64,000 nt of DNA, taken from the NCBI RefSeq assembly GCF_000758825.1, contig NZ_JRMX01000014.1, forward strand, positions 186,001-250,000, in the 5' to 3' direction. This DNA is from Arcanobacterium sp. S3PF19 (lineage in GTDB: Bacteria > Actinomycetota > Actinomycetes > Actinomycetales > Actinomycetaceae). A program made the translations under genes and the position numbers. This document shows, in pieces, positions 1 through 64,000 of this stretch; the first letter of the stretch is position 1, and each line of letters starts with the position of its first letter. A model generated the notes under the pieces. The model was not told the origin of the DNA and made no database searches. It saw only the letters and a list, made by a program, of their open reading frames with translations.

Positions 1-1073
1 ATATCTCCGCCCTTCAGGCACAGGCACACCTAAACCCGCGCTATACTTTCGACACTTTCGTTATCGGGGAATCCAACCGTTTTGCCCACGCCACGGCATT
101 TGCCGTATCCGAGGCACCCGGTTCAAGCTACAACCCCCTTTTCTTCTATTCCGAACCGGGAATGGGAAAAACACATCTTCTGCACGCCATCGGAAATTAC
201 ACGCTGGGCCTTTATCCAAAGATGAAAGTTCTCTATATTTCCGCCGAAGAATTTGCCAACATCTTTATTAACGCCGTGATGTCCAAAGACATGCGCCCGT
301 TCAAGGAAAAATTCAGAAACGTGGATGTGCTGCTGATCGACGATATTCAGTTTATTTCGAAAAAGGAAAAATCCAGCGAAGAATTTTTCCACACATTCAA
401 TGCCCTTTCCAGCGCAAACAAGCAGATAGTCGTAACTTCGGACGTGCCGCCGAAACATCTAAACGGTTTCGACGAACGCATGATTTCCCGTTTTGCCTCG
501 GGGATTACCGCCAGCATTGATTTACCCAATTTTGAAACCAGAATCGCAATCCTGGAGCGCAAAGCAATCACGGAACATCTGCAGATTCCCCGGCCTGTCC
601 TTGAATTTATTGCCTCAAAGATGACCACAAACGTACGCGAAATGGAAGGCTGCCTGCGCAGGATTGCCGCATATGCCGATCTTTCCCAGAAAGAGCTGAC
701 TTTGGATATGGCGGAGCTGGTGCTGAAAGATATTCTTTCCGATCCGAATTCAATCAAAATTACGGCGGGAATTATTATTGCCCAGACGGCGTCGTATTTT
801 GATATTTCCGTCGAAGAACTGAAATCTCCCGCGCGAACCAGAAACCTGACCGTTCCCCGGCATATTTCAATGTATCTGTGCCGTGAAATGACCGATTATT
901 CCCTGCCGAAAATCGCCGAACTGTTTAACCGCCGCGACCACACTACCGTAATCAATGCGCTGCGGAAAGTGGAAAAACAGATGGCCGAAAAACAGAGTCT
1001 CTTTAATCAGGTATCGGAGCTGACCGGCAGAATCCGGCAGGCGGCAAAAGAAGCAAACAATCTTTCCGCATAG
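1..1073 (+). CDS. dnaA: Chromosomal replication initiator DnaA (5' end cut off by the window)
   Basis: DnaA binds DnaA boxes at the origin and opens DNA using ATP. The reading frame is already open at base 3, so the N-terminal domains lie outside the window. Visible are the AAA+ domain with a P-loop ending GMGKT (codons 159-173), Walker B LLIDDIQF near base 340, the arginine-rich lid region, and the C-terminal DNA-binding domain with RRDHTTV near base 935. Two places depart from the family: the P-loop begins with Ser (YSEPGMGKT) where Gly or Ala is usual, and the DNA-binding signature reads FNRRDHTTV rather than the common FGGRDHTTV type. Gene order with dnaN and recF confirms identity. Confidence 0.97.
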   Translation, partial: ISALQAQAHLNPRYTFDTFVIGESNRFAHATAFAVSEAPGSSYNPLFFYSEPGMGKTHLLHAIGNYTLGLYPKMKVLYISAEEFANIFINAVMSKDMRPFKEKFRNVDVLLIDDIQFISKKEKSSEEFFHTFNALSSANKQIVVTSDVPPKHLNGFDERMISRFASGITASIDLPNFETRIAILERKAITEHLQIPRPVLEFIASKMTTNVREMEGCLRRIAAYADLSQKELTLDMAELVLKDILSDPNSIKITAGIIIAQTASYFDISVEELKSPARTRNLTVPRHISMYLCREMTDYSLPKIAELFNRRDHTTVINALRKVEKQMAEKQSLFNQVSELTGRIRQAAKEANNLSA

Positions 1074-1417
1074 AATACACCGAAACAGACGTCCGCACGG
1101 CAATATCTTCCCTGCTGTGCAAAAAACGTCTTTAATCTGTGTACAACACGGATTTTCCTGTTTTAAAAACAAAAACAAAATGGTTCAGGGAGAAAAATCT
1201 TATTTTTATAAACAGAAAAAACACAGGAACAGCGATCGGAAAAATTTGTTATAAAGCCAAAAAATCCGTTTTCCACAGTTTCCACAGCCCCTACAAAAAA
1301 TAATAAATTAACTAAAGAAAGAAAAAAGATATCCACCGACTGCGGGAAAACCGGCAAAAGGGTGCTTTACAAAAAGAAATTGCGTAAAATCTAATTCAGT
1401 GAAGAAATGAGGATACC
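1074..1417. other. dnaA-dnaN intergenic region, candidate origin (oriC) segment
   Basis: This 344-base gap holds no gene. It contains two adjacent DnaA-box-like nonamers, TTTTCCACA at 1269-1277 and GTTTCCACA at 1278-1286, followed at once by an A/T-rich run (about 1293-1330) that could unwind easily. The place between dnaA and dnaN is the classical origin site in actinobacteria. Boxes are few and none is a perfect TTGTCCACA or TTATCCACA, so part of the origin may lie elsewhere, such as upstream of dnaA or in the box-rich gap near 45.8 kb. Confidence 0.5.
1366..1395 (+). promoter_or_regulatory. Possible dnaN promoter
   Basis: A TTTACA hexamer at 1366-1371 lies 18 bases before TCTAAT at 1390-1395, shortly upstream of the dnaN GTG start. 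The match to sigma-70-type consensus is moderate. Confidence 0.3.
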
Positions 1418-2548
1418 GTGAAATTTGAAGTTGAACGTGAAGTATTTGCAGAGGCCGTGACGTGGGTTGCCCGCACAATCCCAAACCGTCCGGCAATCCC
1501 TGCGCTTGCGGGATTGAAAATTACCGCCGGTGAAGACGGACAGGTAACCCTGGCTTCCAGAGATTCTGATATTACCTCGCATTTGGTGATGGACGCGGCG
1601 GTTGTTGAAAGCGGAGAGATTCTCGTAAACGGGAAACTGCTCGCGGAAATTTCCCGGTCCCTGCCAAATAAGAAAATTCTTTTTTCGGTAAATGAAAAAA
1701 AGGTGGAAATAGAATGCGGATCCGCCCACTTTTCCCTGAAAACAATGCCTTTGGATGAATATTCCGAAACACATGAAATGCCGGCCGCGGCCGGCACAGT
1801 GGACGGAAGTGTATGGCAGGAAGCGGTTTCGCAGGTTACCGTGGCAGCTTCAAATGACGACACACTGCCCATGCTCGTTTCGGTATGTATTGAAATTGAG
1901 GGCAAAAACATTGCTTTGATGGCAACCGACAGATACCGTCTTGCCGTACGCGAAATTGAATGGAACCCGGTTGGACAGAACACAAAAAAGAGGATTCTTG
2001 TTCGCGCATCCCGGCTGTTGGATCTGGCAAAATCACTGGGTACAACGGGTGAAGTGGAAATTCATCTCGATGCGGAAAATCCGACGCTGATCGGTTTTGC
2101 AGCCGGCGGCAAAACCAGCATCATTCAGCTGACGGACGGAGAATATCCGCAGGTACGCACGCTGTTTCCCGCAGAAGTAAAGGGATATGCCACGATTGAG
2201 CGCACTCCGCTGCTGGAAGCAATTAAACGTTCCCGGCTGGTAGTGGAAAAAAATACTTCCGTAATGCTGTCTTTGGAAGAAGAGCGGATTACAATCGAAG
2301 CGGGTCACGGAGACAGGGCGCAGGCTTCGGAGGCAATTCCCGCCACACTGAACGGAGAGGGAATTTCTCTGGCATTTAATCCCACCTTTTTGCAGGAAGG
2401 GATAAATTCCATTAATTCCCGCTATGTGCGTCTTTCCTATACGACGGCAAACAAACCCGCAGTGCTCATGCCGGAAGGGGAAAACGGAGAAACCGACGAA
2501 ACGTTTAAAATTCTGCTGATGCCGATTCGTCTCGGCACCGTAAACTAA
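1418..2548 (+). CDS. dnaN: DNA polymerase III sliding clamp (beta subunit)
   Basis: The clamp encircles DNA and tethers the replicative polymerase. The 376-residue length matches the family, which folds as three similar domains of about 120 residues each. Recognisable stretches include the middle-domain segment MLVSVCIEIEG followed by LMATDRYRLA (roughly residues 150-175) and the C-terminal end LLMPIRLGTVN, close to the usual LMPVRL-type ending. The GTG start at 1418 is preceded by GAGGA at a normal distance. It sits between dnaA and recF as in most bacteria. Confidence 0.97.
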   Translation: MKFEVEREVFAEAVTWVARTIPNRPAIPALAGLKITAGEDGQVTLASRDSDITSHLVMDAAVVESGEILVNGKLLAEISRSLPNKKILFSVNEKKVEIECGSAHFSLKTMPLDEYSETHEMPAAAGTVDGSVWQEAVSQVTVAASNDDTLPMLVSVCIEIEGKNIALMATDRYRLAVREIEWNPVGQNTKKRILVRASRLLDLAKSLGTTGEVEIHLDAENPTLIGFAAGGKTSIIQLTDGEYPQVRTLFPAEVKGYATIERTPLLEAIKRSRLVVEKNTSVMLSLEEERITIEAGHGDRAQASEAIPATLNGEGISLAFNPTFLQEGINSINSRYVRLSYTTANKPAVLMPEGENGETDETFKILLMPIRLGTVN

Positions 2549-2616
2549 GCGGGTGCGTTCGCACGTATATTTCAGATTTTTCGCTTCATGACTTTCGTTC
2601 ATACGAAAATGCGGTT

Positions 2617-3768
2617 GTGAAATTGGATCCCGGAATCAGCGTTTTTGTGGGAGAAAACGGGCAGGGGAAAACAAATCTGCTGGAAGCGGTGGGATATCTT
2701 TCCACATTTTCCTCCCACCGCGTCGGAAACGACGGCGCACTCATCAGGCAGGGAAAAAGTGCGGGTGTGATTCGCGCAAAAACCGTATCGGGGCAGACGC
2801 AGAAAATCATTGAATTGGAAATAGTTGCGGGAAAAGCCAACAGGGCACGGATAAATCGCGGAAACGTGAATGTGGGAAGCCTGCGGGGAATAATAAAAAC
2901 CGTTTTGTTTGCCCCGGAGGATTTATCCCTGGTAAAAGGAGATCCCAAAGAACGCAGAAAATTCCTGGATCTGCTGATAATTCAGCTGAAACCGGGATAT
3001 GCGGCGGTCTGCGGCGAATATGAAAAAGTTTTGCGCCAGCGCGCTGCTCTGCTGAAAAACGCGGGGAAAATGCGGCGCAGAGGTTTGTCTTTCGACGAAA
3101 AAACCCTGGACGTCTGGGATCTGCAGCTTGCCCGTCTCGGGGCGCGGATGATTTTTGCCCGGGCGGAAGCCACTGCGGCCCTGCGGCGGTATATACAGAC
3201 GTTTTACCGCGAACTTTCCGGGACGGAGCAGGACGTGCGCATTACTTACGAAGCCAGTCTTTACAGGCAGCGCGGCGGCGATTCTGCGGGAGAGGAAACA
3301 CTGCCGGGCAGCCCGGAGGAAGAAAACGGATTACCCGACACAGCCCGCACGGAGCGGGAAATGCTCGAAACGCTGCGCCTTTTTCATGAACGGGAGATTT
3401 TGCGCGGAGTCAATCTGGTTGGTCCGCACCGCGACGATCTCTGTCTTTTTTTGGGAACGCTGCCGGTTAAGGGCTATGCCTCGCACGGTGAATCATGGTC
3501 TTATGCCCTTGCCCTGAAGCTTGCCTCATGGAAAGTGCTGCAGGAAAACGAAGATAATATCTGGGATGAGAATACGCAGCCGATTTTGCTTTTGGACGAC
3601 GTCTTTGCCGAGCTGGACGCGGGCAGGCGCATACGTCTGGCCGAAATTGTTTCCGGGGCGCAGCAGGTACTGATCACGGCGGCGGTGGGTGACGATCTGC
3701 CTGCGTCACTGGAGGGAAACAGATTTTTTGTGACAAAGGGAGCCGTGGAAAAAATCGATGTCGGATAA
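2617..3768 (+). CDS. recF: DNA replication/repair protein RecF (start codon uncertain)
   Basis: RecF is an SMC-like ATPase that loads RecA at gaps. The P-loop GENGQGKTN lies near the annotated N-terminus and the Walker B region LLLDDVFAELD near base 3590, followed by the usual C-terminal tail. The GTG at 2617 is the first normal start codon in the frame, but it removes conserved sequence: the frame is open from 2509, and codons 2563-2616 encode TYISDFSLHDFRSYENAV, a textbook RecF N-terminus. No ATG, GTG or TTG occurs there, so translation probably starts at a non-standard codon (ACG 2563 or ATT 2569), or the original ATG has mutated. The gene overlaps the next one by 11 bases. Confidence 0.93.
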   Translation: MKLDPGISVFVGENGQGKTNLLEAVGYLSTFSSHRVGNDGALIRQGKSAGVIRAKTVSGQTQKIIELEIVAGKANRARINRGNVNVGSLRGIIKTVLFAPEDLSLVKGDPKERRKFLDLLIIQLKPGYAAVCGEYEKVLRQRAALLKNAGKMRRRGLSFDEKTLDVWDLQLARLGARMIFARAEATAALRRYIQTFYRELSGTEQDVRITYEASLYRQRGGDSAGEETLPGSPEEENGLPDTARTEREMLETLRLFHEREILRGVNLVGPHRDDLCLFLGTLPVKGYASHGESWSYALALKLASWKVLQENEDNIWDENTQPILLLDDVFAELDAGRRIRLAEIVSGAQQVLITAAVGDDLPASLEGNRFFVTKGAVEKIDVG

Positions 3769-4318
3769 AAAAGACACTTACGTGCTGCCGCTGCTTGCCC
3801 TGGAAAGAATGCGGCAGATGGCACGCAGCCACGGCTGGGTGAAAAAATATAATCCCCTAAATCTGACGAAAACGGAAAAAACGGAGCTTCCCCCGATCGG
3901 AGACGAAGTGTATGTGCCTTCCCCCGGGCAGGAGGTTGGTTCAGGAGCGCGTCCTTCCCGGCGGGATCCGAAACTGTTTGCCGTATTAATGCACAGGGTA
4001 ATGCAGGATTTTCGGCTTGACGGGCGAATGTCGGTGGCAGATCTTCATAACCGCTGGGAAAAAATTGTCGGTTCCCGTGTTGCCGCAAACTGCACAATTG
4101 AAAAATTTGACGAAAAAGGCGTGCTTACGGTGGCGGCGCAGTCCTCGTCATGGGCGGCGCAGCTGCAGATGCTCAGCGGCGAACTGGAAAAGAGAATTGC
4201 GCAGGAAATCGGGGAGGGAACGGTGAAGGAAATCAGAATAGTCGGGCCGTCTTCCGCAAAGCGCAGATACGGCAGATATGTTGCCGGAAGAAAAGGATTT
4301 CGCAGCCCGGGTAAATAG
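3758..4318 (+). CDS. DUF721 family protein (DciA-like), 186 aa
   Basis: This gene follows recF in nearly all actinobacteria and carries a DUF721 domain in its second half (about residues 75-165, from MHRVMQDFRLDG through the segment SRVAANC and the conserved TVAAQSSSWAAQLQML). DUF721 proteins include DciA, a helicase operator in bacteria that lack DnaC; that role is known for some relatives and only inferred here. The ATG at 3758 overlaps the end of recF by 11 bases, which suggests translational coupling. Confidence 0.9.
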   Translation: MSDKKDTYVLPLLALERMRQMARSHGWVKKYNPLNLTKTEKTELPPIGDEVYVPSPGQEVGSGARPSRRDPKLFAVLMHRVMQDFRLDGRMSVADLHNRWEKIVGSRVAANCTIEKFDEKGVLTVAAQSSSWAAQLQMLSGELEKRIAQEIGEGTVKEIRIVGPSSAKRRYGRYVAGRKGFRSPGK

Positions 4319-4327
4319 CGCGGAAAA

Positions 4328-4356
4328 TCGAAAATCTGTTAATTTCGGGTTATAAT
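4328..4356 (+). promoter_or_regulatory. Promoter for gyrB-gyrA
   Basis: A perfect TATAAT at 4351-4356 is preceded, after a 17-base spacer, by TCGAAA at 4328-4333, which agrees at four of six places with TTGACA. The leader to the gyrB start is about 155 bases and could hold supercoiling-responsive control, which cannot be judged by eye. Confidence 0.6.
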
Positions 4357-4515
4357 GGGCTTTGGAGCCGTTCTTGTAGGTGCCTACGTAAACAGAGGTA
4401 AAAACAGGCTGAGGCGCCGTATTTTCAGTGTGAGATAAACAACACGTGCTGTGCGGAGGGTTTTGCGTCCCAAACAGTACGTTTCCACAGAGAAGGAAGC
4501 AGGAGATTTCTTAGC

Positions 4516-6528
4516 GTGGCTAACGAAAAAAATAATTACGAAGCGTCCGACATTACCGTTCTGGAAGGATTGGAAGCGGTTCGTAAGCGTCCGGGAATGT
4601 ATATCGGTTCAACAGGGGAGCGCGGACTTCATCATCTTGTGTACGAAGTTGTGGATAACTCGGTGGACGAGGCTCTGGCCGGATACTGCACACATATTGA
4701 GGTTACGCTGCTGGAAGACGGGGGAGTAAGAGTCAGTGACGACGGCCGCGGAATTCCCGTGGACATTCACCCCACCGAAGGTGTTTCCGCGGTGCAGGTG
4801 GTAATGACGGTTTTGCACGCGGGCGGAAAATTCGGAAACGGGTCGTACGCGGTTTCCGGTGGTCTGCACGGCGTGGGAATTTCCGTGGTAAACGCACTTT
4901 CCACAAGAATGGAAACCGAAGTCTGCCGGGACGGGTATGTTTGGAGAATCGCATACGAAAACGGTGTTCCCCTTGCTCCGCTGAAAAAATGCGAGGCGAC
5001 GGAGAAAACGGGAACAACGCAGACTTTCTGGGCAAATCCGAAAATTTTCGAAACCACCGAATATGATTTTGAAACGCTGCGCAAGCGTTTCCATCAGATG
5101 ACGTTCCTCAACAAGGGCCTGCGTATCACTTTGATTGACGAGCGGGCAAAGGCCACGGCGGAAGGTGAGGAAGTCACAGGCGAAGGAAACGCGGAAGAAA
5201 ACGAAAAAGAAACCCGGCGGGCAAAAGTGTCTTACCGTTATGACGGCGGTCTGCACGACTACGTTTCCTATCTGGTAAAAACGAAGAAAGCGGAGCGGAT
5301 TCACCCGGAACCGATTTATTTTGAGGCCGAAGATCCGGAAAAGAAAATATCCGTGGAGATCGCAATGCAGTGGACGGATGCATACAGCGAATCCATGCAC
5401 ACGTTTGCAAATACGATCAACACCACCGAGGGCGGTACGCACGAAGAGGGCTTCCGCACCGCACTGACCTCGGTTATCAATAAATATGCCCGGGATAAAA
5501 ATCTGCTGAAGGAAAAAGATCCGAATCTTTCCGGAGACGATATCCGCGAAGGACTGACATCCGTAATCTCGGTGAAAATCGGTGAGCCGCAGTTTGAGGG
5601 GCAGACGAAAACAAAGCTCGGCAACACGGAAGTCCGTACCTTTGTGCAGCAGCAGACCTATGCCCACCTTACGGACTGGCTGGATATGCACCCCAACGAG
5701 GGCCGGGAAATTATCCGCAAAGCATCCCAGGCATATACCGCGAGAATGGCGGCAAGAAAAGCACGGGAGGCAACACGGAGAAAATCCGTGCTGGAATCGG
5801 CGGCAATGCCCGGAAAACTGAAAGACTGTACTTCGCGCAAACCGGAAGAATGCGAAATTTTCATTGTGGAGGGTGATTCCGCAGGGGGTTCGGCGGTGAA
5901 CGGACGCGATCCGAAACACCAGGCGATTATGCCGATCCGCGGAAAGATTCTGAATGTGGAAAAGGCACGTCTGGACCGGGCGCTGTCTTCGGACACCATT
6001 CAGGGGCTGATCACGGCTTTCGGTACCGGCGTAGGCGAAGAATTTGATCTTGCAAAGCTGCGTTATCACAAGATTGTGTTTATGGCGGATGCCGATGTGG
6101 ACGGTGCACATATTTCCACACTTCTTTTAACGCTTATTTACCGGTATATGCGTCCTCTGATCGAAGGCGGGCATATCTATCTGGCGATGCCCCCGCTTTA
6201 CAGGATTAAGTGGACGAATTCCGTGCACGAATACGTATTTTCCGACAAAGAACGCGACGAAGTGCTGGAAGCGGGATTGGCGGCAGGCAAAAAACTGCCG
6301 AAAGCCGAAGGGCAGGGAATCCAGCGGTACAAGGGTTTGGGCGAAATGAACGACTCGGAACTCTGGGAAACCACAATGGACCCCAAGACCCGCACGCTAA
6401 AACAGGTATCAATCGGAGAAGCCGCGGCAACGGATGAAACATTTTCGATTCTGATGGGTGAAGATGTTGTTTCCCGGCGCAGTTTTATCCAGCGTAACGC
6501 ACACGACGTCCGCTTCCTCGACATCTAA
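4516..6528 (+). CDS. gyrB: DNA gyrase subunit B
   Basis: GyrB supplies the ATPase of gyrase, which adds negative supercoils. The 670-residue protein has the GHKL ATPase domain with [12 protein letters not shown], the [14 protein letters not shown] loop and the [15 protein letters not shown] lid motif (about residues 35-130), then the transducer domain. The TOPRIM domain follows, with EGDSAGGSA near residue 455 and the metal-binding DADVDGAHI near residue 525, and the protein ends with the usual [10 protein letters not shown] region and FIQRNA tail. A moderately acidic insertion near residue 220 is the only unusual part. Start is a GTG preceded by an AGGAG-type site. gyrA follows after 9 bases. 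Confidence 0.97.
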
Positions 6529-6537
6529 GGAAAACCA

Positions 6538-9087
6538 GTGAGCAAAGAAAACGAAAACAGCGAAGAGACCTACATTCACGGCGCCGTCAAAGAAGTTGAT
6601 CTGCAGCGTGAAATGGAGTCGTCGTATCTTGACTATGCGATGTCGGTTATTGTCGGGCGCGCTCTGCCCGATGTGCGCGACGGAATGAAACCGGTGCACA
6701 GGCGCGTTATTTATGCGATGTGGAATGGCGGATTCCGCCCCGATTCCTCTTTCTCAAAGTCGGTAAAAATCGTGGGCGAAGTGATGGCGCATTATCATCC
6801 CCACGGAGACGCCGCGATTTACGACACCATGGTACGTCTGGTCCAGCCCTGGTCGATGCGCTATCCGCTCGTTTCCGGACAGGGAAATTTCGGTACGGCA
6901 GGTGATCTGGGCGCGGCCGCGCCCAGATATACGGAGGCCAGGATGGCGCCTCTTGCCGTGGAAATGGTCCGCGACATCAACGAGGACACCGTTGATTTTG
7001 AGCCTAATTTTGACGGTTCGGTGCAGGAACCGACCGTGCTTACTTCCCGTATCCCCAATCTTTTGATCAACGGTTCGGAAGGAATCGCCGTCGGAATGGC
7101 AACGCGTATTCCCCCGCATAATCTGCGTGAAGTTTCCGCCGGTGTGCGCTGGTATCTGGAGCATCCCGATGCCTCCCGCGACGAACTGCTGGCTCAGCTG
7201 ATGCTGCGGATCAAGGGGCCGGATTTTCCCACGGGCGCACGGATTTTGGGCACCAAAGGGATTGAGGATATGTACCGCACCGGTCACGGCTCAATTACCC
7301 AGCGCGCAATCGTGGAAGTGGACGAAATCAACGGCAGACAGTGCCTGGTGGTTACCGAGCTGCCGTATCAGGTGAATCCGGACCGTCTGCTGGACAAGAT
7401 GGTAGAGGGAATCAAAGACGGAAGACTTCCCGGAATTGCCGATATCCGCGACGAGTCGTCGGGACGCGCGGGGCAGCGGATTGTGATTGTGCTGAAACGC
7501 GACGCGGTGGCAAAAGTTGTGCTGAACAATCTGTATAAGCACACACAGCTGCAAAACAATTTCCCGGCGAATATGCTTGCGTTGGTGGACGGGGTGCCGC
7601 GCACGCTTTCTCTGGACGGGTTTGTTTATCACTGGGTGCAGCACCAGATTGAGGTTATCCGGCGGCGGACCGCATACCGGCTGCGGAAAACCGAAGAACG
7701 GCTGATGATTTTGGCCGGTTTGGCAAAGGCCCTTGACCGTCTGGATGCGGTGATTGCCTTAATCCGCGCTTCGCAGACGCCCGAGGACGCCCGCGCGGGA
7801 CTGATGGATCTGCTCGGGATCAACGAGGTGCAGGCAGACCACATTTTGGCGATGCAGCTGCGCCGGCTGGCAGCTTTGGAACGGCAGAAGATTCTGCGCG
7901 AAAAAGAGGAAAAGGAAGCCCTTTGCCTGGAATACCGCGATATTTTGGCCAAGCCCGGCCGGCAGCGGGAAATTATTTCCGCCGAACTGGAGGAAATTAC
8001 GGAAAAGTACGGCGACGAACGCCGCACAGAAATTCTTCCCTTTGACGGGGAAATGACCGTCGAAGATCTGATTCCGCAGGAAGACGTAGTTGTTACGATT
8101 ACCCGCTCCGGATTTATCAAGCGCACAAAAGTAAGCGAATACCGTGCGCAGCACCGCGGAGGAAAAGGAATCAAAGGAGCCACGCTGCGCGGAGATGACA
8201 TTGTGGAACATTTCGCAATTGCCTCCACACACGACTGGCATCTGTTCTTTACCAACCAGGGGCGCGTGTACCGGATTAAAGGATACGAACTGCCCGAAGG
8301 CTCGCGTGACGCGAAAGGCCAGCATATTGCGAATCTGCTGGCATTCCAGCCGGGAGAAAAAATTGCGTCTGTGATGTCGGTCAGGAATTACGGGCAGGCC
8401 CGGTTCCTGGTTCTTGCCACCGAAGACGGAATGGTGAAGAAGACGGAGCTTGCCGCCTACGATTCTCCGCGTGCCGGCGGTCTGCTGGCGATTAAACTGC
8501 GTGAACGCGCAGACGGCACAACCGATCAGGTTGTTTCCGCCCGGCTCGTAAACGAAACGGATGATGTGCTTCTTGTTTCGCGCAAAGGCCAGTCTCTGCG
8601 GTTTAATGCCAACAATGACGCTCTCCGCCCGATGGGCAGGGTTACTTCCGGCGTCACCGGCATGAAATTCCGTCCCGGAGACTCGCTGCTCACAATGGAT
8701 GTCCTGCGGGAAAATGCGGAGGTATTCGTAGTTACCGAAGGCGGATTCGCAAAACGGACGAGTACGGATCAGTATCGGGTTCAGGGACGCGCCGGCCTGG
8801 GGATAAAGGTTGCGAATCTGACCGAAGAGCGCGGAGACCTTGTGGGCGCGCTTATTACCCAGCCCGGAGATGAAGTAATGGTGATTATGGAATCGGGGAA
8901 GGTTGTGCGTTCCTCCGTCGATGAGGTAAGTCTGACGGGACGCAACACCCAGGGCGTAACGTTTGTCCGCCCGGATGCGGCAGACCGCGTGCTTGCCGTT
9001 GCCCTGAACCTGGAAAAAGAGGAAGAAGAGGAAGAAGACGCGCCGGAGGCGCAGGAGGCCGAAACAGAGGAAAACGGCGAAAAATAA
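6538..9087 (+). CDS. gyrA: DNA gyrase subunit A
   Basis: GyrA cuts and rejoins DNA through a catalytic tyrosine. In this 849-residue protein the tyrosine is Tyr131 in APRYTEA. The quinolone region reads [12 protein letters not shown], with Ala92 at the position of E. coli Ser83. The C-terminal half carries six beta-pinwheel blades (segments such as [12 protein letters not shown] and SRKGQSLRF), and the GyrA box [10 protein letters not shown] lies near residue 540. The tail is highly acidic. The segment just before Tyr131 is odd: [12 protein letters not shown] replaces the very conserved type DPAAAMRY, and its DNA forms a perfect 24-bp palindrome. Start is a GTG 9 bases after gyrB, so the two are co-transcribed. 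Confidence 0.97.
6905..6928. repeat. Perfect 24-bp palindrome inside gyrA
   Basis: Bases 6905-6928 read identically on both strands (a centre of GCGCGGCCGCGC flanked by ATCTGG and CCAGAT). It ends within three bases of the codon for the catalytic tyrosine and encodes the unusual LGAAAP replacement in GyrA. Confidence 0.9.
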
Positions 9088-9247
9088 TGCCGTATTTTTA
9101 TCCGGTAAAAGCTGCCGGCAGGGCAGTGAGGCGGCCGAAGCGAAAATACGGACCGGAAAGTATTTCGAATACGGATTACCTATCGGGGCAAACCGGGATA
9201 CTATTCAAATAGCAGGCCATCTTTCAACGACGATAACGGAGATACGA

Positions 9248-9682
9248 ATGTCATCTGCAGAGCAGGCAAACCGCGCAAACAGAGCGGAAGAAAACACAAA
9301 AGCGATTCACCGCCGTGTTGTGGGAATCCGCAGCGTACATATGACGGTTTCGCGGATTGATCCGTGGTCGGCGCTGAAACTTTCCTTTTTGATCTCGGTT
9401 GCAATCGGGATCATGATGGTGATCGCCGCGATCGTGCTGTGGCTTCTTTTGGACGGAATGCATGTGTGGTCGAATATTGACGGGCTGCTGAAAACGCTGA
9501 ATTCCGAGGAGCTGCTGAAGTTGGGGCAGTTTTTGGAATTTGGCAGGATGATTCCCTTTGCGGTTGTGGCCGCCGTGCTGGAAGTGGTGTTAATGACGCT
9601 TTTCGGCGGGGTCTTTGCACTGGTGTTTAATCTGGTGGCTCTGCTGGTGGGCGGCTTTAAAATTACAGTCACGGATGAATGA
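9248..9682 (+). CDS. DUF3566 membrane protein
   Basis: This 144-residue protein lies directly after gyrA, where actinobacteria regularly code a DUF3566 protein. After a short hydrophilic N-terminus it starts the conserved part with VSRIDPWSALKLSFL, followed by a first membrane segment (about residues 55-75). A soluble link with DGLLKTLNSEEL and a second long hydrophobic segment (about 100-138) ending in GGFKITVTDE follow. Function is unknown; a link to the cell envelope or to gyrase is only suggested by position. A weak promoter (TTACCT 9176, TACTAT 9199) precedes it. Confidence 0.88.
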   Translation: MSSAEQANRANRAEENTKAIHRRVVGIRSVHMTVSRIDPWSALKLSFLISVAIGIMMVIAAIVLWLLLDGMHVWSNIDGLLKTLNSEELLKLGQFLEFGRMIPFAVVAAVLEVVLMTLFGGVFALVFNLVALLVGGFKITVTDE

Positions 9683-9778
9683 GTGTGACTTTCGTATCTT
9701 ACTATGTAATACAGTTTGAAGTCCTGCCCGATTATGGGTTAACCTGATCTGGCACCGATGGAAAAGGTGAAAGGTTTT

Positions 9779-9852
9779 GGGCCTATAGCTCAGTTGGTTA
9801 GAGCGCCACACTGATAATGTGGAGGTCGATGGTTCGAGTCCATCTAGGCCCA
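9779..9852 (+). tRNA. tRNA-Ile (anticodon GAT)
   Basis: A full cloverleaf is visible: acceptor GGGCCTA pairs with TAGGCCC, the D arm is AGCTCAGTTGGTTAGAGC, the anticodon loop is CTGATAA with GAT, and the T loop is GGTTCGAGTCC. The discriminator is A9852 and CCA is not encoded. It is a free-standing gene, not part of an rRNA operon, as usual after gyrA in actinobacteria. Confidence 0.96.
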
Positions 9853-9875
9853 CGCAGAATCTTTTAGGAGATAAT

Positions 9876-9992
9876 ATGACGAAGCTGATCGCTTCAATTA
9901 TGGGAATTTTTCTCGGATATGTTATATTTCTAAAGGTCTCCGAAATCGCACAGAGCTGCGGAACGTGGCATGAAGTGGGTTCGGAACTCTAG
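9876..9992 (+). CDS. Small DLW-39-like protein (38 aa)
   Basis: A 38-codon frame lies between tRNA-Ile and tRNA-Ala, with a strong ribosome site (TTAGGAG) six bases before the ATG. The product has a hydrophobic N-terminal half (IASIMGIFLGYVIFLKV) and a short polar tail with a tryptophan (CGTWHEVGSEL). Actinobacteria commonly code the DLW-39 protein, about 39 residues with a similar hydrophobic start and a D-L-W tail, at exactly this place. Here the DLW triad reads GTW, so it is a divergent member if the assignment is right. Function is unknown. Confidence 0.55.
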   Translation: MTKLIASIMGIFLGYVIFLKVSEIAQSCGTWHEVGSEL

Positions 9993-10006
9993 GTTTTGCA
10001 ATTCCC

Positions 10007-10081
10007 GGGGGTATGGCGCAGTGGTAGCGCATCTGCTTTGCAAGCAGAGGGTCAGGGGTTCGAATCCCCTTACCTCCACCA
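10007..10081 (+). tRNA. tRNA-Ala (anticodon TGC)
   Basis: Acceptor GGGGGTA pairs with TACCTCC and includes the G3-U70 wobble pair that identifies tRNA-Ala. The anticodon loop CTTTGCAA carries TGC, the T loop is GGTTCGAATCC, and the CCA end is encoded at 10079-10081. Confidence 0.97.
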
Positions 10082-10155
10082 ACTGCCTGCCGGTGTTGAT
10101 ACAATTTCGCGCCAGCAGGTTTTGGTTTGCCCGGTTTTTAGGGGATAATGGGTTT

Positions 10156-10380
10156 ATGGCGAAGAAGAACAACGATCCCATTGGTATGGCGCTGGTTTGG
10201 CTGGGTATTGCTCTTGTTGTGATGGCAGCCGGTGTTGATCTTGTTGCTTTTATCGTCAGCAATAATTACTGGAAGCTCGTAGGGCTGACGGCTCCGATTT
10301 GGGCGATGGGTATTTTGTGTTTCGTTGTGCTGAGTAAGCTAAGCGAGAACGAGAAGAAACGGAAAGATGGTAGCAAGTAG
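10156..10380 (+). CDS. Small membrane protein (74 aa), unknown function
   Basis: The ATG at 10156 is chosen over a longer frame beginning at 9970 because the longer frame would run through the tRNA-Ala gene. The product has a short basic-polar N-terminus (MAKKNNDPIGM), two hydrophobic segments (about residues 12-34 and 43-62) and a charged tail (ENEKKRKDGSK), so both ends probably face the cytoplasm. A GGGGAT site lies just upstream. I do not recognise a family. It is the last intact gene before the decayed accessory region. Confidence 0.65.
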   Translation: MAKKNNDPIGMALVWLGIALVVMAAGVDLVAFIVSNNYWKLVGLTAPIWAMGILCFVVLSKLSENEKKRKDGSK

Positions 10381-10382
10381 CG

Positions 10383-10754
10383 CTAATGCGCGGGGATTGT
10401 GGTGCCGTCTTTAAATATGACGATTACTTCGCCGGTTGGCGTTATTTTGATCGTTCGCACAGGGCGTGGAAGGTAGCGGGGTTAAAGTCGCCTACACTGC
10501 CTAGTATGGTGAGGGTGCGCCGGTAGTGGCTGAGTGGGCTTTGATGCCTGTGCGCCTCTCAATCTCCGCCGTGGTTGCTTCGTAGGCGGCGATGGCTTCG
10601 CGCTGGCGAACTTCGAGCTGGTTGAAGCGTTGGTGGTAGTCGTCTTGGTTTTGGGAGTGATGAGCGTTACGGGTGATGGCTTGGTTGATGAGTTTGGTGG
10701 TTATCTCGATTTCGCTTGCTTGCTGTAAGGCTTGTTCTTTTAAATCGGTGGTGT
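10383..10754 (-). pseudogene. Remnant of a large serine recombinase (C-terminal part)
   Basis: Reading the minus strand from 10754, about 70 codons encode a coiled-coil stretch with NQDDYHQRFNQLEVRQ, which closely resembles the C-terminal coiled coil of large serine recombinases (pattern NAxxDQxEYxxRYxxL). The frame then shifts near 10510 and continues as LGSVGDFNPATFHALCER. It shifts again near 10450 to end with IKITPTGEVIVIFKDGTTI and a stop at 10383, matching the usual VTVxxKDGTEI ending. The catalytic N-terminal half is missing and a stop sits at the upstream junction. This marks a lost integrative element beside tRNA-Ala. Confidence 0.72.
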
Positions 10755-10876
10755 CTCAACTTGCGCGGATTGACGCTGCTGATTCAAAAGTTTAAGAAGC
10801 GCTCGACCAACTGAACCTCTTGAAAGAGCAGCTCGTGTCCGCCGCACTCGCAGGACGCTTTTCCAATGCGAAATAG
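10748..10876 (+). pseudogene. Fragment resembling the C-terminus of a restriction specificity subunit (HsdS)
   Basis: The plus strand encodes VVSQLARIDAADSKV, an in-frame TAA, then EALDQLNLLKEQLVSAALAG and a stop at 10876. The pattern of a leucine-rich helix ending in a small-residue/AGRF tail is typical of the conserved helices that end HsdS proteins. Only about 43 codons remain and the stop breaks them. The fragment abuts the serine recombinase remnant, so it probably came with the same foreign element. Identification rests on a short match. Confidence 0.4.
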
Positions 10877-11513
10877 CAGCTCAAACCAACTATTTCGCAA
10901 AAGTCTAACCTTTGCGCAAAACTAGGGTTTGAGCGCATCAATGCGCGCAAGGTTTTCAGCTTTCTGAGCTAACTGTCTCCAGGGGCTCAATTTGACGCTA
11001 GCGAGAGGCGTAGTCTACCAAACCATGAATCCCTACTTTGGCTTGATAACAAGGGAAAACAGGCATACTTGCTCACTCTCCACAGCCCTCACCTTTGTAT
11101 TAATACCAGCAATCCCGTAACCGCTTGGACGCTCACTTTTATACAAAGTGAGCGTCTATTTTTTACACCGTAAAACGTGATGTTTTGCCTCAGTAGGGCG
11201 GTTTTGTTTATATAAGTGGCCTTTATTGGTTCACTTTTGAGGAGTCGTTGGCGTGGCTTAGTTCGCCAGATTTAAAGCATTTCGTAGCACTTCAGGGGAT
11301 AGGCGTTAAAAGGTGTGGCTTCTGCTAAAAGTGTGGGAGTTACTAAAAGTAGTGTTTACCGAATATCTGTAACTAATTAGGTTTAATCCTTGGAGGATTT
11401 GTAGAAAGAACAGCACAGAGTATAAGAGTAGAAGCCATCGCAGATATTATCGCGATGACTAATAATTCTCCGAACCGTTGCTTTTCCTATTTTGTAGGGG
11501 TAGCATTTCGTAT
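10877..11513. other. Gene-free accessory stretch
   Basis: No convincing gene is visible in these roughly 640 bases on either strand. Apart from the terminator at 11128-11165, there are only short frames. The sequence is less GC-rich and less codon-like than the core genes, as expected for eroded mobile DNA. The last 150 bases should hold the promoter and operator of the ABC/TetR operon, but I could not single out hexamers with confidence. Confidence 0.5.
11128..11165 (+). terminator. Strong intrinsic terminator without an intact upstream gene
   Basis: A perfect 12-bp stem (11128-11139 with 11145-11156, arms GACGCTCACTTT and AAAGTGAGCGTC) with a 5-base loop is followed by TATTTTTT. No intact plus-strand gene ends before it, so it probably belonged to a lost gene. 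Confidence 0.85.
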
Positions 11514-12242
11514 ATGGAAAATTCAACAGGTGTTGAATCCGTGCTGAGGGTACGGAACTTATATGTTCGTCGTGGTAAAACTTCAGTTTTATGCGGCCTG
11601 AATTTTGACTTGTCTAGAGGATCTATCACTGGCCTTTTAGGCCCCTCCGGGTGCGGGAAAACCACACTAATGCGCTCAATCTTAGGCGTGCAGCGAATCA
11701 CCAGCGGCTCGATAGATATTCTTGGATTCCCTGCAGGAGCAAAGCCTCTGCGGCACAAAATGGCATACACTAGTCAATCACTTTCGATATATCCAGATAT
11801 CAGTGTTCACGATAATGTCGCCTACTTCGGCCGTTTGGTTGGAGCCAGCCGTGCTGATGTTGAGCAGGCCATCAGCCGTGTGCAGTTGAACGAATATGCG
11901 TCACGGCCAATTACAAAGTTGTCTGGAGGTCAGGCAAACCGTGCTTCGTTAGCCTGCGCCCTGGTCGGCCACCCGGAGATATTGGTGCTCGACGAACCCA
12001 CCGTCGGCCTTGATCCGATTACCCGCCAGGAATTGTGGCAAGTATTCCGAGGTTTTGCTGCTGAAGGAGTTACCTTGCTTATATCCAGTCATGTCATGGA
12101 TGAAGCCTCACATTGTGATGAAGTGCTGTTCATGCGAGAAGGCAAGTTCTTGGCACAAGAATCTATCGAGTCAGTTCAAGCTCGCACCAGCACCGACAAT
12201 CCGGAGAAAGCTTTTCTCGCGCTCATTAAGGAGTCCGAATGA
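11514..12242 (+). CDS. ABC transporter ATP-binding protein (ABC-2 exporter)
   Basis: This ATPase powers export by the membrane protein coded next. It carries Walker A GPSGCGKTTLM, the signature LSGGQANRA, Walker B ILVLDEPTVGLDP and the switch histidine in LLISSHVMDEA, at positions normal for the DrrA/CcmA-type family. The ATG at 11514 with TAGGGG upstream is preferred to a TTG at 11478, which adds an unlikely leader. It overlaps the permease by 4 bases (ATGA) and belongs to a three-gene operon ending in a TetR regulator. Codon choice (TTAG, CGTATC, TTGTTG) looks less like the core genes, consistent with transfer. Confidence 0.92.
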   Translation: MENSTGVESVLRVRNLYVRRGKTSVLCGLNFDLSRGSITGLLGPSGCGKTTLMRSILGVQRITSGSIDILGFPAGAKPLRHKMAYTSQSLSIYPDISVHDNVAYFGRLVGASRADVEQAISRVQLNEYASRPITKLSGGQANRASLACALVGHPEILVLDEPTVGLDPITRQELWQVFRGFAAEGVTLLISSHVMDEASHCDEVLFMREGKFLAQESIESVQARTSTDNPEKAFLALIKESE

Positions 12243-13012
12243 GTACCGCCCGAACCATCCGTCGACCTTCGCCGTTCGCAACCGTAATCCGTATCGTTTG
12301 CCAGTTGAAAGCTGATTCTCGTACCGTCGGCCTGATCTTGGTGGTGCCTGCTCTGCTGCTGACACTGCTCTATTTCGTATTTATCGATGTACCCGTTACT
12401 CCCGGTCAAACGCCTCTGTTCAACACCATTGGTCCCATAATGCTCGCGGTGTTGCCGATGCTGATGATGTTTATCGTCACCTCAGTGGTAATGTTGCGTG
12501 AGCGAACATCTGGCACACTGGAACGCGTCCTCACCACCCCGTTAAGCCGATGGAATCTGATTGCTTCGTATGGGGCTGTTTTTGGATTCTTATCCGTTGC
12601 ACAGTCGTTAATCCTCGCAGTTCTTATTCTAGGGCCTATGGGCGTGGAACTTTCGGGACCGTGGTGGGGACTCATAATAGTGTCGCTACTTGATGGTTTG
12701 TTCGGTGTCGCCTCTGGCTTGTTGGCAAGCGCCTTTGCGCGCACAGAGTTTCAAGCCGTGCAGTTCATGCCGGTGTTCATCGCTCCTCAAATTTTTCTTT
12801 GTGGTCTACTCGTACCCAACGAACACATGCCTGCTCTACTAGCTAAAGTCGCAGATATTCTCCCGATGACGTGGGCTGTCGATGTAGTCCGGCAGACTCT
12901 GGAAACCAGCTCGCTATCTTCAGATTCGCGGCTTCGTATCGGATTTTTAGCCGGAGTTATCCTCCTTGTTTTATTGCTCGCCTCAGCAACCATGAGAAGA
13001 AGTACGAAATGA
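12239..13012 (+). CDS. ABC-2 type transporter permease
   Basis: The 257-residue protein has about six membrane segments: one near residues 35-55, the rest between about 65 and 250. This matches ABC-2 permeases of drug or lipid exporters. The stretch RERTSGTLERVLTTPLSRW after the second segment is the typical ABC-2 cytoplasmic loop that contacts the ATPase. It overlaps the ATPase gene upstream and the TetR gene downstream by 4 bases each, so the three are made together. The exported substrate cannot be told from sequence. Confidence 0.9.
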   Translation: MSTARTIRRPSPFATVIRIVCQLKADSRTVGLILVVPALLLTLLYFVFIDVPVTPGQTPLFNTIGPIMLAVLPMLMMFIVTSVVMLRERTSGTLERVLTTPLSRWNLIASYGAVFGFLSVAQSLILAVLILGPMGVELSGPWWGLIIVSLLDGLFGVASGLLASAFARTEFQAVQFMPVFIAPQIFLCGLLVPNEHMPALLAKVADILPMTWAVDVVRQTLETSSLSSDSRLRIGFLAGVILLVLLLASATMRRSTK

Positions 13013-13575
13013 CTGAAACTTCTAAGAGTGCCCAAACACGCGAACGCCTACTGGATGTAGCAGAGGAGCTTTTCTCGCACTTTTCATTCGATTCTGTTTC
13101 TGTACGGAAAATAGCTGGCAAAGCTGGCGTAGATGCATCGTTGATTAATCACTACTTTGGTTCTAAGGAAGGACTTTTCAACAAGGTTCTGGATCGTATC
13201 GTCCAGCCACAAGAAGTCATAACGAATATCAGCACTCTGCCTAAGGAACAATGGGGGTACGAAATCGTGCGTTACGCAGACACGATGTGGTGCTCTTCAT
13301 CAGGGAAAGCCCTTCTTGCATTGTTTCGACGGGCAATGGCAAGTAGCCCAAACGTGCTGAATAAGGCGACAGAGACGTTATTAATAGAGCGCATTCTCAA
13401 GCATCTTGATAGCCCCGATCGAGAACTACGCATCTCGCTGGCGCTCAGTCAGATGGTGGGAATCATAGTTGCGCGGTACGTAGTCAAGATTGAACCCCTT
13501 GCCAGTTTAACTACCGATGAACTCACATCTTTCGTCGGCCCTACTATTCAGCGCTATCTCACTGGTGAACTGTAG
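13009..13575 (+). CDS. TetR-family regulator of the ABC exporter
   Basis: A 188-residue TetR repressor. The N-terminal helix-turn-helix is clear (RERLLDVAEELFSHFSFDSV, then VRKIAGKAGVDASLINHYFG near residues 10-55), followed by a helical ligand-binding domain of the TetR_C type. The ATG at 13009 overlaps the permease stop. As the last gene of the exporter operon it most likely represses its own operon and is released by a substrate of the pump (inference from the usual arrangement). The operator should lie upstream of 11514. Confidence 0.88.
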   Translation: MTETSKSAQTRERLLDVAEELFSHFSFDSVSVRKIAGKAGVDASLINHYFGSKEGLFNKVLDRIVQPQEVITNISTLPKEQWGYEIVRYADTMWCSSSGKALLALFRRAMASSPNVLNKATETLLIERILKHLDSPDRELRISLALSQMVGIIVARYVVKIEPLASLTTDELTSFVGPTIQRYLTGEL

Positions 13576-13719
13576 CCTGAATCGGGTGGGGTTTTCCTAC
13601 CTGTTTTGAAAGGATTAAGAACATTTTAGGGGCATTCAACAGATTTCAAGCAGTATGTATAAACCAGGTTGGAGAGCCAAATTCGGGTGTATTGTTTTTA
13701 CCGCTAACCTGAGCCTGAT

Positions 13720-15276
13720 TTAGTCTGTTTCGGGGAAGGTGACTTCGATGCGCGTGCCTTTGCCCGGGGTCGAGTTAACCGCGATTTCCGCCGCATGCAG
13801 GATAGCGGCGTGCTTGACGATAGACAGCCCCAAACCCGTACCTCCGGTCTGGTGTGAATGCGACTTATCAACCCGATAAAAGCGTTCAAATACGCGCTCC
13901 TGATCCTCGTAAGGGATCCCGATGCCTGTGTCGGTCACAATCAGCTGAGGTCTGCCTAGATGCGTCCCCGCCCAAACACTCACCTCGCCGCCCTCGTGAT
14001 TGTACTTAATCGCGTTGTCTATCAGGTTGTACACCATCTCACTCAGGAGTGTTTCCACCCCGGTGAGCGTCGTATGCGAGCCGGATAGCGTCATCTTTAC
14101 TTCGAAAGCCGCGGCGCGGGGTTGCAACCGCTCCACCGCCGTGCGGCACAAATCGAACAAATCTACCTCTCCGGCTTCTGAAAGCAGACCACCCTCGTCC
14201 AGTCGAGACAGCTCCATGATGTCGCCAATCAGGTCCAGCAACCGGGAGGATTCCCGGTGAATGCGCTCGGCAAAGCCCGGAATGTCATCGTTTTTCACCA
14301 AACCGTTGCGAATAATTTCGGCATATCCGGAGATGGAGGTCAGCGGGGTTTTCAACTCGTGAGATACGTTAGCGGAAAACTCGCGGCGGGAGCGTGCGGC
14401 CGCTTCTTTGTCCCGATTCTGATGCTCCAGACGTTGCAGCAGTGGTAAGAACTCGGGGTAAATCGGAATTCTTTCGTGGTTCTTGCCGTAGGCTTTGAGC
14501 ATATCGTGGGAAAGGGGAGGCTCCGCAGGTTCAGGCCGGCCCGTCTCTTCGTCCGCCGGCGTGTCGGTGTAGGCTCCCGAATTGAAGACTTCTCTGCCGC
14601 CGAAGACGCCGGAGTTTTTGAAAATCTCGGTGTGCCGCTCAGTCTCGGGCAATCGGTCGCGGTCATAAGGGGTGCCGGAGAGCGGGTGATCAAGGTCGAT
14701 TTGTTCCAGTGGCGCGACAATAAGGCGGGCCTGACGCCGAGCAATCAGGAAAGACAGCCCGAACACACCCAGGGCGATGACGCCCAAAATCGGCAGTCCG
14801 GACAGAGCCGTGGCATAAAACGTGCGGACGGGACGCGCTACGCGGATGGTTTTGCCTGATGGGATAGCTCGCGCGTAATAGCACATATCCTCACCGAGAG
14901 TCTCAGAATCACGCACCTCGATATCGGAGCCCAACCCGGAAGTCCGGCGTTTCCGGGCCGAGATGATCTCGGGCCGGTTCGCGTGGTTGGACATTCGCGC
15001 GGGAGCAACTTCGGAATCATAGAGAACCTCACCGTCACCGGCTACCAACGTCAGACGGACATCCGGTGTCTGCTGATGGAAGTTGTCAAGCATCTGAGCC
15101 TGCATATCGTCGGTATAGTGTTCCAGGCTCAGTGCCAATAAGTTGCCCTTCTCGGTCAGGGCGTTCAAAATGTTGGCGCGGTTTGTCTCGTAAAAGAACA
15201 GCATGGAACCGACATAAGCAAGAATCAAAGCTATGGCAGAAATACCTGAGATAGCACCCAGAATCTTGCGCCGCAT
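13720..15276 (-). CDS. Phosphate-type sensor histidine kinase (PhoR/SenX3-like)
   Basis: Membrane kinase paired with the response regulator just upstream. The 518-residue protein starts at ATG 15276 with a GGGAG ribosome site; a longer frame to 15411 has no support. A membrane helix (about residues 8-30), an extracytoplasmic sensor region and a second helix near residue 155 come first. Then come HisKA with the phosphate-accepting His in VSHELKTPLTSI, and the ATPase part with NLIDNAIKYN, VTDTGIGIP and GGTGLGLSIVKHA. It closes an operon that also encodes the Pst transporter and PhoU, so phosphate shortage is the likely signal. PhoU, its usual partner, is broken here. Confidence 0.9.
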   Translation of the reverse strand: MRRKILGAISGISAIALILAYVGSMLFFYETNRANILNALTEKGNLLALSLEHYTDDMQAQMLDNFHQQTPDVRLTLVAGDGEVLYDSEVAPARMSNHANRPEIISARKRRTSGLGSDIEVRDSETLGEDMCYYARAIPSGKTIRVARPVRTFYATALSGLPILGVIALGVFGLSFLIARRQARLIVAPLEQIDLDHPLSGTPYDRDRLPETERHTEIFKNSGVFGGREVFNSGAYTDTPADEETGRPEPAEPPLSHDMLKAYGKNHERIPIYPEFLPLLQRLEHQNRDKEAAARSRREFSANVSHELKTPLTSISGYAEIIRNGLVKNDDIPGFAERIHRESSRLLDLIGDIMELSRLDEGGLLSEAGEVDLFDLCRTAVERLQPRAAAFEVKMTLSGSHTTLTGVETLLSEMVYNLIDNAIKYNHEGGEVSVWAGTHLGRPQLIVTDTGIGIPYEDQERVFERFYRVDKSHSHQTGGTGLGLSIVKHAAILHAAEIAVNSTPGKGTRIEVTFPETD

Positions 15277-15319
15277 GTTATCTCCCTTGATTTGATGGTG
15301 ATTTACGCTAATAGCTCCC

Positions 15320-16003
15320 TCATTCGGAAATCTTGTAGCCGACGCCGCGCACGGTTTCAATGTGTTTCGCGGCCGGACCGAGCTTCTTGCGCAGCGTGCG
15401 AATATGCACATCGACCGTGCGCGTCTCGCCGTGGAAACTGTATCCCCAGATGGAATCCAGCAGCTTGTCGCGGGAGAATAAAATCCCCGGCTGACTCATG
15501 AGTTCCTCTAGCAATTCGTATTCCTTTAGGGTTAGTTGCACTTTTTTACCTGCCACAGTGAGACTGTGGCGGGGAAGGTTCAGTTTAATAGTGCCGACGG
15601 TGAGGATTTCTTCGTCTCTATCAATGAGGTCGGTCGGGCGAGCCACGCGGCGCAGCACCGCCCGTACACGCGACACCAGCTCCATCATGCCAAACGGTTT
15701 GGTGATGTAGTCATCCGCACCCAAGTCCAAGGACTTGACCTTGTCGAACTCGGTGCCTTTGGCGGTAACCATAATGACCGGAATGCTCTCAGTTGCAGGA
15801 TTATCTCGAATTCGGCGCAAAATCCGGATACCGTCAACGCCGGGTAGCATAATATCCAGCAGAATCAACTCCGGGAGCAGCTCCGCCATCGCTTCGCGAA
15901 ATTCCCGGTAATTAGCGAAACCCCGAGCAGTAAAACCGGTGGAATTGAGGGTGTAAACAACTAAATCTCTAATGTTTAGGTCATCCTCGACAAGATAAAT
16001 CAT
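15320..16003 (-). CDS. Response regulator of the phosphate two-component system (PhoB/RegX3-like)
   Basis: OmpR/PhoB-class regulator of 227 residues. The receiver domain begins MIYLVEDDLNIRDL, has the phosphorylation Asp in LILLDIMLPGVDG and the conserved Thr/Lys in MVTAKG. The winged-helix DNA-binding domain follows from about residue 130 (LTLKEYELLEELMSQPG, then TVDVHIRTLRKKLG). The start at 16003 matches the family; starts at 16060 or 16063 would add 19-20 residues and overlap the end of phoU, though a GGGGGTG site lies just before them. The kinase gene begins 43 bases downstream. Expected targets are pst genes. Confidence 0.9.
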   Translation of the reverse strand: MIYLVEDDLNIRDLVVYTLNSTGFTARGFANYREFREAMAELLPELILLDIMLPGVDGIRILRRIRDNPATESIPVIMVTAKGTEFDKVKSLDLGADDYITKPFGMMELVSRVRAVLRRVARPTDLIDRDEEILTVGTIKLNLPRHSLTVAGKKVQLTLKEYELLEELMSQPGILFSRDKLLDSIWGYSFHGETRTVDVHIRTLRKKLGPAAKHIETVRGVGYKISE

Positions 16004-16031
16004 GCTTCCATTATTCCGGGCAGCGCCGGAT

Positions 16032-16694
16032 TCAGGTGGATTTTGTGTCAAAGATGGCATCATGCACCCCCGTGATTGCGAAATCTACCCATTCGGTGAT
16101 GTTCGTGGCGTGATCTCCAATGCGTTCCAGATATTTGGCAATCATGATGACGTCGATAGCCTTTTGTGCATCCGCGGCATCAGCATGCACAATAAAAAAT
16201 CATCTCGGCGGTAACCTCATCAAACATGTTATCCACCGCGTCGTCTGCCGCCTGCGTGACGGTAGCCAAAGCCAAATTGCGGTCGACGAAAGATTTCACC
16301 GCGTCATGAACCATTTCGGCAGTTTTCGCTGCCATCTGAGGAATCTTGGGAAATTCCCGCACTAGGGACATATCCGTAGATTTCACGATTTCCGCAATAT
16401 CCGCTGCTTGGTCTCCGATACGTTCCATGTCGGTAATCATTTTGAGAGCGGCGGAAACCTGGCGTAAATCTCCGGCTACGGGCTGCTGCTGCAACAGCAA
16501 TTTCAGACACAGGTGCTCAATGTCTCGCTCCATCCGGTCGATATGGGCATCTGCCCGGATGACTTTACGGGCGATTTCATCGCTGCAACCGGACAGCGCC
16601 ACCATGGTCTGACTGATGCCCGTTCACAGAGCTCTCCGGTCTGAACCAGCATTTCGTTGAGCTGCATGAGTTGTTGATCGAATCGGGATCGCAT
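16032..16694 (-). pseudogene. phoU: phoU broken by two single-base frameshifts
   Basis: PhoU links Pst transport to the PhoR-type kinase and normally keeps the system off when phosphate is plentiful. All parts of a 220-residue PhoU are present but in three pieces. The start (16694, MRSRFDQQLMQLNEML) loses its frame near 16618, where one base is missing between GCA and TCAGTCAG. The main part (MVALSGCSDEIARKV through VTAEMIF) loses it again at a six-base T run on the minus strand (16194-16199), where five would keep the frame. The last part (IVHADAADAQKAIDVIMIAK and KYLERIGDHATNITEW) ends at 16032. Either the gene is dead or the assembly has errors. Confidence 0.85.
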
Positions 16695-16768
16695 TACTTA
16701 TCTGCTTTCTTTTCGTAACTCAGAACTGACTTTGTCTTGTGAGGGAATGAGGGTTGCTCCTGACGGTG

Positions 16769-17572
16769 TTAGCTGAACCTACCGGTGATGTAGTCCTCGG
16801 TGCGTTGGTCTGAAGGTACGCTGAACAGGGTTTCCGTGTCGTTGTACTCCACCAGTTCGCCCAGTAGGAAGAATGCCGTGTTGTCGGCGATGCGCGAAGC
16901 CTGCTGCATATTGTGGGTCACAATCACGATGGTGTACTCCTGAGCCAGGTCTGCAACCAGTTCCTCTATTTTGGAGGTAGAGATGGGGTCGAGGGCGGAG
17001 GTCGGTTCGTCCATCAATATGACGTCCGGTTCGGTAGCCAAAGCGCGGGCGATACACAGGCGTTGCTGCTGACCCCCGGAAAGCCCCACGGCGGACTTGT
17101 TTAAACGATCCTTTAACTCGTCCCAAATCGCGGCCTGACGCAGGGAACGCTCCACGATGTCGCTCAGTTCCCGGTGATTGCGAATCCCGTTGATGCGCGG
17201 CCCATAGGCAATATTGTCAAAGACCGATTTGGGGAACGGGTTGGGCTGCTGGAACACCATGCCCACCCGTTTACGCAGGGCGATAGCATCCATATCTTTG
17301 AAAATATCCGCGCCGTCGAGCAGTACCCGGCCGGTGATGCTGACGCCTTTGGCCAGGTCATTCATTCGGTTTAAGGTTTTCAGGAAAGTCGATTTGCCGC
17401 AGCCGGAAGGTCCAATCAAAGCCGTAATTTTGCGGGGCTGAATGTCGATGTCTACTCCCTTGAGAGCCTCAAAGTTGCCGTAATGCAGGTGCAGGCCACG
17501 CGCGGAAAATTTGGCGGTGGTGGAAATTTTGGGTGCCGTGGGAGATTCCGGGATGTTGGTTTGCGCAGTCAC
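16769..17572 (-). CDS. pstB: Phosphate ABC transporter ATP-binding protein PstB
   Basis: ATPase of the high-affinity phosphate importer. The 267-residue protein carries Walker [12 protein letters not shown], the Q-loop region [19 protein letters not shown] that is typical of PstB, the signature LSGGQQQRL, Walker [14 protein letters not shown] and the switch His in IVTHNMQQA. The start is a GTG six bases after pstA. It ends with the usual [11 protein letters not shown] tail of PstB. Confidence 0.95.
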
Positions 17573-17578
17573 GAGTGG

Positions 17579-18649
17579 TTATTCCTTTTCTTTATCAGTG
17601 TGAAAACGGTCGGTGAAGTTTGAAGCGTCAATAGTCGGTTCGGGGTGGTTCACCGTGTCGGCAGTGGGGGCGGGAATATCGGAGTTGGCCTTACTCCACT
17701 TGCCTTTGCCGCCTTTGGGAGTCCGGTTAGACAGGCCCGTCAGGCCGGCATGAATCCGTTTGGTAATGGTGCGAGCCAAAAGCGAGAACAGGAGGGCAAT
17801 CAGCACCAGTACCGCGGCAGAGAAGTTAGCAATGTCCACCGCGTTTGGTTCTACCGCCTCGGTGCGCATCGCCCATAGGTGCAGCGAAAGGGTTTCGCCG
17901 GGACGCATGGGGTTGAACGCGTTGGTGGGGGAAGTGATGTCTGTGGAGGACCAGTTGATGTTGGTGGACATACCGGCCGTGTAGAGCAGGGCGGCAGCTT
18001 CCCCGAAACCACGCTCTGCTGCCAGCACCACCCCTGTCATCAGGTGGGGGAGGGCTGCCGGGAGCTGTACCCGCACGATGGTGGTCCAGTGGGTGGCGCC
18101 CAAGGCCGCCGAACCGTATTTCAGGTCTTGTGGCAGTTCCCGGATGGCCGACTCGGTGGACGTGGTGACCAGGGGCAGATTCAGAATCGAAACCGCTAAA
18201 GCGCCGGCCAGTAAGTTCCACTGTTCCCCTATCATCAGGATAAAGACTAAGTAACCGAACAGGCCGACCATGATGGAGGGCAGAGAGGACAGCGACTCGA
18301 CAGAGATGCGGATGAAGCCGGTCCGGCGATTTTCGGGAGCATATTCAGCCATGTAGATTCCGGCGGGAACACCGAGCGCGACGGACACAATCATGGACAA
18401 AAACACCAGGTAAACGGTGTTGAACACCTGGTTCATGATGCCGTCACGGCTAAAACTGAGGAACACGGGGTCAAAACTCAGCAGGCCACGTACCACGATG
18501 TAGGCCGCCAACGCCACAATCAACATCAGGAAGAAACCCCCGATAATGCCGAAGACTCCGGTCATTAAGTTGTTGACGCTCTTGGCACGGTGAATGCGGT
18601 GTTCCATCCGGGTGGAAAGACCCGAAGCGGTACTCGTAGCGGTGCTCAT
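17579..18649 (-). CDS. pstA: Phosphate ABC transporter permease PstA
   Basis: One of the two membrane subunits of the phosphate importer. The ATG at 18649 overlaps the pstC stop by 4 bases and gives 356 residues; a longer frame to 18736 reads through pstC and is rejected. Six hydrophobic segments and the permease loop with LKYGSAALGATHWTTIVRVQ (about residues 205-225) are visible, and the motif ERGFGEAAALLYTAG follows. The C-terminal tail of about 50 polar residues after the last helix is longer than in many PstA proteins. Confidence 0.93.
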   Translation of the reverse strand: MSTATSTASGLSTRMEHRIHRAKSVNNLMTGVFGIIGGFFLMLIVALAAYIVVRGLLSFDPVFLSFSRDGIMNQVFNTVYLVFLSMIVSVALGVPAGIYMAEYAPENRRTGFIRISVESLSSLPSIMVGLFGYLVFILMIGEQWNLLAGALAVSILNLPLVTTSTESAIRELPQDLKYGSAALGATHWTTIVRVQLPAALPHLMTGVVLAAERGFGEAAALLYTAGMSTNINWSSTDITSPTNAFNPMRPGETLSLHLWAMRTEAVEPNAVDIANFSAAVLVLIALLFSLLARTITKRIHAGLTGLSNRTPKGGKGKWSKANSDIPAPTADTVNHPEPTIDASNFTDRFHTDKEKE

Positions 18650-19716
18650 TGATTCTGCTTCCTTTCTGCGCCGATGACGTGGATTACAAAGATAAAGAAC
18701 ATCGAGATGAGGAATAGCAGCAAAGCCATGGTCCACAGCGCCGAGTTATGTTCGCCGCCGTTGGTAGTGTTGCCCATGTCGGCGGTAATAGCAGTGGTCA
18801 GTGAACTGGTTGGAGAGAGAATATCGGCCGGTAGGGCGCGAGTTTTGCCGATGACCATTGCCACCGCCAGAGCTTCGCCAAAGGCACGAGCCAGACCCAG
18901 GATAATGCCGGTCAAAATGCCCTTCTTAGCCGCGGGCAGGATAATGTGGTAAATCGACTGCTAGCGAGTGGAACCCAAGCCGTAGGCCGCCTCCCGATAA
19001 TCGTAAGGAACCGCGGTAATAGCGTCGGCGGAAACGGTGGTGATGGTCGGGAAGATCATGACCGCCAGGACGATACCCGCCGCCAGAACCGAATAACCAC
19101 CCAAGGGTGCGTGGAAACAGTCACGAATAAAAGGCACCAGGACGGTCAGGCCTACCCAGCCGTAAACCACGGAAGGGATGCCGAGGAACAGTTCCACCGC
19201 GGGGCGGAATAGGCGCTCACCCGCGCGCGGGGCGATTTCCGTGATGAAAACGGCAGCACCTACCGCGAAAGGCATAGCGATTGTCAGGCCCAGGAAGCAG
19301 GTCATTAGTGAGCCCAGAATAAAAATGAGGGCGCCGACGCTGCCGCGCAGAGTCAGATCCGGGCTGTCCTGCGGTTCCCAGTCTGGGGAAAACAGGAATT
19401 CCCCGACGGAATGTTGGAACGCGGTGAAGGTGAAAGAACCTTTGTATAGCAGGAACAGGCCAATAGTGACCGTGAGCACGATGAGAAAAATGCCTGCAAT
19501 CGTCACGACGCTGCCACCGATTTTGTTTATCAAACGGAAACGTTTGTCCGCTCCGCCCGAGTCGAACTGCGGCCGAGCAGGAGATGAATCCGCCACGGAA
19601 TTGCGTGCCTGCGGGAGCACTGAATCTGTGGATTCAAGACGAGTGGACACCTCCGGTTCAGTCATCTCAATTTCCGTCGGTCCGGGCTCTCGCACCGAAG
19701 AAGCCGTGCCAGCCAT
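18646..19716 (-). pseudogene. pstC: pstC (phosphate permease) interrupted by an amber codon
   Basis: The second membrane subunit of the phosphate importer. The frame is complete over 357 codons except for a TAG at minus-strand bases 18963-18961, where the family has Trp (context GSTR-stop-QSIYHIILPAA, usually STRWQ). The first part (19716-18961, 251 residues) holds a long polar N-terminus and most membrane segments. The second (from ILTGIILGLARAFGEALA) holds the last two segments. A G-to-A change of TGG would explain it. Without readthrough the permease loses its EAA-like coupling loop and the importer should fail. Confidence 0.88.
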
Positions 19717-19736
19717 TAGTTCGGTTTGCCTTATCT

Positions 19737-20645
19737 TTAGGCCGCGGGGTCAGGGTGAGTATCGGTGGCTTCCTTGGACATCTTGGATGACACACCGTAG
19801 CCCATCTTTTCCAGGTCGCCGGCGAACTTGTCGCCCATCATGTAGTCGAGGAATGTTTTGGTTACTTTGTCGGGCTCACCCTTGGTGTACATGTGCTCAT
19901 AGCCCCATACCCTGTATTTGCCGTTATAGGTATTTTCCAAGGTCGGTTCCACCCCGTTGATAGCGACGGGCTGAACTTTGTCCTTGCCAATCAAGTAGGA
20001 CAGCGCCACGTAGCCGATAGCGCCTTTGTTCCGGGACACGGTCTGTAACAGAGTGCCGGAGTCGTCAGTTTCGAGGGACCGGTTGGAGGCTTCCTCGGCA
20101 CCGCCCAAAGCCCAGGTCTTAAACAGTGCGCGGGTACCGGAGGAGGACGGACGGGTGACCAACACAATCTTTTCGTCCGGGCCGCCAACTTCCTTCCAGT
20201 TAGTGGTCTTGCCGGTAAAGATGTCGGTCAACTGGGCGGTGGTGAGGTCTTTTACACCTAAATCTTTGTTGACCACCGGGGCCATCGTGACGGTACAAAC
20301 TTTGTGGTCGACCAAGCCTGCAGCCTGGGTCGCATCGAGCTTCTCAGAAGCGAAAACGTCCGAGTTACCAATGTTTACGGAACCGGCAGCAACCTGCTTG
20401 AGGCCTTCACCGGAGCCGCCGCCGTTCATCGTCACGGTCACATTAGGGTTTTTCTGCATGAAAGCATCGGCACCGGCTTTTGCCAGGGGCAGTAGCGCGG
20501 AAGATCCGGAACCGGTGACGGTACCGCTCAGGGTCGAGGTTTGTTCACCGGAGGTGGCCTTATCGCTACCGCCCGCGCAGCCGGTCAATATAGATACAGA
20601 GAGTAAACCAACGCCAAAAACCGCGCCAACACGAGAGAACTTCAT
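19737..20645 (-). CDS. pstS: Phosphate-binding lipoprotein PstS
   Basis: Captures phosphate outside the cell for the Pst importer. The 302-residue precursor has a lipoprotein signal (about residues 1-22, ending in the lipobox LTGC). The mature protein has the PstS features GSGSSALLPLAKAGADAF, MNGGGSGEGLKQVAAGSVNI and RPSSSGTRALFKTWALGG, which line the phosphate site in relatives. It is the first gene of a seven-gene minus-strand operon and starts at ATG 20645 with AAAGGAA upstream. That ribosome site lies inside an inverted repeat (20649-20659 with 20692-20702), which could control translation or bind a regulator. Confidence 0.94.
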   Translation of the reverse strand: MKFSRVGAVFGVGLLSVSILTGCAGGSDKATSGEQTSTLSGTVTGSGSSALLPLAKAGADAFMQKNPNVTVTMNGGGSGEGLKQVAAGSVNIGNSDVFASEKLDATQAAGLVDHKVCTVTMAPVVNKDLGVKDLTTAQLTDIFTGKTTNWKEVGGPDEKIVLVTRPSSSGTRALFKTWALGGAEEASNRSLETDDSGTLLQTVSRNKGAIGYVALSYLIGKDKVQPVAINGVEPTLENTYNGKYRVWGYEHMYTKGEPDKVTKTFLDYMMGDKFAGDLEKMGYGVSSKMSKEATDTHPDPAA

Positions 20646-20648
20646 GGT

Positions 20649-20702
20649 GTTCCTTTCTTGTTATCAAACTTTTACTTCCGAGTCCGATAGTAAGAAAGGA
20701 AC
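20649..20702 (-). promoter_or_regulatory. Inverted repeat covering the pstS ribosome-binding site
   Basis: GTTCCTTTCTT at 20649-20659 and AAGAAAGGAAC at 20692-20702 are exact 11-bp inverted copies, 32 bases apart. On the pstS message the arm next to the ATG contains the Shine-Dalgarno AAAGGAA, so folding would hide it. If transcription instead starts between the arms, the repeat would be a DNA operator. Confidence 0.6.
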
Positions 20703-20930
20703 GTTAAGACTAAGAGCAGGAAATTGTTAAATTTTTGTAAAACAAATTGTGTTTGACAGTCAGACGGCTTTATTTCCGGGACCTGCTCAAAATTGGAGTA
20801 TTTTACCTTGCAGGTTTACAGGCCGATTAGTTTCCATATTCTTCAAAACCGGAGTAAGATTTCGGCTATCCGAAACTTTTTGGAAGGTGACCGAATTTTA
20901 GGAAATAGGAGAAGTACTAAGCCGTATTGG

Positions 20931-22238
20931 ATGAAGCTCTTTCCCGTAATCCGGAAAGATGAAGCCGGACGGACGGATAAGAAAGAAACCGGAGATTTTC
21001 AGCCTGTTCCCGATGCTAAGACGGCGGCTGCGAAAGGGTTGCTGCCGCTGCTGGGGCCGGCATTCGTGGCAGCAGTTGCCTATGTTGATCCGGGAAATGT
21101 AGCGGCCAATATCACGGCGGGGGCCCGTTACGGATACCTATTAGTATGGGTGTTGGTGCTGGCTAACCTGATGGCAGTAGTTATTCAATATCAAAGCGCT
21201 AAATTAGGTTTAGTTACGGGGAAATCCCTGCCGGAAATTTTGGGGGACAGGCTCCCTAAAGCAAAGAGAATTGCCTTTTGGCTGCAAGCCGAAATAATTG
21301 CGGCGGCCACCGACCTGGCGGAAATTGTCGGGGGTGCGATTGCTTTGCAGCTTCTCTTTGGTTTACCGCTTTTGGCGGGTGGAAGCATCGTCGGCTGTGT
21401 TTCTTTAGTGTTGTTGGTCTTCCAGAATGAACGCCGGCAAAAACAGTTTGAAAGCATAGTGATTGCTCTGCTGGCGATAATAACTGTGGGTTTCCTTTCC
21501 GGGTTGGTAATAAGTCCGCCTGACCCGGTGGGTGTGCTGGGAGGATTAATTCCGCGATTTGCCGGCACCGATACGGTGCTGATTGCTGCTTCTATGCTGG
21601 GTGCCACCGTTATGCCGCACGCAATTTATTTACATTCTTCTCTGGTAAATCACCGTTTTCCTCAGCGCAAACCCGGTGATCTTCCAAATCTTTTACGGGC
21701 TTCAAAACACGATGTGGCATATGCGCTAATAGTGGCGGGGGCTGTCAATATCGCTTTGTTGTTGCTGGCAGCTTCGACATTAGCCGGAATAGACGGCACA
21801 GACACCATTAAGGGAGCCCACGCCGCCATTGAAAGTGCCCTTGGAAACGGAATAGGGGTAATCTTTGCTATCGGTCTATTGGCTTCCGGTTTAGCTTCTA
21901 CATCGGTCGGAGCGTACGCAGGATCAGAAATCATGGCCGGTCTGCTCCGTATTCGGGTTCCGCTATTTCTCCGCCGGCTGGTGACTCTAATTCCGGCTCT
22001 GCTTATTCTTTGGCTCTATCCCAACCCCACCTGGGCCTTGGTTATTTCTCAGGTCTCTCTTTCTTTCGGTATTCCACTGGCGGTAATACCGCTCGCCGTT
22101 TACACCCGAAAATCAGAATTGATGGGGAAGTTTAGCGATACTCGGGCCATGAGTTGGGTAATGGGTATGATTTCGCTTTTGATAATTGCACTCAATTTAT
22201 TGCTGGCAGTACTTACTTTTAGCGGGGTAGACGTATAA
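20931..22238 (+). CDS. mntH: Nramp-family divalent metal transporter (MntH-like)
   Basis: Proton-coupled importer of manganese or iron. The protein has about eleven membrane segments, the metal-binding DPGN motif in AYVDPGNVAANI (first helix) and the sixth-helix motif GATVMPHAIYLHSSL, where Nramp proteins have MPH. The ATG at 20931 gives 435 residues; a TTG at 20793 would add 46 residues that do not look like Nramp. The N-terminal polar stretch of about 40 residues is longer than usual. Manganese import would fit the Mn-dependent NrdF coded at 49 kb (inference). No clear metal-regulator site was found upstream. Confidence 0.88.
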   Translation: MKLFPVIRKDEAGRTDKKETGDFQPVPDAKTAAAKGLLPLLGPAFVAAVAYVDPGNVAANITAGARYGYLLVWVLVLANLMAVVIQYQSAKLGLVTGKSLPEILGDRLPKAKRIAFWLQAEIIAAATDLAEIVGGAIALQLLFGLPLLAGGSIVGCVSLVLLVFQNERRQKQFESIVIALLAIITVGFLSGLVISPPDPVGVLGGLIPRFAGTDTVLIAASMLGATVMPHAIYLHSSLVNHRFPQRKPGDLPNLLRASKHDVAYALIVAGAVNIALLLLAASTLAGIDGTDTIKGAHAAIESALGNGIGVIFAIGLLASGLASTSVGAYAGSEIMAGLLRIRVPLFLRRLVTLIPALLILWLYPNPTWALVISQVSLSFGIPLAVIPLAVYTRKSELMGKFSDTRAMSWVMGMISLLIIALNLLLAVLTFSGVDV

Positions 22239-22300
22239 CCTAACGCCTTTTAATGACGTATAGCCGAACGTTTTCTTAAATTATCGGCATACAGGTTAGA

Positions 22301-22472
22301 TTAAGTCTCCTCCCCCGGAAGATAACCTTCGCTATCAACATCAATCGTCACTTGTGTTTGCCCGTTTGGAATTTCTATGAGAGAAACCTGTTGAGCTGAT
22401 TCTTTTGGTTCAATGCCGTTACCAAAGGTAATGTACGCAGTCATCGGCTTCTCTGTCATAAGTCATCTTCAT
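22301..22472 (-). pseudogene. Frameshifted DUF2283 family gene
   Basis: On the minus strand, an ATG at 22472 with an AAAGGG ribosome site begins MKMTYDREADD, the standard DUF2283 opening (compare MKxxYDxEADALYI). An extra base at 22439 then throws the frame off. One frame over, the protein continues as AYITFGNGIEPKESAQQV and ends with VTIDVDSEGYLPGEET, matching the V-I-D-x-D-x-x-G-x-x-x-G-I-E pattern. Together they would give about 56 residues. A second ATG at 22459 could still make the last 52 residues alone. DUF2283 function is not established. Confidence 0.6.
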
Positions 22473-22626
22473 GAGGCTACCCTTTCGTGACTGTAATGAT
22501 GTTTCCGGCTGGGCCGGCTGCCGGGTTTGTTGCTATTTTACGGAAAAATGTATGGAAAAAACGGTCGGGTGGCTGTAGCATGGAAGGTAAGCACTCACTT
22601 ATTTTTTATTTATCCGGTAGGTAGAT

Positions 22627-23373
22627 ATGAATTTTAATCCACAGGAAATTACGGCCCGGGATTTGGAAAATCCGCATTTTACGGCACAGGATCTGCAGAG
22701 CATTGCCTCTGTCCGTCCCGATTTGTACGATTCGGTTCTAAGGCACCCAAACTGTTATCCGGAACTTGCTTCCTGGATCAATGCCCGCCGTTCGGCGTGC
22801 GAGGCGCCTGCGCCGCAGGAAACCCCCGCAGCCGCCGGTTCGCAGTGCTGTGCGGCAGGAGGCGAGAGCAGCACGGAAAAGGCAAAAGGGATCGCAAACG
22901 ATTTTAAGAACGAGTTTACGGCGTCCATGAAAGAAAAAGCCCCGGTGGCGCAGAAAATAAAAAATCCCGTAATTTTAACGGGAGGACTGATACTCAGCTG
23001 CGTCCTTTCTTTCATCGGAATGTTTTTCCCGATTTTAAAGGTGGAAATCTTCGGTATGCAAAAGAGCTTCGGTTTCTTCAGTAACGGAATCGGCTCAGAC
23101 GGAATATTTGTTCTGATTTTCCTTGTAGCGTCCGTTGTGTTGGCGGTGATAAATTTTGTGAAGCGGGGAGCACGGCAGTTTGTTATCGGTGCCGGCGTGA
23201 CGGGAATCATAGGCGGACTTATCGTTATTTACGATATCTTCAATATCGGTTCCCACGTTGGGATGGTCGGAGTTTCCCTCTCCTTCGGAGCTTATATTCT
23301 GGCTGTTTTCGCACTTTGCACGCTTGTTTTCTCCGTGCTTTTCCTTCTGACGCTCAGGAACGGAAAAGCCTGA
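22627..23373 (+). CDS. Leucine-rich-repeat-variant membrane protein, unknown function
   Basis: A 248-residue protein with two parts. The first 60 residues match the leucine-rich repeat variant type common in actinobacteria (ARDLENPHFTAQDLQSIAS, then HPNCYPELASWI). After a linker rich in Ala, Pro and Cys come four membrane segments (about residues 115-140, 158-180, 187-207 and 217-245). The start is an ATG after GGTAGGTAG. It ends at a strong bidirectional terminator. No role can be named; proteins of this design are often found singly. Confidence 0.8.
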   Translation: MNFNPQEITARDLENPHFTAQDLQSIASVRPDLYDSVLRHPNCYPELASWINARRSACEAPAPQETPAAAGSQCCAAGGESSTEKAKGIANDFKNEFTASMKEKAPVAQKIKNPVILTGGLILSCVLSFIGMFFPILKVEIFGMQKSFGFFSNGIGSDGIFVLIFLVASVVLAVINFVKRGARQFVIGAGVTGIIGGLIVIYDIFNIGSHVGMVGVSLSFGAYILAVFALCTLVFSVLFLLTLRNGKA

Positions 23374-23413
23374 GAGGCTGCACATCTGCGTATTGAAAGA
23401 TATTGTCCGGAAT

Positions 23414-23448
23414 AAAATTTTCCCCGGTTTGTGCCGGGGAAAATTTTT
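23414..23448. terminator. Bidirectional intrinsic terminator
   Basis: A perfect 14-bp stem (23414-23427 with 23434-23447), whose arms begin AAAATTTT and end CCCCGG, encloses a six-base loop and is T-rich on either strand. It separates the converging genes at 22627-23373 and 23474-23749. Confidence 0.9.
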
Positions 23449-23473
23449 GTTTGTCTGACTTGCGGGCCTGTGT

Positions 23474-23749
23474 TTATTTTTCCTGTTCTTCCTCGTCGGA
23501 ATCACATTCACAGGCACATCCGCAGCTTTCTTCCTCTGCTTCTTTATCTGCGCCCGGTTCGACGTCATCTGTGCAGCACTGCTTTTCTCCGCAGCAGCCC
23601 TCGCCGTCTTCTTTCCAGTAATCTTCCGCCCACGGATCTTCTTTGGGCTCACTGCGTTTCCAGGCCGAGACGGCGGCGGCTACGGCAGCGGCGGCAACAC
23701 CGAACAAAAACAGACCTTTGTGCCCTTTTTTCTTACCTTGGCAGCTCAT
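23474..23749 (-). CDS. Small membrane-anchored acidic, cysteine-rich protein (91 aa)
   Basis: After a basic start (MSCQGKKKGHKG) comes one hydrophobic helix rich in Ala and Val (about residues 13-29). The tail is very acidic and contains eight cysteines, including CC pairs in GCCGEKQCC and the cluster SCGCACEC near the end. The DPWAEDYW segment recalls the short Trp-bearing tails of other small actinobacterial membrane proteins. The pattern of paired Cys among Glu and Asp suggests metal binding or disulfides, which is inference. A weak GAAGATA precedes the ATG. No family was recognised. Confidence 0.7.
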   Translation of the reverse strand: MSCQGKKKGHKGLFLFGVAAAAVAAAVSAWKRSEPKEDPWAEDYWKEDGEGCCGEKQCCTDDVEPGADKEAEEESCGCACECDSDEEEQEK

Positions 23750-23948
23750 TTATATCTTCTTTCTTTTTTCCAAATGACCGTAGGCAGAGAAACGCATATC
23801 TGCTGCGTGAAAACTGCATACAGTCACCGGTGTTTGGTTTTAATTCATTTTACCAAAATTATCCGTTAAATTACGCACAAAGCCCCAAATGGGAGAAAAC
23901 ACGGAACAAAATCCCAAACAGATCAGGTAAATATGCGACACTGAGAAC

Positions 23949-24470
23949 ATGAAAGCATTAATAAAAACAAATTTCGGAAATATCGAAGTCGAACTTTACC
24001 CGCAGTATGCTCCGCAGACTGTGGAAAACTTTACCAAACTTGCCACCGGTGAGAAAGAGTGGACAAACCCGCGCACCGGGGAAAAAACCACCGCTCCTTT
24101 ATACGACGGAGTTGTTTTTCACCGCGTAATCGACGGCTTTATGATTCAGGGCGGTGATCCGCTGGGTACGGGTACGGGCGGACCCGGATATACTTTTGAC
24201 GACGAGATTTCGCAGGATGTGAATTTCGACGAACCCTATATTCTGGCAATGGCGAACGCCGGCACCAGAATGGGCAGAGGCACGAACGGATCCCAGTTCT
24301 TTATCACGGTTGCCCCCACACCGTGGCTGCACGGAAAACATACCGTTTTCGGCAGAGTAAACGACCCCGCTTCCCGTGAAGTGGTAGATAAAATTGCGGC
24401 GACTCCGACCGGTTTTCAGGATCGGCCCGTGCAGGACGTCGTAATTGAAACCATTGAAATTACGGAGTGA
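23949..24470 (+). CDS. ppiA: Cyclophilin-type peptidyl-prolyl cis-trans isomerase
   Basis: Speeds proline isomerisation during protein folding, probably in the cytoplasm since no signal peptide is seen. The 173-residue protein carries the cyclophilin core: FHRVIDGFMIQGGDPLGTG (with the catalytic Arg after the His), AMANAGTRMGRGTNGSQFFI and PWLHGKHTVFGRV. Actinobacteria regularly code this gene near gyrA, followed by a rhomboid protease as here. The rhomboid GTG overlaps its stop by four bases. Confidence 0.95.
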   Translation: MKALIKTNFGNIEVELYPQYAPQTVENFTKLATGEKEWTNPRTGEKTTAPLYDGVVFHRVIDGFMIQGGDPLGTGTGGPGYTFDDEISQDVNFDEPYILAMANAGTRMGRGTNGSQFFITVAPTPWLHGKHTVFGRVNDPASREVVDKIAATPTGFQDRPVQDVVIETIEITE

Positions 24471-25075
24471 ACTTGACCGGCAGATTTTTGCCCGCCGACG
24501 GAAGAGGTTTTCACGGAAACGGAAACATCCCGGGAACAAAATTTCTGTGCCTGGTTTGCACGGGGATGTATCTGATTTCGTGTTTCGTTCCGGAAGCGGA
24601 GACAAAATTTCTTTTTTACGTTCCTTTCACCTTTACCGAGCCTTACCGCCTGCTCACGGCAGCATTTTTACACGCAGGTATCTATCACTTTCTGTTTAAT
24701 ATGCTGTCTTTGCTGGCTTTGGGCCGGGATTTGGAACCCGTGCTGCGCACCCGGCGGTTTCTCACCGTTTATCTGCTCAGTGCGGTGGGAGGAAATTTAT
24801 TCGTATTTCTTCTGGCGGGAATTACGACGCCGGAAAATACGGCTGTGGTGGGGGCTTCGGGAGCAATTTTCGGTCTTTTCGGAGCGCTGCTGGCAATGCA
24901 CAAAAGCGTGGGAAATCCCACCTCCGGGCTGCTGGCTCTGCTGGTGATCAATGTTGCGCTGGCGTTTCTTTCCCCCGGTATCTCATGGGAAGCGCATTTG
25001 GGCGGATTTCTCACCGGTTATTTCCTGCTCCTGCTGTGGCTTCCTCTGATTAAAAGAAGAATGAGGCGCAGATAA
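24467..25075 (+). CDS. Rhomboid family intramembrane serine protease
   Basis: Cleaves membrane proteins within the bilayer. The 202-residue protein has six hydrophobic segments. The catalytic Ser is in GASGAIFG (about residue 126) and the catalytic His in WEAHLGGFLTG (about residue 180), while HFLFNMLSL carries the oxyanion Asn. The GTG start at 24467 overlaps the cyclophilin stop codon, indicating coupled translation. The message ends at the large inverted repeat at 25077-25140, two bases after the stop. Confidence 0.93.
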   Translation: MNLTGRFLPADGRGFHGNGNIPGTKFLCLVCTGMYLISCFVPEAETKFLFYVPFTFTEPYRLLTAAFLHAGIYHFLFNMLSLLALGRDLEPVLRTRRFLTVYLLSAVGGNLFVFLLAGITTPENTAVVGASGAIFGLFGALLAMHKSVGNPTSGLLALLVINVALAFLSPGISWEAHLGGFLTGYFLLLLWLPLIKRRMRRR

Positions 25076-25076
25076 T

Positions 25077-25140
25077 AATTACGCCGATGTAATTATCCAC
25101 AGAGTTATACACGGAAGTGGATAATTACATCGGTGTAATT
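25077..25140. repeat. 24-bp inverted repeat with DnaA-box sequences between rhomboid and crgA
   Basis: Arms 25077-25100 and 25117-25140 match at 23 of 24 bases and enclose 16 bases. TTATCCACA (25093-25101, a perfect consensus DnaA box), TTATACACG (25105-25113) and, on the minus strand, TTATCCACT (25124-25116) lie at the inner ends and in the loop. It sits between converging genes, so it may act as a terminator, a DnaA-binding site, or both. Confidence 0.7.
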
Positions 25141-25215
25141 TTGAAAAAGGAAAGAGCAGACACACCACACAGCCAAAGCCGTCGATACAGGCAAATTAAC
25201 TGCGCGGCAAAATAA

Positions 25216-25491
25216 TTATTTCCATCCCATTGTCATTAGGAAACCGATCAGCATCAGACCGATTCCGATGAACAGGTTGATATTTCCGTTTGGCAGACCG
25301 GGGATGGGGAATGCGCCGTTGGTGACGTAGGCCGTAACCACAACAATCAGACCGACGATTGCCAAGCCAACCATTAAAGGAGCCCACCAGGAAGGAGACT
25401 GTTTTTTCAGATCCTCTTCCGGATTCTGTGCGCGCTTGGCGTATTCGCGTTCTTTGTCGGCAACTTTCCTGCGTTTTTTCGATTCGGGCAT
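25216..25491 (-). CDS. crgA: Cell division protein CrgA
   Basis: Small membrane protein of the actinobacterial division machinery that recruits and stabilises septal factors. The 91 residues match the family: a basic N-terminus with ESKKRRK, the conserved SPSWWAPLMVG at the start of the first membrane helix, a short loop with GLPNGNINLFIG, and a second helix ending in MTMGWK. It lies in its usual place beside the sortase and the FHA/kinase cell-wall cluster. Confidence 0.95.
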   Translation of the reverse strand: MPESKKRRKVADKEREYAKRAQNPEEDLKKQSPSWWAPLMVGLAIVGLIVVVTAYVTNGAFPIPGLPNGNINLFIGIGLMLIGFLMTMGWK

Positions 25492-25687
25492 GATTTTCCT
25501 TCGTCCTGCGAAATATCTTCAGTCACTAGCCTAGCGAGTCTTTACGATTTCACAAAACATAAATAAACGTTGTCGGAATTTTGCCCGCGGCGAAGAAATT
25601 TCGGCGGGAGCGGAGAAGACAATATGCGCCGTGTAAAGAGATAAGCTAGAATATGACCACATAGCGCAGTGATTCGAGAGGTGTATT

Positions 25688-26629
25688 GTGCCTGAACATT
25701 TTTCCGGCGGCAGTTTTGATTCCGGGAAGCCGGAGCGTACGGAGATTCTTCCCGCGCGGCATATGCAGATGGGAAGCGAGAGGAAAAGGAAAACACGAAG
25801 ATTTTGGTTTTTCTGGGCCGTTGTCGGTTTTATCGGAGATCTTCTCATTACGCTCGGAGTGCTTATCGGACTGTTTCTTGTGTGGGAACTGTGGTGGACC
25901 AATTTTGAAAATTCCGCATCTATAAAAAACGAAGTATCGCAGATCCAAAAAGACTTCGGAAAAGTACAGTATAAGATAGGCGCACCGCGGACGGACGCCC
26001 CGCCGGTTCCGAAAAGAGTGGGCGAAGGGCGGGAATTCGGCGTAATTCACATTCCTGCCCTCGGTTACGACCACTCCACGCCGATAAAGGAAGGAACCAC
26101 GAAACGCGTGCTCGACAGCGGCGCTTTCGGTCACTACACCGACACGGCACTGCCCGGGGAAATGGGAAATTTTGCCATGGCCGTACACCGCGAAGTCTAC
26201 GGCGCCAGAATGTATCATGTGGATCAGCTGGAAGTCGGCACGCCGATCGTGATCGAAACCAAAGACGCATGGCTTGTATACAAAATGATCGGCCATGAGA
26301 TAGTAAAACCGACGGAAATCTACGTGATTCAGCCGGATCCGTTCCTCGCCAAAAAAGCATATCTGGCGGGAAAGCAGCCTCCCCGCGTTGTGCCGACAAG
26401 AAGGCTGCTGACGGTCACAACCTGCCACCCGCTGTATATTTCCAGTCACCGCTGGGCCCTGCAGGCGGAATTCAGCCATTGGGTGAAGCGTTCCGACGGA
26501 ATGCCGATAGAAATGATTAATCCGGACAAACTGGCAAACGGATATTCAAATGTGGGCCGTCTGCCCTTTGGGACGGAAAATCACCTGTCTGCCTTATCGG
26601 CACCGGCTGCGGCAAAAGAGGAGAAATAA
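25688..26629 (+). CDS. Class E sortase
   Basis: Transpeptidase that fixes surface proteins to the cell wall. The 313-residue protein has a cytoplasmic basic N-terminus, one membrane helix (about residues 42-67), and an outer catalytic domain. That domain contains His in FAMAVHREVYG, the active-site Cys in LLTVTTCHPLY and Arg in SSHRWALQ, the standard triad. Class E enzymes prefer LAxTG signals, and the surface protein at 58.9-61.6 kb ends in LAQTG. The start is a GTG with GAGAGG upstream. A 51-residue membrane protein follows after two bases. Position beside crgA and pknB is the usual actinobacterial one. Confidence 0.92.
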   Translation: MPEHFSGGSFDSGKPERTEILPARHMQMGSERKRKTRRFWFFWAVVGFIGDLLITLGVLIGLFLVWELWWTNFENSASIKNEVSQIQKDFGKVQYKIGAPRTDAPPVPKRVGEGREFGVIHIPALGYDHSTPIKEGTTKRVLDSGAFGHYTDTALPGEMGNFAMAVHREVYGARMYHVDQLEVGTPIVIETKDAWLVYKMIGHEIVKPTEIYVIQPDPFLAKKAYLAGKQPPRVVPTRRLLTVTTCHPLYISSHRWALQAEFSHWVKRSDGMPIEMINPDKLANGYSNVGRLPFGTENHLSALSAPAAAKEEK

Positions 26630-26631
26630 CA

Positions 26632-26787
26632 ATGTATGGATTTATCTGGCGAAAACTTCCCGGCCCCAAATGGCTGAAAGCGATCGAGGCATTAATTCTG
26701 TTTTTTCTCGTGGTCGCATTTCTGTTTAAAATCGGTTTTCCCTGGCTTGACGAAAATACGGGGATTAACGATATAACCATCGAATAA
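26632..26787 (+). CDS. Small membrane protein following the sortase (51 aa)
   Basis: The ATG lies two bases after the sortase stop, with an AGGAG ribosome site. The product begins MYGFIWRKLPGPKWLKAIEA, has one hydrophobic helix (about residues 21-38) and ends with PWLDENTGINDITIE. Small proteins with this WRxLPGPxW opening are common right after the class E sortase gene in actinobacteria. Its job is unknown, but co-translation suggests a part in sortase action or envelope assembly (inference). Confidence 0.8.
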   Translation: MYGFIWRKLPGPKWLKAIEALILFFLVVAFLFKIGFPWLDENTGINDITIE

Positions 26788-26822
26788 GCCTGCGGCCCGG
26801 AGTTTAGTTCCTCCGCCGCGAA

Positions 26823-26875
26823 TGCAAAAGCGTCCGCCTTTCGTATATTTCGTGCGAAAGGCGGATGCTTTTGCA
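26823..26875. terminator. Bidirectional terminator between sortase operon and pknB
   Basis: Arms 26823-26843 and 26855-26875 pair over 21 bases with one G-U wobble and an 11-base loop. They begin TGCAAAAGC and end GCTTTTGCA, giving A-rich and T-rich flanks usable from either side. Confidence 0.85.
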
Positions 26876-26883
26876 GTATTGCG

Positions 26884-28740
26884 TCAGTTTGTATTCGGTT
26901 TTCTGTTCGGATCGCCGCTGCCGTTATCCGCCGGAGAGTTGGTCTGCTGATCCGGCTTGTTCTGCTGCGGCGGCACGGGTTTGGGCGCCGGTCCGGAAGA
27001 GACAACCAGTTCTATGCGCTGATCGGATCTCACCTTTCCCGCCAGCGGGTTCTGGCTGATAACGGTCCCCTTCGCTGCATCGTTTTCCACAGTTTTCATG
27101 TTGAAAACAAGCTTTCTTGCGTTCAGTTCGTTTTGCGCGCTTTCCAAAGAGCCGTTTACCAGGTTCGGCAAATCCACCTGCCCTGTGGAGACATACAGAG
27201 TAACCGAACTGCCTTTTGCCACCGGCGATCCTGCGGCAGGCTCCGTTTCAAATACGATATTTTTGCCGAGTCCGGGTTTGTCTTCCTGCTCGATATTGCC
27301 TACTGTCAGCCCCGCTTCTTTCAGTTCCCGTTTCGCTTCCTCAAGCGTTTTGTTTCCCGAAACAAGATCCGGCATATTTACGTTTTTTGCGCCCGAGGAA
27401 AAATGAACCGTAACTTCGCTTCCGGGTTTAACTTCGGCGCCGACTTTGGGATCGGAAGAAACAAAACTTCCTGCGGGAACGGAGTCGTCTTCCACGCTTT
27501 CACCCAGTCTGAATTTAAGTTTTGCTTTTTCCAAAGCCTGCCGTGCCTGCACCTGGTTCATTCCTTTCAGGTCGGGCACTTTCACAAGCGTGACGGCAGG
27601 CGCATCCTGCGTGTCCGTCATCGCGCTGTGGATGGCAAATCCTATTCCGGCCACGGCAAGTACGGCAAGAACGGCCACAAGCCAGATCAGCGCTTTCTTT
27701 TTCCGTCCGGGCGGAGTTACCGGGGTGAAGCCGGTATCCGTACCGTTGGTTGGATTGGGTTCGCTCATCGGCGAATATATTTCCGTAGGCACGGTCGGCG
27801 TTATCTGTGTTGCCTCCGCAGGCCGGGGAGGAGTCGGCAGCACGGAAGTCTGCCACATTTTGATCTGCGGAGCGTCCACTTCCCCTCCGCGGGATGCGGC
27901 CAGCAGGTCCGCGCGCATTTCGGCCGCGCTCTGATAGCGGTCTTCGCGCCTTTTGGCCAGCGACTTCATTACAATCCGGTCAATCGTGTTCGGAATGTCT
28001 TTCGCGATGGACGAGGCGGGTTTCGGCGTCTCGGACACATGCTGATATGCCACGGCAACGGCAGAATCTCCCTGAAACGGGGGTCTGCCGGTAAGCAGTT
28101 CGTAAAGCAGACAGCCGGTTGAATAAAGATCGGAGCGCGCATCCACCACTTCTCCGCGCGCCTGCTCCGGCGAGAGATACTGCGCCGTTCCGACAACGGA
28201 ATTCGTGGAGGTCATCGTGGCGGCAGAGTCGGCAACCGCACGGGCAATCCCGAAATCCATCACCTTTACTTTTCCGTCCTGGCTGAGCATAATATTGCCG
28301 GGTTTGATGTCGCGGTGAATAATTCCTTCCCGATGGGAGTATTCCAACGCGGAAAGCACACCTACAATAATCTGAACCGCTTCGTTGATCGGAAGGGCGT
28401 TACCTCCCGAGAGGAGCTTTGCGACGGTTCTTCCGCGCACATATTCCATCACGATATAGGGAAGGGAAACAGTGCGCCCGGCGGATGTCTTTATTTTTTC
28501 CTCACCCGTGTCGTAGACGGCAACAATTGCCGGGTGGTTCAGTGCGGCCGCCGACTGTGCCTCGCGCCGGAAACGGGCAAGAAATGTGGGATCCGCAGCA
28601 AGATCGGAACGCAGTATTTTAACCGCAACCGTGCGTGAAAGGCGTGTGTCGTAACCGAGATGAACCTGCGCCATTCCGCCGCGCCCGATCAAATCTCCGA
28701 TTTCGTAACGGTCGCCTAGCATTCTTGGTATTTCCGTCAT
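26884..28740 (-). CDS. pknB: Ser/Thr protein kinase with PASTA domains (PknB)
   Basis: Membrane kinase that senses muropeptides and controls growth and division. The 618-residue protein has a full kinase domain (about residues 11-275) with the glycine loop LIGRGGMAQVHLG, Lys in VAVKILR, the catalytic HRDIKPGNIML and DFGIARA, and an activation loop rich in Thr. One membrane helix follows near residue 350, then three outer PASTA domains and a Pro/Gln/Asn-rich end. It is the last gene of the fhaA-fhaB-pstP-rodA-pbpA-pknB cluster, 106 bases after pbpA. The second kinase gene (pknA) found here in mycobacteria is absent. Confidence 0.96.
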   Translation of the reverse strand: MTEIPRMLGDRYEIGDLIGRGGMAQVHLGYDTRLSRTVAVKILRSDLAADPTFLARFRREAQSAAALNHPAIVAVYDTGEEKIKTSAGRTVSLPYIVMEYVRGRTVAKLLSGGNALPINEAVQIIVGVLSALEYSHREGIIHRDIKPGNIMLSQDGKVKVMDFGIARAVADSAATMTSTNSVVGTAQYLSPEQARGEVVDARSDLYSTGCLLYELLTGRPPFQGDSAVAVAYQHVSETPKPASSIAKDIPNTIDRIVMKSLAKRREDRYQSAAEMRADLLAASRGGEVDAPQIKMWQTSVLPTPPRPAEATQITPTVPTEIYSPMSEPNPTNGTDTGFTPVTPPGRKKKALIWLVAVLAVLAVAGIGFAIHSAMTDTQDAPAVTLVKVPDLKGMNQVQARQALEKAKLKFRLGESVEDDSVPAGSFVSSDPKVGAEVKPGSEVTVHFSSGAKNVNMPDLVSGNKTLEEAKRELKEAGLTVGNIEQEDKPGLGKNIVFETEPAAGSPVAKGSSVTLYVSTGQVDLPNLVNGSLESAQNELNARKLVFNMKTVENDAAKGTVISQNPLAGKVRSDQRIELVVSSGPAPKPVPPQQNKPDQQTNSPADNGSGDPNRKPNTN

Positions 28741-28846
28741 CGTTTAACTCCTTGGGTTACAGCCGCTGCCATATATAATACTGCCAAACATAACCAAAAA
28801 ACTGTGAAAACAAAAGGTTGCGATTGGATTACAAATTTTTCCCCGC

Positions 28847-30283
28847 TCATTTTTCCGTCACCGCCCTAATGACTTTTTGGGCAATGGGAGCAGCCTTTTC
28901 CCCGCCGTAGCCGCTGTTTTCCACCAGTACGGCAACCGCGACACGCGAATTTTCCCCCGCTTCAAAACCGATAAACCATGCGTGCGGAAGTCTGTTTTTC
29001 CCCGTTTCCGCCGTGCCCGTTTTCCCCGCAACATTTATTCCCGGCACGCGGGCCGCTTTTCCGCCGCCTTTGTTTACCACATCCTGCATCATTGAGCTTA
29101 AAGCGTCTGCGGTTGAGGGGGAAACGGGAGTGGAAAACGTCTTCGGTTCCGTTTCGTCCAGCACTTCCAGATCAGAAGAAAGCACCTTGTCCACAAGATA
29201 GGGTTTCATCACTTTTCCGTGATTGGCCACTCCCGCGGCAACCATTGCCATCTGAATCGGACTTACCTGAATATCGCGCTGCCCGAAGGAATCCATGGCC
29301 AGTGCGATATCGTCGGCCGGTTTGGGGAACCGCGAAGGACGCACCGGCAAAGGAACCGCGAGCTTCTTTCGGAAACCGAATTTTTCCGCCCGGCTTATCA
29401 TTTTTTCCGCGCCCAGGGCTTTCCCCGCCAGTGCAAAAGTAGTATTGCACGATTGTACAAATGCGGTGCGCAGAGAGGTTTTTCCCGACCCGTTCCCGCA
29501 GATCCCCCCGTCGTTTTTAACGGAGATGTTCGTTCCCGGCGGCGTCCATACGGTAGGGGAATCCACCTGCGAATCCGGGCTCAGACCCGATTCGAGCATT
29601 GCCGCTGCGGTGATTACCTTAAACACGGAGCCCGGAGGATAAAGATTACCGCCCAGAGCTCTGTTTAGCAGTGGTTTTGCGGGATCTGCGGAAAGGTTTT
29701 TCCATGAATCCACGGCGTTTTTTATTTCATGCGCGGCAACGGCATTCGGATCAAAACCGGGTGTGGAAACAAGGGCAAGAATTTTTCCCGTGCCCGGTTC
29801 CAGCGCCACGACGGCCCCTTTCCGGTTTCCCAGCGCCGAAACGGCTGCCGCCTGTGCTTTTGGATTGACCGTAAGGGATACCGCTGCGCCTTTTTCGTCT
29901 TCACCGGTTAGAATATCCTGTATTTTCTGCCGCGCAAGACGGGGATCCGAACCCCCGAGAACGGAATTTTCCGTACGTTCCAGGCCCGTCATTGAATTAT
30001 GCGCCACGGAAAAGTATCCCGTTATCGCACAATACGCCGGACCTTCCAGGTAGAGACGCCGGTAGCGGTAGGCGTCGTTTGCCGGCCGGGATTTAACGAT
30101 TTCTTTTCCCGCCACGATAATCGGTCCGCGGTTTACCCCATATTCCCTGTATAAGGTACGCGCATTTCGCGGATCGGCGTTAAGGGAAGGCGCGGCAAAA
30201 AACTGAATATAGGTTGCCGCAGCCATCAGCGTCAAAAACATAATCAGAATAACGATACTCAGTCTGCGCAGCGGACGGTTCAT
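28847..30283 (-). CDS. pbpA: Penicillin-binding protein PbpA (transpeptidase)
   Basis: Class B penicillin-binding protein that cross-links peptidoglycan. The 478-residue protein has one N-terminal membrane helix, a dimerisation/pedestal region and a transpeptidase domain. The active Ser is in PPGSVFKVI (SxxK), the second motif is SCN in FVQSCNTTFA, and the third is KTG in VAGKTGTAE. Its ATG overlaps the end of rodA by four bases, so the glycan polymerase and cross-linker are made together. Confidence 0.95.
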   Translation of the reverse strand: MNRPLRRLSIVILIMFLTLMAAATYIQFFAAPSLNADPRNARTLYREYGVNRGPIIVAGKEIVKSRPANDAYRYRRLYLEGPAYCAITGYFSVAHNSMTGLERTENSVLGGSDPRLARQKIQDILTGEDEKGAAVSLTVNPKAQAAAVSALGNRKGAVVALEPGTGKILALVSTPGFDPNAVAAHEIKNAVDSWKNLSADPAKPLLNRALGGNLYPPGSVFKVITAAAMLESGLSPDSQVDSPTVWTPPGTNISVKNDGGICGNGSGKTSLRTAFVQSCNTTFALAGKALGAEKMISRAEKFGFRKKLAVPLPVRPSRFPKPADDIALAMDSFGQRDIQVSPIQMAMVAAGVANHGKVMKPYLVDKVLSSDLEVLDETEPKTFSTPVSPSTADALSSMMQDVVNKGGGKAARVPGINVAGKTGTAETGKNRLPHAWFIGFEAGENSRVAVAVLVENSGYGGEKAAPIAQKVIRAVTEK

Positions 30284-31758
30284 AATTTCACCGCCTCCGT
30301 GGGGTATGAATCGGGCCTAATCTGTGTTTCGCGTTCCGTGCCGTTTATATCCGTTTCATCGCCGGTGTTTATATCCATGTTTTTTGCGATGTGTTCCAAA
30401 TCGGCCGGGGTCAGGCTTTGCAAAGAAGCGTTCCCCGCCGTCTGCGGACGTCTTGCATCGTTTGACATACGCAGCAGAATACCGACGATGATCCAGTTCG
30501 CCAGCAGGGAGGATCCCCCGAGCGCAAGGAACGGCAGGGCCAGTCCCGAAAGCGGAATCACGCGCGTTACCCCGCCGACCACCACAAAACACTGCAGTGC
30601 GGTGACGACGCCGAAGCCCGTGGCAAGGAGTTTTCCGAACCCGTCACGCAGCAGTATTCCGATCCTGAATGCTCTGAAAATAAGCAGCAGATAAAGGCAG
30701 AGGATTGCCGTAAATCCAAAGAGTCCTATTTCTTCCCCGAAAGAGGCGATAATGAAATCCGAATTGGCGGCGAAAGAATTGGTTGGGTGTCCCTGTCCGA
30801 AACCGGTTCCGAACAGTCCTCCGCCGGCCATCCCAAACCAGCCCTGAACAAGCTGATACGAGCCGTGGGGCGCGTTGTATACGGCAGGATCCAGAGCGTG
30901 AAGCCACACCGTAAACCGCGCCTGAATGTGCGGCATTGCCCGCACAATTGCGTAACCGCCGAAGACGGAGAGAATTCCGCCGATCACCAGCCAGGAAACG
31001 CGTTCCGTGGAAACGTAGAGCATGGCCACAAACAGTCCGAAAAACAGCAGCGCGGTTCCGAAATCGCGTTCCATCGCCAGAATTCCCAGGCAGATTGCCC
31101 ATGCCACCAAAATCGGGGCCAGATAGCGCAGCTGAGGCAGCTGCAGACCGCATACTTTTTTCCCCGCGAGGGAAAGATTGTCGCGCTGGACAACCAAATA
31201 TCCGGCAAAAAACACAACAAGGCAGATTTTTCCCAATTCCGCGGGCTGATAGGAAAAGCCGAAAATTCTGATCCACAGCCGTGCGCCGTAAATTTCTTTT
31301 CCTATTCCCGGAAGCATTGGCGAGAGAAGCAGCAAAATCCCCGCGATCAGAAACAAATATGTGAAACGGCGCAGGGTGCGGTGGTCCCTGAGAACGGCCA
31401 AAGCCGCAATCATCAGCACGATTCCCACAAACGACAGCACGAACTGACCCGTGAACTGCGTCGCCTGGCCTTTTTGCCGGAGTGCGAAATCAATCCGGTA
31501 GATCATCAGCAGACCCATTCCGTTTAAGGCGACGGCGGTGGGAAAAAGAACGGGATCTGCCCGGGGGGCAAATTTTCTGATCAGCAGATGGGCAGCAAAC
31601 AGACAGATAAGCACGGCGGCACATACCGGGACGAAGTTATCCGGCATGATAGTGCTTTTATGCTCGGTCTGCCAAAGGGAGAACCATCCCTGAAAACAGA
31701 GCAGGACGGCTGTAAGCATCAAACCCAGTTCGGCAAAACGCCCTGTTTTGACTCTCAT
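30280..31758 (-). CDS. rodA: RodA/FtsW-type peptidoglycan polymerase
   Basis: SEDS glycosyltransferase that extends glycan strands from lipid II and works with the class B PBP coded next. The 492 residues include about eleven or twelve membrane segments. Conserved SEDS stretches include LAVLRDHRTLRRF, FGFSYQPAELGKIC, AMERDFGTALLFFGLFVAML and NSDFIIASFGEEIGLFG. A polar tail of about 60 residues follows. The ATG overlaps pstP and the stop overlaps pbpA, each by four bases. Confidence 0.95.
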   Translation of the reverse strand: MRVKTGRFAELGLMLTAVLLCFQGWFSLWQTEHKSTIMPDNFVPVCAAVLICLFAAHLLIRKFAPRADPVLFPTAVALNGMGLLMIYRIDFALRQKGQATQFTGQFVLSFVGIVLMIAALAVLRDHRTLRRFTYLFLIAGILLLLSPMLPGIGKEIYGARLWIRIFGFSYQPAELGKICLVVFFAGYLVVQRDNLSLAGKKVCGLQLPQLRYLAPILVAWAICLGILAMERDFGTALLFFGLFVAMLYVSTERVSWLVIGGILSVFGGYAIVRAMPHIQARFTVWLHALDPAVYNAPHGSYQLVQGWFGMAGGGLFGTGFGQGHPTNSFAANSDFIIASFGEEIGLFGFTAILCLYLLLIFRAFRIGILLRDGFGKLLATGFGVVTALQCFVVVGGVTRVIPLSGLALPFLALGGSSLLANWIIVGILLRMSNDARRPQTAGNASLQSLTPADLEHIAKNMDINTGDETDINGTERETQIRPDSYPTEAVKL

Positions 31759-33068
31759 TTCCCTGTCTCCGAAGGTGTCTCTGCCTTCTGTTTATCCGTG
31801 CCGGACAGCGCCCCGGATTTGTTTTTGCCGTAGGAAAGAATGTTGCGCAGTGCCTCTTTCGCTTCTTTTTCCGAGGATTTGCTGATTCCGCTTTTCAGCC
31901 GGTGCTGCACAAAAACAGGCAGATCGGCGACTTTTACCGATGTTACTTTTACGCACCTGTGCAGACGCAGCGGCCCGATGTTCTGCGAAACGCCCTGATA
32001 AAGGGCAACTTTTCCCCTGTAGGGAGCCACAAAGTACTGCCGCTGCGACCATGCGTATCCGCCCTCCAGGCAGGCACAGAGCACTGCGGCTGCCACAAGC
32101 GTGAAAAGCGCCTGTAGGCCTCTCTTCTTTCTTTTTTTCCGCGCGCTTTCTTTTTCCTCTTTTCCCCCATTCTCCGGCTGCCGTCCGGCCGGAGCGGATG
32201 GCGGAAGATGTTCTGCCGGGGCATTCCGCCCGCCGGGTGAAGTCTGTGTTAAATCGAAACGGTAATCTGCCGCGGCCCCCACAATAACGGGCTGTTCGTA
32301 TTTTCCGCGGGCCGCGTCTTTGCCGTTTTCGGCGGGAGCATCGCTTTCGTCAACCACATCGGCAAGAATAACGGTGACGTTGTCCGGCGCACCTGCGGCG
32401 AGGGCAAGTTCGATTAACCGTTCCGCGCAGGCGTCCAAATCCGGCACGGAAACGAGCACATTTGCCAGGGTTTCGTCGCTGACCACGCCAAACAGTCCGT
32501 CCGAACAGAGCAGCCAGCGGTCTGCGGGCAGAGCTTCACGCATTGATTCGTCAAATTCCACGTCCATCGGGTTGGCGTCCAGAGCGTAAAGGATTTTGTT
32601 TCGTTCCGGATGCGTGCGTGCCTCTTCGGGCGTGATCTGCCCCCGGTCCACCAGGTACTGCACGTAGGTGTGGTCGCGCGTGATCTGCATGAGCCGGTTG
32701 TTTCTCAGCAGATATGCGCGTGAATCCCCGATGTGTACCATGCCCAGTCTGTCTCCCGCGCGCAGCAGGGCGATACACGTTGTGCCCATTCCGCGAAGTT
32801 TCGGATTTTCTTCCACGCGGCGCACCAGATCCCAATGGGCCTCCCGAATGGTCCGGCGCAGTTTCGGCAGCAGTTCTTCCGCGGGATATACGCCGTCGGT
32901 CTGCCGCAGATGGGCAATTGCAACGGCCGAGGCGACGTCTCCGGCTGCCGCTCCGCCCATTCCGTCGGCAACCGCAATCAGATTGGGTGAGGCGTAGCCC
33001 GAATCTTCGTTGTTTTTGCGCACCAAACCGATATTGGTGCGTGCGGCATAGTGTAACCGAAGAGTCAT
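31755..33068 (-). CDS. pstP: PP2C-family Ser/Thr phosphatase PstP
   Basis: Removes phosphate from PknB and its targets. The 437-residue protein has a PP2C domain over about residues 1-235, with the metal-binding Asp in LIAVADGMGGAAAGDVAS, the MVHIGDSRAYLLR strand, SDGLFGVVSDE and GAPDNVTVILADVVD. A linker, one membrane helix (about 310-330) and an outer domain of about 100 residues follow, as in mycobacterial PstP. It overlaps fhaB and rodA by four bases on each side. The outer C-terminal part is not conserved and has no assigned role. Confidence 0.94.
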   Translation of the reverse strand: MTLRLHYAARTNIGLVRKNNEDSGYASPNLIAVADGMGGAAAGDVASAVAIAHLRQTDGVYPAEELLPKLRRTIREAHWDLVRRVEENPKLRGMGTTCIALLRAGDRLGMVHIGDSRAYLLRNNRLMQITRDHTYVQYLVDRGQITPEEARTHPERNKILYALDANPMDVEFDESMREALPADRWLLCSDGLFGVVSDETLANVLVSVPDLDACAERLIELALAAGAPDNVTVILADVVDESDAPAENGKDAARGKYEQPVIVGAAADYRFDLTQTSPGGRNAPAEHLPPSAPAGRQPENGGKEEKESARKKRKKRGLQALFTLVAAAVLCACLEGGYAWSQRQYFVAPYRGKVALYQGVSQNIGPLRLHRCVKVTSVKVADLPVFVQHRLKSGISKSSEKEAKEALRNILSYGKNKSGALSGTDKQKAETPSETGK

Positions 33069-33523
33069 TGTGCCAACTCCAATACCGTTTTCCCGATTGT
33101 AACCCTCATCCCCGGTTTAAGGGGGACGGGGTGGTGAATCTTTTGCGAATTGATCCAGGTTCCGTTGGTTGAATCCAGGTCTTCAACGTAAACCTGTCCC
33201 CTGTAATTATAAAACTGTGCGTGGCGCGCGGAAGCATAACTGTCGTTCAGCACGAGCGAGGAATCCGGAGACCTTCCGACAAGTACCGTGTTTGCCCCGA
33301 TGTCCAAAGTTGTTCCCGCCAGGGGGCCGGCGGTTACCAGCAGTCTTGATGTGCGGCGGAGACTGTCGGCGCTGCGCGGGGGTTTTTCGCTCTTCCGTTC
33401 GGGGGCGGGTCCGGCCGGATTCGGTGTGACGTCACGGATGACGGTCCGAACCAAAAGCAGAATCAGCGCCCACAGGAGAACGAGAAAGCCGTAGCGCAGC
33501 AGTGTGATCAGTAATGCGCTCAT
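33065..33523 (-). CDS. fhaB: FHA-domain protein FhaB (FipA-like)
   Basis: Membrane-anchored phosphothreonine-binding adaptor of the division machinery. The ATG at 33523 overlaps the fhaA stop (ATGA) and has GGAG upstream, so it is preferred to 33544. The 152 residues contain an N-terminal membrane helix (about 1-27), a linker, and an FHA domain with VLVGRSPDSSLVLND, the SARHAQF segment and LDSTNGTWIN, all key parts of the phosphothreonine pocket. Confidence 0.93.
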   Translation of the reverse strand: MSALLITLLRYGFLVLLWALILLLVRTVIRDVTPNPAGPAPERKSEKPPRSADSLRRTSRLLVTAGPLAGTTLDIGANTVLVGRSPDSSLVLNDSYASARHAQFYNYRGQVYVEDLDSTNGTWINSQKIHHPVPLKPGMRVTIGKTVLELAQ

Positions 33524-34218
33524 GAGGTCTCCGGTGCGGTCCAAAACATGATCTGCGTTTTTCCGATCGTGACGGTGTTGCCGTCCACCAGGGTAGCCTT
33601 ATTTATCCGGTGCCCTTCCACATAGGTGCCGTTTGTGGAATTCAGGTCGGAAGCTATTACGCCGTGGGGGGTAATTTTCAGTTCCAGGTGCCGGCGCGAC
33701 ACGCCGGCGTCGTCTACGGGGATGTCGCAGTTTGATCCTCTGCCGATGACGGTTACCGCGCCGGTGAGAACATACCTGTTGGCGCCGATTTCAAGAATCG
33801 GATTTTCGCAGGAGGCGGAGTTGCCGGTGGCAGGTGCCACCGCTCCTTTTTTGGATGTGCCGCGCACTACGATTTTTCCGTGCGGCAGCTCCCTGTTTTC
33901 CTTAAACGAAATGCGGATCGGGCCGAGAAAAATATAACGCTGCTCGCGCGCGTAGTTTTTCGCAACCGAAGACAGTTCTTGCTGCAGAGCAAGTTCTCCC
34001 CACTGTGAAATTTTTTCAAAGTCGTGGGATGAGAGACTGATCAGGAAATCATTGGGCACTATCGTGCGGTCGCGGCTGATGGCCGCACTGCGTTCGTCCA
34101 TGGATTTCTTGATTCCCGTGGCCAGTTCCACAGGCTTCAGATTTGCCCGAAAAGCGCGGGAGAATGCGTTGTCTACGGCATTTTCCACGCCGCGCTCTAT
34201 CCGATCGAAAATTCCCAC
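33520..34218 (-). CDS. fhaA: FHA-domain protein FhaA (DUF3662-FHA)
   Basis: Adaptor that binds phosphothreonine on partners such as MviN and PknB in relatives. The start is set at GTG 34218, where AGGAG lies five bases upstream and the sequence GIFDRIERGVENAVDNAF matches the family opening; an ATG at 34236 adds six unneeded residues. The N-terminal DUF3662 domain (about 1-125) is followed by a short linker and an FHA domain with VIGRGSNCDIPVDD, VSRRHLEL and LNSTNGTYVEG. It is the first gene of the cell-wall signalling operon. Confidence 0.93.
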   Translation of the reverse strand: MGIFDRIERGVENAVDNAFSRAFRANLKPVELATGIKKSMDERSAAISRDRTIVPNDFLISLSSHDFEKISQWGELALQQELSSVAKNYAREQRYIFLGPIRISFKENRELPHGKIVVRGTSKKGAVAPATGNSASCENPILEIGANRYVLTGAVTVIGRGSNCDIPVDDAGVSRRHLELKITPHGVIASDLNSTNGTYVEGHRINKATLVDGNTVTIGKTQIMFWTAPETS

Positions 34219-34413
34219 GGCCACTCCTTCGTCCATCGGCGTAAATCATTGTTTCTGCGGTTTTAACGATACTTTAGTTTACAGCGGAAACGGTGCGGAT
34301 GCGTATGCGGATTACGTACTGCCCGCCGGGAATGTAGCGTTAAACACTGTATTGCGGTTTGAATCGGCTTCGGTTGTGCGTGTATGCTTAATTCCAGATT
34401 CTTTTTGGATCAT

Positions 34414-34496
34414 GCTCAAGTGGCGGAATGGCAGACGCGCACGGTTCAGGTCCGTGTGCCCGCAAGGGCGTGAGGGTTCAACTCCCTCCTTGAGCA
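34414..34496 (+). tRNA. tRNA-Leu (anticodon CAG)
   Basis: Acceptor GCTCAAG pairs with CTTGAGC. The anticodon arm CACGG-TTCAGGT-CCGTG carries CAG. A long variable arm (GCCCGCAAGGGC) fits the class II structure of tRNA-Leu, and the T loop is GGTTCAACTCC. The discriminator is A34496 and CCA is not encoded. Confidence 0.96.
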
Positions 34497-34507
34497 CTTT
34501 ATTTCTT

Positions 34508-34537
34508 CCGCAGATGTTTTCTCTGCGGATTTTTTAT
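34508..34537 (+). terminator. Terminator after tRNA-Leu
   Basis: CCGCAGA at 34508-34514 pairs with TCTGCGG at 34522-34528 across a seven-base loop, followed by ATTTTTTATT. Confidence 0.85.
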
Positions 34538-34682
34538 TCCCTTTTTCTTTCTTTGTTTTCGGGATTTTCCTATTTGGGGCTTTGGGATAACCGCCTTTGT
34601 TTTCGCCGGTTTTGCGCCCGGTGCGGCGCGTCCGTTTCAAAATACACTTTTACAACTTACGTAAATGTGTAATCATAGAATT

Positions 34683-36323
34683 ATGAGTGATATCACCTTA
34701 CCGCCGATGGAATATAACCTCTGGGGAACGCCCGAGGAAAGCAAACCTCTCCCCGCGGCCGTAAAAAAGATAACGAAGTCTTTGTTTGGGGCAAAGGGGA
34801 ACGGCGGAGCGTCTCTGCCGGCGGAAAAAATCAGGCTCCCGCAATCAGGGATAACACCTGTCCAACTGCGGGAATTGGGTAAAATTGTGGGCGATAACTA
34901 CGTTTCGCAGGAGCACGAACAGCGTTTGCGCAGGTCGCGCGGGAAGTCGTATCCGGATTTGCTTAAGTGGCGCACCGGCGAAACGCTGAGCGCGCCGGAC
35001 GCCGTTATTGCGCCGAAAACGGAAGCGGAAGTTCTGCGGATTCTTAAGTACTGTTCCGAAGAAAAAATAGCCGTCGTTACTTTCGGCGGGGGAACTTCCG
35101 TGACCGGCGGAATCTCGCCGCTTGCCGGCGGAATGAAATCCGTGCTCAGTCTTGATGTGAACCGTTTTTGCGCAGTCGAAGACGTAGACAGGCAATCAAT
35201 GCTTGCCACTCTCGGCGCCGGGCTGACCGGGCCGCATGCCGAACTGCTTCTTGCCCAATACGGTCTGCAGCTCGGGCATTTCCCCCAGTCTTTTCCCTAT
35301 GCCACAATCGGCGGATATGCGGTCACCCGTTCTTCCGGGCAAAGCTCCGCCGGCTACGGCAGATTCAGTGAAATGGTCCGTTCGCTGACTGTCGTAACGC
35401 CGCAGGGAATAATGGAAGTGGGACGGCAGGCGCCTTCATCTGCCGCGGGACCCGATCTGCGGGAACTGATTATGGGCTCGGAAGGCATATTCGGGGTAGT
35501 CACCCGCGTACGCGTGCGCGTCCACCCGATTCCGCAGACAAAGCGTTACGAGGCGTTTTCGTTCCCGGATTTCAAAACCGGATGCCGCGCCCTGCGTGCG
35601 GTTGAGCAGGAAAAAACAGGTCCGACGGTGATTAGGCTCTCCGATGAGATAGAGTCGGCGGTAAATCTCGCCTCAACCGACAGTATCGGAGAAACGGATG
35701 CAAAAGAATCCGGATGTGTATGCATCACCATGTACGAGGGCTCTGCGCCGCACACCGCCTCCCGGCACCTGGAAACGCGGAATCTGCTGCTGAAAATGGG
35801 TGCCGTCAGTCTCGGGGAAGGACCTGCCAGACAGTGGGAAAAGGGAAGATTCAAAGCCCCCGTGCTGCGCGACGCGCTGTTGGACGGAGCAATGATCTGC
35901 GAAACACTGGAAACGGCCACAGATTGGGAAAATATTGTGCATCTGCGCGCGGCGGCGGCAGAAGCTCTGGGTACGCATCTGCCTACCACCCCGGCTCTTA
36001 TTATGTGCCATGTGTCGCACGTGTATCCGGAGGGCGCTTCCCTTTATTTCACCGTTATTGCCGGGCAGAGCAAAGATCCCGTCGGCCAGTGGGAGAAAGC
36101 CAAAGCCGCGGTCTGCCGGGCCATTGAGGCCAACGGGGGAACTGTCAGCCATCATCACGGAGTGGGAACGGACCACCTTCCCTATATGGAAGAAGAGATC
36201 GGTCCGCTGGGTATAAAAATACTTCGTGCGGTAAAGGACGCTTTGGACCCGGTGGGAATCATGAATCCGGGAAAACTTATCCCAACAGAAGAAAAGGAAA
36301 AACACGATGAGGCCGGCGGCTGA
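34683..36323 (+). CDS. FAD-linked oxidase, alkylglycerone-phosphate-synthase-like
   Basis: A flavoprotein of the VAO/PCMH group. The 546 residues contain the FAD-binding core VTFGGGTSVTGGI, then GGYAVTRSSGQSSAGYG and a C-terminal domain with SHHHGVGTDHLPYM. The histidine run matches the HHH motif of alkyl-DHAP synthase, which makes the ether bond of ether lipids. The ATG at 34683 is preferred to 34665. The TetR gene overlaps its end by 17 bases and glpD follows, so the three form an operon. The pairing with a glycerol-3-phosphate dehydrogenase, whose product is dihydroxyacetone phosphate, suggests DHAP-derived lipid or glycerol metabolism (inference). Confidence 0.82.
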   Translation: MSDITLPPMEYNLWGTPEESKPLPAAVKKITKSLFGAKGNGGASLPAEKIRLPQSGITPVQLRELGKIVGDNYVSQEHEQRLRRSRGKSYPDLLKWRTGETLSAPDAVIAPKTEAEVLRILKYCSEEKIAVVTFGGGTSVTGGISPLAGGMKSVLSLDVNRFCAVEDVDRQSMLATLGAGLTGPHAELLLAQYGLQLGHFPQSFPYATIGGYAVTRSSGQSSAGYGRFSEMVRSLTVVTPQGIMEVGRQAPSSAAGPDLRELIMGSEGIFGVVTRVRVRVHPIPQTKRYEAFSFPDFKTGCRALRAVEQEKTGPTVIRLSDEIESAVNLASTDSIGETDAKESGCVCITMYEGSAPHTASRHLETRNLLLKMGAVSLGEGPARQWEKGRFKAPVLRDALLDGAMICETLETATDWENIVHLRAAAAEALGTHLPTTPALIMCHVSHVYPEGASLYFTVIAGQSKDPVGQWEKAKAAVCRAIEANGGTVSHHHGVGTDHLPYMEEEIGPLGIKILRAVKDALDPVGIMNPGKLIPTEEKEKHDEAGG

Positions 36324-36882
36324 ATTTTTCAATATCGATCCCGATCCGCTGCGGGAAAAAATAGTGGCGGCGGCCAGATCCTGCATTGTGCACGACGGCG
36401 TTCGCGTGACCATTTCGGATGTGGCCAGGAAAGCCGCAGTGAGCCGGCCGACCATTTACCGCAAATATGCCAACGCGCGGGAGATGACGGCCGATGTGCT
36501 GACACAGGAAATGTTTACTCTGCTGGATATTAGCGCAATCCCCGAAAATTGCCGGGAATTTGTTGACTATATTGTGCGGACCACGGAGAAAGTGCGCAGA
36601 AACGAGGTGCTGCGCACGATCATCAAAAACGAGCCCGAACTGCTGCTGACGTACCAGTTTGAACGCCTGGGCCGCAGCCAGCTGGCAATCATCGACGTGC
36701 TGGCGTTCATGCTCGAAAAAATTCCCGACGTGCGCAAAGGCAACCTGCGCCATCAGGCGGTATTTGTGCTGATGCTTGTGCAGTCGGCGGCTTTCACCGC
36801 CAATGCGGTGGAGGGCTTTATCGACGCTCAGGCACTGAATCGGGAACTGACACAGATGCTGGAAGGATATTTGCTGCGTTGA
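36307..36882 (+). CDS. TetR-family transcriptional regulator
   Basis: A 191-residue regulator with a TetR DNA-binding region near residues 15-65 (VHDGVRVTISDVARKAAVSR followed by PTIYRKYANAREM) and an all-helical second domain that would bind a ligand. It overlaps the FAD oxidase gene (17 bases) and glpD (TTGA, four bases), so it very likely regulates this operon. The ligand is unknown; a lipid or glycerol derivative would fit the neighbours (inference). Confidence 0.87.
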   Translation: MRPAAEFFNIDPDPLREKIVAAARSCIVHDGVRVTISDVARKAAVSRPTIYRKYANAREMTADVLTQEMFTLLDISAIPENCREFVDYIVRTTEKVRRNEVLRTIIKNEPELLLTYQFERLGRSQLAIIDVLAFMLEKIPDVRKGNLRHQAVFVLMLVQSAAFTANAVEGFIDAQALNRELTQMLEGYLLR

Positions 36883-38492
36883 ACGGATTTGATACGGCAC
36901 TGAATGCTGCCCGGCGGGCAAAAGAATGGAGAGAACTGAAAGCTGATCCCCGCGTTGACCTGCTTGTGATCGGAGCGGGAATCACGGGAGCGGGGATTGC
37001 GCTTGATGCGGCTTCCCGCGGACTGAAAGTAGTTTTGGCAGAAAAACACGATCTGGCTTTCGGCACTTCCCGGTGGTCGTCGAAACTTGCGCACGGCGGT
37101 CTGCGCTACCTGAGCAAAATGCGGGTGAAAATCGCGTATAACTCTGCGCGTGAACGGAAAATCATTATGGAACGCACGGCCCCGCATCTGACGCGGGCGC
37201 TGGCACAGGTTACCCCGATCAACAGTTATCTTTCCCCACTGCAGACAGTGGCGGTGAGATGCGGATATCTGGCGGGGGACATCCTGGCTCTGGCTGCGGG
37301 AACGAAACGTTCCACACTTCCGCGTTCCCGGTTTGCGGGCAGGAAAGAAGCGGAAAAACTTCTCCCCCGGGTTCTGAAAAAAGGATTAAAGGGCGCATGG
37401 GTGAATTACGACGGGCAGATGATCGACGATGCGCGCTTTGTTGTTGCCGTGGCCCGCACGGCGGCAGGCGAGGGCGCGAAAATACTCACTTACTGCCCGG
37501 TATCCGAAGCGTGCGGGAGCGGCGCGCTGCTGACCGATAAATTCACCGGGGAATCTTTTTATCTGCACGCCAAAGCGGTAATCGGCGCGGCAGGCGTGTG
37601 GGCGGGAGAATTGGATCCGCGGATTAAAATCCGTCCTTCGCGCGGGACGCATTTGGTGTTCGATTCGCGTACTTTCGGCAATCCGGCCGGCGCCCTGACG
37701 ATTCCGCTGAAAGGATCGGTTTCGCGCTATCTGTTTATTCTTCCTGCCGACAAAAACCGGTGCTATCTCGGACTGACGGACGAAGATCAGCCGGGAGAAA
37801 TCCCGGATGTTCCCCCCACGCCCGAAGAAGACATCGGGTTTTTGCTGGAGGGTATCAATCCCGCACTTGAACGTGCGGTCGGCAGAGCGGATATCCGCGG
37901 AATGTTTACCGGTCTGCGTCCGCTGCTCACAGACGGAAGCGGATCATCCACGGCGGATCTTTCCCGGCGTCACGCAATCGTGAAAAGCGGCAGTGGGATG
38001 ATATCCGTGGTTGGGGGAAAATTCACCGAATATCGTCTTATGGCGCAGGAAGCGCTGGACACAGCCGTTAAATCAGCTAATCTGCGCGCGGGAAAATGCA
38101 GAACGCGTAATTTTCCGCTTGTGGGAGCCCCCGGGCATAAGGAAAACACACCGGATGATCCGAAGGACGTTTGCAAATTTCCGAAATTTCTCCTGCGGCG
38201 TTTCGGACTGGAAACAAAACGCATGGCAGACGCGGCAGTTTTGCCGAATCCGCTGCGCAGAATCGCGGGGCTCGATTTGGTCCGTGCCGAAATCGAATAT
38301 GCGCTCACGCATGAGGGCGCAATGTGTGTGGAAGACATTCTTGAGCGCCGGACACGGCTGTCGCTTGTGCCCGGGCAGGCCCGCGCGGCCCGTAAAGAAA
38401 TAACGGAGATTTTTAACGCTCTGTTTCCTTTCCCGGGTGCGCCTTCCGCCTTCCCCTCCGGGAGGAATGGGAAACGTGAGGAACGGGAATAA
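36879..38492 (+). CDS. glpD: Glycerol-3-phosphate dehydrogenase (FAD), GlpD
   Basis: Oxidises glycerol 3-phosphate to dihydroxyacetone phosphate at the membrane. The 537-residue protein begins with the Rossmann FAD motif VIGAGITGAGIALDAASRG, followed by the GlpD signatures FGTSRWSSKLAHGGLRYL and GQMIDDARFVVAVARTAAG. The substrate-domain strand SGMISVVGGKFTEYRLMAQ and the C-terminal helical domain are also present. The start is a TTG whose last two bases open the TetR stop, indicating coupled translation. It ends in a basic tail. Confidence 0.93.
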   Translation: MNGFDTALNAARRAKEWRELKADPRVDLLVIGAGITGAGIALDAASRGLKVVLAEKHDLAFGTSRWSSKLAHGGLRYLSKMRVKIAYNSARERKIIMERTAPHLTRALAQVTPINSYLSPLQTVAVRCGYLAGDILALAAGTKRSTLPRSRFAGRKEAEKLLPRVLKKGLKGAWVNYDGQMIDDARFVVAVARTAAGEGAKILTYCPVSEACGSGALLTDKFTGESFYLHAKAVIGAAGVWAGELDPRIKIRPSRGTHLVFDSRTFGNPAGALTIPLKGSVSRYLFILPADKNRCYLGLTDEDQPGEIPDVPPTPEEDIGFLLEGINPALERAVGRADIRGMFTGLRPLLTDGSGSSTADLSRRHAIVKSGSGMISVVGGKFTEYRLMAQEALDTAVKSANLRAGKCRTRNFPLVGAPGHKENTPDDPKDVCKFPKFLLRRFGLETKRMADAAVLPNPLRRIAGLDLVRAEIEYALTHEGAMCVEDILERRTRLSLVPGQARAARKEITEIFNALFPFPGAPSAFPSGRNGKREERE

Positions 38493-38523
38493 AAGAAACA
38501 CGGTTAAGCGAAGGAGGAAAGAA

Positions 38524-38760
38524 ATGATATTTTACACACTGTTCGCCGTCGCTCAGGCGCGCCACCCAAAAGCGGTCGGAAAGATAATGCGAAAACTTAC
38601 GTCGGCCGCGCCCGGGAGCGCGAAAAAGAAAAAACGGGATTCTTCCCCTGCCGGAGGGGACAACGGGAAAGCGCGCCTGCCGGTGCATGAAGTCGGCGAC
38701 CGTCCGCGTACCGACGGCATACAGGCCGCAAACAGGGCTGCCGGGGTACCGGAAGACTAA
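38524..38760 (+). CDS. Small basic protein of unknown function (78 aa)
   Basis: The ATG at 38524 follows an almost perfect ribosome site (AAGGAGG), the strongest evidence that this is a gene. The first 12 residues are hydrophobic (MIFYTLFAVAQA), and the rest is basic and polar with a KKKKRDSS run and a flexible-looking tail, so a membrane-tethered or nucleic-acid-binding peptide is possible. It lies 31 bases after glpD and 18 before nadE. No family was recognised. Confidence 0.55.
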   Translation: MIFYTLFAVAQARHPKAVGKIMRKLTSAAPGSAKKKKRDSSPAGGDNGKARLPVHEVGDRPRTDGIQAANRAAGVPED

Positions 38761-38778
38761 AACGTGTAGACTGGTTTC

Positions 38779-39603
38779 ATGCGCACACTTCAGAAACAGA
38801 TCATCGCCGAATTGGGTGTAAAACCGAAGATTGACCCCGCGGCGGAAGTCGCTTCCCGTACCGCTTTTCTTGCCGAATATCTCCTCGCCACACATACGAA
38901 GGGTTTCGTGCTCGGCATTTCGGGCGGAGTGGACTCCTCTCTGGGCGGCAGACTCTGTGAAATTGCGGCCCGGCAGCTGCGCGCGGCGGGGCATGCGGCG
39001 GAATTTGTTGCCGTTCGGCTTCCCTACCGCGTCCAGCGGGACGAGGACGATGCGCAGAGAGCACTTGAGTTTATCCGTCCCGACCGCATGGTTACTTTCA
39101 ACATTGGCCCGGCCGCGGATGCCTTCCGGGAACAGTATCTGAGCGCCGCGGAAAAGGAGATGTCGGATTTCACAGCGGGAAACACGAAGGCCAGGCTGCG
39201 CATGTGCGCCCAGTACGCGCTCGCCGCAGATGAAAATATGCTGGTCGTGGGGACGGACCACGCCGCCGAGGCGATCAGCGGATTCTATACCAAGTTTGGG
39301 GACGGCGGAGCGGATATTACTCCCCTTTCCGGGCTGAACAAGCGTCAGGTGCGTGAGCTGACCGCGTATCTGGGAGGAAGTCCGCAGATAGTCGGAAAAG
39401 TGCCGACAGCGGATCTGCTGGACGGAAATCCGGGGCGTGCGGATGAGGACGAACTCGGACTGCGTTACGAAGATATTGACGACTATCTGGAGGGGAAAGA
39501 AATCTGCGAATCCGCGGCAGAAAAGCTGGAGAAGTATTTTCTGCGCTCGCGCCATAAGCGCACGGTTCCGGTTACCCCGAAAGATACCTGGTGGCGGAAC
39601 TGA
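38779..39603 (+). CDS. nadE: NAD synthetase, ammonia-dependent
   Basis: Converts deamido-NAD to NAD with ATP and ammonia. The 274-residue length fits the short form lacking a glutaminase domain. The PP-loop SGGVDSSLGG (about residue 55), the conserved MCAQYALA and GTDHAAEAISGFYTKFGDGG, and the C-terminal LGLRYEDIDDYLEG and RSRHKRTVPVTP are all typical. Confidence 0.96.
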   Translation: MRTLQKQIIAELGVKPKIDPAAEVASRTAFLAEYLLATHTKGFVLGISGGVDSSLGGRLCEIAARQLRAAGHAAEFVAVRLPYRVQRDEDDAQRALEFIRPDRMVTFNIGPAADAFREQYLSAAEKEMSDFTAGNTKARLRMCAQYALAADENMLVVGTDHAAEAISGFYTKFGDGGADITPLSGLNKRQVRELTAYLGGSPQIVGKVPTADLLDGNPGRADEDELGLRYEDIDDYLEGKEICESAAEKLEKYFLRSRHKRTVPVTPKDTWWRN

Positions 39604-39612
39604 TCTGCCGCG

Positions 39613-40371
39613 TCAGTTCGCGGTGTCCTGATTTTTTGAGGGGATGACCGCCCGGGATCTGTTTCTTCCGCCGCCGGCGCGGAATTTTCCGAATGTTCTT
39701 CTTCTCTTCATCCGGTTTGCCTTGCGCTGCCGCAGACGGAAAGCATATTCCGTCAGATCGTATGGCTTGGGCAGAACCCAGCCGTATTTGCGGGCCAGAA
39801 CTATCAGTATGCAGCAGCTGATGATAGAGCTGCCCATGCCCATTTCGTATTTCCCGTAGCTTTGGAATACCACCATCTGTGCCGCGGAAAACACGCTGAA
39901 TGTTGCGTAGAGAGGTCCTCCGCCAAAAATTTTGGGAATTTCGTTGACCATTACGTCTCTCACCATGCCGCCGCAGACGGCGGTTACGGCTCCGAGAAAA
40001 ATGGCGGGCACAACTCCCAGCCCCGCACTCAGTCCCTTTGACGCGCCGGTTGCGGACCAGCAGCCGATGGCCAGAATGTCACCGAATATCATTGCCCGGT
40101 GTGTCCATTTGTTTCGGTCAAGGGGAACAAAATACGAAAAGGCTGCGGCGGCAAACGCCCCTCCGAGATACCAGGGATCGGTGAGCGCCACGGGAAAACC
40201 TATTCCGAGCATCATGTCGCGCAAAAGACCTCCGCCCAAAGCCGAAGCCGCGCCCAGAACAAGGAATCCGATCAGATCGAAACCCCGGCTGCGCGCCAGA
40301 GTCCCGCCGATTAAACCGTTACAGATAACGCCGGTAACGTCTACGATTCGGAATAAAGTTTCTGGATCCAC
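39613..40371 (-). CDS. TRIC-type cation channel family protein (UPF0126)
   Basis: A membrane protein of two similar halves. Each half carries the glycine-rich motif of the family: ALGGGLLRDMMLG (about residue 45) and VCGGMVRDVMVNEIP (about residue 135). Seven membrane segments are likely, followed by a strongly basic tail of about 45 residues with many Arg. Bacterial relatives form trimeric potassium channels, so ion flux is the likely role, although substrate specificity varies. The start is a GTG at 40371. It converges with nadE. Confidence 0.88.
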   Translation of the reverse strand: MDPETLFRIVDVTGVICNGLIGGTLARSRGFDLIGFLVLGAASALGGGLLRDMMLGIGFPVALTDPWYLGGAFAAAAFSYFVPLDRNKWTHRAMIFGDILAIGCWSATGASKGLSAGLGVVPAIFLGAVTAVCGGMVRDVMVNEIPKIFGGGPLYATFSVFSAAQMVVFQSYGKYEMGMGSSIISCCILIVLARKYGWVLPKPYDLTEYAFRLRQRKANRMKRRRTFGKFRAGGGRNRSRAVIPSKNQDTAN

Positions 40372-40410
40372 TGTACCTGCCTGTAAAACGCGGGAGTGAG
40401 GGGGTGCCGT

Positions 40411-41316
40411 TTAGTCCGAAATCCAGTGGTTCAGCGCGTTCAGATAAACCACCGCATCGGCATCGGAATGTACGGAGAAGACAACAAGCTCAATCGGATC
40501 CGGATGGTTTCTCAGCCAGTCCTCCACGGTCTTCAAAGCGATGTGGGCGGCCTCCTCTTTCGGAAAACCGTTCATGCCGGTGGCGATTGCGGGGAATGCG
40601 AGAGACTTTATCCCGCCTTTTTCCACAGCCAGGGAAAGTGCGCCCCGGTAGCACAGGGCAAGCTGTGTGCGCAGCTCGTCGGTGATGTGCGCATCTTTGA
40701 TCCGCGGCATATGGGTGTGAATAATATATTTGGCCGGCATTCGGTATCCGCGTGTGATTTTCACACCTGCGGGAGGCTCGTTTTCTCCCTGCATTTCGAT
40801 TATTTTTGCACAGTCGTTGCGCAGCCACGGCCCGGCCTGCGAATGAATTTCGGAATCGAGGCACCCGTGCAGCGGGATCGGGCAGCCCGTGAGTTCCGGC
40901 AGGGCGGTATTTACCACCGCATCCACCACAAGCTGCGTCATGTCTCCGCGGTAAAGCACTATTTTGTTGCTGTTGATGAAGTCGCAGTCCGGAATCTGGT
41001 CGCTTACGCGGCGCAGATTATTCGCCTCCACACGGCCGCGCCGCCCCAGCTGGCGATACAGCAGAGCGTTTATCGCCCGGGAAGTGATCGGGTCGATCGG
41101 CCCCGGTTCGCGGACCGACAGTTCTGCCCGCAGCCAGTTCATCAGACCTTCGTCGGTAGACAGATAGGCCGCAGACGAACTGCCGTTGTAATGTTTGTCG
41201 TGCAGGCCGCTGAGCGCGGTCATCAGCAGGTTGTAGTCCGAACGTTTATCCGATTTGGGGGCAGGGAAGTCTTCATCCAAATGAATCGCGTCACGATAGT
41301 CTGCCAGTTTCAGCAT
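40411..41316 (-). CDS. Zinc-type macrodomain protein (probable protein-ADP-ribose hydrolase)
   Basis: The 301-residue protein has a helical N-terminal part (about 1-105) and a macrodomain (about 110-300). It matches the zinc-containing class in TGCPIPLHGCLDSEIHSQAG and the following LRNDC, where Cys and His bind zinc in known enzymes. The loop usually reading VNAAN is VNTAL here, so an Asn important for ADP-ribose binding and catalysis in relatives appears to be lost. The motif AFPAIATGMNGFP is normal. The start is an ATG after AAGGGGA. It may remove ADP-ribose from proteins or only bind it. Confidence 0.85.
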   Translation of the reverse strand: MLKLADYRDAIHLDEDFPAPKSDKRSDYNLLMTALSGLHDKHYNGSSSAAYLSTDEGLMNWLRAELSVREPGPIDPITSRAINALLYRQLGRRGRVEANNLRRVSDQIPDCDFINSNKIVLYRGDMTQLVVDAVVNTALPELTGCPIPLHGCLDSEIHSQAGPWLRNDCAKIIEMQGENEPPAGVKITRGYRMPAKYIIHTHMPRIKDAHITDELRTQLALCYRGALSLAVEKGGIKSLAFPAIATGMNGFPKEEAAHIALKTVEDWLRNHPDPIELVVFSVHSDADAVVYLNALNHWISD

Positions 41317-41442
41317 GATTTCCCCTTCGTTTTTCCATCTGCTTCTAGCCTACCGCGAAATATCTCCGGAGCGAATACTGTATTCACAATTTGCGCGCTA
41401 AACTTGGAGAAGTTCACACGCCGGTCTTTGGAAAGGACGATT

Positions 41443-41973
41443 ATGGAAGATTCGGGAATGATCGGGAGGATCCGCCCGGGCTTTGATTTTATTGTGGCCA
41501 CCGACGGCGCCTGCTCCGGTAATCCCGGTCCCGGCGGCTGGGCGTGGGTGGAGCAGATCAGCGGCCGGCGGAACAGCGGCGGCGCGGCCCATACCACAAA
41601 CAATATTATGGAGCTGACGGCACTCGTTTCCGCACTGGAAACAGTCGGCCCGGAAGGAAGTCTGCTGATTCGCGCCGATTCTTCGTACGTGATCAACGCG
41701 ATGACGAAATGGGCTCCCGGCTGGCGGAGAAAAGGGTGGCGCAAATCGGACGGAAAACCTGTGCTGAATCGGGATTTAATAGAACATCTGCTCGGCCTGT
41801 ATGAAAACCGCAGGGGAAAAACCGAGGTGGAATGGGTAAAAGGGCATAACGGCGATGTGGCAAACGAGCTTGTGGATTCGCTGGCCGTGAAACAGAGCCG
41901 GCTTTATGCGCTCGATGCCTCCCGTCCGCCCACGTACGTTCTGCCGGCGGCCGGAGAGAAAACCCTGTTTTAA
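41443..41973 (+). CDS. rnhA: Ribonuclease HI
   Basis: Degrades RNA in RNA-DNA hybrids. The start at ATG 41443, with AAAGGA upstream, is used; a much longer frame from 40396 is antisense to the macrodomain gene and is rejected. The catalytic residues are visible: Asp in VATDGACSGNPGPGG, Glu in NNIMELTAL, Asp in IRADSSYVINAMTKW, and Asp in the closing VANELVDSLA, with His in WVKGHNGD. At 176 residues it is slightly longer than average, with an extra polar tail. Confidence 0.95.
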   Translation: MEDSGMIGRIRPGFDFIVATDGACSGNPGPGGWAWVEQISGRRNSGGAAHTTNNIMELTALVSALETVGPEGSLLIRADSSYVINAMTKWAPGWRRKGWRKSDGKPVLNRDLIEHLLGLYENRRGKTEVEWVKGHNGDVANELVDSLAVKQSRLYALDASRPPTYVLPAAGEKTLF

Positions 41974-42001
41974 ACATAAATTCAACATGGACGGAAATGA
42001 T

Positions 42002-44137
42002 ATGTGCCTGCCCTGCTTGAAAAAACGCCCGCTCCGGCGTGAATTTCACGGCGATGTTTTCACAGACGAATACGAATGGATCAGAAACGACGAAGAGGCC
42101 ATGCTCAGGCAGCTGCGGGAGGAAAATAAACTGTATGACAGGGAAACGGAATCCCTGGCTCCGCTGCGTGCCCGGCTGACTGCGGAAATTGCTTCCCACG
42201 TGAAGACCGACGATGTTTCGGTGCCGGTGCGACACGGCAGTTTTTGGTATTGGTCGCGCACGTGGGAAGAAAAAAATTATCCTGCCGTTTACCGCTGTGC
42301 CGCGCAGCCGGCCGGGCACGGCGGTATTTCGCCCGTCCGCCCGGATCCGCATACGGCGCAAAACGCGGCGGTGGTTTACGACGGAAATCTTCTTGCCGAA
42401 GATTCGGATTTTTTCGGTGTGGGGGACGTTGCGTATTCCCCGGACGGCAGGCTTTGCGCTCTGGAAACGGATAGCGCGGGAAACGAAACCTTTCGGATTA
42501 GGATTCACGAAATAGATTCGGGGCTGATTGTAGACGACAGCGTCCGCGAAGCCGGATACGGGGTTGTCTTTGGCGGGGGCACGCATATTTTCTATACCCG
42601 CTGCGACGCCGCATGGCGCCAGTATCAGGTGTGGGTACACCGTATCGGCGCAAACCCGGGCGAAGATACGCTGCTGTATGAGGAAAAGGATGAAAAATTT
42701 TCGGTCGAAATAAGTGCTTCCAAAGATCGGCGCCGGCTTGTGGTGGGACTGTTTTCCGTCACTTCCTCCCAGTGTATTCTTTTTGATCTGTACGACCCGT
42801 GGCAGGGGAGCAGAATCGTTTTCGAACGCCGTGCGGGTGTGGAATATACCGTGGAACCCTGCGGGGATTCGGCGCTGATTGTGCATAATCTGCACCGCCC
42901 GGATTTTTCGCTGTCCCAGACACGTTTGGATGACGTGCGGATGGAGGCATGGGAGTCTGTATATGTGCCCGAAGACGGCGAACAGGTCGGCGCGGTGTAT
43001 GCATTTTCGGATTTTGCGGTATGCGAGATGAGGGCGGAGGGAGAAACGCAGCTGCGCGTGCTGCGCAAAAATACGGATGTGCCGCCCGAAGACGGTTCCA
43101 AAGGTCTTCCCCGCTGGTCCGCGCCGCAGAAGGTGACTGCGCCCCGGGCGGCCACGGTTGGGTATCTGCCTGCGGGAGAGTGGGAAGACGGCGAATTTCT
43201 CTGCACGCTGGAATCGATTCTTATTCCTCCGACGGTGCTGTGCGTGAAAGTGGCGGGGGAAAATTCCGCTTTGGTCTGCGAAACGCTGAAGACCGTCTCC
43301 GTTCCCCTGTATTCCCCGGAGAATTATACGGAATACCGTGTTTGGGCGCGGGCAGATGACGGAACGAAAATTCCCCTTACGGTTGCGCACCGCAAAGACG
43401 TAACTCCCAACGGTGCAAACGCGGGTATTCTGTACGGATACGGTTCCTACGGAATTTCTTCCGATCCGTGGTTTTCCCCTGCCCTTCTGCCTGTTTTGGA
43501 CAGGGGTGCCGTGTATGCGGCGGCCCATGTGCGCGGCGGCGGGGAATTGGGCAGACACTGGTATGAACAGGGAAAACTGCTGCAAAAACGAAATACTTTT
43601 ACGGATTTTATCGCCGCGGCAAAATATCTTGTGCAAAGCGGGCTGGTTGATCCGAAGCGCCTTGCTGCCGAAGGGCGCAGTGCCGGCGGACTGCTGATGG
43701 GAGCCGTGGCAAATATGGCCCCGGAAATGTTTCGGGTGATTCACGCGGGAGTCCCGTTTGTGGATGCGTTAAATACGATTTTGCGCCCCGATCTGCCGCT
43801 GACTGTCGGCGAGTGGGAAGAGTGGGGCAATCCGCTGCACTCCGCGCAGGTCTACCGTTACATGAAGTCTTATTCCCCTTACGAAAATATCCGGGAAAAG
43901 GAATACCCGGCTATTTTGGCAACGAGTGCCGTAAACGATGTGCGCGTGAGCTGTGTCGAACCGCTGAAATGGGTTGCACGGCTGCGCGATACCGTGCGCA
44001 GCGATCTGCGCAGAAGTCCGATCCTGCTGCGTACGGAAACGGCCGGCGGGCACGGCGGCGGCTCAGGCCGGCAGAAATCGTGGGAGAACCGTTCCCACGA
44101 GCTGGCTTTTATTCTCTCCCTGCTTAATGCGGCTTAG
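42002..44137 (+). CDS. ptrB: Oligopeptidase B-like serine peptidase (prolyl oligopeptidase family)
   Basis: Cuts short peptides, in oligopeptidase B after basic residues. The 711-residue protein has an N-terminal beta-propeller that opens with the family pattern (HGDVFTDEYEWIRND). The C-terminal hydrolase domain carries AAHVRGGGELGRHWYEQG, the catalytic Ser in AAEGRSAGGLL, Asp in SAVNDVRV and His in AGGHGGGSG. The ATG at 42002 has GGACGGA six bases upstream; an ATG at 41987 without such a site is an alternative. No signal peptide, so it is cytoplasmic. It lies 28 bases after rnhA. Confidence 0.93.
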   Translation: MCLPCLKKRPLRREFHGDVFTDEYEWIRNDEEAMLRQLREENKLYDRETESLAPLRARLTAEIASHVKTDDVSVPVRHGSFWYWSRTWEEKNYPAVYRCAAQPAGHGGISPVRPDPHTAQNAAVVYDGNLLAEDSDFFGVGDVAYSPDGRLCALETDSAGNETFRIRIHEIDSGLIVDDSVREAGYGVVFGGGTHIFYTRCDAAWRQYQVWVHRIGANPGEDTLLYEEKDEKFSVEISASKDRRRLVVGLFSVTSSQCILFDLYDPWQGSRIVFERRAGVEYTVEPCGDSALIVHNLHRPDFSLSQTRLDDVRMEAWESVYVPEDGEQVGAVYAFSDFAVCEMRAEGETQLRVLRKNTDVPPEDGSKGLPRWSAPQKVTAPRAATVGYLPAGEWEDGEFLCTLESILIPPTVLCVKVAGENSALVCETLKTVSVPLYSPENYTEYRVWARADDGTKIPLTVAHRKDVTPNGANAGILYGYGSYGISSDPWFSPALLPVLDRGAVYAAAHVRGGGELGRHWYEQGKLLQKRNTFTDFIAAAKYLVQSGLVDPKRLAAEGRSAGGLLMGAVANMAPEMFRVIHAGVPFVDALNTILRPDLPLTVGEWEEWGNPLHSAQVYRYMKSYSPYENIREKEYPAILATSAVNDVRVSCVEPLKWVARLRDTVRSDLRRSPILLRTETAGGHGGGSGRQKSWENRSHELAFILSLLNAA

Positions 44138-44220
44138 CGGCGTGCGTGTTTAATGCGGATGCGTCTGCACGGACGCGGAAACTTCACGCATACTGCGCGG
44201 GAGAGTTCTGCGCCGCTTTT

Positions 44221-45450
44221 TTACTCTGTTACGGGGCGGCGCAGACGGAGATAAGTTTCCAGGATTCCGTAGGCCGTTTCCGCCGCCGACCGGGCGGCAT
44301 CGGAGAGTTCGGTATGGAAACTTACGGACTGATCGTCAGGTTTTCCGCACAGATCGGAGATTGCGCGGACCGCAACGAACGGAACGGAAAATTCTGCCGC
44401 GACTTGGGCAAGAGCCTGGGATTCCATATCCGTGGTGAGGGCCGCCGGGAACGTTTCGCGCACGCTCCCCACGTTTTCTCCGGTGACAAACGTGTCCGAG
44501 GAATTCATCTGCCCGAATCTCACGTCCGCTTTTTTCTGCGCGTCTTCGCCCATTTGGCGGCGCAGATATTCTTCTGCCGCTTTCAGCAGACCGGGAGCGG
44601 CTTTGAATACCGCGGGCTGCTGCGGAACCTGTCCCGGAACGTAGCCGAAAGCCGTTCCGTCGGCGCCGGCGTTGACGTATTCGGTGCCGATTACCACTTC
44701 GCCCACCCGGGTGTCGGCCGCGAGCCCTCCGGCGCTGCCGCAGCAGATAACCGTCTTGGGGGAAAATGTGGAAAGTACGGAGGAAAGTGAGGAGGCGGCG
44801 CTGACCATTCCGATTCCGGTGGTGAGGAGAAGGAGTTTTGCGGGCGGCTGCTCGCCGTCGCAGGTCTTTCGCATGGCTATGCTCAGGTTTTTAAAGCTGC
44901 TGGAGACGGGATGGATCTCGTAATCCGGAAGAAGTTTTTCAACTTCCGCCGTTTCTTCCCCCATTGCGCAGACAAACAGCGCGTCAACCGCTTTGATCTG
45001 CATGGAATCGCGCTCGCGGGACTGTGTGAGATCCGCGCATGTCTGCTGGCATTTGGGGCAGTATCCCCAGAATGTAACTTCCGCTTCGTCAAGACGGTAA
45101 TCGTGTGTGTCGTTTGGCGTGAGGCAGGGGGCTTCGCCGATAATGCAGTCGATATTGATCATTTCGTAGCAGTTTCGGCATACCAGATGATGATGGTTGA
45201 AATTGGAGTTCAGTTCATATACCGGAACGGATCCTGCCGGCTCTGCGCTACGGAGAATGGATTTTTCCGTCAGTGCGTGCAGCACGTCGTAAACCGCCTG
45301 TGTAGACACAGAACCCAGAGCCTTCGAAACGGCAACCCGCACCGCATCGGCGGAGGAATGTGGGTGGCGTGACAGAAAGTCGAGAATTGCGAGGCGCGGC
45401 TTCGTGACTCTTAAACCGACTTCGCGTAACTGTTCGGCGTAAGTCTTCAT
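44221..45450 (-). CDS. Fur-family regulator fused to an MTA/SAH nucleosidase
   Basis: One uninterrupted 409-codon frame joins two complete enzymes/regulators. Residues 1-150 are a Fur domain: winged helix with RVTKPRLAILDFLSRHPH, the metal-site segment NHHHLVCRNC and a second Cys pair CPKCQQTC, as in structural zinc sites. From about residue 155 comes a nucleosidase of the MTAN (Pfs) type. It has ALFVCAMGEETAEV (acid Glu region), GIGMVSAASSLSSVL, CCGSAGGLAADTRVGEVV and DMESQALAQVA, plus the catalytic Asp in AVRAISDLCG. All key residues look intact. Such enzymes cut methylthioadenosine, S-adenosylhomocysteine and 5'-deoxyadenosine. The fusion suggests a metal- or redox-sensing repressor tied to SAM by-product removal. 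Confidence 0.9.
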   Translation of the reverse strand: MKTYAEQLREVGLRVTKPRLAILDFLSRHPHSSADAVRVAVSKALGSVSTQAVYDVLHALTEKSILRSAEPAGSVPVYELNSNFNHHHLVCRNCYEMINIDCIIGEAPCLTPNDTHDYRLDEAEVTFWGYCPKCQQTCADLTQSRERDSMQIKAVDALFVCAMGEETAEVEKLLPDYEIHPVSSSFKNLSIAMRKTCDGEQPPAKLLLLTTGIGMVSAASSLSSVLSTFSPKTVICCGSAGGLAADTRVGEVVIGTEYVNAGADGTAFGYVPGQVPQQPAVFKAAPGLLKAAEEYLRRQMGEDAQKKADVRFGQMNSSDTFVTGENVGSVRETFPAALTTDMESQALAQVAAEFSVPFVAVRAISDLCGKPDDQSVSFHTELSDAARSAAETAYGILETYLRLRRPVTE

Positions 45451-45768
45451 ATTTTATATAATTGCCTTTCACAGGTATTTTTTCAACCGATTTCATATAT
45501 TGCGATAAAATTTTCCCACTTTTTGTATGTTATGCCCGGACCCGTGTCGGTATTTGGGAAGTTCTTCCCGATATAATCGGGTTTTGCTGTGATTTTATAC
45601 GCTAAGCATTCCCTAATTCCTGCGGGCCGGAACGTTTTTGCCCGAACTTTGTTTTCGCCCGGCGGAAATTTGTTTTTACAAATTTGTCATACGTTTTGCG
45701 CGGGGGTGTCTGATGCGGCACGCGGTGTGAAACAGTGCAGCCCGAAACGGCCATATTTTCAGCGGATT

Positions 45769-46006
45769 TTATTCACAGCTGTGGAAAAATTTATTAAATT
45801 TTGTGGACAAGTGGATATTTTTTATACACAGGGTGTTTATAACCGCGCGGATCCGCGCTGCCGTGTTCCGCCTCATTTCAGATTCCGCGTTGTTTTCCGA
45901 ATTGGTTTCGGGCAGAAAAATTCTGTGGAGCGCGGTGGGATGATTGCCCTACGGCATCCGGATGCGGGGGATTTTATGGAAAGGAGTGTGGAGATTTTGT
46001 GGAAAC
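45769..46006. promoter_or_regulatory. Cluster of DnaA-box-like sequences
   Basis: Within 62 bases there are TTATTCACA (45769-45777), TTTTCCACA on the minus strand (45788-45780), a perfect TTGTCCACA on the minus strand (45810-45802) and TTATACACA (45822-45830). These surround an A/T-rich core (AAATTTATTAAATTT). GTTTCCACA follows on the minus strand (46006-45998). TTTTCCACA and GTTTCCACA are the same two variants seen between dnaA and dnaN. It could be a DnaA control or titration site, or part of an origin. Confidence 0.6.
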
Positions 46007-46110
46007 GGGTCCTTTCCGCGCGTTGTCCCGGCGGGGATATACACATGGTTTTTTGTTCTTTCCCCGGCGGAAAACGGTTGCCGGAAAAAATAGTGAGATA
46101 TTACGCAGAC

Positions 46111-46158
46111 ACACACCATGTAGTGGTTTGTGCAAAGGGCACATACTAGGTGTAGTGT
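46111..46158 (+). promoter_or_regulatory. Paired NrdR boxes upstream of nrdHIEF
   Basis: Two 16-base sites, 46111-46126 (ACACACCATGTAGTGG) and 46143-46158 (ATACTAGGTGTAGTGT), resemble the NrdR consensus ACACTATATATAGTGT, ending in TAGTGK. They are 32 bases apart, about three helical turns, the spacing usual for paired NrdR boxes. NrdR would repress nrdHIEF when dATP is plentiful. Confidence 0.78.
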
Positions 46159-46248
46159 TTACTTGTATTGTTCGGAAATGGATAAAGCAGTAAAAATTTA
46201 GACATACGGCACCGAAATTCTCGGAACACAGAAACAGGAGAAGGAGTA

Positions 46249-46497
46249 ATGAGCATAACGGTTTACACCAAGCCTTCGTGCGTTCAGTGCAACGCCACAA
46301 AGCGTGCCCTGAAGAAAAACGGACTGGAATTCAGCGAAGTTGATCTGACCGAAGACGAAGAGGCACTTGCCACGGTGAAGGCGCTGGGATACAGGCAGGC
46401 TCCGGTCGTGTTTGCGAACGGCGACCACTGGGCAGGATACCGTCCGGACAAAATCAAAGCCCTGGCCCGGATTTCGGCGCAGGCCGTCACGGCTTAA
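46249..46497 (+). CDS. nrdH: Glutaredoxin-like protein NrdH
   Basis: Electron donor of class Ib ribonucleotide reductase. The 82-residue protein has the redox motif CVQC in YTKPSCVQCNATKRAL, the cis-Pro in GYRQAPVVF and the NrdH-type tail WAGYRPDKIKALA. The ATG follows a GGAGAAGGAG ribosome site. It is the first gene of nrdHIEF, under two NrdR boxes, and a structured 115-base gap separates it from nrdI. Confidence 0.95.
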   Translation: MSITVYTKPSCVQCNATKRALKKNGLEFSEVDLTEDEEALATVKALGYRQAPVVFANGDHWAGYRPDKIKALARISAQAVTA

Positions 46498-46507
46498 ACA
46501 GCACGGG

Positions 46508-46579
46508 CGCATACAGAGTCGGCCGGAGTTAAAATTTCGGTTTTAACCCCGGCTTCTTTGCGCAAAGACGCTGTATGCG
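46508..46579 (+). repeat. Nested inverted repeats between nrdH and nrdI
   Basis: An inner hairpin pairs 46522-46534 with 46541-46553 (12 of 13 bases, arms GCCGGAGTTAAAA and TTTTAACCCCGGC, loop TTTCGG). An outer pair CGCATACAG (46508-46516) with CTGTATGCG (46571-46579) encloses it. On RNA this would form a two-level structure in the intercistronic gap. The inner stem followed by TTCTTT may act as a leaky terminator. Confidence 0.6.
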
Positions 46580-46612
46580 GCCATACCGACGGTATTTTGG
46601 GAGACGGTAACG

Positions 46613-47014
46613 GTGGTTAATATCGTTTATTTTTCTTCTGCCACAAACAACACAAAACGATTCGTGGAAAAACTGGGCTATCCCGCCCGGCGCATTCCCC
46701 TGCGGCGGAACGATGAATTTTTACGGGTAAGCGAAGAATATGTGCTTATCGTTCCGACCTACGGAGGGGGAAACGCGAAAGGCGCGGTGCCCAAGCAGGT
46801 GATCAGGTTTCTCAACGACAGCCAAAACCGCTCTCTGCTGCGCGGGGTGATCTCCGGGGGAAACACAAATTTCGGCACGGCCTACTGCATGGCGGGAGAA
46901 ATTATTGCGGCAAAAACCCATGTGCCGCATATGTATAAATTTGAACTTCTGGGCACATCCGAAGATGTGGAGAAAGTACGTAAAGGATTGGAAGAATTTT
47001 GGACACAACTCTGA
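46613..47014 (+). CDS. nrdI: Flavodoxin-like protein NrdI
   Basis: Flavoprotein that supplies the oxidant for building the manganese-tyrosyl cofactor of NrdF. The 133 residues carry the flavin phosphate loop [17 protein letters not shown], the [20 protein letters not shown] segment and the [18 protein letters not shown] loop typical of NrdI. Its start is a GTG, and its end overlaps nrdE by 16 bases. Confidence 0.95.
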
Positions 47015-49146
47015 CAGACACCGGCGAAGAAATTACGGATCCGGCGCTTGACTACCATTCGCTCAATGCCCGGCTGAACCTGTACAGCAGCGAAGGAAAA
47101 ATCCAGTTTGAAGCGGACAGGGCGGCGGCAAGGCAGTATTTTCTGCAGCACGTAAACAAAAACACCGTCTATTTCCACGATTTGGAAGAAAAACTGGAGT
47201 ATCTGACCGAAGAGGGATACTACGAAAAACGGGTGCTGGACATGTACAGTCCCGAATTTATCAAGTCGCTGTATAAAGCCTGCTATGCCCATAAATTCAG
47301 GTTTCCCACATTCCTGGGGGCGTTCAAATACTATACGTCTTATACACTGAAAACTTTCGACGGAACCCGCTATCTGGAGCGGTACGAAGACCGCGTCTGC
47401 ATGGTTGCCCTTACGCTTGCCGAGGGCAGTGAGCAGAGGGCGGAGGAAATTATGGAAGAGATTATCTGCGGCCGCTTTCAGCCTGCCACGCCGACTTTTC
47501 TCAATGCGGGCAAAGCCGCGCGCGGCGAGCTGGTTTCCTGCTTTCTGCTGCGCGTCGAAGACAACATGGAATCCATTTCGCGGGCGGTAAATTCGTCCCT
47601 GCAGCTTTCCAAACGCGGCGGAGGCGTTGCGCTCAACCTTTCCAATCTGCGTGAAATGGGCGCGCCGATCAAGAAAATCCAAAATCAGTCTTCCGGTGTA
47701 AACCCGGTGATGAAAATACTCGAAGACGCATTTTCCTATGCGAATCAGCTGGGAGCCAGACAGGGCGCGGGCGCGGTTTATCTCCATGCGCATCACCCGG
47801 ATATTATGCGTTTTCTCGACACAAAGCGCGAAAACGCAGACGAAAAAATCCGGATTAAAACGCTTTCGCTGGGTGTCATTATTCCCGATATTACCTTTGA
47901 GCTGGCGAAGAAGAATGCCGATATGTATCTTTTTTCGCCTTATGACGTAGAACGCGTATACGGTGTTCCGTTCACCGAGATTTCCGTTACCGAAAAGTAT
48001 GAGGAAATGGTAAACGATAAGCGGATTCGGAAATCGAAAATAAACGCCAGACATTTCTTCCAGACGCTGGCGGAAATCCAGTTTGAATCCGGATACCCCT
48101 ATATCCTATTTGAGGATACGGTAAACCGGGCAAATCCGATTGCCGGAAAAGTGACGATGTCCAATCTCTGCTCGGAGATTCTGCAGGTTTCCGAGGCGTC
48201 GGAATTTAATCCCGATCTTTCGTACAAAAAAATCGGAAAAGATATTTCCTGCAACCTGGGTTCGCTGAACATTGCCAAAACGATGGATTCGCCCGATTTC
48301 GGAAAAACCGTCGAAACGGCAATCAGGGCTCTGACGGCAGTGTCCGATCAGTCCGATATTTCCAGTGTGCCTTCCGTCGAACGCGGAAACAGAATGTCGC
48401 ATGCGATCGGTCTCGGGCAGATGAATCTGCACGGTTTCCTGGGCAGGGAACGGATTCACTACGGCAGCGAAGAAGCGCTCGATTTTACGAATATGTATTT
48501 CTATACGGTTGTGTATCACGCTATCCGCGCTTCGATGACGATTGCCCGCGAACGCGGTGAAAAGTTCGACAACTTTGAAAATTCGCGGTACGCCGACGGC
48601 ACGTTTTTCAGGAAATACACGGAGAAAACGTGGGAGCCGAAAACGCAGCGTGTTCGCGAACTGTTTGCAAATATCCATATTCCCACCCGGCAGGATTGGC
48701 GCGAACTGCAGGCGGATGTGGAAAAATACGGGATGTACAACCAAAATCTGCAGGCGGTTCCGCCTACGGGGTCCATTTCATACATCAACAATTCGACGTC
48801 CTCCATTCACCCGATTGTGTCGCGGATAGAGATCCGCAAAGAAGGAAAAATCGGACGTGTTTACTATCCGGCGGCCTATATGACCAATGACAATCTGGAA
48901 TATTATAAGGATGCGTATGAAATCGGCCCGCAGGCGATTATAGATACCTATGCGGTTGCCACGCAGCACGTGGATCAGGGTCTCTCCCTTACGCTGTTTT
49001 ACCCGGATACCGTGACCACGCGCGATGTAAACAAAAACTATATCTACGCATGGAGAAAGGGAATCAAGACTCTCTACTATATGCGTATCCGGCAGGCGGC
49101 ACTGGACGGCACGGAAGTGGACGGCTGTGTCTCCTGTATGCTCTGA
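46999..49146 (+). CDS. nrdE: Class Ib ribonucleotide reductase, large subunit NrdE
   Basis: Reduces ribonucleoside diphosphates to deoxy forms. The 715-residue protein has catalytic Cys in [13 protein letters not shown], the active-site loop SNLCSEIL, the second redox Cys region [13 protein letters not shown], the [18 protein letters not shown] segment and the C-terminal CVSC pair that NrdH reduces. It lacks the N-terminal allosteric cone of class Ia enzymes, as expected for NrdE. The start is a TTG inside the end of nrdI, implying coupled translation. A perfect hairpin follows its stop before nrdF. Confidence 0.95.
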
Positions 49147-49153
49147 CTAAATG

Positions 49154-49183
49154 TTTCGGGCCCGGGCCGCCCCGGGCCCGAAA
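49154..49183 (+). repeat. Perfect hairpin between nrdE and nrdF
   Basis: TTTCGGGCCCGGG (49154-49166) and CCCGGGCCCGAAA (49171-49183) form a flawless 13-bp, very GC-rich stem with loop CCGC, eight bases after the nrdE stop. No T-run follows, so a plain terminator is unlikely; it could block message decay or slow ribosomes and so set the NrdE:NrdF ratio. Confidence 0.8.
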
Positions 49184-49250
49184 CGGACAGCCGCAAATTC
49201 GCGGCGAAAAGCGGAAAACGGAAAAGACGTGAACAAAAGGAACGGAATAG

Positions 49251-50234
<984 letters not shown>

Positions 50235-50259
50235 ACGGGAGTCTGCGGGAGGTTTTTAA

Positions 50260-50871
50260 GTGCCGTATCGGATTTTGGTTGTATGTACGGGAAATATCTG
50301 CCGTTCCCCGATGGGGGAGATAGTGCTGCGGGAGAAAATCAGCCGTTTGCCGGAAGCGGAAAACCGGAAAGAGGGGAATTCTGCCGCGCGTACGCCGGCG
50401 CGTCCGACGGTGGGTTCAGCCGGTGTTTCGGATGAGGAACACGGCCATTATCTGGATCCGCGGGCGGCACAGATTCTACGGGAAAACGGCTATCCGCTGC
50501 CTCGGGAACACCGGGCACACCTTGCCACGCGCGAAGAGCTGAGCCGGGCGGATTTGATTTTGCCAATGACGCTCGGTCAGGCGCGTGCATTAAGGCCAAT
50601 GCTCAAAGCGGCCGGCGCGGATCCGGCCAAAGTTCACCTGTGGCGGGAATTCGACGGTACGGCTCCGCTGTTTCCCCGCGGTGTATATGCTCCCGGCGCA
50701 CCGCTGGGGGAAGACAGCGGCGCGCCGGGGTCGCGGCAGGAAAATTTCTACACTTCGGACGGGCGTTTTGATGTGCCTGATCCGTGGTACGGTTCCGTAG
50801 ACGGCTTTCGTAAAACACTGAAAACGGTAGAAAACGGAGCTGCGGGAATTATAGATTATCTGTATCGGTAG
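50260..50871 (+). CDS. Low-molecular-weight protein-tyrosine phosphatase
   Basis: The phosphate-binding loop VVCTGNICRSPMGE at the N-terminus contains the nucleophile Cys and Arg, and DVPDPWYGSVDGF near the end holds the general-acid Asp. At 203 residues it is longer than the usual 150-160; extra material includes an insert around residues 30-45 and another around 140-165. The start is a GTG 25 bases after nrdF, so it may be transcribed with the reductase, though a role in that pathway is not known. It converges with the lipoprotein gene, whose stop is adjacent. Confidence 0.88.
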   Translation: MPYRILVVCTGNICRSPMGEIVLREKISRLPEAENRKEGNSAARTPARPTVGSAGVSDEEHGHYLDPRAAQILRENGYPLPREHRAHLATREELSRADLILPMTLGQARALRPMLKAAGADPAKVHLWREFDGTAPLFPRGVYAPGAPLGEDSGAPGSRQENFYTSDGRFDVPDPWYGSVDGFRKTLKTVENGAAGIIDYLYR

Positions 50872-51612
50872 CTATTTGGAAATTTTTGGTCTGCGGATCT
50901 GCTGATAGCGGTCTACGGCAGTGACTACCGAAGAACTGATAATTTTTCCGTCCTGCAGAATTTCGGATTTCAAAGTCAGATAATCTTTTGTGACATAAAA
51001 ACGAAACGTCCTGACGGGAATGCGCCCCTGCGGATCGCGGTTTTCGGCCGAGATTTTTGTAACTTCCCGCCCCAAAAGCGTGGTTTTTCCTTCTATGGAA
51101 TATGTCTGCTGCGGATCGGTTCCGGCTGCCCGAAGTTTCGGGTTCAGCATTGTTTCGAAATAACGCGGCATCCGGGAGATAAGGGCATAATTTTTGTCTG
51201 CGGAATCTGCGCCCGCCTCTTTCCAGGTTCCGTTTTGCCGGATAAACGTCTTTCCCTCAATCAGGATAATTTCCGCATTCGGCAGCGGGGCATTTGCTTT
51301 AGTATCGATTTTTACCGCCAGCGGACGCACATTCACAGCCGCTTTCGACACGGGTTTTCCGCCCGGACCGTAGTCTTCCTGCGTCCACCCTTTTATTTTC
51401 CCCAAAGATTCGGCAAGACAGAAAGAAATTTCCCGGGCACCGATCCGTTTTCCGCCCCGGGAAAGAGGATCGGTGCATTTGTCGGGGACAGCGGGAGCAT
51501 GCGCGGAAAGATCCGTATCCTGCCCTTTATGCGCCCTGTGTGCACACGAAGAAAGAGAAAGGCAGAGAAGTGCTGCGCATCCGGCGGCGTAAATTTTCTT
51601 TGCCGTATCCAT
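50872..51612 (-). CDS. Secreted lipoprotein, unknown function
   Basis: A 246-residue precursor with a lipoprotein signal (MDTAKKIYAAGCAALLCLSL, then lipobox LSSC at about residues 20-23). The mature part is rich in beta strands and includes EIILIEGKTFIRQNGTWKEA, ARISRMPRYFETMLN-like stretches and VRTFRFYVTKDYLTLKSEIL. This resembles the curved-sheet LolA/LprG-type lipoproteins of actinobacteria that carry lipids or peptides. The assignment to that fold is by pattern only. Its stop touches the phosphatase stop, and the next gene upstream on this strand is hrpA. Confidence 0.75.
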   Translation of the reverse strand: MDTAKKIYAAGCAALLCLSLSSCAHRAHKGQDTDLSAHAPAVPDKCTDPLSRGGKRIGAREISFCLAESLGKIKGWTQEDYGPGGKPVSKAAVNVRPLAVKIDTKANAPLPNAEIILIEGKTFIRQNGTWKEAGADSADKNYALISRMPRYFETMLNPKLRAAGTDPQQTYSIEGKTTLLGREVTKISAENRDPQGRIPVRTFRFYVTKDYLTLKSEILQDGKIISSSVVTAVDRYQQIRRPKISK

Positions 51613-51711
51613 TCCGTGTTCCTTTACGTTTCGCTTTACCTTACCTACCGATCATAATGCGTTCCCGTCCGGGGGCGAAAGCGCAAAGGGATTCTTTGGC
51701 CATGGGAAAAA

Positions 51712-54700
51712 TCAGCTTTCCAGCAGTTTGCGGATCCGCTGCACGGATACTTTTCCTTTTGTGCCCAACTGCTGGGCGAATAAAGAAATGCGCAGTTCTT
51801 CGAGCATCCACCGTGCCCGGGTTAGTTTCCGCAAAAGCTGCGGGTCGCATACGCCGGGCACAATCCGTTCCCCGAAATCGCAGATCAGATCTTCCGTCTC
51901 CCTGATCTGCAGAGAAAAGGCGTCGTCGGCAAAGAGCTTTTCGCCGGCTTTTTCCAGTCGGATGTATGCCCCGCGCAGATAGCGCGGTATCTGCGCCAGA
52001 TATTCCTCCGGTGTGGCAAAAATAAAACCCGGGAAAATAAGGTTTGCGATCTGTTCCCTGATTTCCCCCGCAACGGGAGCCAGAAGCGGGGCGGATGTGC
52101 GCCCCAAAAGCGATTCCAGTTCCGCCTGTGCGGAGAAAATGTGTGTGCAGATCTGCGCCAGCCGGTATGTTTCGTCTTCGCTTTTTTCCCGAATTATTTT
52201 CCGCAGGGATTCGTATTCGCTTTCGGTGCGCACGTTTCCCAACTGTATTTTTTCCTGCTTTGCCGCGCGTGCGGCAGTGTTTCTCACCGCCTGCAGCTGC
52301 AGATCCGCCACGAGATCCGCCGTATCGGCATACGGCGATCCTCCCAGAAGCAGGCTCTGCGCACCCGTCCAGCGTGAAGTTATTCTGCCGTCGGGCAGGG
52401 CGAGTTCGTTTTTCAGCAGCAGCACGAGTCCGTTTGTGTGAACCTGCCGCCGCTGCTGCGCATCGGCCAGAATCTGCAGCGCAACCCCGCTTTTGCGGGT
52501 GGGAAGGCGCAGTGTCTGCCCGTAAATTCTACGTTCCTGCGTGTTTTGGGCAACCAGTGCCGGGTAGCCGCGCACGCAGATATTGCCCGGGCCCGGGGTT
52601 TCCAGCACTTCCGGGATAATGCCGTTCGGTATCTGTTTCCATGATGTCAGATTTCCTGCGGGGGAGATCTGCGGCTTCGTTTCCGGATGCCCGCCGCGCC
52701 CTGCGCCGCGCGTCTTTTCCGCCGCGGACGAATTGCGCGTTTTGCTGCCGCCCGGGCCGGTGTTTTCTTCCATCGCGTGTGCCACTGCCGAAGACACAAC
52801 CGAGGAAACCGCTTTTTGCGTCTGCGGGGCAAGGGCACGCTGCAGCCGGGTGAGCGAATCTCCCTGATCCAGCACGGCTCCCCTTTCCGAACGGATCAGA
52901 AAGGAAATTTTCAGATGTTCGGGCAGATTGGTCTGCTGCCACTGCCCATCGTCGACAGTTACTCCCCGCAGCCTGAAAACAGCGTCGGAAAAAGCCTTCC
53001 GAAAGGGGATATGGTCGCGGTGCACGGCTTCTTCCCACGGCGGAAGACATGCCATGATCTGCCGTGCCGCATCGGGTGCGGGTACCAGCTGTTTTCGTAC
53101 AGGCTTCGGCAGGGCGCGGATAGTGCCAAGAGTCAGTTCCTCCAGCATTCCGGGCACAAGCCAGTCGAAACCCGTGTCTTTGATTTGCGCCAGCAGCGTG
53201 ACGGGGATTTCAATCGTGAGCCCGTCATCGTATTTTCCGGGGTTAAAACCGTAACGGATGGGAAGCGTAATTTCGCCCTGATGCCATGTGTTGGGAAAAT
53301 CGTGCGGTGCGGCACGGTTTTCCCCCAATAAAAATTCTTCCGTGAAATTCAGCAGATCCGGATTTTTTCCGCGTTCTTTCTTCCACCAGGCGTCAAAATG
53401 GCGTGCGGAAACGATATGGGCCGGGATTATGCGGTCGAAGAACGAAAATTGCTCTTCTTCGTCTGCAACCAGGGCGTATTCGCGCCTTCTGGCTTCCGTT
53501 TCATGCGCCTTTTCCAGGGCTGCCCTGTTGTGGGCGGCAAATTTGTGGTGGGTACGCCACTGATTTTGCACAAGCGCATGACGGATAAAAAGTTCGCGGG
53601 CAATCTCGCGGCAGTGTTCGCTTCCCGTTTTGGAAAGCAGCGTTTTTCGGTCCGCAACCAAAGTTATCCCATACAGAGTGACTTTTTCGCAGACCATCGC
53701 GGCGCCCATGCGCTGAGACCAAAACGGTTCCGAATAGCTCCGTTTTACCAGATGTTTTGCCGCTCTCTCTATCCATGCGGGATCGATTTTTGCCACTGTG
53801 CGTGCAAACAGACGGGATGTCTCCACCAATTCCGCGGCAATTACCCACTCCGGGCTGTGTTTATACAGACCGGATCCGGGCCAGATCACGAAATGCGTGC
53901 CGCGCGCTCCGCCGTAGTCGTGTTTGCGTTCGTCGCGGTGCCCGATATTGGACAGCAGACCGGTCAGCAGGGAACGGTGAATTGCGTCTGCCGCCGGCGC
54001 ATCGGAGTATTCCCCCACGTTTTTCACCGCCCGGATCACATCCCGGTGCTGCGTATTGTCGGTATCTTCCGCGGCTGCGCCGCGCAGCTGTGCCGGTGTG
54101 GGAAGCGTGATCGGTTTCAGATGGATTCCAAGCTGCTTTGCAGCCTGTTTCAGCTGGGTGACGACGTCCTGCCATTCCCGAAACCGCAGAAAATGCAGAT
54201 ATTCGGCTTTGCACATCCGGCGGAAAGCGGCACCCGAGAGTTCCCGCTGCTGCACACGCAGATATCGCCACAGATTCAGATAAGCCAGGAAGTCCGAGTT
54301 TTTATCGGTGAACCGGGCATGAAGGGCATCCGCCTGTGCCTTAAATTCTGCCGGGCGCTCGCGCATATCCTGCACGCTCATCGCCGCAACCAGAATCAGT
54401 ACTTCGCCGGCGCATCCGTTTTCCCCGGCAGAGAGCAGCATTTTGCCCAGCCGCGGATCGATGGGCAGCCCGGCCAGAGACTTCCCGGTCCGTGTCAGAC
54501 GCAGCTTTCCGTCTGTGTCTGTTTTTATCGCTCCTATTTCTTCCAGGAGCTGTGTTCCCGCACGTACTGCGCGCGTATCGGGCGGATCTATGAACGGGAA
54601 GTGCTTTGCGTCTCCCAGATTCAGAGCCGTCATCCGCAAAATAACGGATGAGAGCGATGTGCGCAGAATTTCCGGTTCCGTGAACGCCGGGCGCGAAAGA

Positions 54701-55920
54701 AAATCCTGTTCGGAATAGAGACGGATGGCAATTCCGTCCGCCACACGTCCGCATCTTCCCGAACGCTGGTTTGCGGAGGCTTGGGAAATCGGCTCTATCG
54801 GAAGACGCTGGACTTTTGTTTTGTTGGAAAAACGCGAGATTCTGGCGGTTCCGGGATCAATTACGCATCGGATTCCGGGGACTGTGAGCGATGTTTCGGC
54901 AATGTTCGTGGAAAGTATTATCCGCCGGTGTTTGGGGTGTGAAAAAATCCGGTGCTGTTCGGCGGAGGAAAGACGGGAAAACAGCGGAAGAACTTCGACC
55001 GCCCCGGGGATGTCGGATGTGCCGCCCGGGGGAATATAGCGTGTTTTCAGGGCGTCGCGAAAAGCTTTTTCGGTTTCGCGTATCTCTCCCTCGCCGGAGA
55101 GAAAAACGAGGATATCTCCCTGTGATGCGGTGAACAGCTCGCGTGCGGCTTCCAGAATTCCGCTTATCTGATCGGCCGCACCGTGTTTCTCCGTTTGCGT
55201 TTCCGCAGCGCCGTCATCCGGCAGATACCCGTTTTCCGGCGGGCGGTAGCGTATTTCCACCGGATATGTGCGTCCTGTGACGTTGATAACCGGTGCTTTG
55301 CTCCCGGCCGTGCCGCCGTAGCGGTGCAGGCCGAAATGGGCCGCAAATTTTTGCGAGTCGATGGTTGCGGAAGTGACGATCAGTTTCAGATCTTTTCGTT
55401 TGGGCAGGAGATTTGCCAGATATCCAAGGAGAAAATCGATGTTGAGCGACCGCTCGTGGGCTTCGTCGATAATAATTGTGTCGTAGCGCAGGAGAAGGGG
55501 ATCGGATTGGATTTCGGCGAGCAAAATGCCGTCTGTCATCAGTTTGATTAATGTATTTTCCGACACGGTTTCGTTGAATCTGACCTGATATCCGACAATT
55601 CCGCCCGTCTGCGTGCCCAGTTCGCGCGAGATTCTCTCGGCTACCGCGCGTGCCGCGATTCTGCGGGGCTGGGTGTGTCCGATCAGTCCGTTTATTCCCC
55701 GTCCGAGTTCGAGACATATTTTGGGCAGCTGAGTGGTTTTTCCGGATCCCGTTTCCCCGGAGACAATCACGACCTGGCTGCGTTTGATGGCTTCTGCTAT
55801 TTCCGCGCGTTTTGCACAGACGGGGAGCTCTTCCGGGTAGGTGATATCCGGCACGCTCTGTGCGCGCATCAGGAGCTGTTGGGGTGTAAACGGTTTTGGC
55901 ACACATATATTGTGGCACAT
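51712..55920 (-). CDS. hrpA: ATP-dependent RNA helicase HrpA
   Basis: DEAH-box helicase of about 1400 residues that acts on RNA and helps rescue stalled ribosomes in E. coli. The N-terminal motor holds GETGSGKTTQLPKI (Walker A), IIIDEAHERSLNIDFLLGYL (DEAH), VTSATID and QRSGRCGRVADGIA. Ratchet, OB and a long C-terminal DUF3418 region follow, including PIRYGFNPGKYDDGLTIEIP and FLIRSERGAVLDQGDSLTRL. The ATG at 55920 is preferred; a frame extending to 56007 adds an unlikely leader. It is divergent from nrdD, whose NrdR box lies 127 bases away. Confidence 0.95.
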   Translation of the reverse strand: MCHNICVPKPFTPQQLLMRAQSVPDITYPEELPVCAKRAEIAEAIKRSQVVIVSGETGSGKTTQLPKICLELGRGINGLIGHTQPRRIAARAVAERISRELGTQTGGIVGYQVRFNETVSENTLIKLMTDGILLAEIQSDPLLLRYDTIIIDEAHERSLNIDFLLGYLANLLPKRKDLKLIVTSATIDSQKFAAHFGLHRYGGTAGSKAPVINVTGRTYPVEIRYRPPENGYLPDDGAAETQTEKHGAADQISGILEAARELFTASQGDILVFLSGEGEIRETEKAFRDALKTRYIPPGGTSDIPGAVEVLPLFSRLSSAEQHRIFSHPKHRRIILSTNIAETSLTVPGIRCVIDPGTARISRFSNKTKVQRLPIEPISQASANQRSGRCGRVADGIAIRLYSEQDFLSRPAFTEPEILRTSLSSVILRMTALNLGDAKHFPFIDPPDTRAVRAGTQLLEEIGAIKTDTDGKLRLTRTGKSLAGLPIDPRLGKMLLSAGENGCAGEVLILVAAMSVQDMRERPAEFKAQADALHARFTDKNSDFLAYLNLWRYLRVQQRELSGAAFRRMCKAEYLHFLRFREWQDVVTQLKQAAKQLGIHLKPITLPTPAQLRGAAAEDTDNTQHRDVIRAVKNVGEYSDAPAADAIHRSLLTGLLSNIGHRDERKHDYGGARGTHFVIWPGSGLYKHSPEWVIAAELVETSRLFARTVAKIDPAWIERAAKHLVKRSYSEPFWSQRMGAAMVCEKVTLYGITLVADRKTLLSKTGSEHCREIARELFIRHALVQNQWRTHHKFAAHNRAALEKAHETEARRREYALVADEEEQFSFFDRIIPAHIVSARHFDAWWKKERGKNPDLLNFTEEFLLGENRAAPHDFPNTWHQGEITLPIRYGFNPGKYDDGLTIEIPVTLLAQIKDTGFDWLVPGMLEELTLGTIRALPKPVRKQLVPAPDAARQIMACLPPWEEAVHRDHIPFRKAFSDAVFRLRGVTVDDGQWQQTNLPEHLKISFLIRSERGAVLDQGDSLTRLQRALAPQTQKAVSSVVSSAVAHAMEENTGPGGSKTRNSSAAEKTRGAGRGGHPETKPQISPAGNLTSWKQIPNGIIPEVLETPGPGNICVRGYPALVAQNTQERRIYGQTLRLPTRKSGVALQILADAQQRRQVHTNGLVLLLKNELALPDGRITSRWTGAQSLLLGGSPYADTADLVADLQLQAVRNTAARAAKQEKIQLGNVRTESEYESLRKIIREKSEDETYRLAQICTHIFSAQAELESLLGRTSAPLLAPVAGEIREQIANLIFPGFIFATPEEYLAQIPRYLRGAYIRLEKAGEKLFADDAFSLQIRETEDLICDFGERIVPGVCDPQLLRKLTRARWMLEELRISLFAQQLGTKGKVSVQRIRKLLES

Positions 55921-56046
55921 TTTCCGCACTCTTTTTGCGCCGTTTTCCCCTTCCCGGAAAAGAGAAAAGATGGGTGTGGGGGTGTATCGGAAAAGTACAC
56001 AAAACACGCGTGCGGAGAAGTTTTAATTTTTGAAAAATACCCTTAG

Positions 56047-56062
56047 AATCTATATCTAGTGG
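56047..56062 (+). promoter_or_regulatory. NrdR box and promoter of nrdDG
   Basis: AATCTATATCTAGTGG at 56047-56062 matches the NrdR consensus core CTATATnTAGTG almost perfectly. A TTGAAA at 56030-56035 could be the -35, placing the box over the -10 region, so bound NrdR would block transcription. A second, weaker box could not be found at the usual spacing. Confidence 0.72.
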
Positions 56063-56084
56063 TTAAAAAAAAATAGGACGCAAT

Positions 56085-58238
56085 ATGTTGATTAATTCTA
56101 AAGTTATTACAGATCTTGAAGTGGTGAAACGGGACGGACGGAAGGTACAGTTCGACCCGGCGAAGATTTACCGTGCGGTTTACCTTGCGTTAAACAGCCG
56201 GGGCATCGAAGATCATCCTTTCGCGATGCGGGCTGTGCGTGAGGTGCTCGCGGCTCTGCCGGAAAAGGAACTGTCTATCGAAGAAATCCAGACTGCCACG
56301 GAAAATTTCTTAATGCGTTCCGAATATCCGCAGGTTGCCCGGGCGTATATCGAATACCGCCACGACCGTGACGTCATCCGCGACCAAAGCATGGATCTGC
56401 TTCACTCTGTGGGCAAGCTTCTCAGCCGCGACAAAACAGTGGTGAATGAAAACGCAAACAAAGATTCAACCGTTTTCAACACCCAGCGCGATCTGACTGC
56501 CGGCTCGGTGGCAAAGGCATACGCGCTGCGAAAAATTCTTCCCCGGGCCGTGGCCAATGCGCACATCAAAGGGGAAATCCATTTTCACGACCTGGATTAC
56601 AACCCGTTCCAGCCGATGACGAACTGCTGCCTGATCGACGTTGCCGGGATGCTCCGCGAAGGTTTCCAGATCGGAAACGCCCGTGTGGAGTCCCCGCGTT
56701 CAATCAACACCGCGACCGCCCAGATTGCGCAGATCATCGCCAATGTGGCTTCCTCGCAGTACGGCGGATGTTCCGTGGACCGTGCGGACGAAGTGCTTGC
56801 ACCCTATGCCAAGATCAATTACCGCAAGCATCTTGCCGACGCCCGGGAATGGGTGGCGGAAGACCGCAGGGAAGAGTACGCCTGGGTAAAAACGAAAAAA
56901 GATATCTATGACGCGATGCAGTCTTTGGAATATGAGATCAATACGCTCTACTCCTCGAACGGGCAGACCCCGTTTGTGACTCTCGGCTTCGGCATGGGAA
57001 CATCGCGTTTTGAGCGGGAAATACAGAAAGCGATTTTGCGGGTTAGGATTCAGGGAATCGGAAAAGACCGGCATACGGCTATTTTCCCGAAACTGGTATT
57101 CGGTCTGCGCCGGGGCGTAAATCTGAATCCGCAGGATCCCAATTACGATGTGAAACAGCTGGCTTTGGAATGTTCGGCAAAAAGAATGTATCCGGATATT
57201 CTTTCCTACGACAAACTCACCGAGCTGGAAGGCGATTACAAAGCCCCCATGGGCTGCCGTTCATTCCTTCCGAAATGGGTCGATCCCGAAACGGGTGAAG
57301 CGGTGAACGCCGGACGGAACAACCTTGGCGTGGTTACGCTCAACATTCCGCGGATCGCCATTGAGGCACACGGTGAAAAAGAACGGTTCTGGAAGATTTT
57401 TGCAGAACGGATGGAAGTTGTAAAAGAGGCGCTGCTGTTTAGAATCCGCCGCTGCGAGGATGCCACGCCGGACAATGCTCCGATACTTTACAAGTACGGC
57501 GCTTTGGGAATCCGGGCAAAGGACGGGGAGAAGAGCGTCACGCAGTTCTTCCGCAACCACCGCGCCACGGCTTCCATCGGATATATCGGTCTGTATGAGG
57601 CGGCAACCTGTTTTTACGGTGCGCAGTGGGAAGAAAACCGGGAGGCGAAAGAGTTTACGCTCGACATTATGCGCAAACTCAACGAATACGCGGCACAGTG
57701 GAAGAAAGACTATCCGTATTGGTTCTCGATTTACTCCACTCCGTCGGAGTCTCTGACCGACCGTTTCTGCCGTTTGGATCAGGAAAAATTCGGTATGATT
57801 CCCGACGTCACCGACAAGGATTACTACACCAATTCTTTCCACTACGATATCCGCAAAAAAGTTACGCCGTTTGAGAAGATTGCCTTTGAATCCGAGTATG
57901 CGCCCTACACGGCAGGCGGATTTATTCACTACTGTGAATATCCGAAGCTCGTGCACAATCTTTCGGCGCTGGAGGCGGTCTGGGACTATGCCTACGACCG
58001 TGTGGCGTACCTGGGCACAAATACGCCGATTGACCACTGCTACAGGTGCGGGTTTGACGGCGAGTTTCTGCCTACCGCGGAAGGATTCCGCTGCCCGGAC
58101 TGCGGAAATGAAGATCCTGCGACCTGCGACGTGGTAAAGCGTACCTGCGGATATTTGGGCAATCCCCAAAAGCGTCCCATGGTTCACGGCCGCCACGTGG
58201 AGATTTCCAAGCGGGTAAAGCACATGGATCTTTCCTGA
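56085..58238 (+). CDS. nrdD: Anaerobic ribonucleoside-triphosphate reductase NrdD (class III)
   Basis: Makes deoxynucleotides without oxygen using a glycyl radical. The 717-residue protein begins with an ATP cone (VVKRDGRKVQFDPAKIYRAV). Then come the catalytic barrel with NCCLIDVAGML and SPRSINTATAQIAQIIANVA, and the C-terminal zinc site from CYRCGF and FRCPDCGN. The radical glycine is in KRTCGYLGNP (about residue 690). Start is an ATG with TAGGACG upstream. nrdG follows after 51 bases and a single NrdR box controls the pair. Confidence 0.96.
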   Translation: MLINSKVITDLEVVKRDGRKVQFDPAKIYRAVYLALNSRGIEDHPFAMRAVREVLAALPEKELSIEEIQTATENFLMRSEYPQVARAYIEYRHDRDVIRDQSMDLLHSVGKLLSRDKTVVNENANKDSTVFNTQRDLTAGSVAKAYALRKILPRAVANAHIKGEIHFHDLDYNPFQPMTNCCLIDVAGMLREGFQIGNARVESPRSINTATAQIAQIIANVASSQYGGCSVDRADEVLAPYAKINYRKHLADAREWVAEDRREEYAWVKTKKDIYDAMQSLEYEINTLYSSNGQTPFVTLGFGMGTSRFEREIQKAILRVRIQGIGKDRHTAIFPKLVFGLRRGVNLNPQDPNYDVKQLALECSAKRMYPDILSYDKLTELEGDYKAPMGCRSFLPKWVDPETGEAVNAGRNNLGVVTLNIPRIAIEAHGEKERFWKIFAERMEVVKEALLFRIRRCEDATPDNAPILYKYGALGIRAKDGEKSVTQFFRNHRATASIGYIGLYEAATCFYGAQWEENREAKEFTLDIMRKLNEYAAQWKKDYPYWFSIYSTPSESLTDRFCRLDQEKFGMIPDVTDKDYYTNSFHYDIRKKVTPFEKIAFESEYAPYTAGGFIHYCEYPKLVHNLSALEAVWDYAYDRVAYLGTNTPIDHCYRCGFDGEFLPTAEGFRCPDCGNEDPATCDVVKRTCGYLGNPQKRPMVHGRHVEISKRVKHMDLS

Positions 58239-58289
58239 GCAGCTGCGCGTTAAGCATTCGGTTTTAACAAACTGCTGAGGTGAAGCACG

Positions 58290-58844
58290 ATGGCAAAAAA
58301 GGATGCTTACGGTATCACTCAGCCCGATGTGGGAGAGTGGCGGGGAGAGAAGCTGTGCCGCCGCTACATCGCCGATTATAAACCGTTCAATTTTGTGGAC
58401 GGGGAAGGTGTGCGCTGTTCGCTCTACGTTTCCGGGTGTCCGTTCAAATGCCCCGGATGCTACAATGCCGCCGCGCAGAGTTTTCGCTACGGCCGGCAGT
58501 ACACGGCGGAGTTGGAAGAACAGATTATCTCCGATTTGGCACAGCCTTACGTGGCAGGTCTTTCCCTGCTGGGCGGGGAACCGTTTCTCAGTACGCCGAT
58601 TCTGCTTCCCCTGGTGCGCAAAGTGCGCAAGCGCTTCGGGAAGGAAAAAACCGTATGGATCTGGTCCGGGTATCTGTATGAACAGCTGCTGGCGGAACCG
58701 GAGAAACGCGAACTGCTGAATCTGTGCGACGTACTGGTGGACGGTCCGTTTATCCGCAAAAAATTTGTGCGGGATCTGCCGTTTCGCGGTTCACTCAATC
58801 AGCGGATTATTGATCTGCACACGGGCGGGGAATACCGAATTTAG
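58290..58844 (+). CDS. nrdG: NrdD-activating radical-SAM enzyme NrdG
   Basis: Uses SAM and a 4Fe-4S cluster to put the glycyl radical on NrdD, releasing 5'-deoxyadenosine. The cluster motif C-x3-C-x2-C reads GCPFKCPGCYN (about residues 51-61), followed by LSLLGGEPFL and TVWIWSGYLYE, typical of the activases. The ATG follows GAGGTGAAG. The by-product 5'-deoxyadenosine is a substrate of MTAN-type nucleosidases, one of which is fused to Fur at 44-45 kb. Confidence 0.95.
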   Translation: MAKKDAYGITQPDVGEWRGEKLCRRYIADYKPFNFVDGEGVRCSLYVSGCPFKCPGCYNAAAQSFRYGRQYTAELEEQIISDLAQPYVAGLSLLGGEPFLSTPILLPLVRKVRKRFGKEKTVWIWSGYLYEQLLAEPEKRELLNLCDVLVDGPFIRKKFVRDLPFRGSLNQRIIDLHTGGEYRI

Positions 58845-58893
58845 CTTCCGTGTTTTACGGACCGGCAGCCGTGGGGTGCGCCCGCCCCCGCAG

Positions 58894-58916
58894 GGCCGGC
58901 CGAAAATCAGCCGGCC
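58894..58916. terminator. GC-rich hairpin between nrdG and the surface protein gene
   Basis: GGCCGGC (58894-58900) pairs with GCCGGCC (58910-58916) over a nine-base loop, between two converging genes. No T-run follows on either side, so it may be a weak or Rho-aided terminator. Confidence 0.35.
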
Positions 58917-58923
58917 GGAAAAC

Positions 58924-61626
58924 TCAGCGTTTCTTCCGCCGCGGGAAACGCATACACATTCCCCCGGAAACCGCCGCTCCGCAAAAAGCCGATATTCCCC
59001 CGATAAATATGCCCGTTTGTGCCAGCTTCTTTTGCCGCGCGGGAGGATGCGGTTCCCGGGGACCCGGATTTTCCCGCGGCAGGAAAAAGGATACGGTCTG
59101 CTGCCGGTCGTTTATGTCCCGGTGCGCGGCAAGCAGTTTTCCGTGCAGATAAAGATCTTCAAAAACCACCACTTTCCTGCCCGCCAGCCCGGAAGCATCA
59201 AATCTGATCGGAATATATGCGCACCCGTCGGCAGTTTCCGGAGTAAAAACAGTTCTGATCGCGGAGGGAAGCACGCTCTTCGGTTTTTCGCCGCCGTTTT
59301 CCGCCACCACCGCATCGGTATGGATTTCATAGGTCTCTCCCGGAATCAAAGCGGAGTTGCGCTCGCATACCCGATCGGTTATTTCGGCGTTTTTCGTTGC
59401 CGGGAGAGTTTTGTCTCCGTCTGCGGAATCGGATGCGACCGTTTCCAGCCGGGGAAGAAAAGAAAATTTTACGCTTTGGTTTTCATTGCGGATGTCTTCG
59501 TGCGCCGCCGTTTCTTTTCCGCCGTGAAACAGTTTTTCAAACGCAACCGCGGTTTTTCCTGCGAATACATTGGCGTGCAGCGAAAATTCCACTTCAACAC
59601 ATCCGGCCGCGCCGGCTGCGGTGAAATCCTTCCGGGCCCGGATTTCCTGCCCGTTTTCCGTAAGGGGTTTTTCCGTTTCCCTGTCCATCAGTATGCCTTC
59701 TATCCGATACGCTTCTCCTGCACGGAGATTGGTGTGGCACACAAGATCGGTAAGTGTCTGCACGCCTTTGGCGGGCACTGTTTTCCCTTTCCCGTGGGTT
59801 AAAATGGTGTGCAGTTCCGGTTTGGACGATATTCTGTACTGTTCTTTTACATCCGTAACCTTGGACGCAAACGGTTTTACGCGCGAGTCGCCGGGAAAAG
59901 ATGTAACGAAAACATATGTGCCTGCCCGAATTTTACCCCCACTGTCTCTCCGGACCAGATATTCGGTGGATCCGAGAGCGGGATAGTATCCGTTTTTTGC
60001 GGGGATCTGCAGCGGCTGCCCGATTTTTTCCGCGCGTGCGCGATTTTCTTCCCGTACATCCAGACCTTCCGGGAAAAACAGCAGTTCCTGGAGGATATAC
60101 TGCCCATCCTGTTCAAAGCGCCCATCTCCCGCAAACGACTGATGATTTTGGGGAAACCCCGTTACGAAAAGGTCGTCGGTGAGGTATGTGCCCGATTTTG
60201 TTTCCCTGATCTGCAGCGCGGAATCAATTTCCGCATGGTGACGCGAAGAAACGGTTTCTTCGGGAATGCCGTAGTTGTCGGACCGGTCCGCGTGAATCAG
60301 TTCGCCAAGCGCGCCCTGTTCGGATTTGACCACTTTCCACACCACGGTGGCAAATCCGGGTTTGGCTCCCGTGAACCGGGCTGTGAGTTTTCCGGGCCCC
60401 GGAGCAGTGATTTTCCGTGTGCCGATTATCTGTGCGCCGGCCGGCACGGATCCTGTTTCCTGCGCGGGCAAATCTCCCGTATGGTAGGCGGTTACGGTGT
60501 AGGTTACGGGGACGGTTCCCGGCCGTACGCCGTAATGTTTCGCCGCCTGTTCGTTTAGGATCAGCCATTTTCCCTGTGCGTAGCCGGGGTCGGCGGCGGC
60601 TTCAAAGGTGTCGGTGAAAGTCCCGTCGTCGGTGATCAACGCTGCCTGCGATACGCCGGCGGGCTGAAAATCGAAAATAACTTCCCAGGTGGGAGTCTCA
60701 ATTTTGGTTTCGACGATGTCCGAGGCGGGCCGCAGGCCGTAAGTGATGACTTTTTGTGTGCTCCGACCTGTTTCCACCAGGGAAAGCGTGCTGCGGACGG
60801 TTTTATAGGCGAGTGTTGCGTGCACGGTTCCGTTCCCGGTTGCCTTCCATGCAAAGCTTAACGGGATGCGCTGTGAGATACCGGTCCATACGTTTTTCCC
60901 GGAGTCGGAAAAGACGGCCGGCCCGTGCAAAGTTACCGTCATTGCGATACCGCCCGTGTATTCCCCGTTTTTGTTGACCACGCCGATATCGCTGAGCATT
61001 CCGCTGCGCATTCCCGCACCCGAGACGACACCCTTTTTGTAGCCGCGAACGCCGGAGGAGACGGCCTCCGAGACAAGAGAACGCGCCCTGCGGTCGATTA
61101 TTGCCGCCTGAGCGTCATTTTGCACCAGTTTCAGCATCCAATTCACATTTTTCTGCGCCGCAGTGTGTGATCCGCGCGTGGGCTGTTCAAAATTTCCGTG
61201 TACAAGATAAGAGAGCGCCGCCATCACAGTTCGGTCGGCGGTATTTTGATATCTGTCCAAAATATATGCCATCTGTGCTGTTGTTACCCGCAGTCCCGCT
61301 CCCGGGTTTACCGTGGGGGCGGTGAGTGTGGCAACGTTGAGGATCGGAGTGTCGGCAGAGGTGGAAGATTTCTCCATCTCTGTGCAAAACGAGGGCATAC
61401 CGTCTATTTTCATGCTTTGCACGCCCAGCCAGAGCTCGTATTTTCCGGTGTCGGTATGCGCTCCGACAGCGTATCCGAGACGGTTGCGGTGTGCCGGATC
61501 GGATGCCAGGATACCTGCGTGCGCAGGCGCAACGGAAGTAAAAGACAACGTGCAGGCGCACAGGACGGTTAAACTGAAAAATACGGCGTATTTTCGCAAG
61601 GATGCGAAATTCAGAGCTGATTTCAA
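58924..61626 (-). CDS. LAQTG-anchored surface protein with VaFE repeats
   Basis: A 900-residue surface protein. A signal peptide (about residues 1-36, ending APAHA) leads to an N-terminal domain with FCTEMEKSSTSAD and TTAQMAYILDRYQNT that looks like an adhesin thioester domain, although the bond-forming Gln is not certain. The C-terminal half holds at least two VaFE-type repeats (VCHTNLRAGEAYRIEG with VAFEKLFHG, and VCERNSALIPGETYEI with VVFEDLYLHG), which in relatives form self-made isopeptide bonds between Lys and Asn with help from Glu. The end has LAQTG (868-872), a hydrophobic stretch and a basic tail RFPRRKKR. The LAxTG form points to the class E sortase at 25.7 kb. Confidence 0.88.
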   Translation of the reverse strand: MKSALNFASLRKYAVFFSLTVLCACTLSFTSVAPAHAGILASDPAHRNRLGYAVGAHTDTGKYELWLGVQSMKIDGMPSFCTEMEKSSTSADTPILNVATLTAPTVNPGAGLRVTTAQMAYILDRYQNTADRTVMAALSYLVHGNFEQPTRGSHTAAQKNVNWMLKLVQNDAQAAIIDRRARSLVSEAVSSGVRGYKKGVVSGAGMRSGMLSDIGVVNKNGEYTGGIAMTVTLHGPAVFSDSGKNVWTGISQRIPLSFAWKATGNGTVHATLAYKTVRSTLSLVETGRSTQKVITYGLRPASDIVETKIETPTWEVIFDFQPAGVSQAALITDDGTFTDTFEAAADPGYAQGKWLILNEQAAKHYGVRPGTVPVTYTVTAYHTGDLPAQETGSVPAGAQIIGTRKITAPGPGKLTARFTGAKPGFATVVWKVVKSEQGALGELIHADRSDNYGIPEETVSSRHHAEIDSALQIRETKSGTYLTDDLFVTGFPQNHQSFAGDGRFEQDGQYILQELLFFPEGLDVREENRARAEKIGQPLQIPAKNGYYPALGSTEYLVRRDSGGKIRAGTYVFVTSFPGDSRVKPFASKVTDVKEQYRISSKPELHTILTHGKGKTVPAKGVQTLTDLVCHTNLRAGEAYRIEGILMDRETEKPLTENGQEIRARKDFTAAGAAGCVEVEFSLHANVFAGKTAVAFEKLFHGGKETAAHEDIRNENQSVKFSFLPRLETVASDSADGDKTLPATKNAEITDRVCERNSALIPGETYEIHTDAVVAENGGEKPKSVLPSAIRTVFTPETADGCAYIPIRFDASGLAGRKVVVFEDLYLHGKLLAAHRDINDRQQTVSFFLPRENPGPREPHPPARQKKLAQTGIFIGGISAFCGAAVSGGMCMRFPRRKKR

Positions 61627-61841
61627 TGTTCCTCCAAAGTAGATATCCGACGGGTAAAGGCTGATATATCATTTTTAAGGATGCGCCCGGCAGGACGGAT
61701 CATCCGGGAGAAAAACATTTTTGGGGACAAATATGCCGCCACGGAAAAATGTGACCAACAGACACACAGACACAGCCCCATTACCGAAAATTTTTTCTCC
61801 GGCGGTTTAGGATAAAACTGAAGGAAAACACAGAGGATAAA

Positions 61842-62867
61842 ATGACGTTAATTTTTCTGGCGGCGGCCCTTGTTCTGGCGGCGGCCGCGCTTTTCACGGT
61901 GTCGCCGACGCTGTTTCTCCCCCCGGCAATACTTTTGGAACCGCCTTTCGCACAGCTGCTTGCCCTGCGCGCGGAAACAGCGGTTGTGCTTCTCGTATTG
62001 GCTGCGGTAATGCTTTGTCTTCGGATGCTGTGCAGAAACAGAATCAGAAAACTGATTGTTGCCCTCGCGGCAGCGATTCTTTTTCTGTGCAGCGGATTTC
62101 AGTTTTCCGTGCTGCTGAAACGCGGTATGTCCGCAGTGGAAAAAATTTCTTCCTCCGCTTCGTCCCATTCTTTGGGGCAGATAGTGTTTTTGACATACAA
62201 CACAAAGGGCGGAGCCACACCGCCGGCCCGGCTGGCGGAAATAATTGCGGAAAACGGGGTAAATGTTGCGGTATTGCCGGAAACCTCCGCTGCCGACGGA
62301 CGGCGTCTGCTGAAGCTGCTGGCAGAGCGAAATCTGCGTTTTCAGTATTTTGACACGCATACCGACAGATGGACGCCCGCTTTTGCATCCACCGTTTTGC
62401 TTATTTCCCCGCAGCTGGGGCGGTATGTGCCCTATCGGAGTGTGTTTTCGGGGGCAAAAGAAGCGCGGGTATCTCTTGTGGGCGCCCGTCCTCTTTCCGC
62501 CGCGGGCCCGAAAATAGTGGGCGTGCATCCCGTTTCGCCCATCGTAGGCCGAACCGACGTGTGGAAAAAAGGGATAAGCGGAGTTTACGCAATGTGCGGA
62601 AAAGACAGCAATCTGATTATCGGCGGAGATTTTAATTCAACTTTCGACCATCAGCGGATTGTCGGCGCCCGGTGCGCGGACGCCGCCCGGGAAGCCGGAA
62701 TCGGGGGTCTGGGAAGCTGGCCGAGCAGCGTTCCGAATCTGCTTGCTTCCCCGATCGACAGAATAATCCACACTCAGACCAAATACCGCGGATATGAGGG
62801 TAAATTTGTGCGCAGGGGAGATTCCGACCATTACGGAATGATAATTTCGCTCAGAATTAAAAAATAG
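61842..62867 (+). CDS. Membrane-bound endonuclease/exonuclease/phosphatase-family protein
   Basis: The 341-residue protein has three hydrophobic segments in the first 90 residues, then an EEP-fold hydrolase domain placed outside or at the membrane. Key motifs are VFLTYNTKGG, AVLPETSAADG (metal-binding Glu), VGVHPVSP, LIIGGDFNSTFDHQ (Asp, Asn) and GDSDHYGMII (the closing Asp-His). The substrate cannot be told; relatives act on nucleic acids, sphingolipids or inositol phosphates. It is divergent from the surface protein gene. Confidence 0.85.
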   Translation: MTLIFLAAALVLAAAALFTVSPTLFLPPAILLEPPFAQLLALRAETAVVLLVLAAVMLCLRMLCRNRIRKLIVALAAAILFLCSGFQFSVLLKRGMSAVEKISSSASSHSLGQIVFLTYNTKGGATPPARLAEIIAENGVNVAVLPETSAADGRRLLKLLAERNLRFQYFDTHTDRWTPAFASTVLLISPQLGRYVPYRSVFSGAKEARVSLVGARPLSAAGPKIVGVHPVSPIVGRTDVWKKGISGVYAMCGKDSNLIIGGDFNSTFDHQRIVGARCADAAREAGIGGLGSWPSSVPNLLASPIDRIIHTQTKYRGYEGKFVRRGDSDHYGMIISLRIKK

Positions 62868-62904
62868 ACAAAACCTGATATTGTAGAAATGTCAAAGGAG
62901 AAAA

Positions 62905-63216
62905 ATGAGTCTGTTTTCCAAAATTGCCGTCGGTATGGCTGCCTATACGCTGGGAGCCCGTGCGGGCAGAAAACGCTATATGCAAATCAAAAATACCGCC
63001 GCGAAAGTATGGGAATCTTCTCCCGTTAAATTCGGGCGCGACGCCGTTAAGGGTGCCGCCTGCGGCACATTCGGATCCGTTTGCGAAACGGCATTCGAAA
63101 AAGTAAAGACCACCGCGGACCGGGTGCAGGAACAGCTCCGGGAAAAACGGGAAGTGGAAGTGCCGGACACGGTCTGCACCGCAGACGAGGCCGCCTGGGA
63201 CTGCGAACCCGCATAA
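62905..63216 (+). CDS. Small YtxH-like protein (103 aa)
   Basis: The ATG follows AAAGGAG at a good distance. The sequence MSLFSKIAVGMAAYTLGARA and GRKRYMQIKNTAAKVWESSP matches a widespread actinobacterial small protein that has a short glycine-containing hydrophobic helix, a GARAGRxRY motif and a helical tail. Four cysteines occur in the second half. Function is unknown; relatives are often called stress or YtxH-like proteins. It lies 37 bases after the EEP gene. Confidence 0.75.
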   Translation: MSLFSKIAVGMAAYTLGARAGRKRYMQIKNTAAKVWESSPVKFGRDAVKGAACGTFGSVCETAFEKVKTTADRVQEQLREKREVEVPDTVCTADEAAWDCEPA

Positions 63217-63235
63217 AATGCCTGCCGCGGCAGAT

Positions 63236-64000
63236 CTACGCGAAAATTTCGCGCGCCGCGCCAAGCAGTTTCTCCCTGATTGCGTAACCGTCTTTTCCGC
63301 GTACGACAAGCGTTCCCTGACGTTCTATATCGGAGTCGTTTCGGCTTGGCTCGGTCGCTTCCGGCGTTCCGTGTGAAAGTACCTGCTCCACCATGCCCAG
63401 CTCGCGGAGCATAATTATTTTCACGCGCGAAGGATGCTCGCGCGCCAATTCGTCGTAAATCAGCGGGTCATGCTGCCCGTCGTCCCCAACCAAAATCCAT
63501 TTCAGCCGGGGAAACATAATCAGCAGATTACGCAGCTGCGTTTTTTTGTGCTCGGAACCCGAACGGAACAGTCCCGTGGGAGTCGGACCCCAGTCGGTGA
63601 GGAGAAGCGGTCCCACAGGATAGCGGTATGCGGAAATAAATTCCAGCAGCGTCGAATAGGTGTTCCATGCGCCCGTGGAAAGATAAAAAATCGGCACGTC
63701 GGGTTTTTTGGCCAGGATTTCCCGATACAGTTCGGCCATTCCCGATACCGCCTGACGCGTATTGGTATGTTTCACAAAAGAATTCCAGGCCGCCAGGGCC
63801 GGCCGCGGCAGCCAGGTAACCATAATTGTGTCGTCCACATCGGAAACGATTCCCGTTGTTTCGCTCTCGGGCACGATCATCACGGGCGCGGGCACACATT
63901 TTCCGTGCAGGGGAGTAATGTTTACTTCCTGCCATCCCGGCTGCAGCCCATGCCCTTCCACCAGCAAATCAAGGTATCCGTTGCGGTCGGTGCGCGTGTG
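63236..64000 (-). CDS. APP1/DUF2183-type phosphatase (5' end outside the window)
   Basis: The frame is open to the window edge (encoding HTRTDRNGYLDLLVEGHGL before the first likely start), so the N-terminus is missing. The catalytic domain is clear: SDVDDTIMVTWLPRP (DxDxT) where nucleotidyl/phosphate transfer occurs in HAD-type enzymes, then FYLSTGAWNTYSTLLEFI, LLTDWGPTPTGLFRSG and WILVGDDGQHDPLIYDELA. Yeast APP1 is a phosphatidate phosphatase; the bacterial substrate is not established. It converges with the YtxH-like gene. Confidence 0.88.
   Translation of the reverse strand, partial: HTRTDRNGYLDLLVEGHGLQPGWQEVNITPLHGKCVPAPVMIVPESETTGIVSDVDDTIMVTWLPRPALAAWNSFVKHTNTRQAVSGMAELYREILAKKPDVPIFYLSTGAWNTYSTLLEFISAYRYPVGPLLLTDWGPTPTGLFRSGSEHKKTQLRNLLIMFPRLKWILVGDDGQHDPLIYDELAREHPSRVKIIMLRELGMVEQVLSHGTPEATEPSRNDSDIERQGTLVVRGKDGYAIREKLLGAAREIFA

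Follow-up and report, generated by a model that had tools for sequence, protein, structure and literature searches.

A predicted single-chain fusion of a FurA-type regulator and an MTA/SAH nucleosidase in Arcanobacterium sp. S3PF19

Arcanobacterium sp. S3PF19, an actinobacterium with a small genome, harbours a gene in which a FurA-type regulator and an MTA/SAH nucleosidase (MTAN) are encoded as one protein. In the window, the whole stretch of 64,000 nucleotides analysed here, the fused furA-mtan gene occupies positions 44221..45450 of the (-) strand as a single ATG-to-stop frame of 409 codons plus stop, encoding 409 aa. The same frame was recovered free of stops in a whole-genome search (G000:C14:230224-231450, G000 being the window's genome). 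The Pfam family FUR (PF01475) matches residues 11-101 (E=4e-17, 62.9 bits, above the gathering cut-off of 23.1 bits), and PNP_UDP_1 (PF01048) matches residues 159-402 (E=1.7e-34), also above its gathering cut-off. The unbroken 409-codon frame with Fur and MTAN domains claimed in the earlier note was thus borne out by the ORF, Pfam, NCBIfam, and the whole-genome search. Judged from its sequence, the Fur-MTAN fusion is real, rare, and lineage-specific, and it is made of known parts rather than being a new kind of system. It is likely that co-transcribed neighbours were fused in this lineage after the loss of luxS, giving two tethered modules that are probably independent of each other.

The PF01475-PF01048 architecture, whose spread the earlier note had proposed to map, proved to be rare and not that of a common family. 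Among the matches listed, no other Fur-MTAN fusion was found in the overlapping samples of 213 genomes from the family, 396 from the order, and 396 from the phylum. A protein search of genome contigs matched one relative only, an Actinomycetaceae MAG in which the region is unfused. A second fused frame considered in G008 ('open frame 703') was rejected, as a TAA directly follows FurA. A literature search, incomplete in its coverage and therefore weak evidence of novelty, revealed no description of a Fur-nucleosidase fusion or of a furA-luxS(-mtan) operon. The fusion is known from one assembly of 15 contigs, so that one miscalled base at the former linker stop codon is still conceivable. The AlphaFold model of the fused protein, obtained from the single sequence, reached a mean pLDDT of 36 and was too poor for use.

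According to Pfam and the alignments, the FurA half comprises residues 1-135 (45046..45450, (-) strand), with a winged helix, a His/Glu metal site, and a Cys4 zinc site. Pfam FUR ends at residue 101, and solved Fur/PerR proteins align with the fused protein through residue 136, past the second Cys pair. The structural zinc site is formed by CRNC (C91, C94) and CPKC (C131, C134), at positions occupied by Cys in 44-46 of the 46 aligned Fur rows, a few of which are duplicated. An HHH segment is present at residues 86-88, H31, E79, H86, and H88 are invariant throughout the alignment, and the recognition-helix residues are retained. The regulatory site of PerR (His37, Asp85, His91, His93, Asp104) is stated to be conserved in FurA of M. 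tuberculosis (PMC2630230). The position of PerR Asp104 corresponds to N99 in the fused protein; among the 46 rows it is D in 40 and N in 6.

Relatives of the FurA half elsewhere in the phylum share 42-57% identity with it. The gene directly 3' of furA relatives encodes a catalase (PF00199, 3 loci) or a KatG-type peroxidase (PF00141, 5 loci) at all of the eight loci tested, seven of them outside the host family and one inside it (G017). The sequence assigns the Fur half to the FurA type of actinobacteria, the catalase regulators. A second Fur-family gene is present in G000 on contig C15, separate and different from the fused gene. The FurA half has diverged no further than unfused FurA proteins have (mean residual -0.053, sd 0.081). 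When scaled by NrdE, the divergence of both halves lies within the spread of unfused relatives, and relaxed selection was not seen on either half in this comparison.

Most of the furA genes that precede a catalase or KatG carry a palindrome (consensus TCTTGAATCGTTCCAGA) whose distance to the start codon is 36-39 bases, and it occurs at about -37 in most furA loci of the phylum and many of the family. In the region preceding the fused gene, a -35-like TTGAAA at position -36 (45481..45486, (-) strand) corresponds to the left half left over from this FurA operator palindrome, which in relatives has the form CTTGAA-N3-TTCCAG at the same site; the right half is missing. The region upstream of the fused gene reached a FurA operator score of at most 3.4, below the 95% level of 5.5 obtained by shuffling. 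The unfused relatives G006, G001, and G002 have lost the palindrome as well, so its loss is not tied to the fusion alone. From the sequence, a -10-like TATATA (45455..45460, (-) strand) occupies positions -10 to -5 relative to the ATG, and the transcript of the fused gene is probably leaderless. For mycobacterial furA, the start codon is also where the transcript begins (PMC2358910), which is thus leaderless, and FurA binds there to head-to-head repeats that overlap the promoter (PMC12713383).

The MTAN half, delimited by Pfam, NCBIfam, alignment, and solved MTANs, comprises residues 150-409 (44224..45003, (-) strand), with E166, E343, and D366 in the active site. It scores 127.2 bits against the NCBIfam model TIGR01704 for MTA/SAH nucleosidase, whose cut-off is 73.8, and 139.3 against NF004079, below the cut-off of 169. 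Solved MTANs match this half with a best E=2e-32. The motifs GSAGG (238-242), ME (342-343), and AISD (363-366) are present, and E166, M342, E343, R362, S365, and D366 are invariant in 19 aligned MTANs. The catalytic Glu/Asp and substrate-site residues of E. coli MTAN are Glu12, Glu174, and Asp197. The HHH segment, the two Cys pairs, and the AISD and Glu regions described in the earlier note were all located where it had placed them. By score and motifs, the C-terminal half is an ordinary MTAN. Many MTANs of relatives continue at the C-terminus for about 200 further residues, which weakly match PF18780 (HNH_repeat, homing endonuclease associated repeat), such as those at L027:352-1752, L028:574-1965, L024:1216-2613, L031:2076-3440, and L033:2433-3761; the MTAN of the window is without such an extension.

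Four other PNP-family proteins are encoded in G000; their best-scoring models are those for purine or uridine phosphorylases, with two of the four above the cut-offs, and the fused protein appears to be the only MTAN of this genome. A search for SAH hydrolase gave no match in G000. Since neither another MTAN-scoring protein nor SAH hydrolase was matched there, the MTAN half is probably needed, and the removal of SAH in G000 would probably depend on the fused protein alone. The Pfam search for catalase (PF00199) and KatG (PF00141) gave no match in G000, nor downstream of the fused gene. LuxS was without a match in seven out of ten genomes of the genus, including G000, so S-ribosylhomocysteine produced by the MTAN would be without a known user there.

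Relatives of the window's genome carry furA and mtan as two distinct genes in the same orientation, and unfused relatives possess the same flanks as the fused gene, a divergent nrdHIEF and a convergent prolyl oligopeptidase. The order furA-luxS-mtan, with LuxS identified by PF02664, was found in ten family loci from several genera (L040-L044, L046, L047, L050-L052), and it is present in G001, which belongs to the same genus as the window. The 3' end of luxS mostly overlaps or abuts the mtan start in these loci. Several of them carry a FurA-type palindrome upstream, which places a catalase-type regulator at the head of genes for SAH recycling and AI-2; this operon is arguably of more interest than the fusion. 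The distance from furA to mtan is 26 bp in G006, and the two genes overlap by 4 bp in G223, from another genus. In G002 and G007-G009 the gap is roughly 170-320 bp, varying with the mtan start chosen, with about 200-240 bp as the estimate for G007-G009, and G002 carries luxS elsewhere, outside the furA-mtan interval.

This distribution suggests an ancestral unit furA-luxS-mtan, probably one operon, from which luxS would have been lost in the lineage of the window, leaving furA and mtan end to end. The stop between them would then have disappeared in the window's species, so that FurA and an intact MTAN are translated as one chain across a linker of 14 residues. That the loss of luxS came first and the fusion later is what we infer from the gene order in the relatives. 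The linker (residues 136-149, QTCADLTQSRERDS; 45004..45045, (-) strand) comprises the former C-terminal end of FurA and a spacer, as judged by where FurA ends and mtan begins in relatives. It is followed by the ATG of Met150 (45001..45003, (-) strand), which aligns with the separate mtan starts of relatives and is the probable ancestral mtan start codon. No luxS remnant was recognisable in the linker of the fused gene or in the furA-mtan gaps of relatives. The FurA/PerR-like half would bind metal and DNA, and the MTAN half would split MTA, SAH, and 5'-deoxyadenosine, which would make the protein bifunctional. Both parent families, Fur and MTAN, are homodimers, so one dimer can hold both modules; the fused protein is probably dimeric, and the fusion would mainly fix the co-expression of its halves. 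Together with the intermediates found in living relatives, the fusion would illustrate how the loss of a middle gene turns an operon into a fusion protein.

Many genera of the family have nrdHIEF (window 46249-50234) in divergent orientation to furA, and NrdE was found in 16 of the 21 loci compared. Control of nrdHIEF by FurA was considered and rejected, as no consistent FurA box was found near nrdH in relatives. One weak FurA-like site in the window, at 46161, has a score of 9.2, which is within chance for 64 kb. The interval separating nrdH from the fused gene contains five 9-mers resembling the DnaA box, with no more than one mismatch to TTATNCACA, clustered within about 75 bp (window 45769-45842); the window background is about 1 per kb. 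In many relatives (L040, L041, L043, L044, and L052-L058), furA has a similar cluster 170-500 bp upstream. The cluster perhaps reflects control of nrdHIEF by DnaA.

Three points count against this reading of a lineage-specific fusion into two modules, namely its occurrence in a single genome, the lack of a luxS remnant, and a start at Met150 that could still be used. Alternatively, there might be no real fusion product: an assembly error could mask a linker stop, or a start at Met150 could yield a separate MTAN and leave the halves mostly apart. The single assembly, the close relatives that are unfused with stops just after FurA, and the position of Met150 at the ancestral mtan start speak for this, which we nevertheless regard as very unlikely. 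FurA and MTAN share one reading frame, and the linker consists of sense codons only (14/14), so that only a miscalled stop, and not an indel, could feign the fusion. The Shine-Dalgarno match at Met150 is weak (-2.2 kcal/mol, compared with medians of -3.75 among 28 long ORFs in the window and -1.8 over all ATGs), and an internal start is therefore possible without being favoured. It is also unlikely that the Fur half is no longer a regulator and is just an appendage at the N-terminus of an MTAN that is essential. The lack of matches to catalase, KatG, and LuxS in G000, the degraded auto-operator, and the lack of a consistent FurA box near nrdH would agree with such an appendage, whereas the conservation of the zinc-site Cys, the His/Glu metal ligands, and the residues of the recognition helix, and a divergence of the FurA half not beyond that of unfused FurA proteins, argue against it.

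The intact halves and the short linker would also suit a regulator with two inputs, in which nucleoside binding or turnover by the MTAN alters DNA binding by FurA, or metal or peroxide at FurA alters the nucleosidase; moreover, furA and mtan are long neighbours behind a FurA operator in relatives. However, the fusion occurs in one genome only among those sampled from the family, order, and phylum, relatives make FurA and MTAN separately from adjacent genes, and the region upstream of the fused gene is without a recognisable operator. The loss of luxS from between furA and mtan would already account for the fusion. Coupling between the halves, including the nucleoside-sensing or nucleoside-gated repressor suggested in the earlier note, is thus unsupported and quite improbable. 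We likewise give little credence to a single-chain regulator, derived from the old furA-luxS-mtan operon, that couples the level of SAM by-products to metal- or peroxide-dependent DNA binding. If true, such a protein would form a direct link between the sensing of oxidative stress and the chemistry of AI-2 and the methyl cycle.

Similar to actinobacterial FurA and its relatives FurS and CatR, which regulate katG/katA, the fused protein possesses a Fur domain with the same ligands. The palindrome at the furA loci of relatives agrees with the published mycobacterial furA, which has an inverted repeat overlapping the promoter and transcription starting at the start codon (PMC12713383, PMC2358910). 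Unlike actinobacterial FurA, the fused protein has a C-terminal MTAN, and unlike at actinobacterial FurA loci, its gene is without a downstream catalase and its operator is degraded. With bacterial Pfs/MTAN (PDB 4x24, 3dp9, 1jys) the fused protein shares a full-length domain and the same catalytic residues, but it differs from these in the DNA-binding domain N-terminal to the MTAN and in the lack of a LuxS partner in G000. There is a precedent for linking an MTAN to a second domain, namely the bifunctional MTAN/phosphatase proteins (NCBIfam NF011286, NF005213). The fused protein scores far below both of these cut-offs, and its partner domain is a regulator, whereas theirs is a phosphatase.
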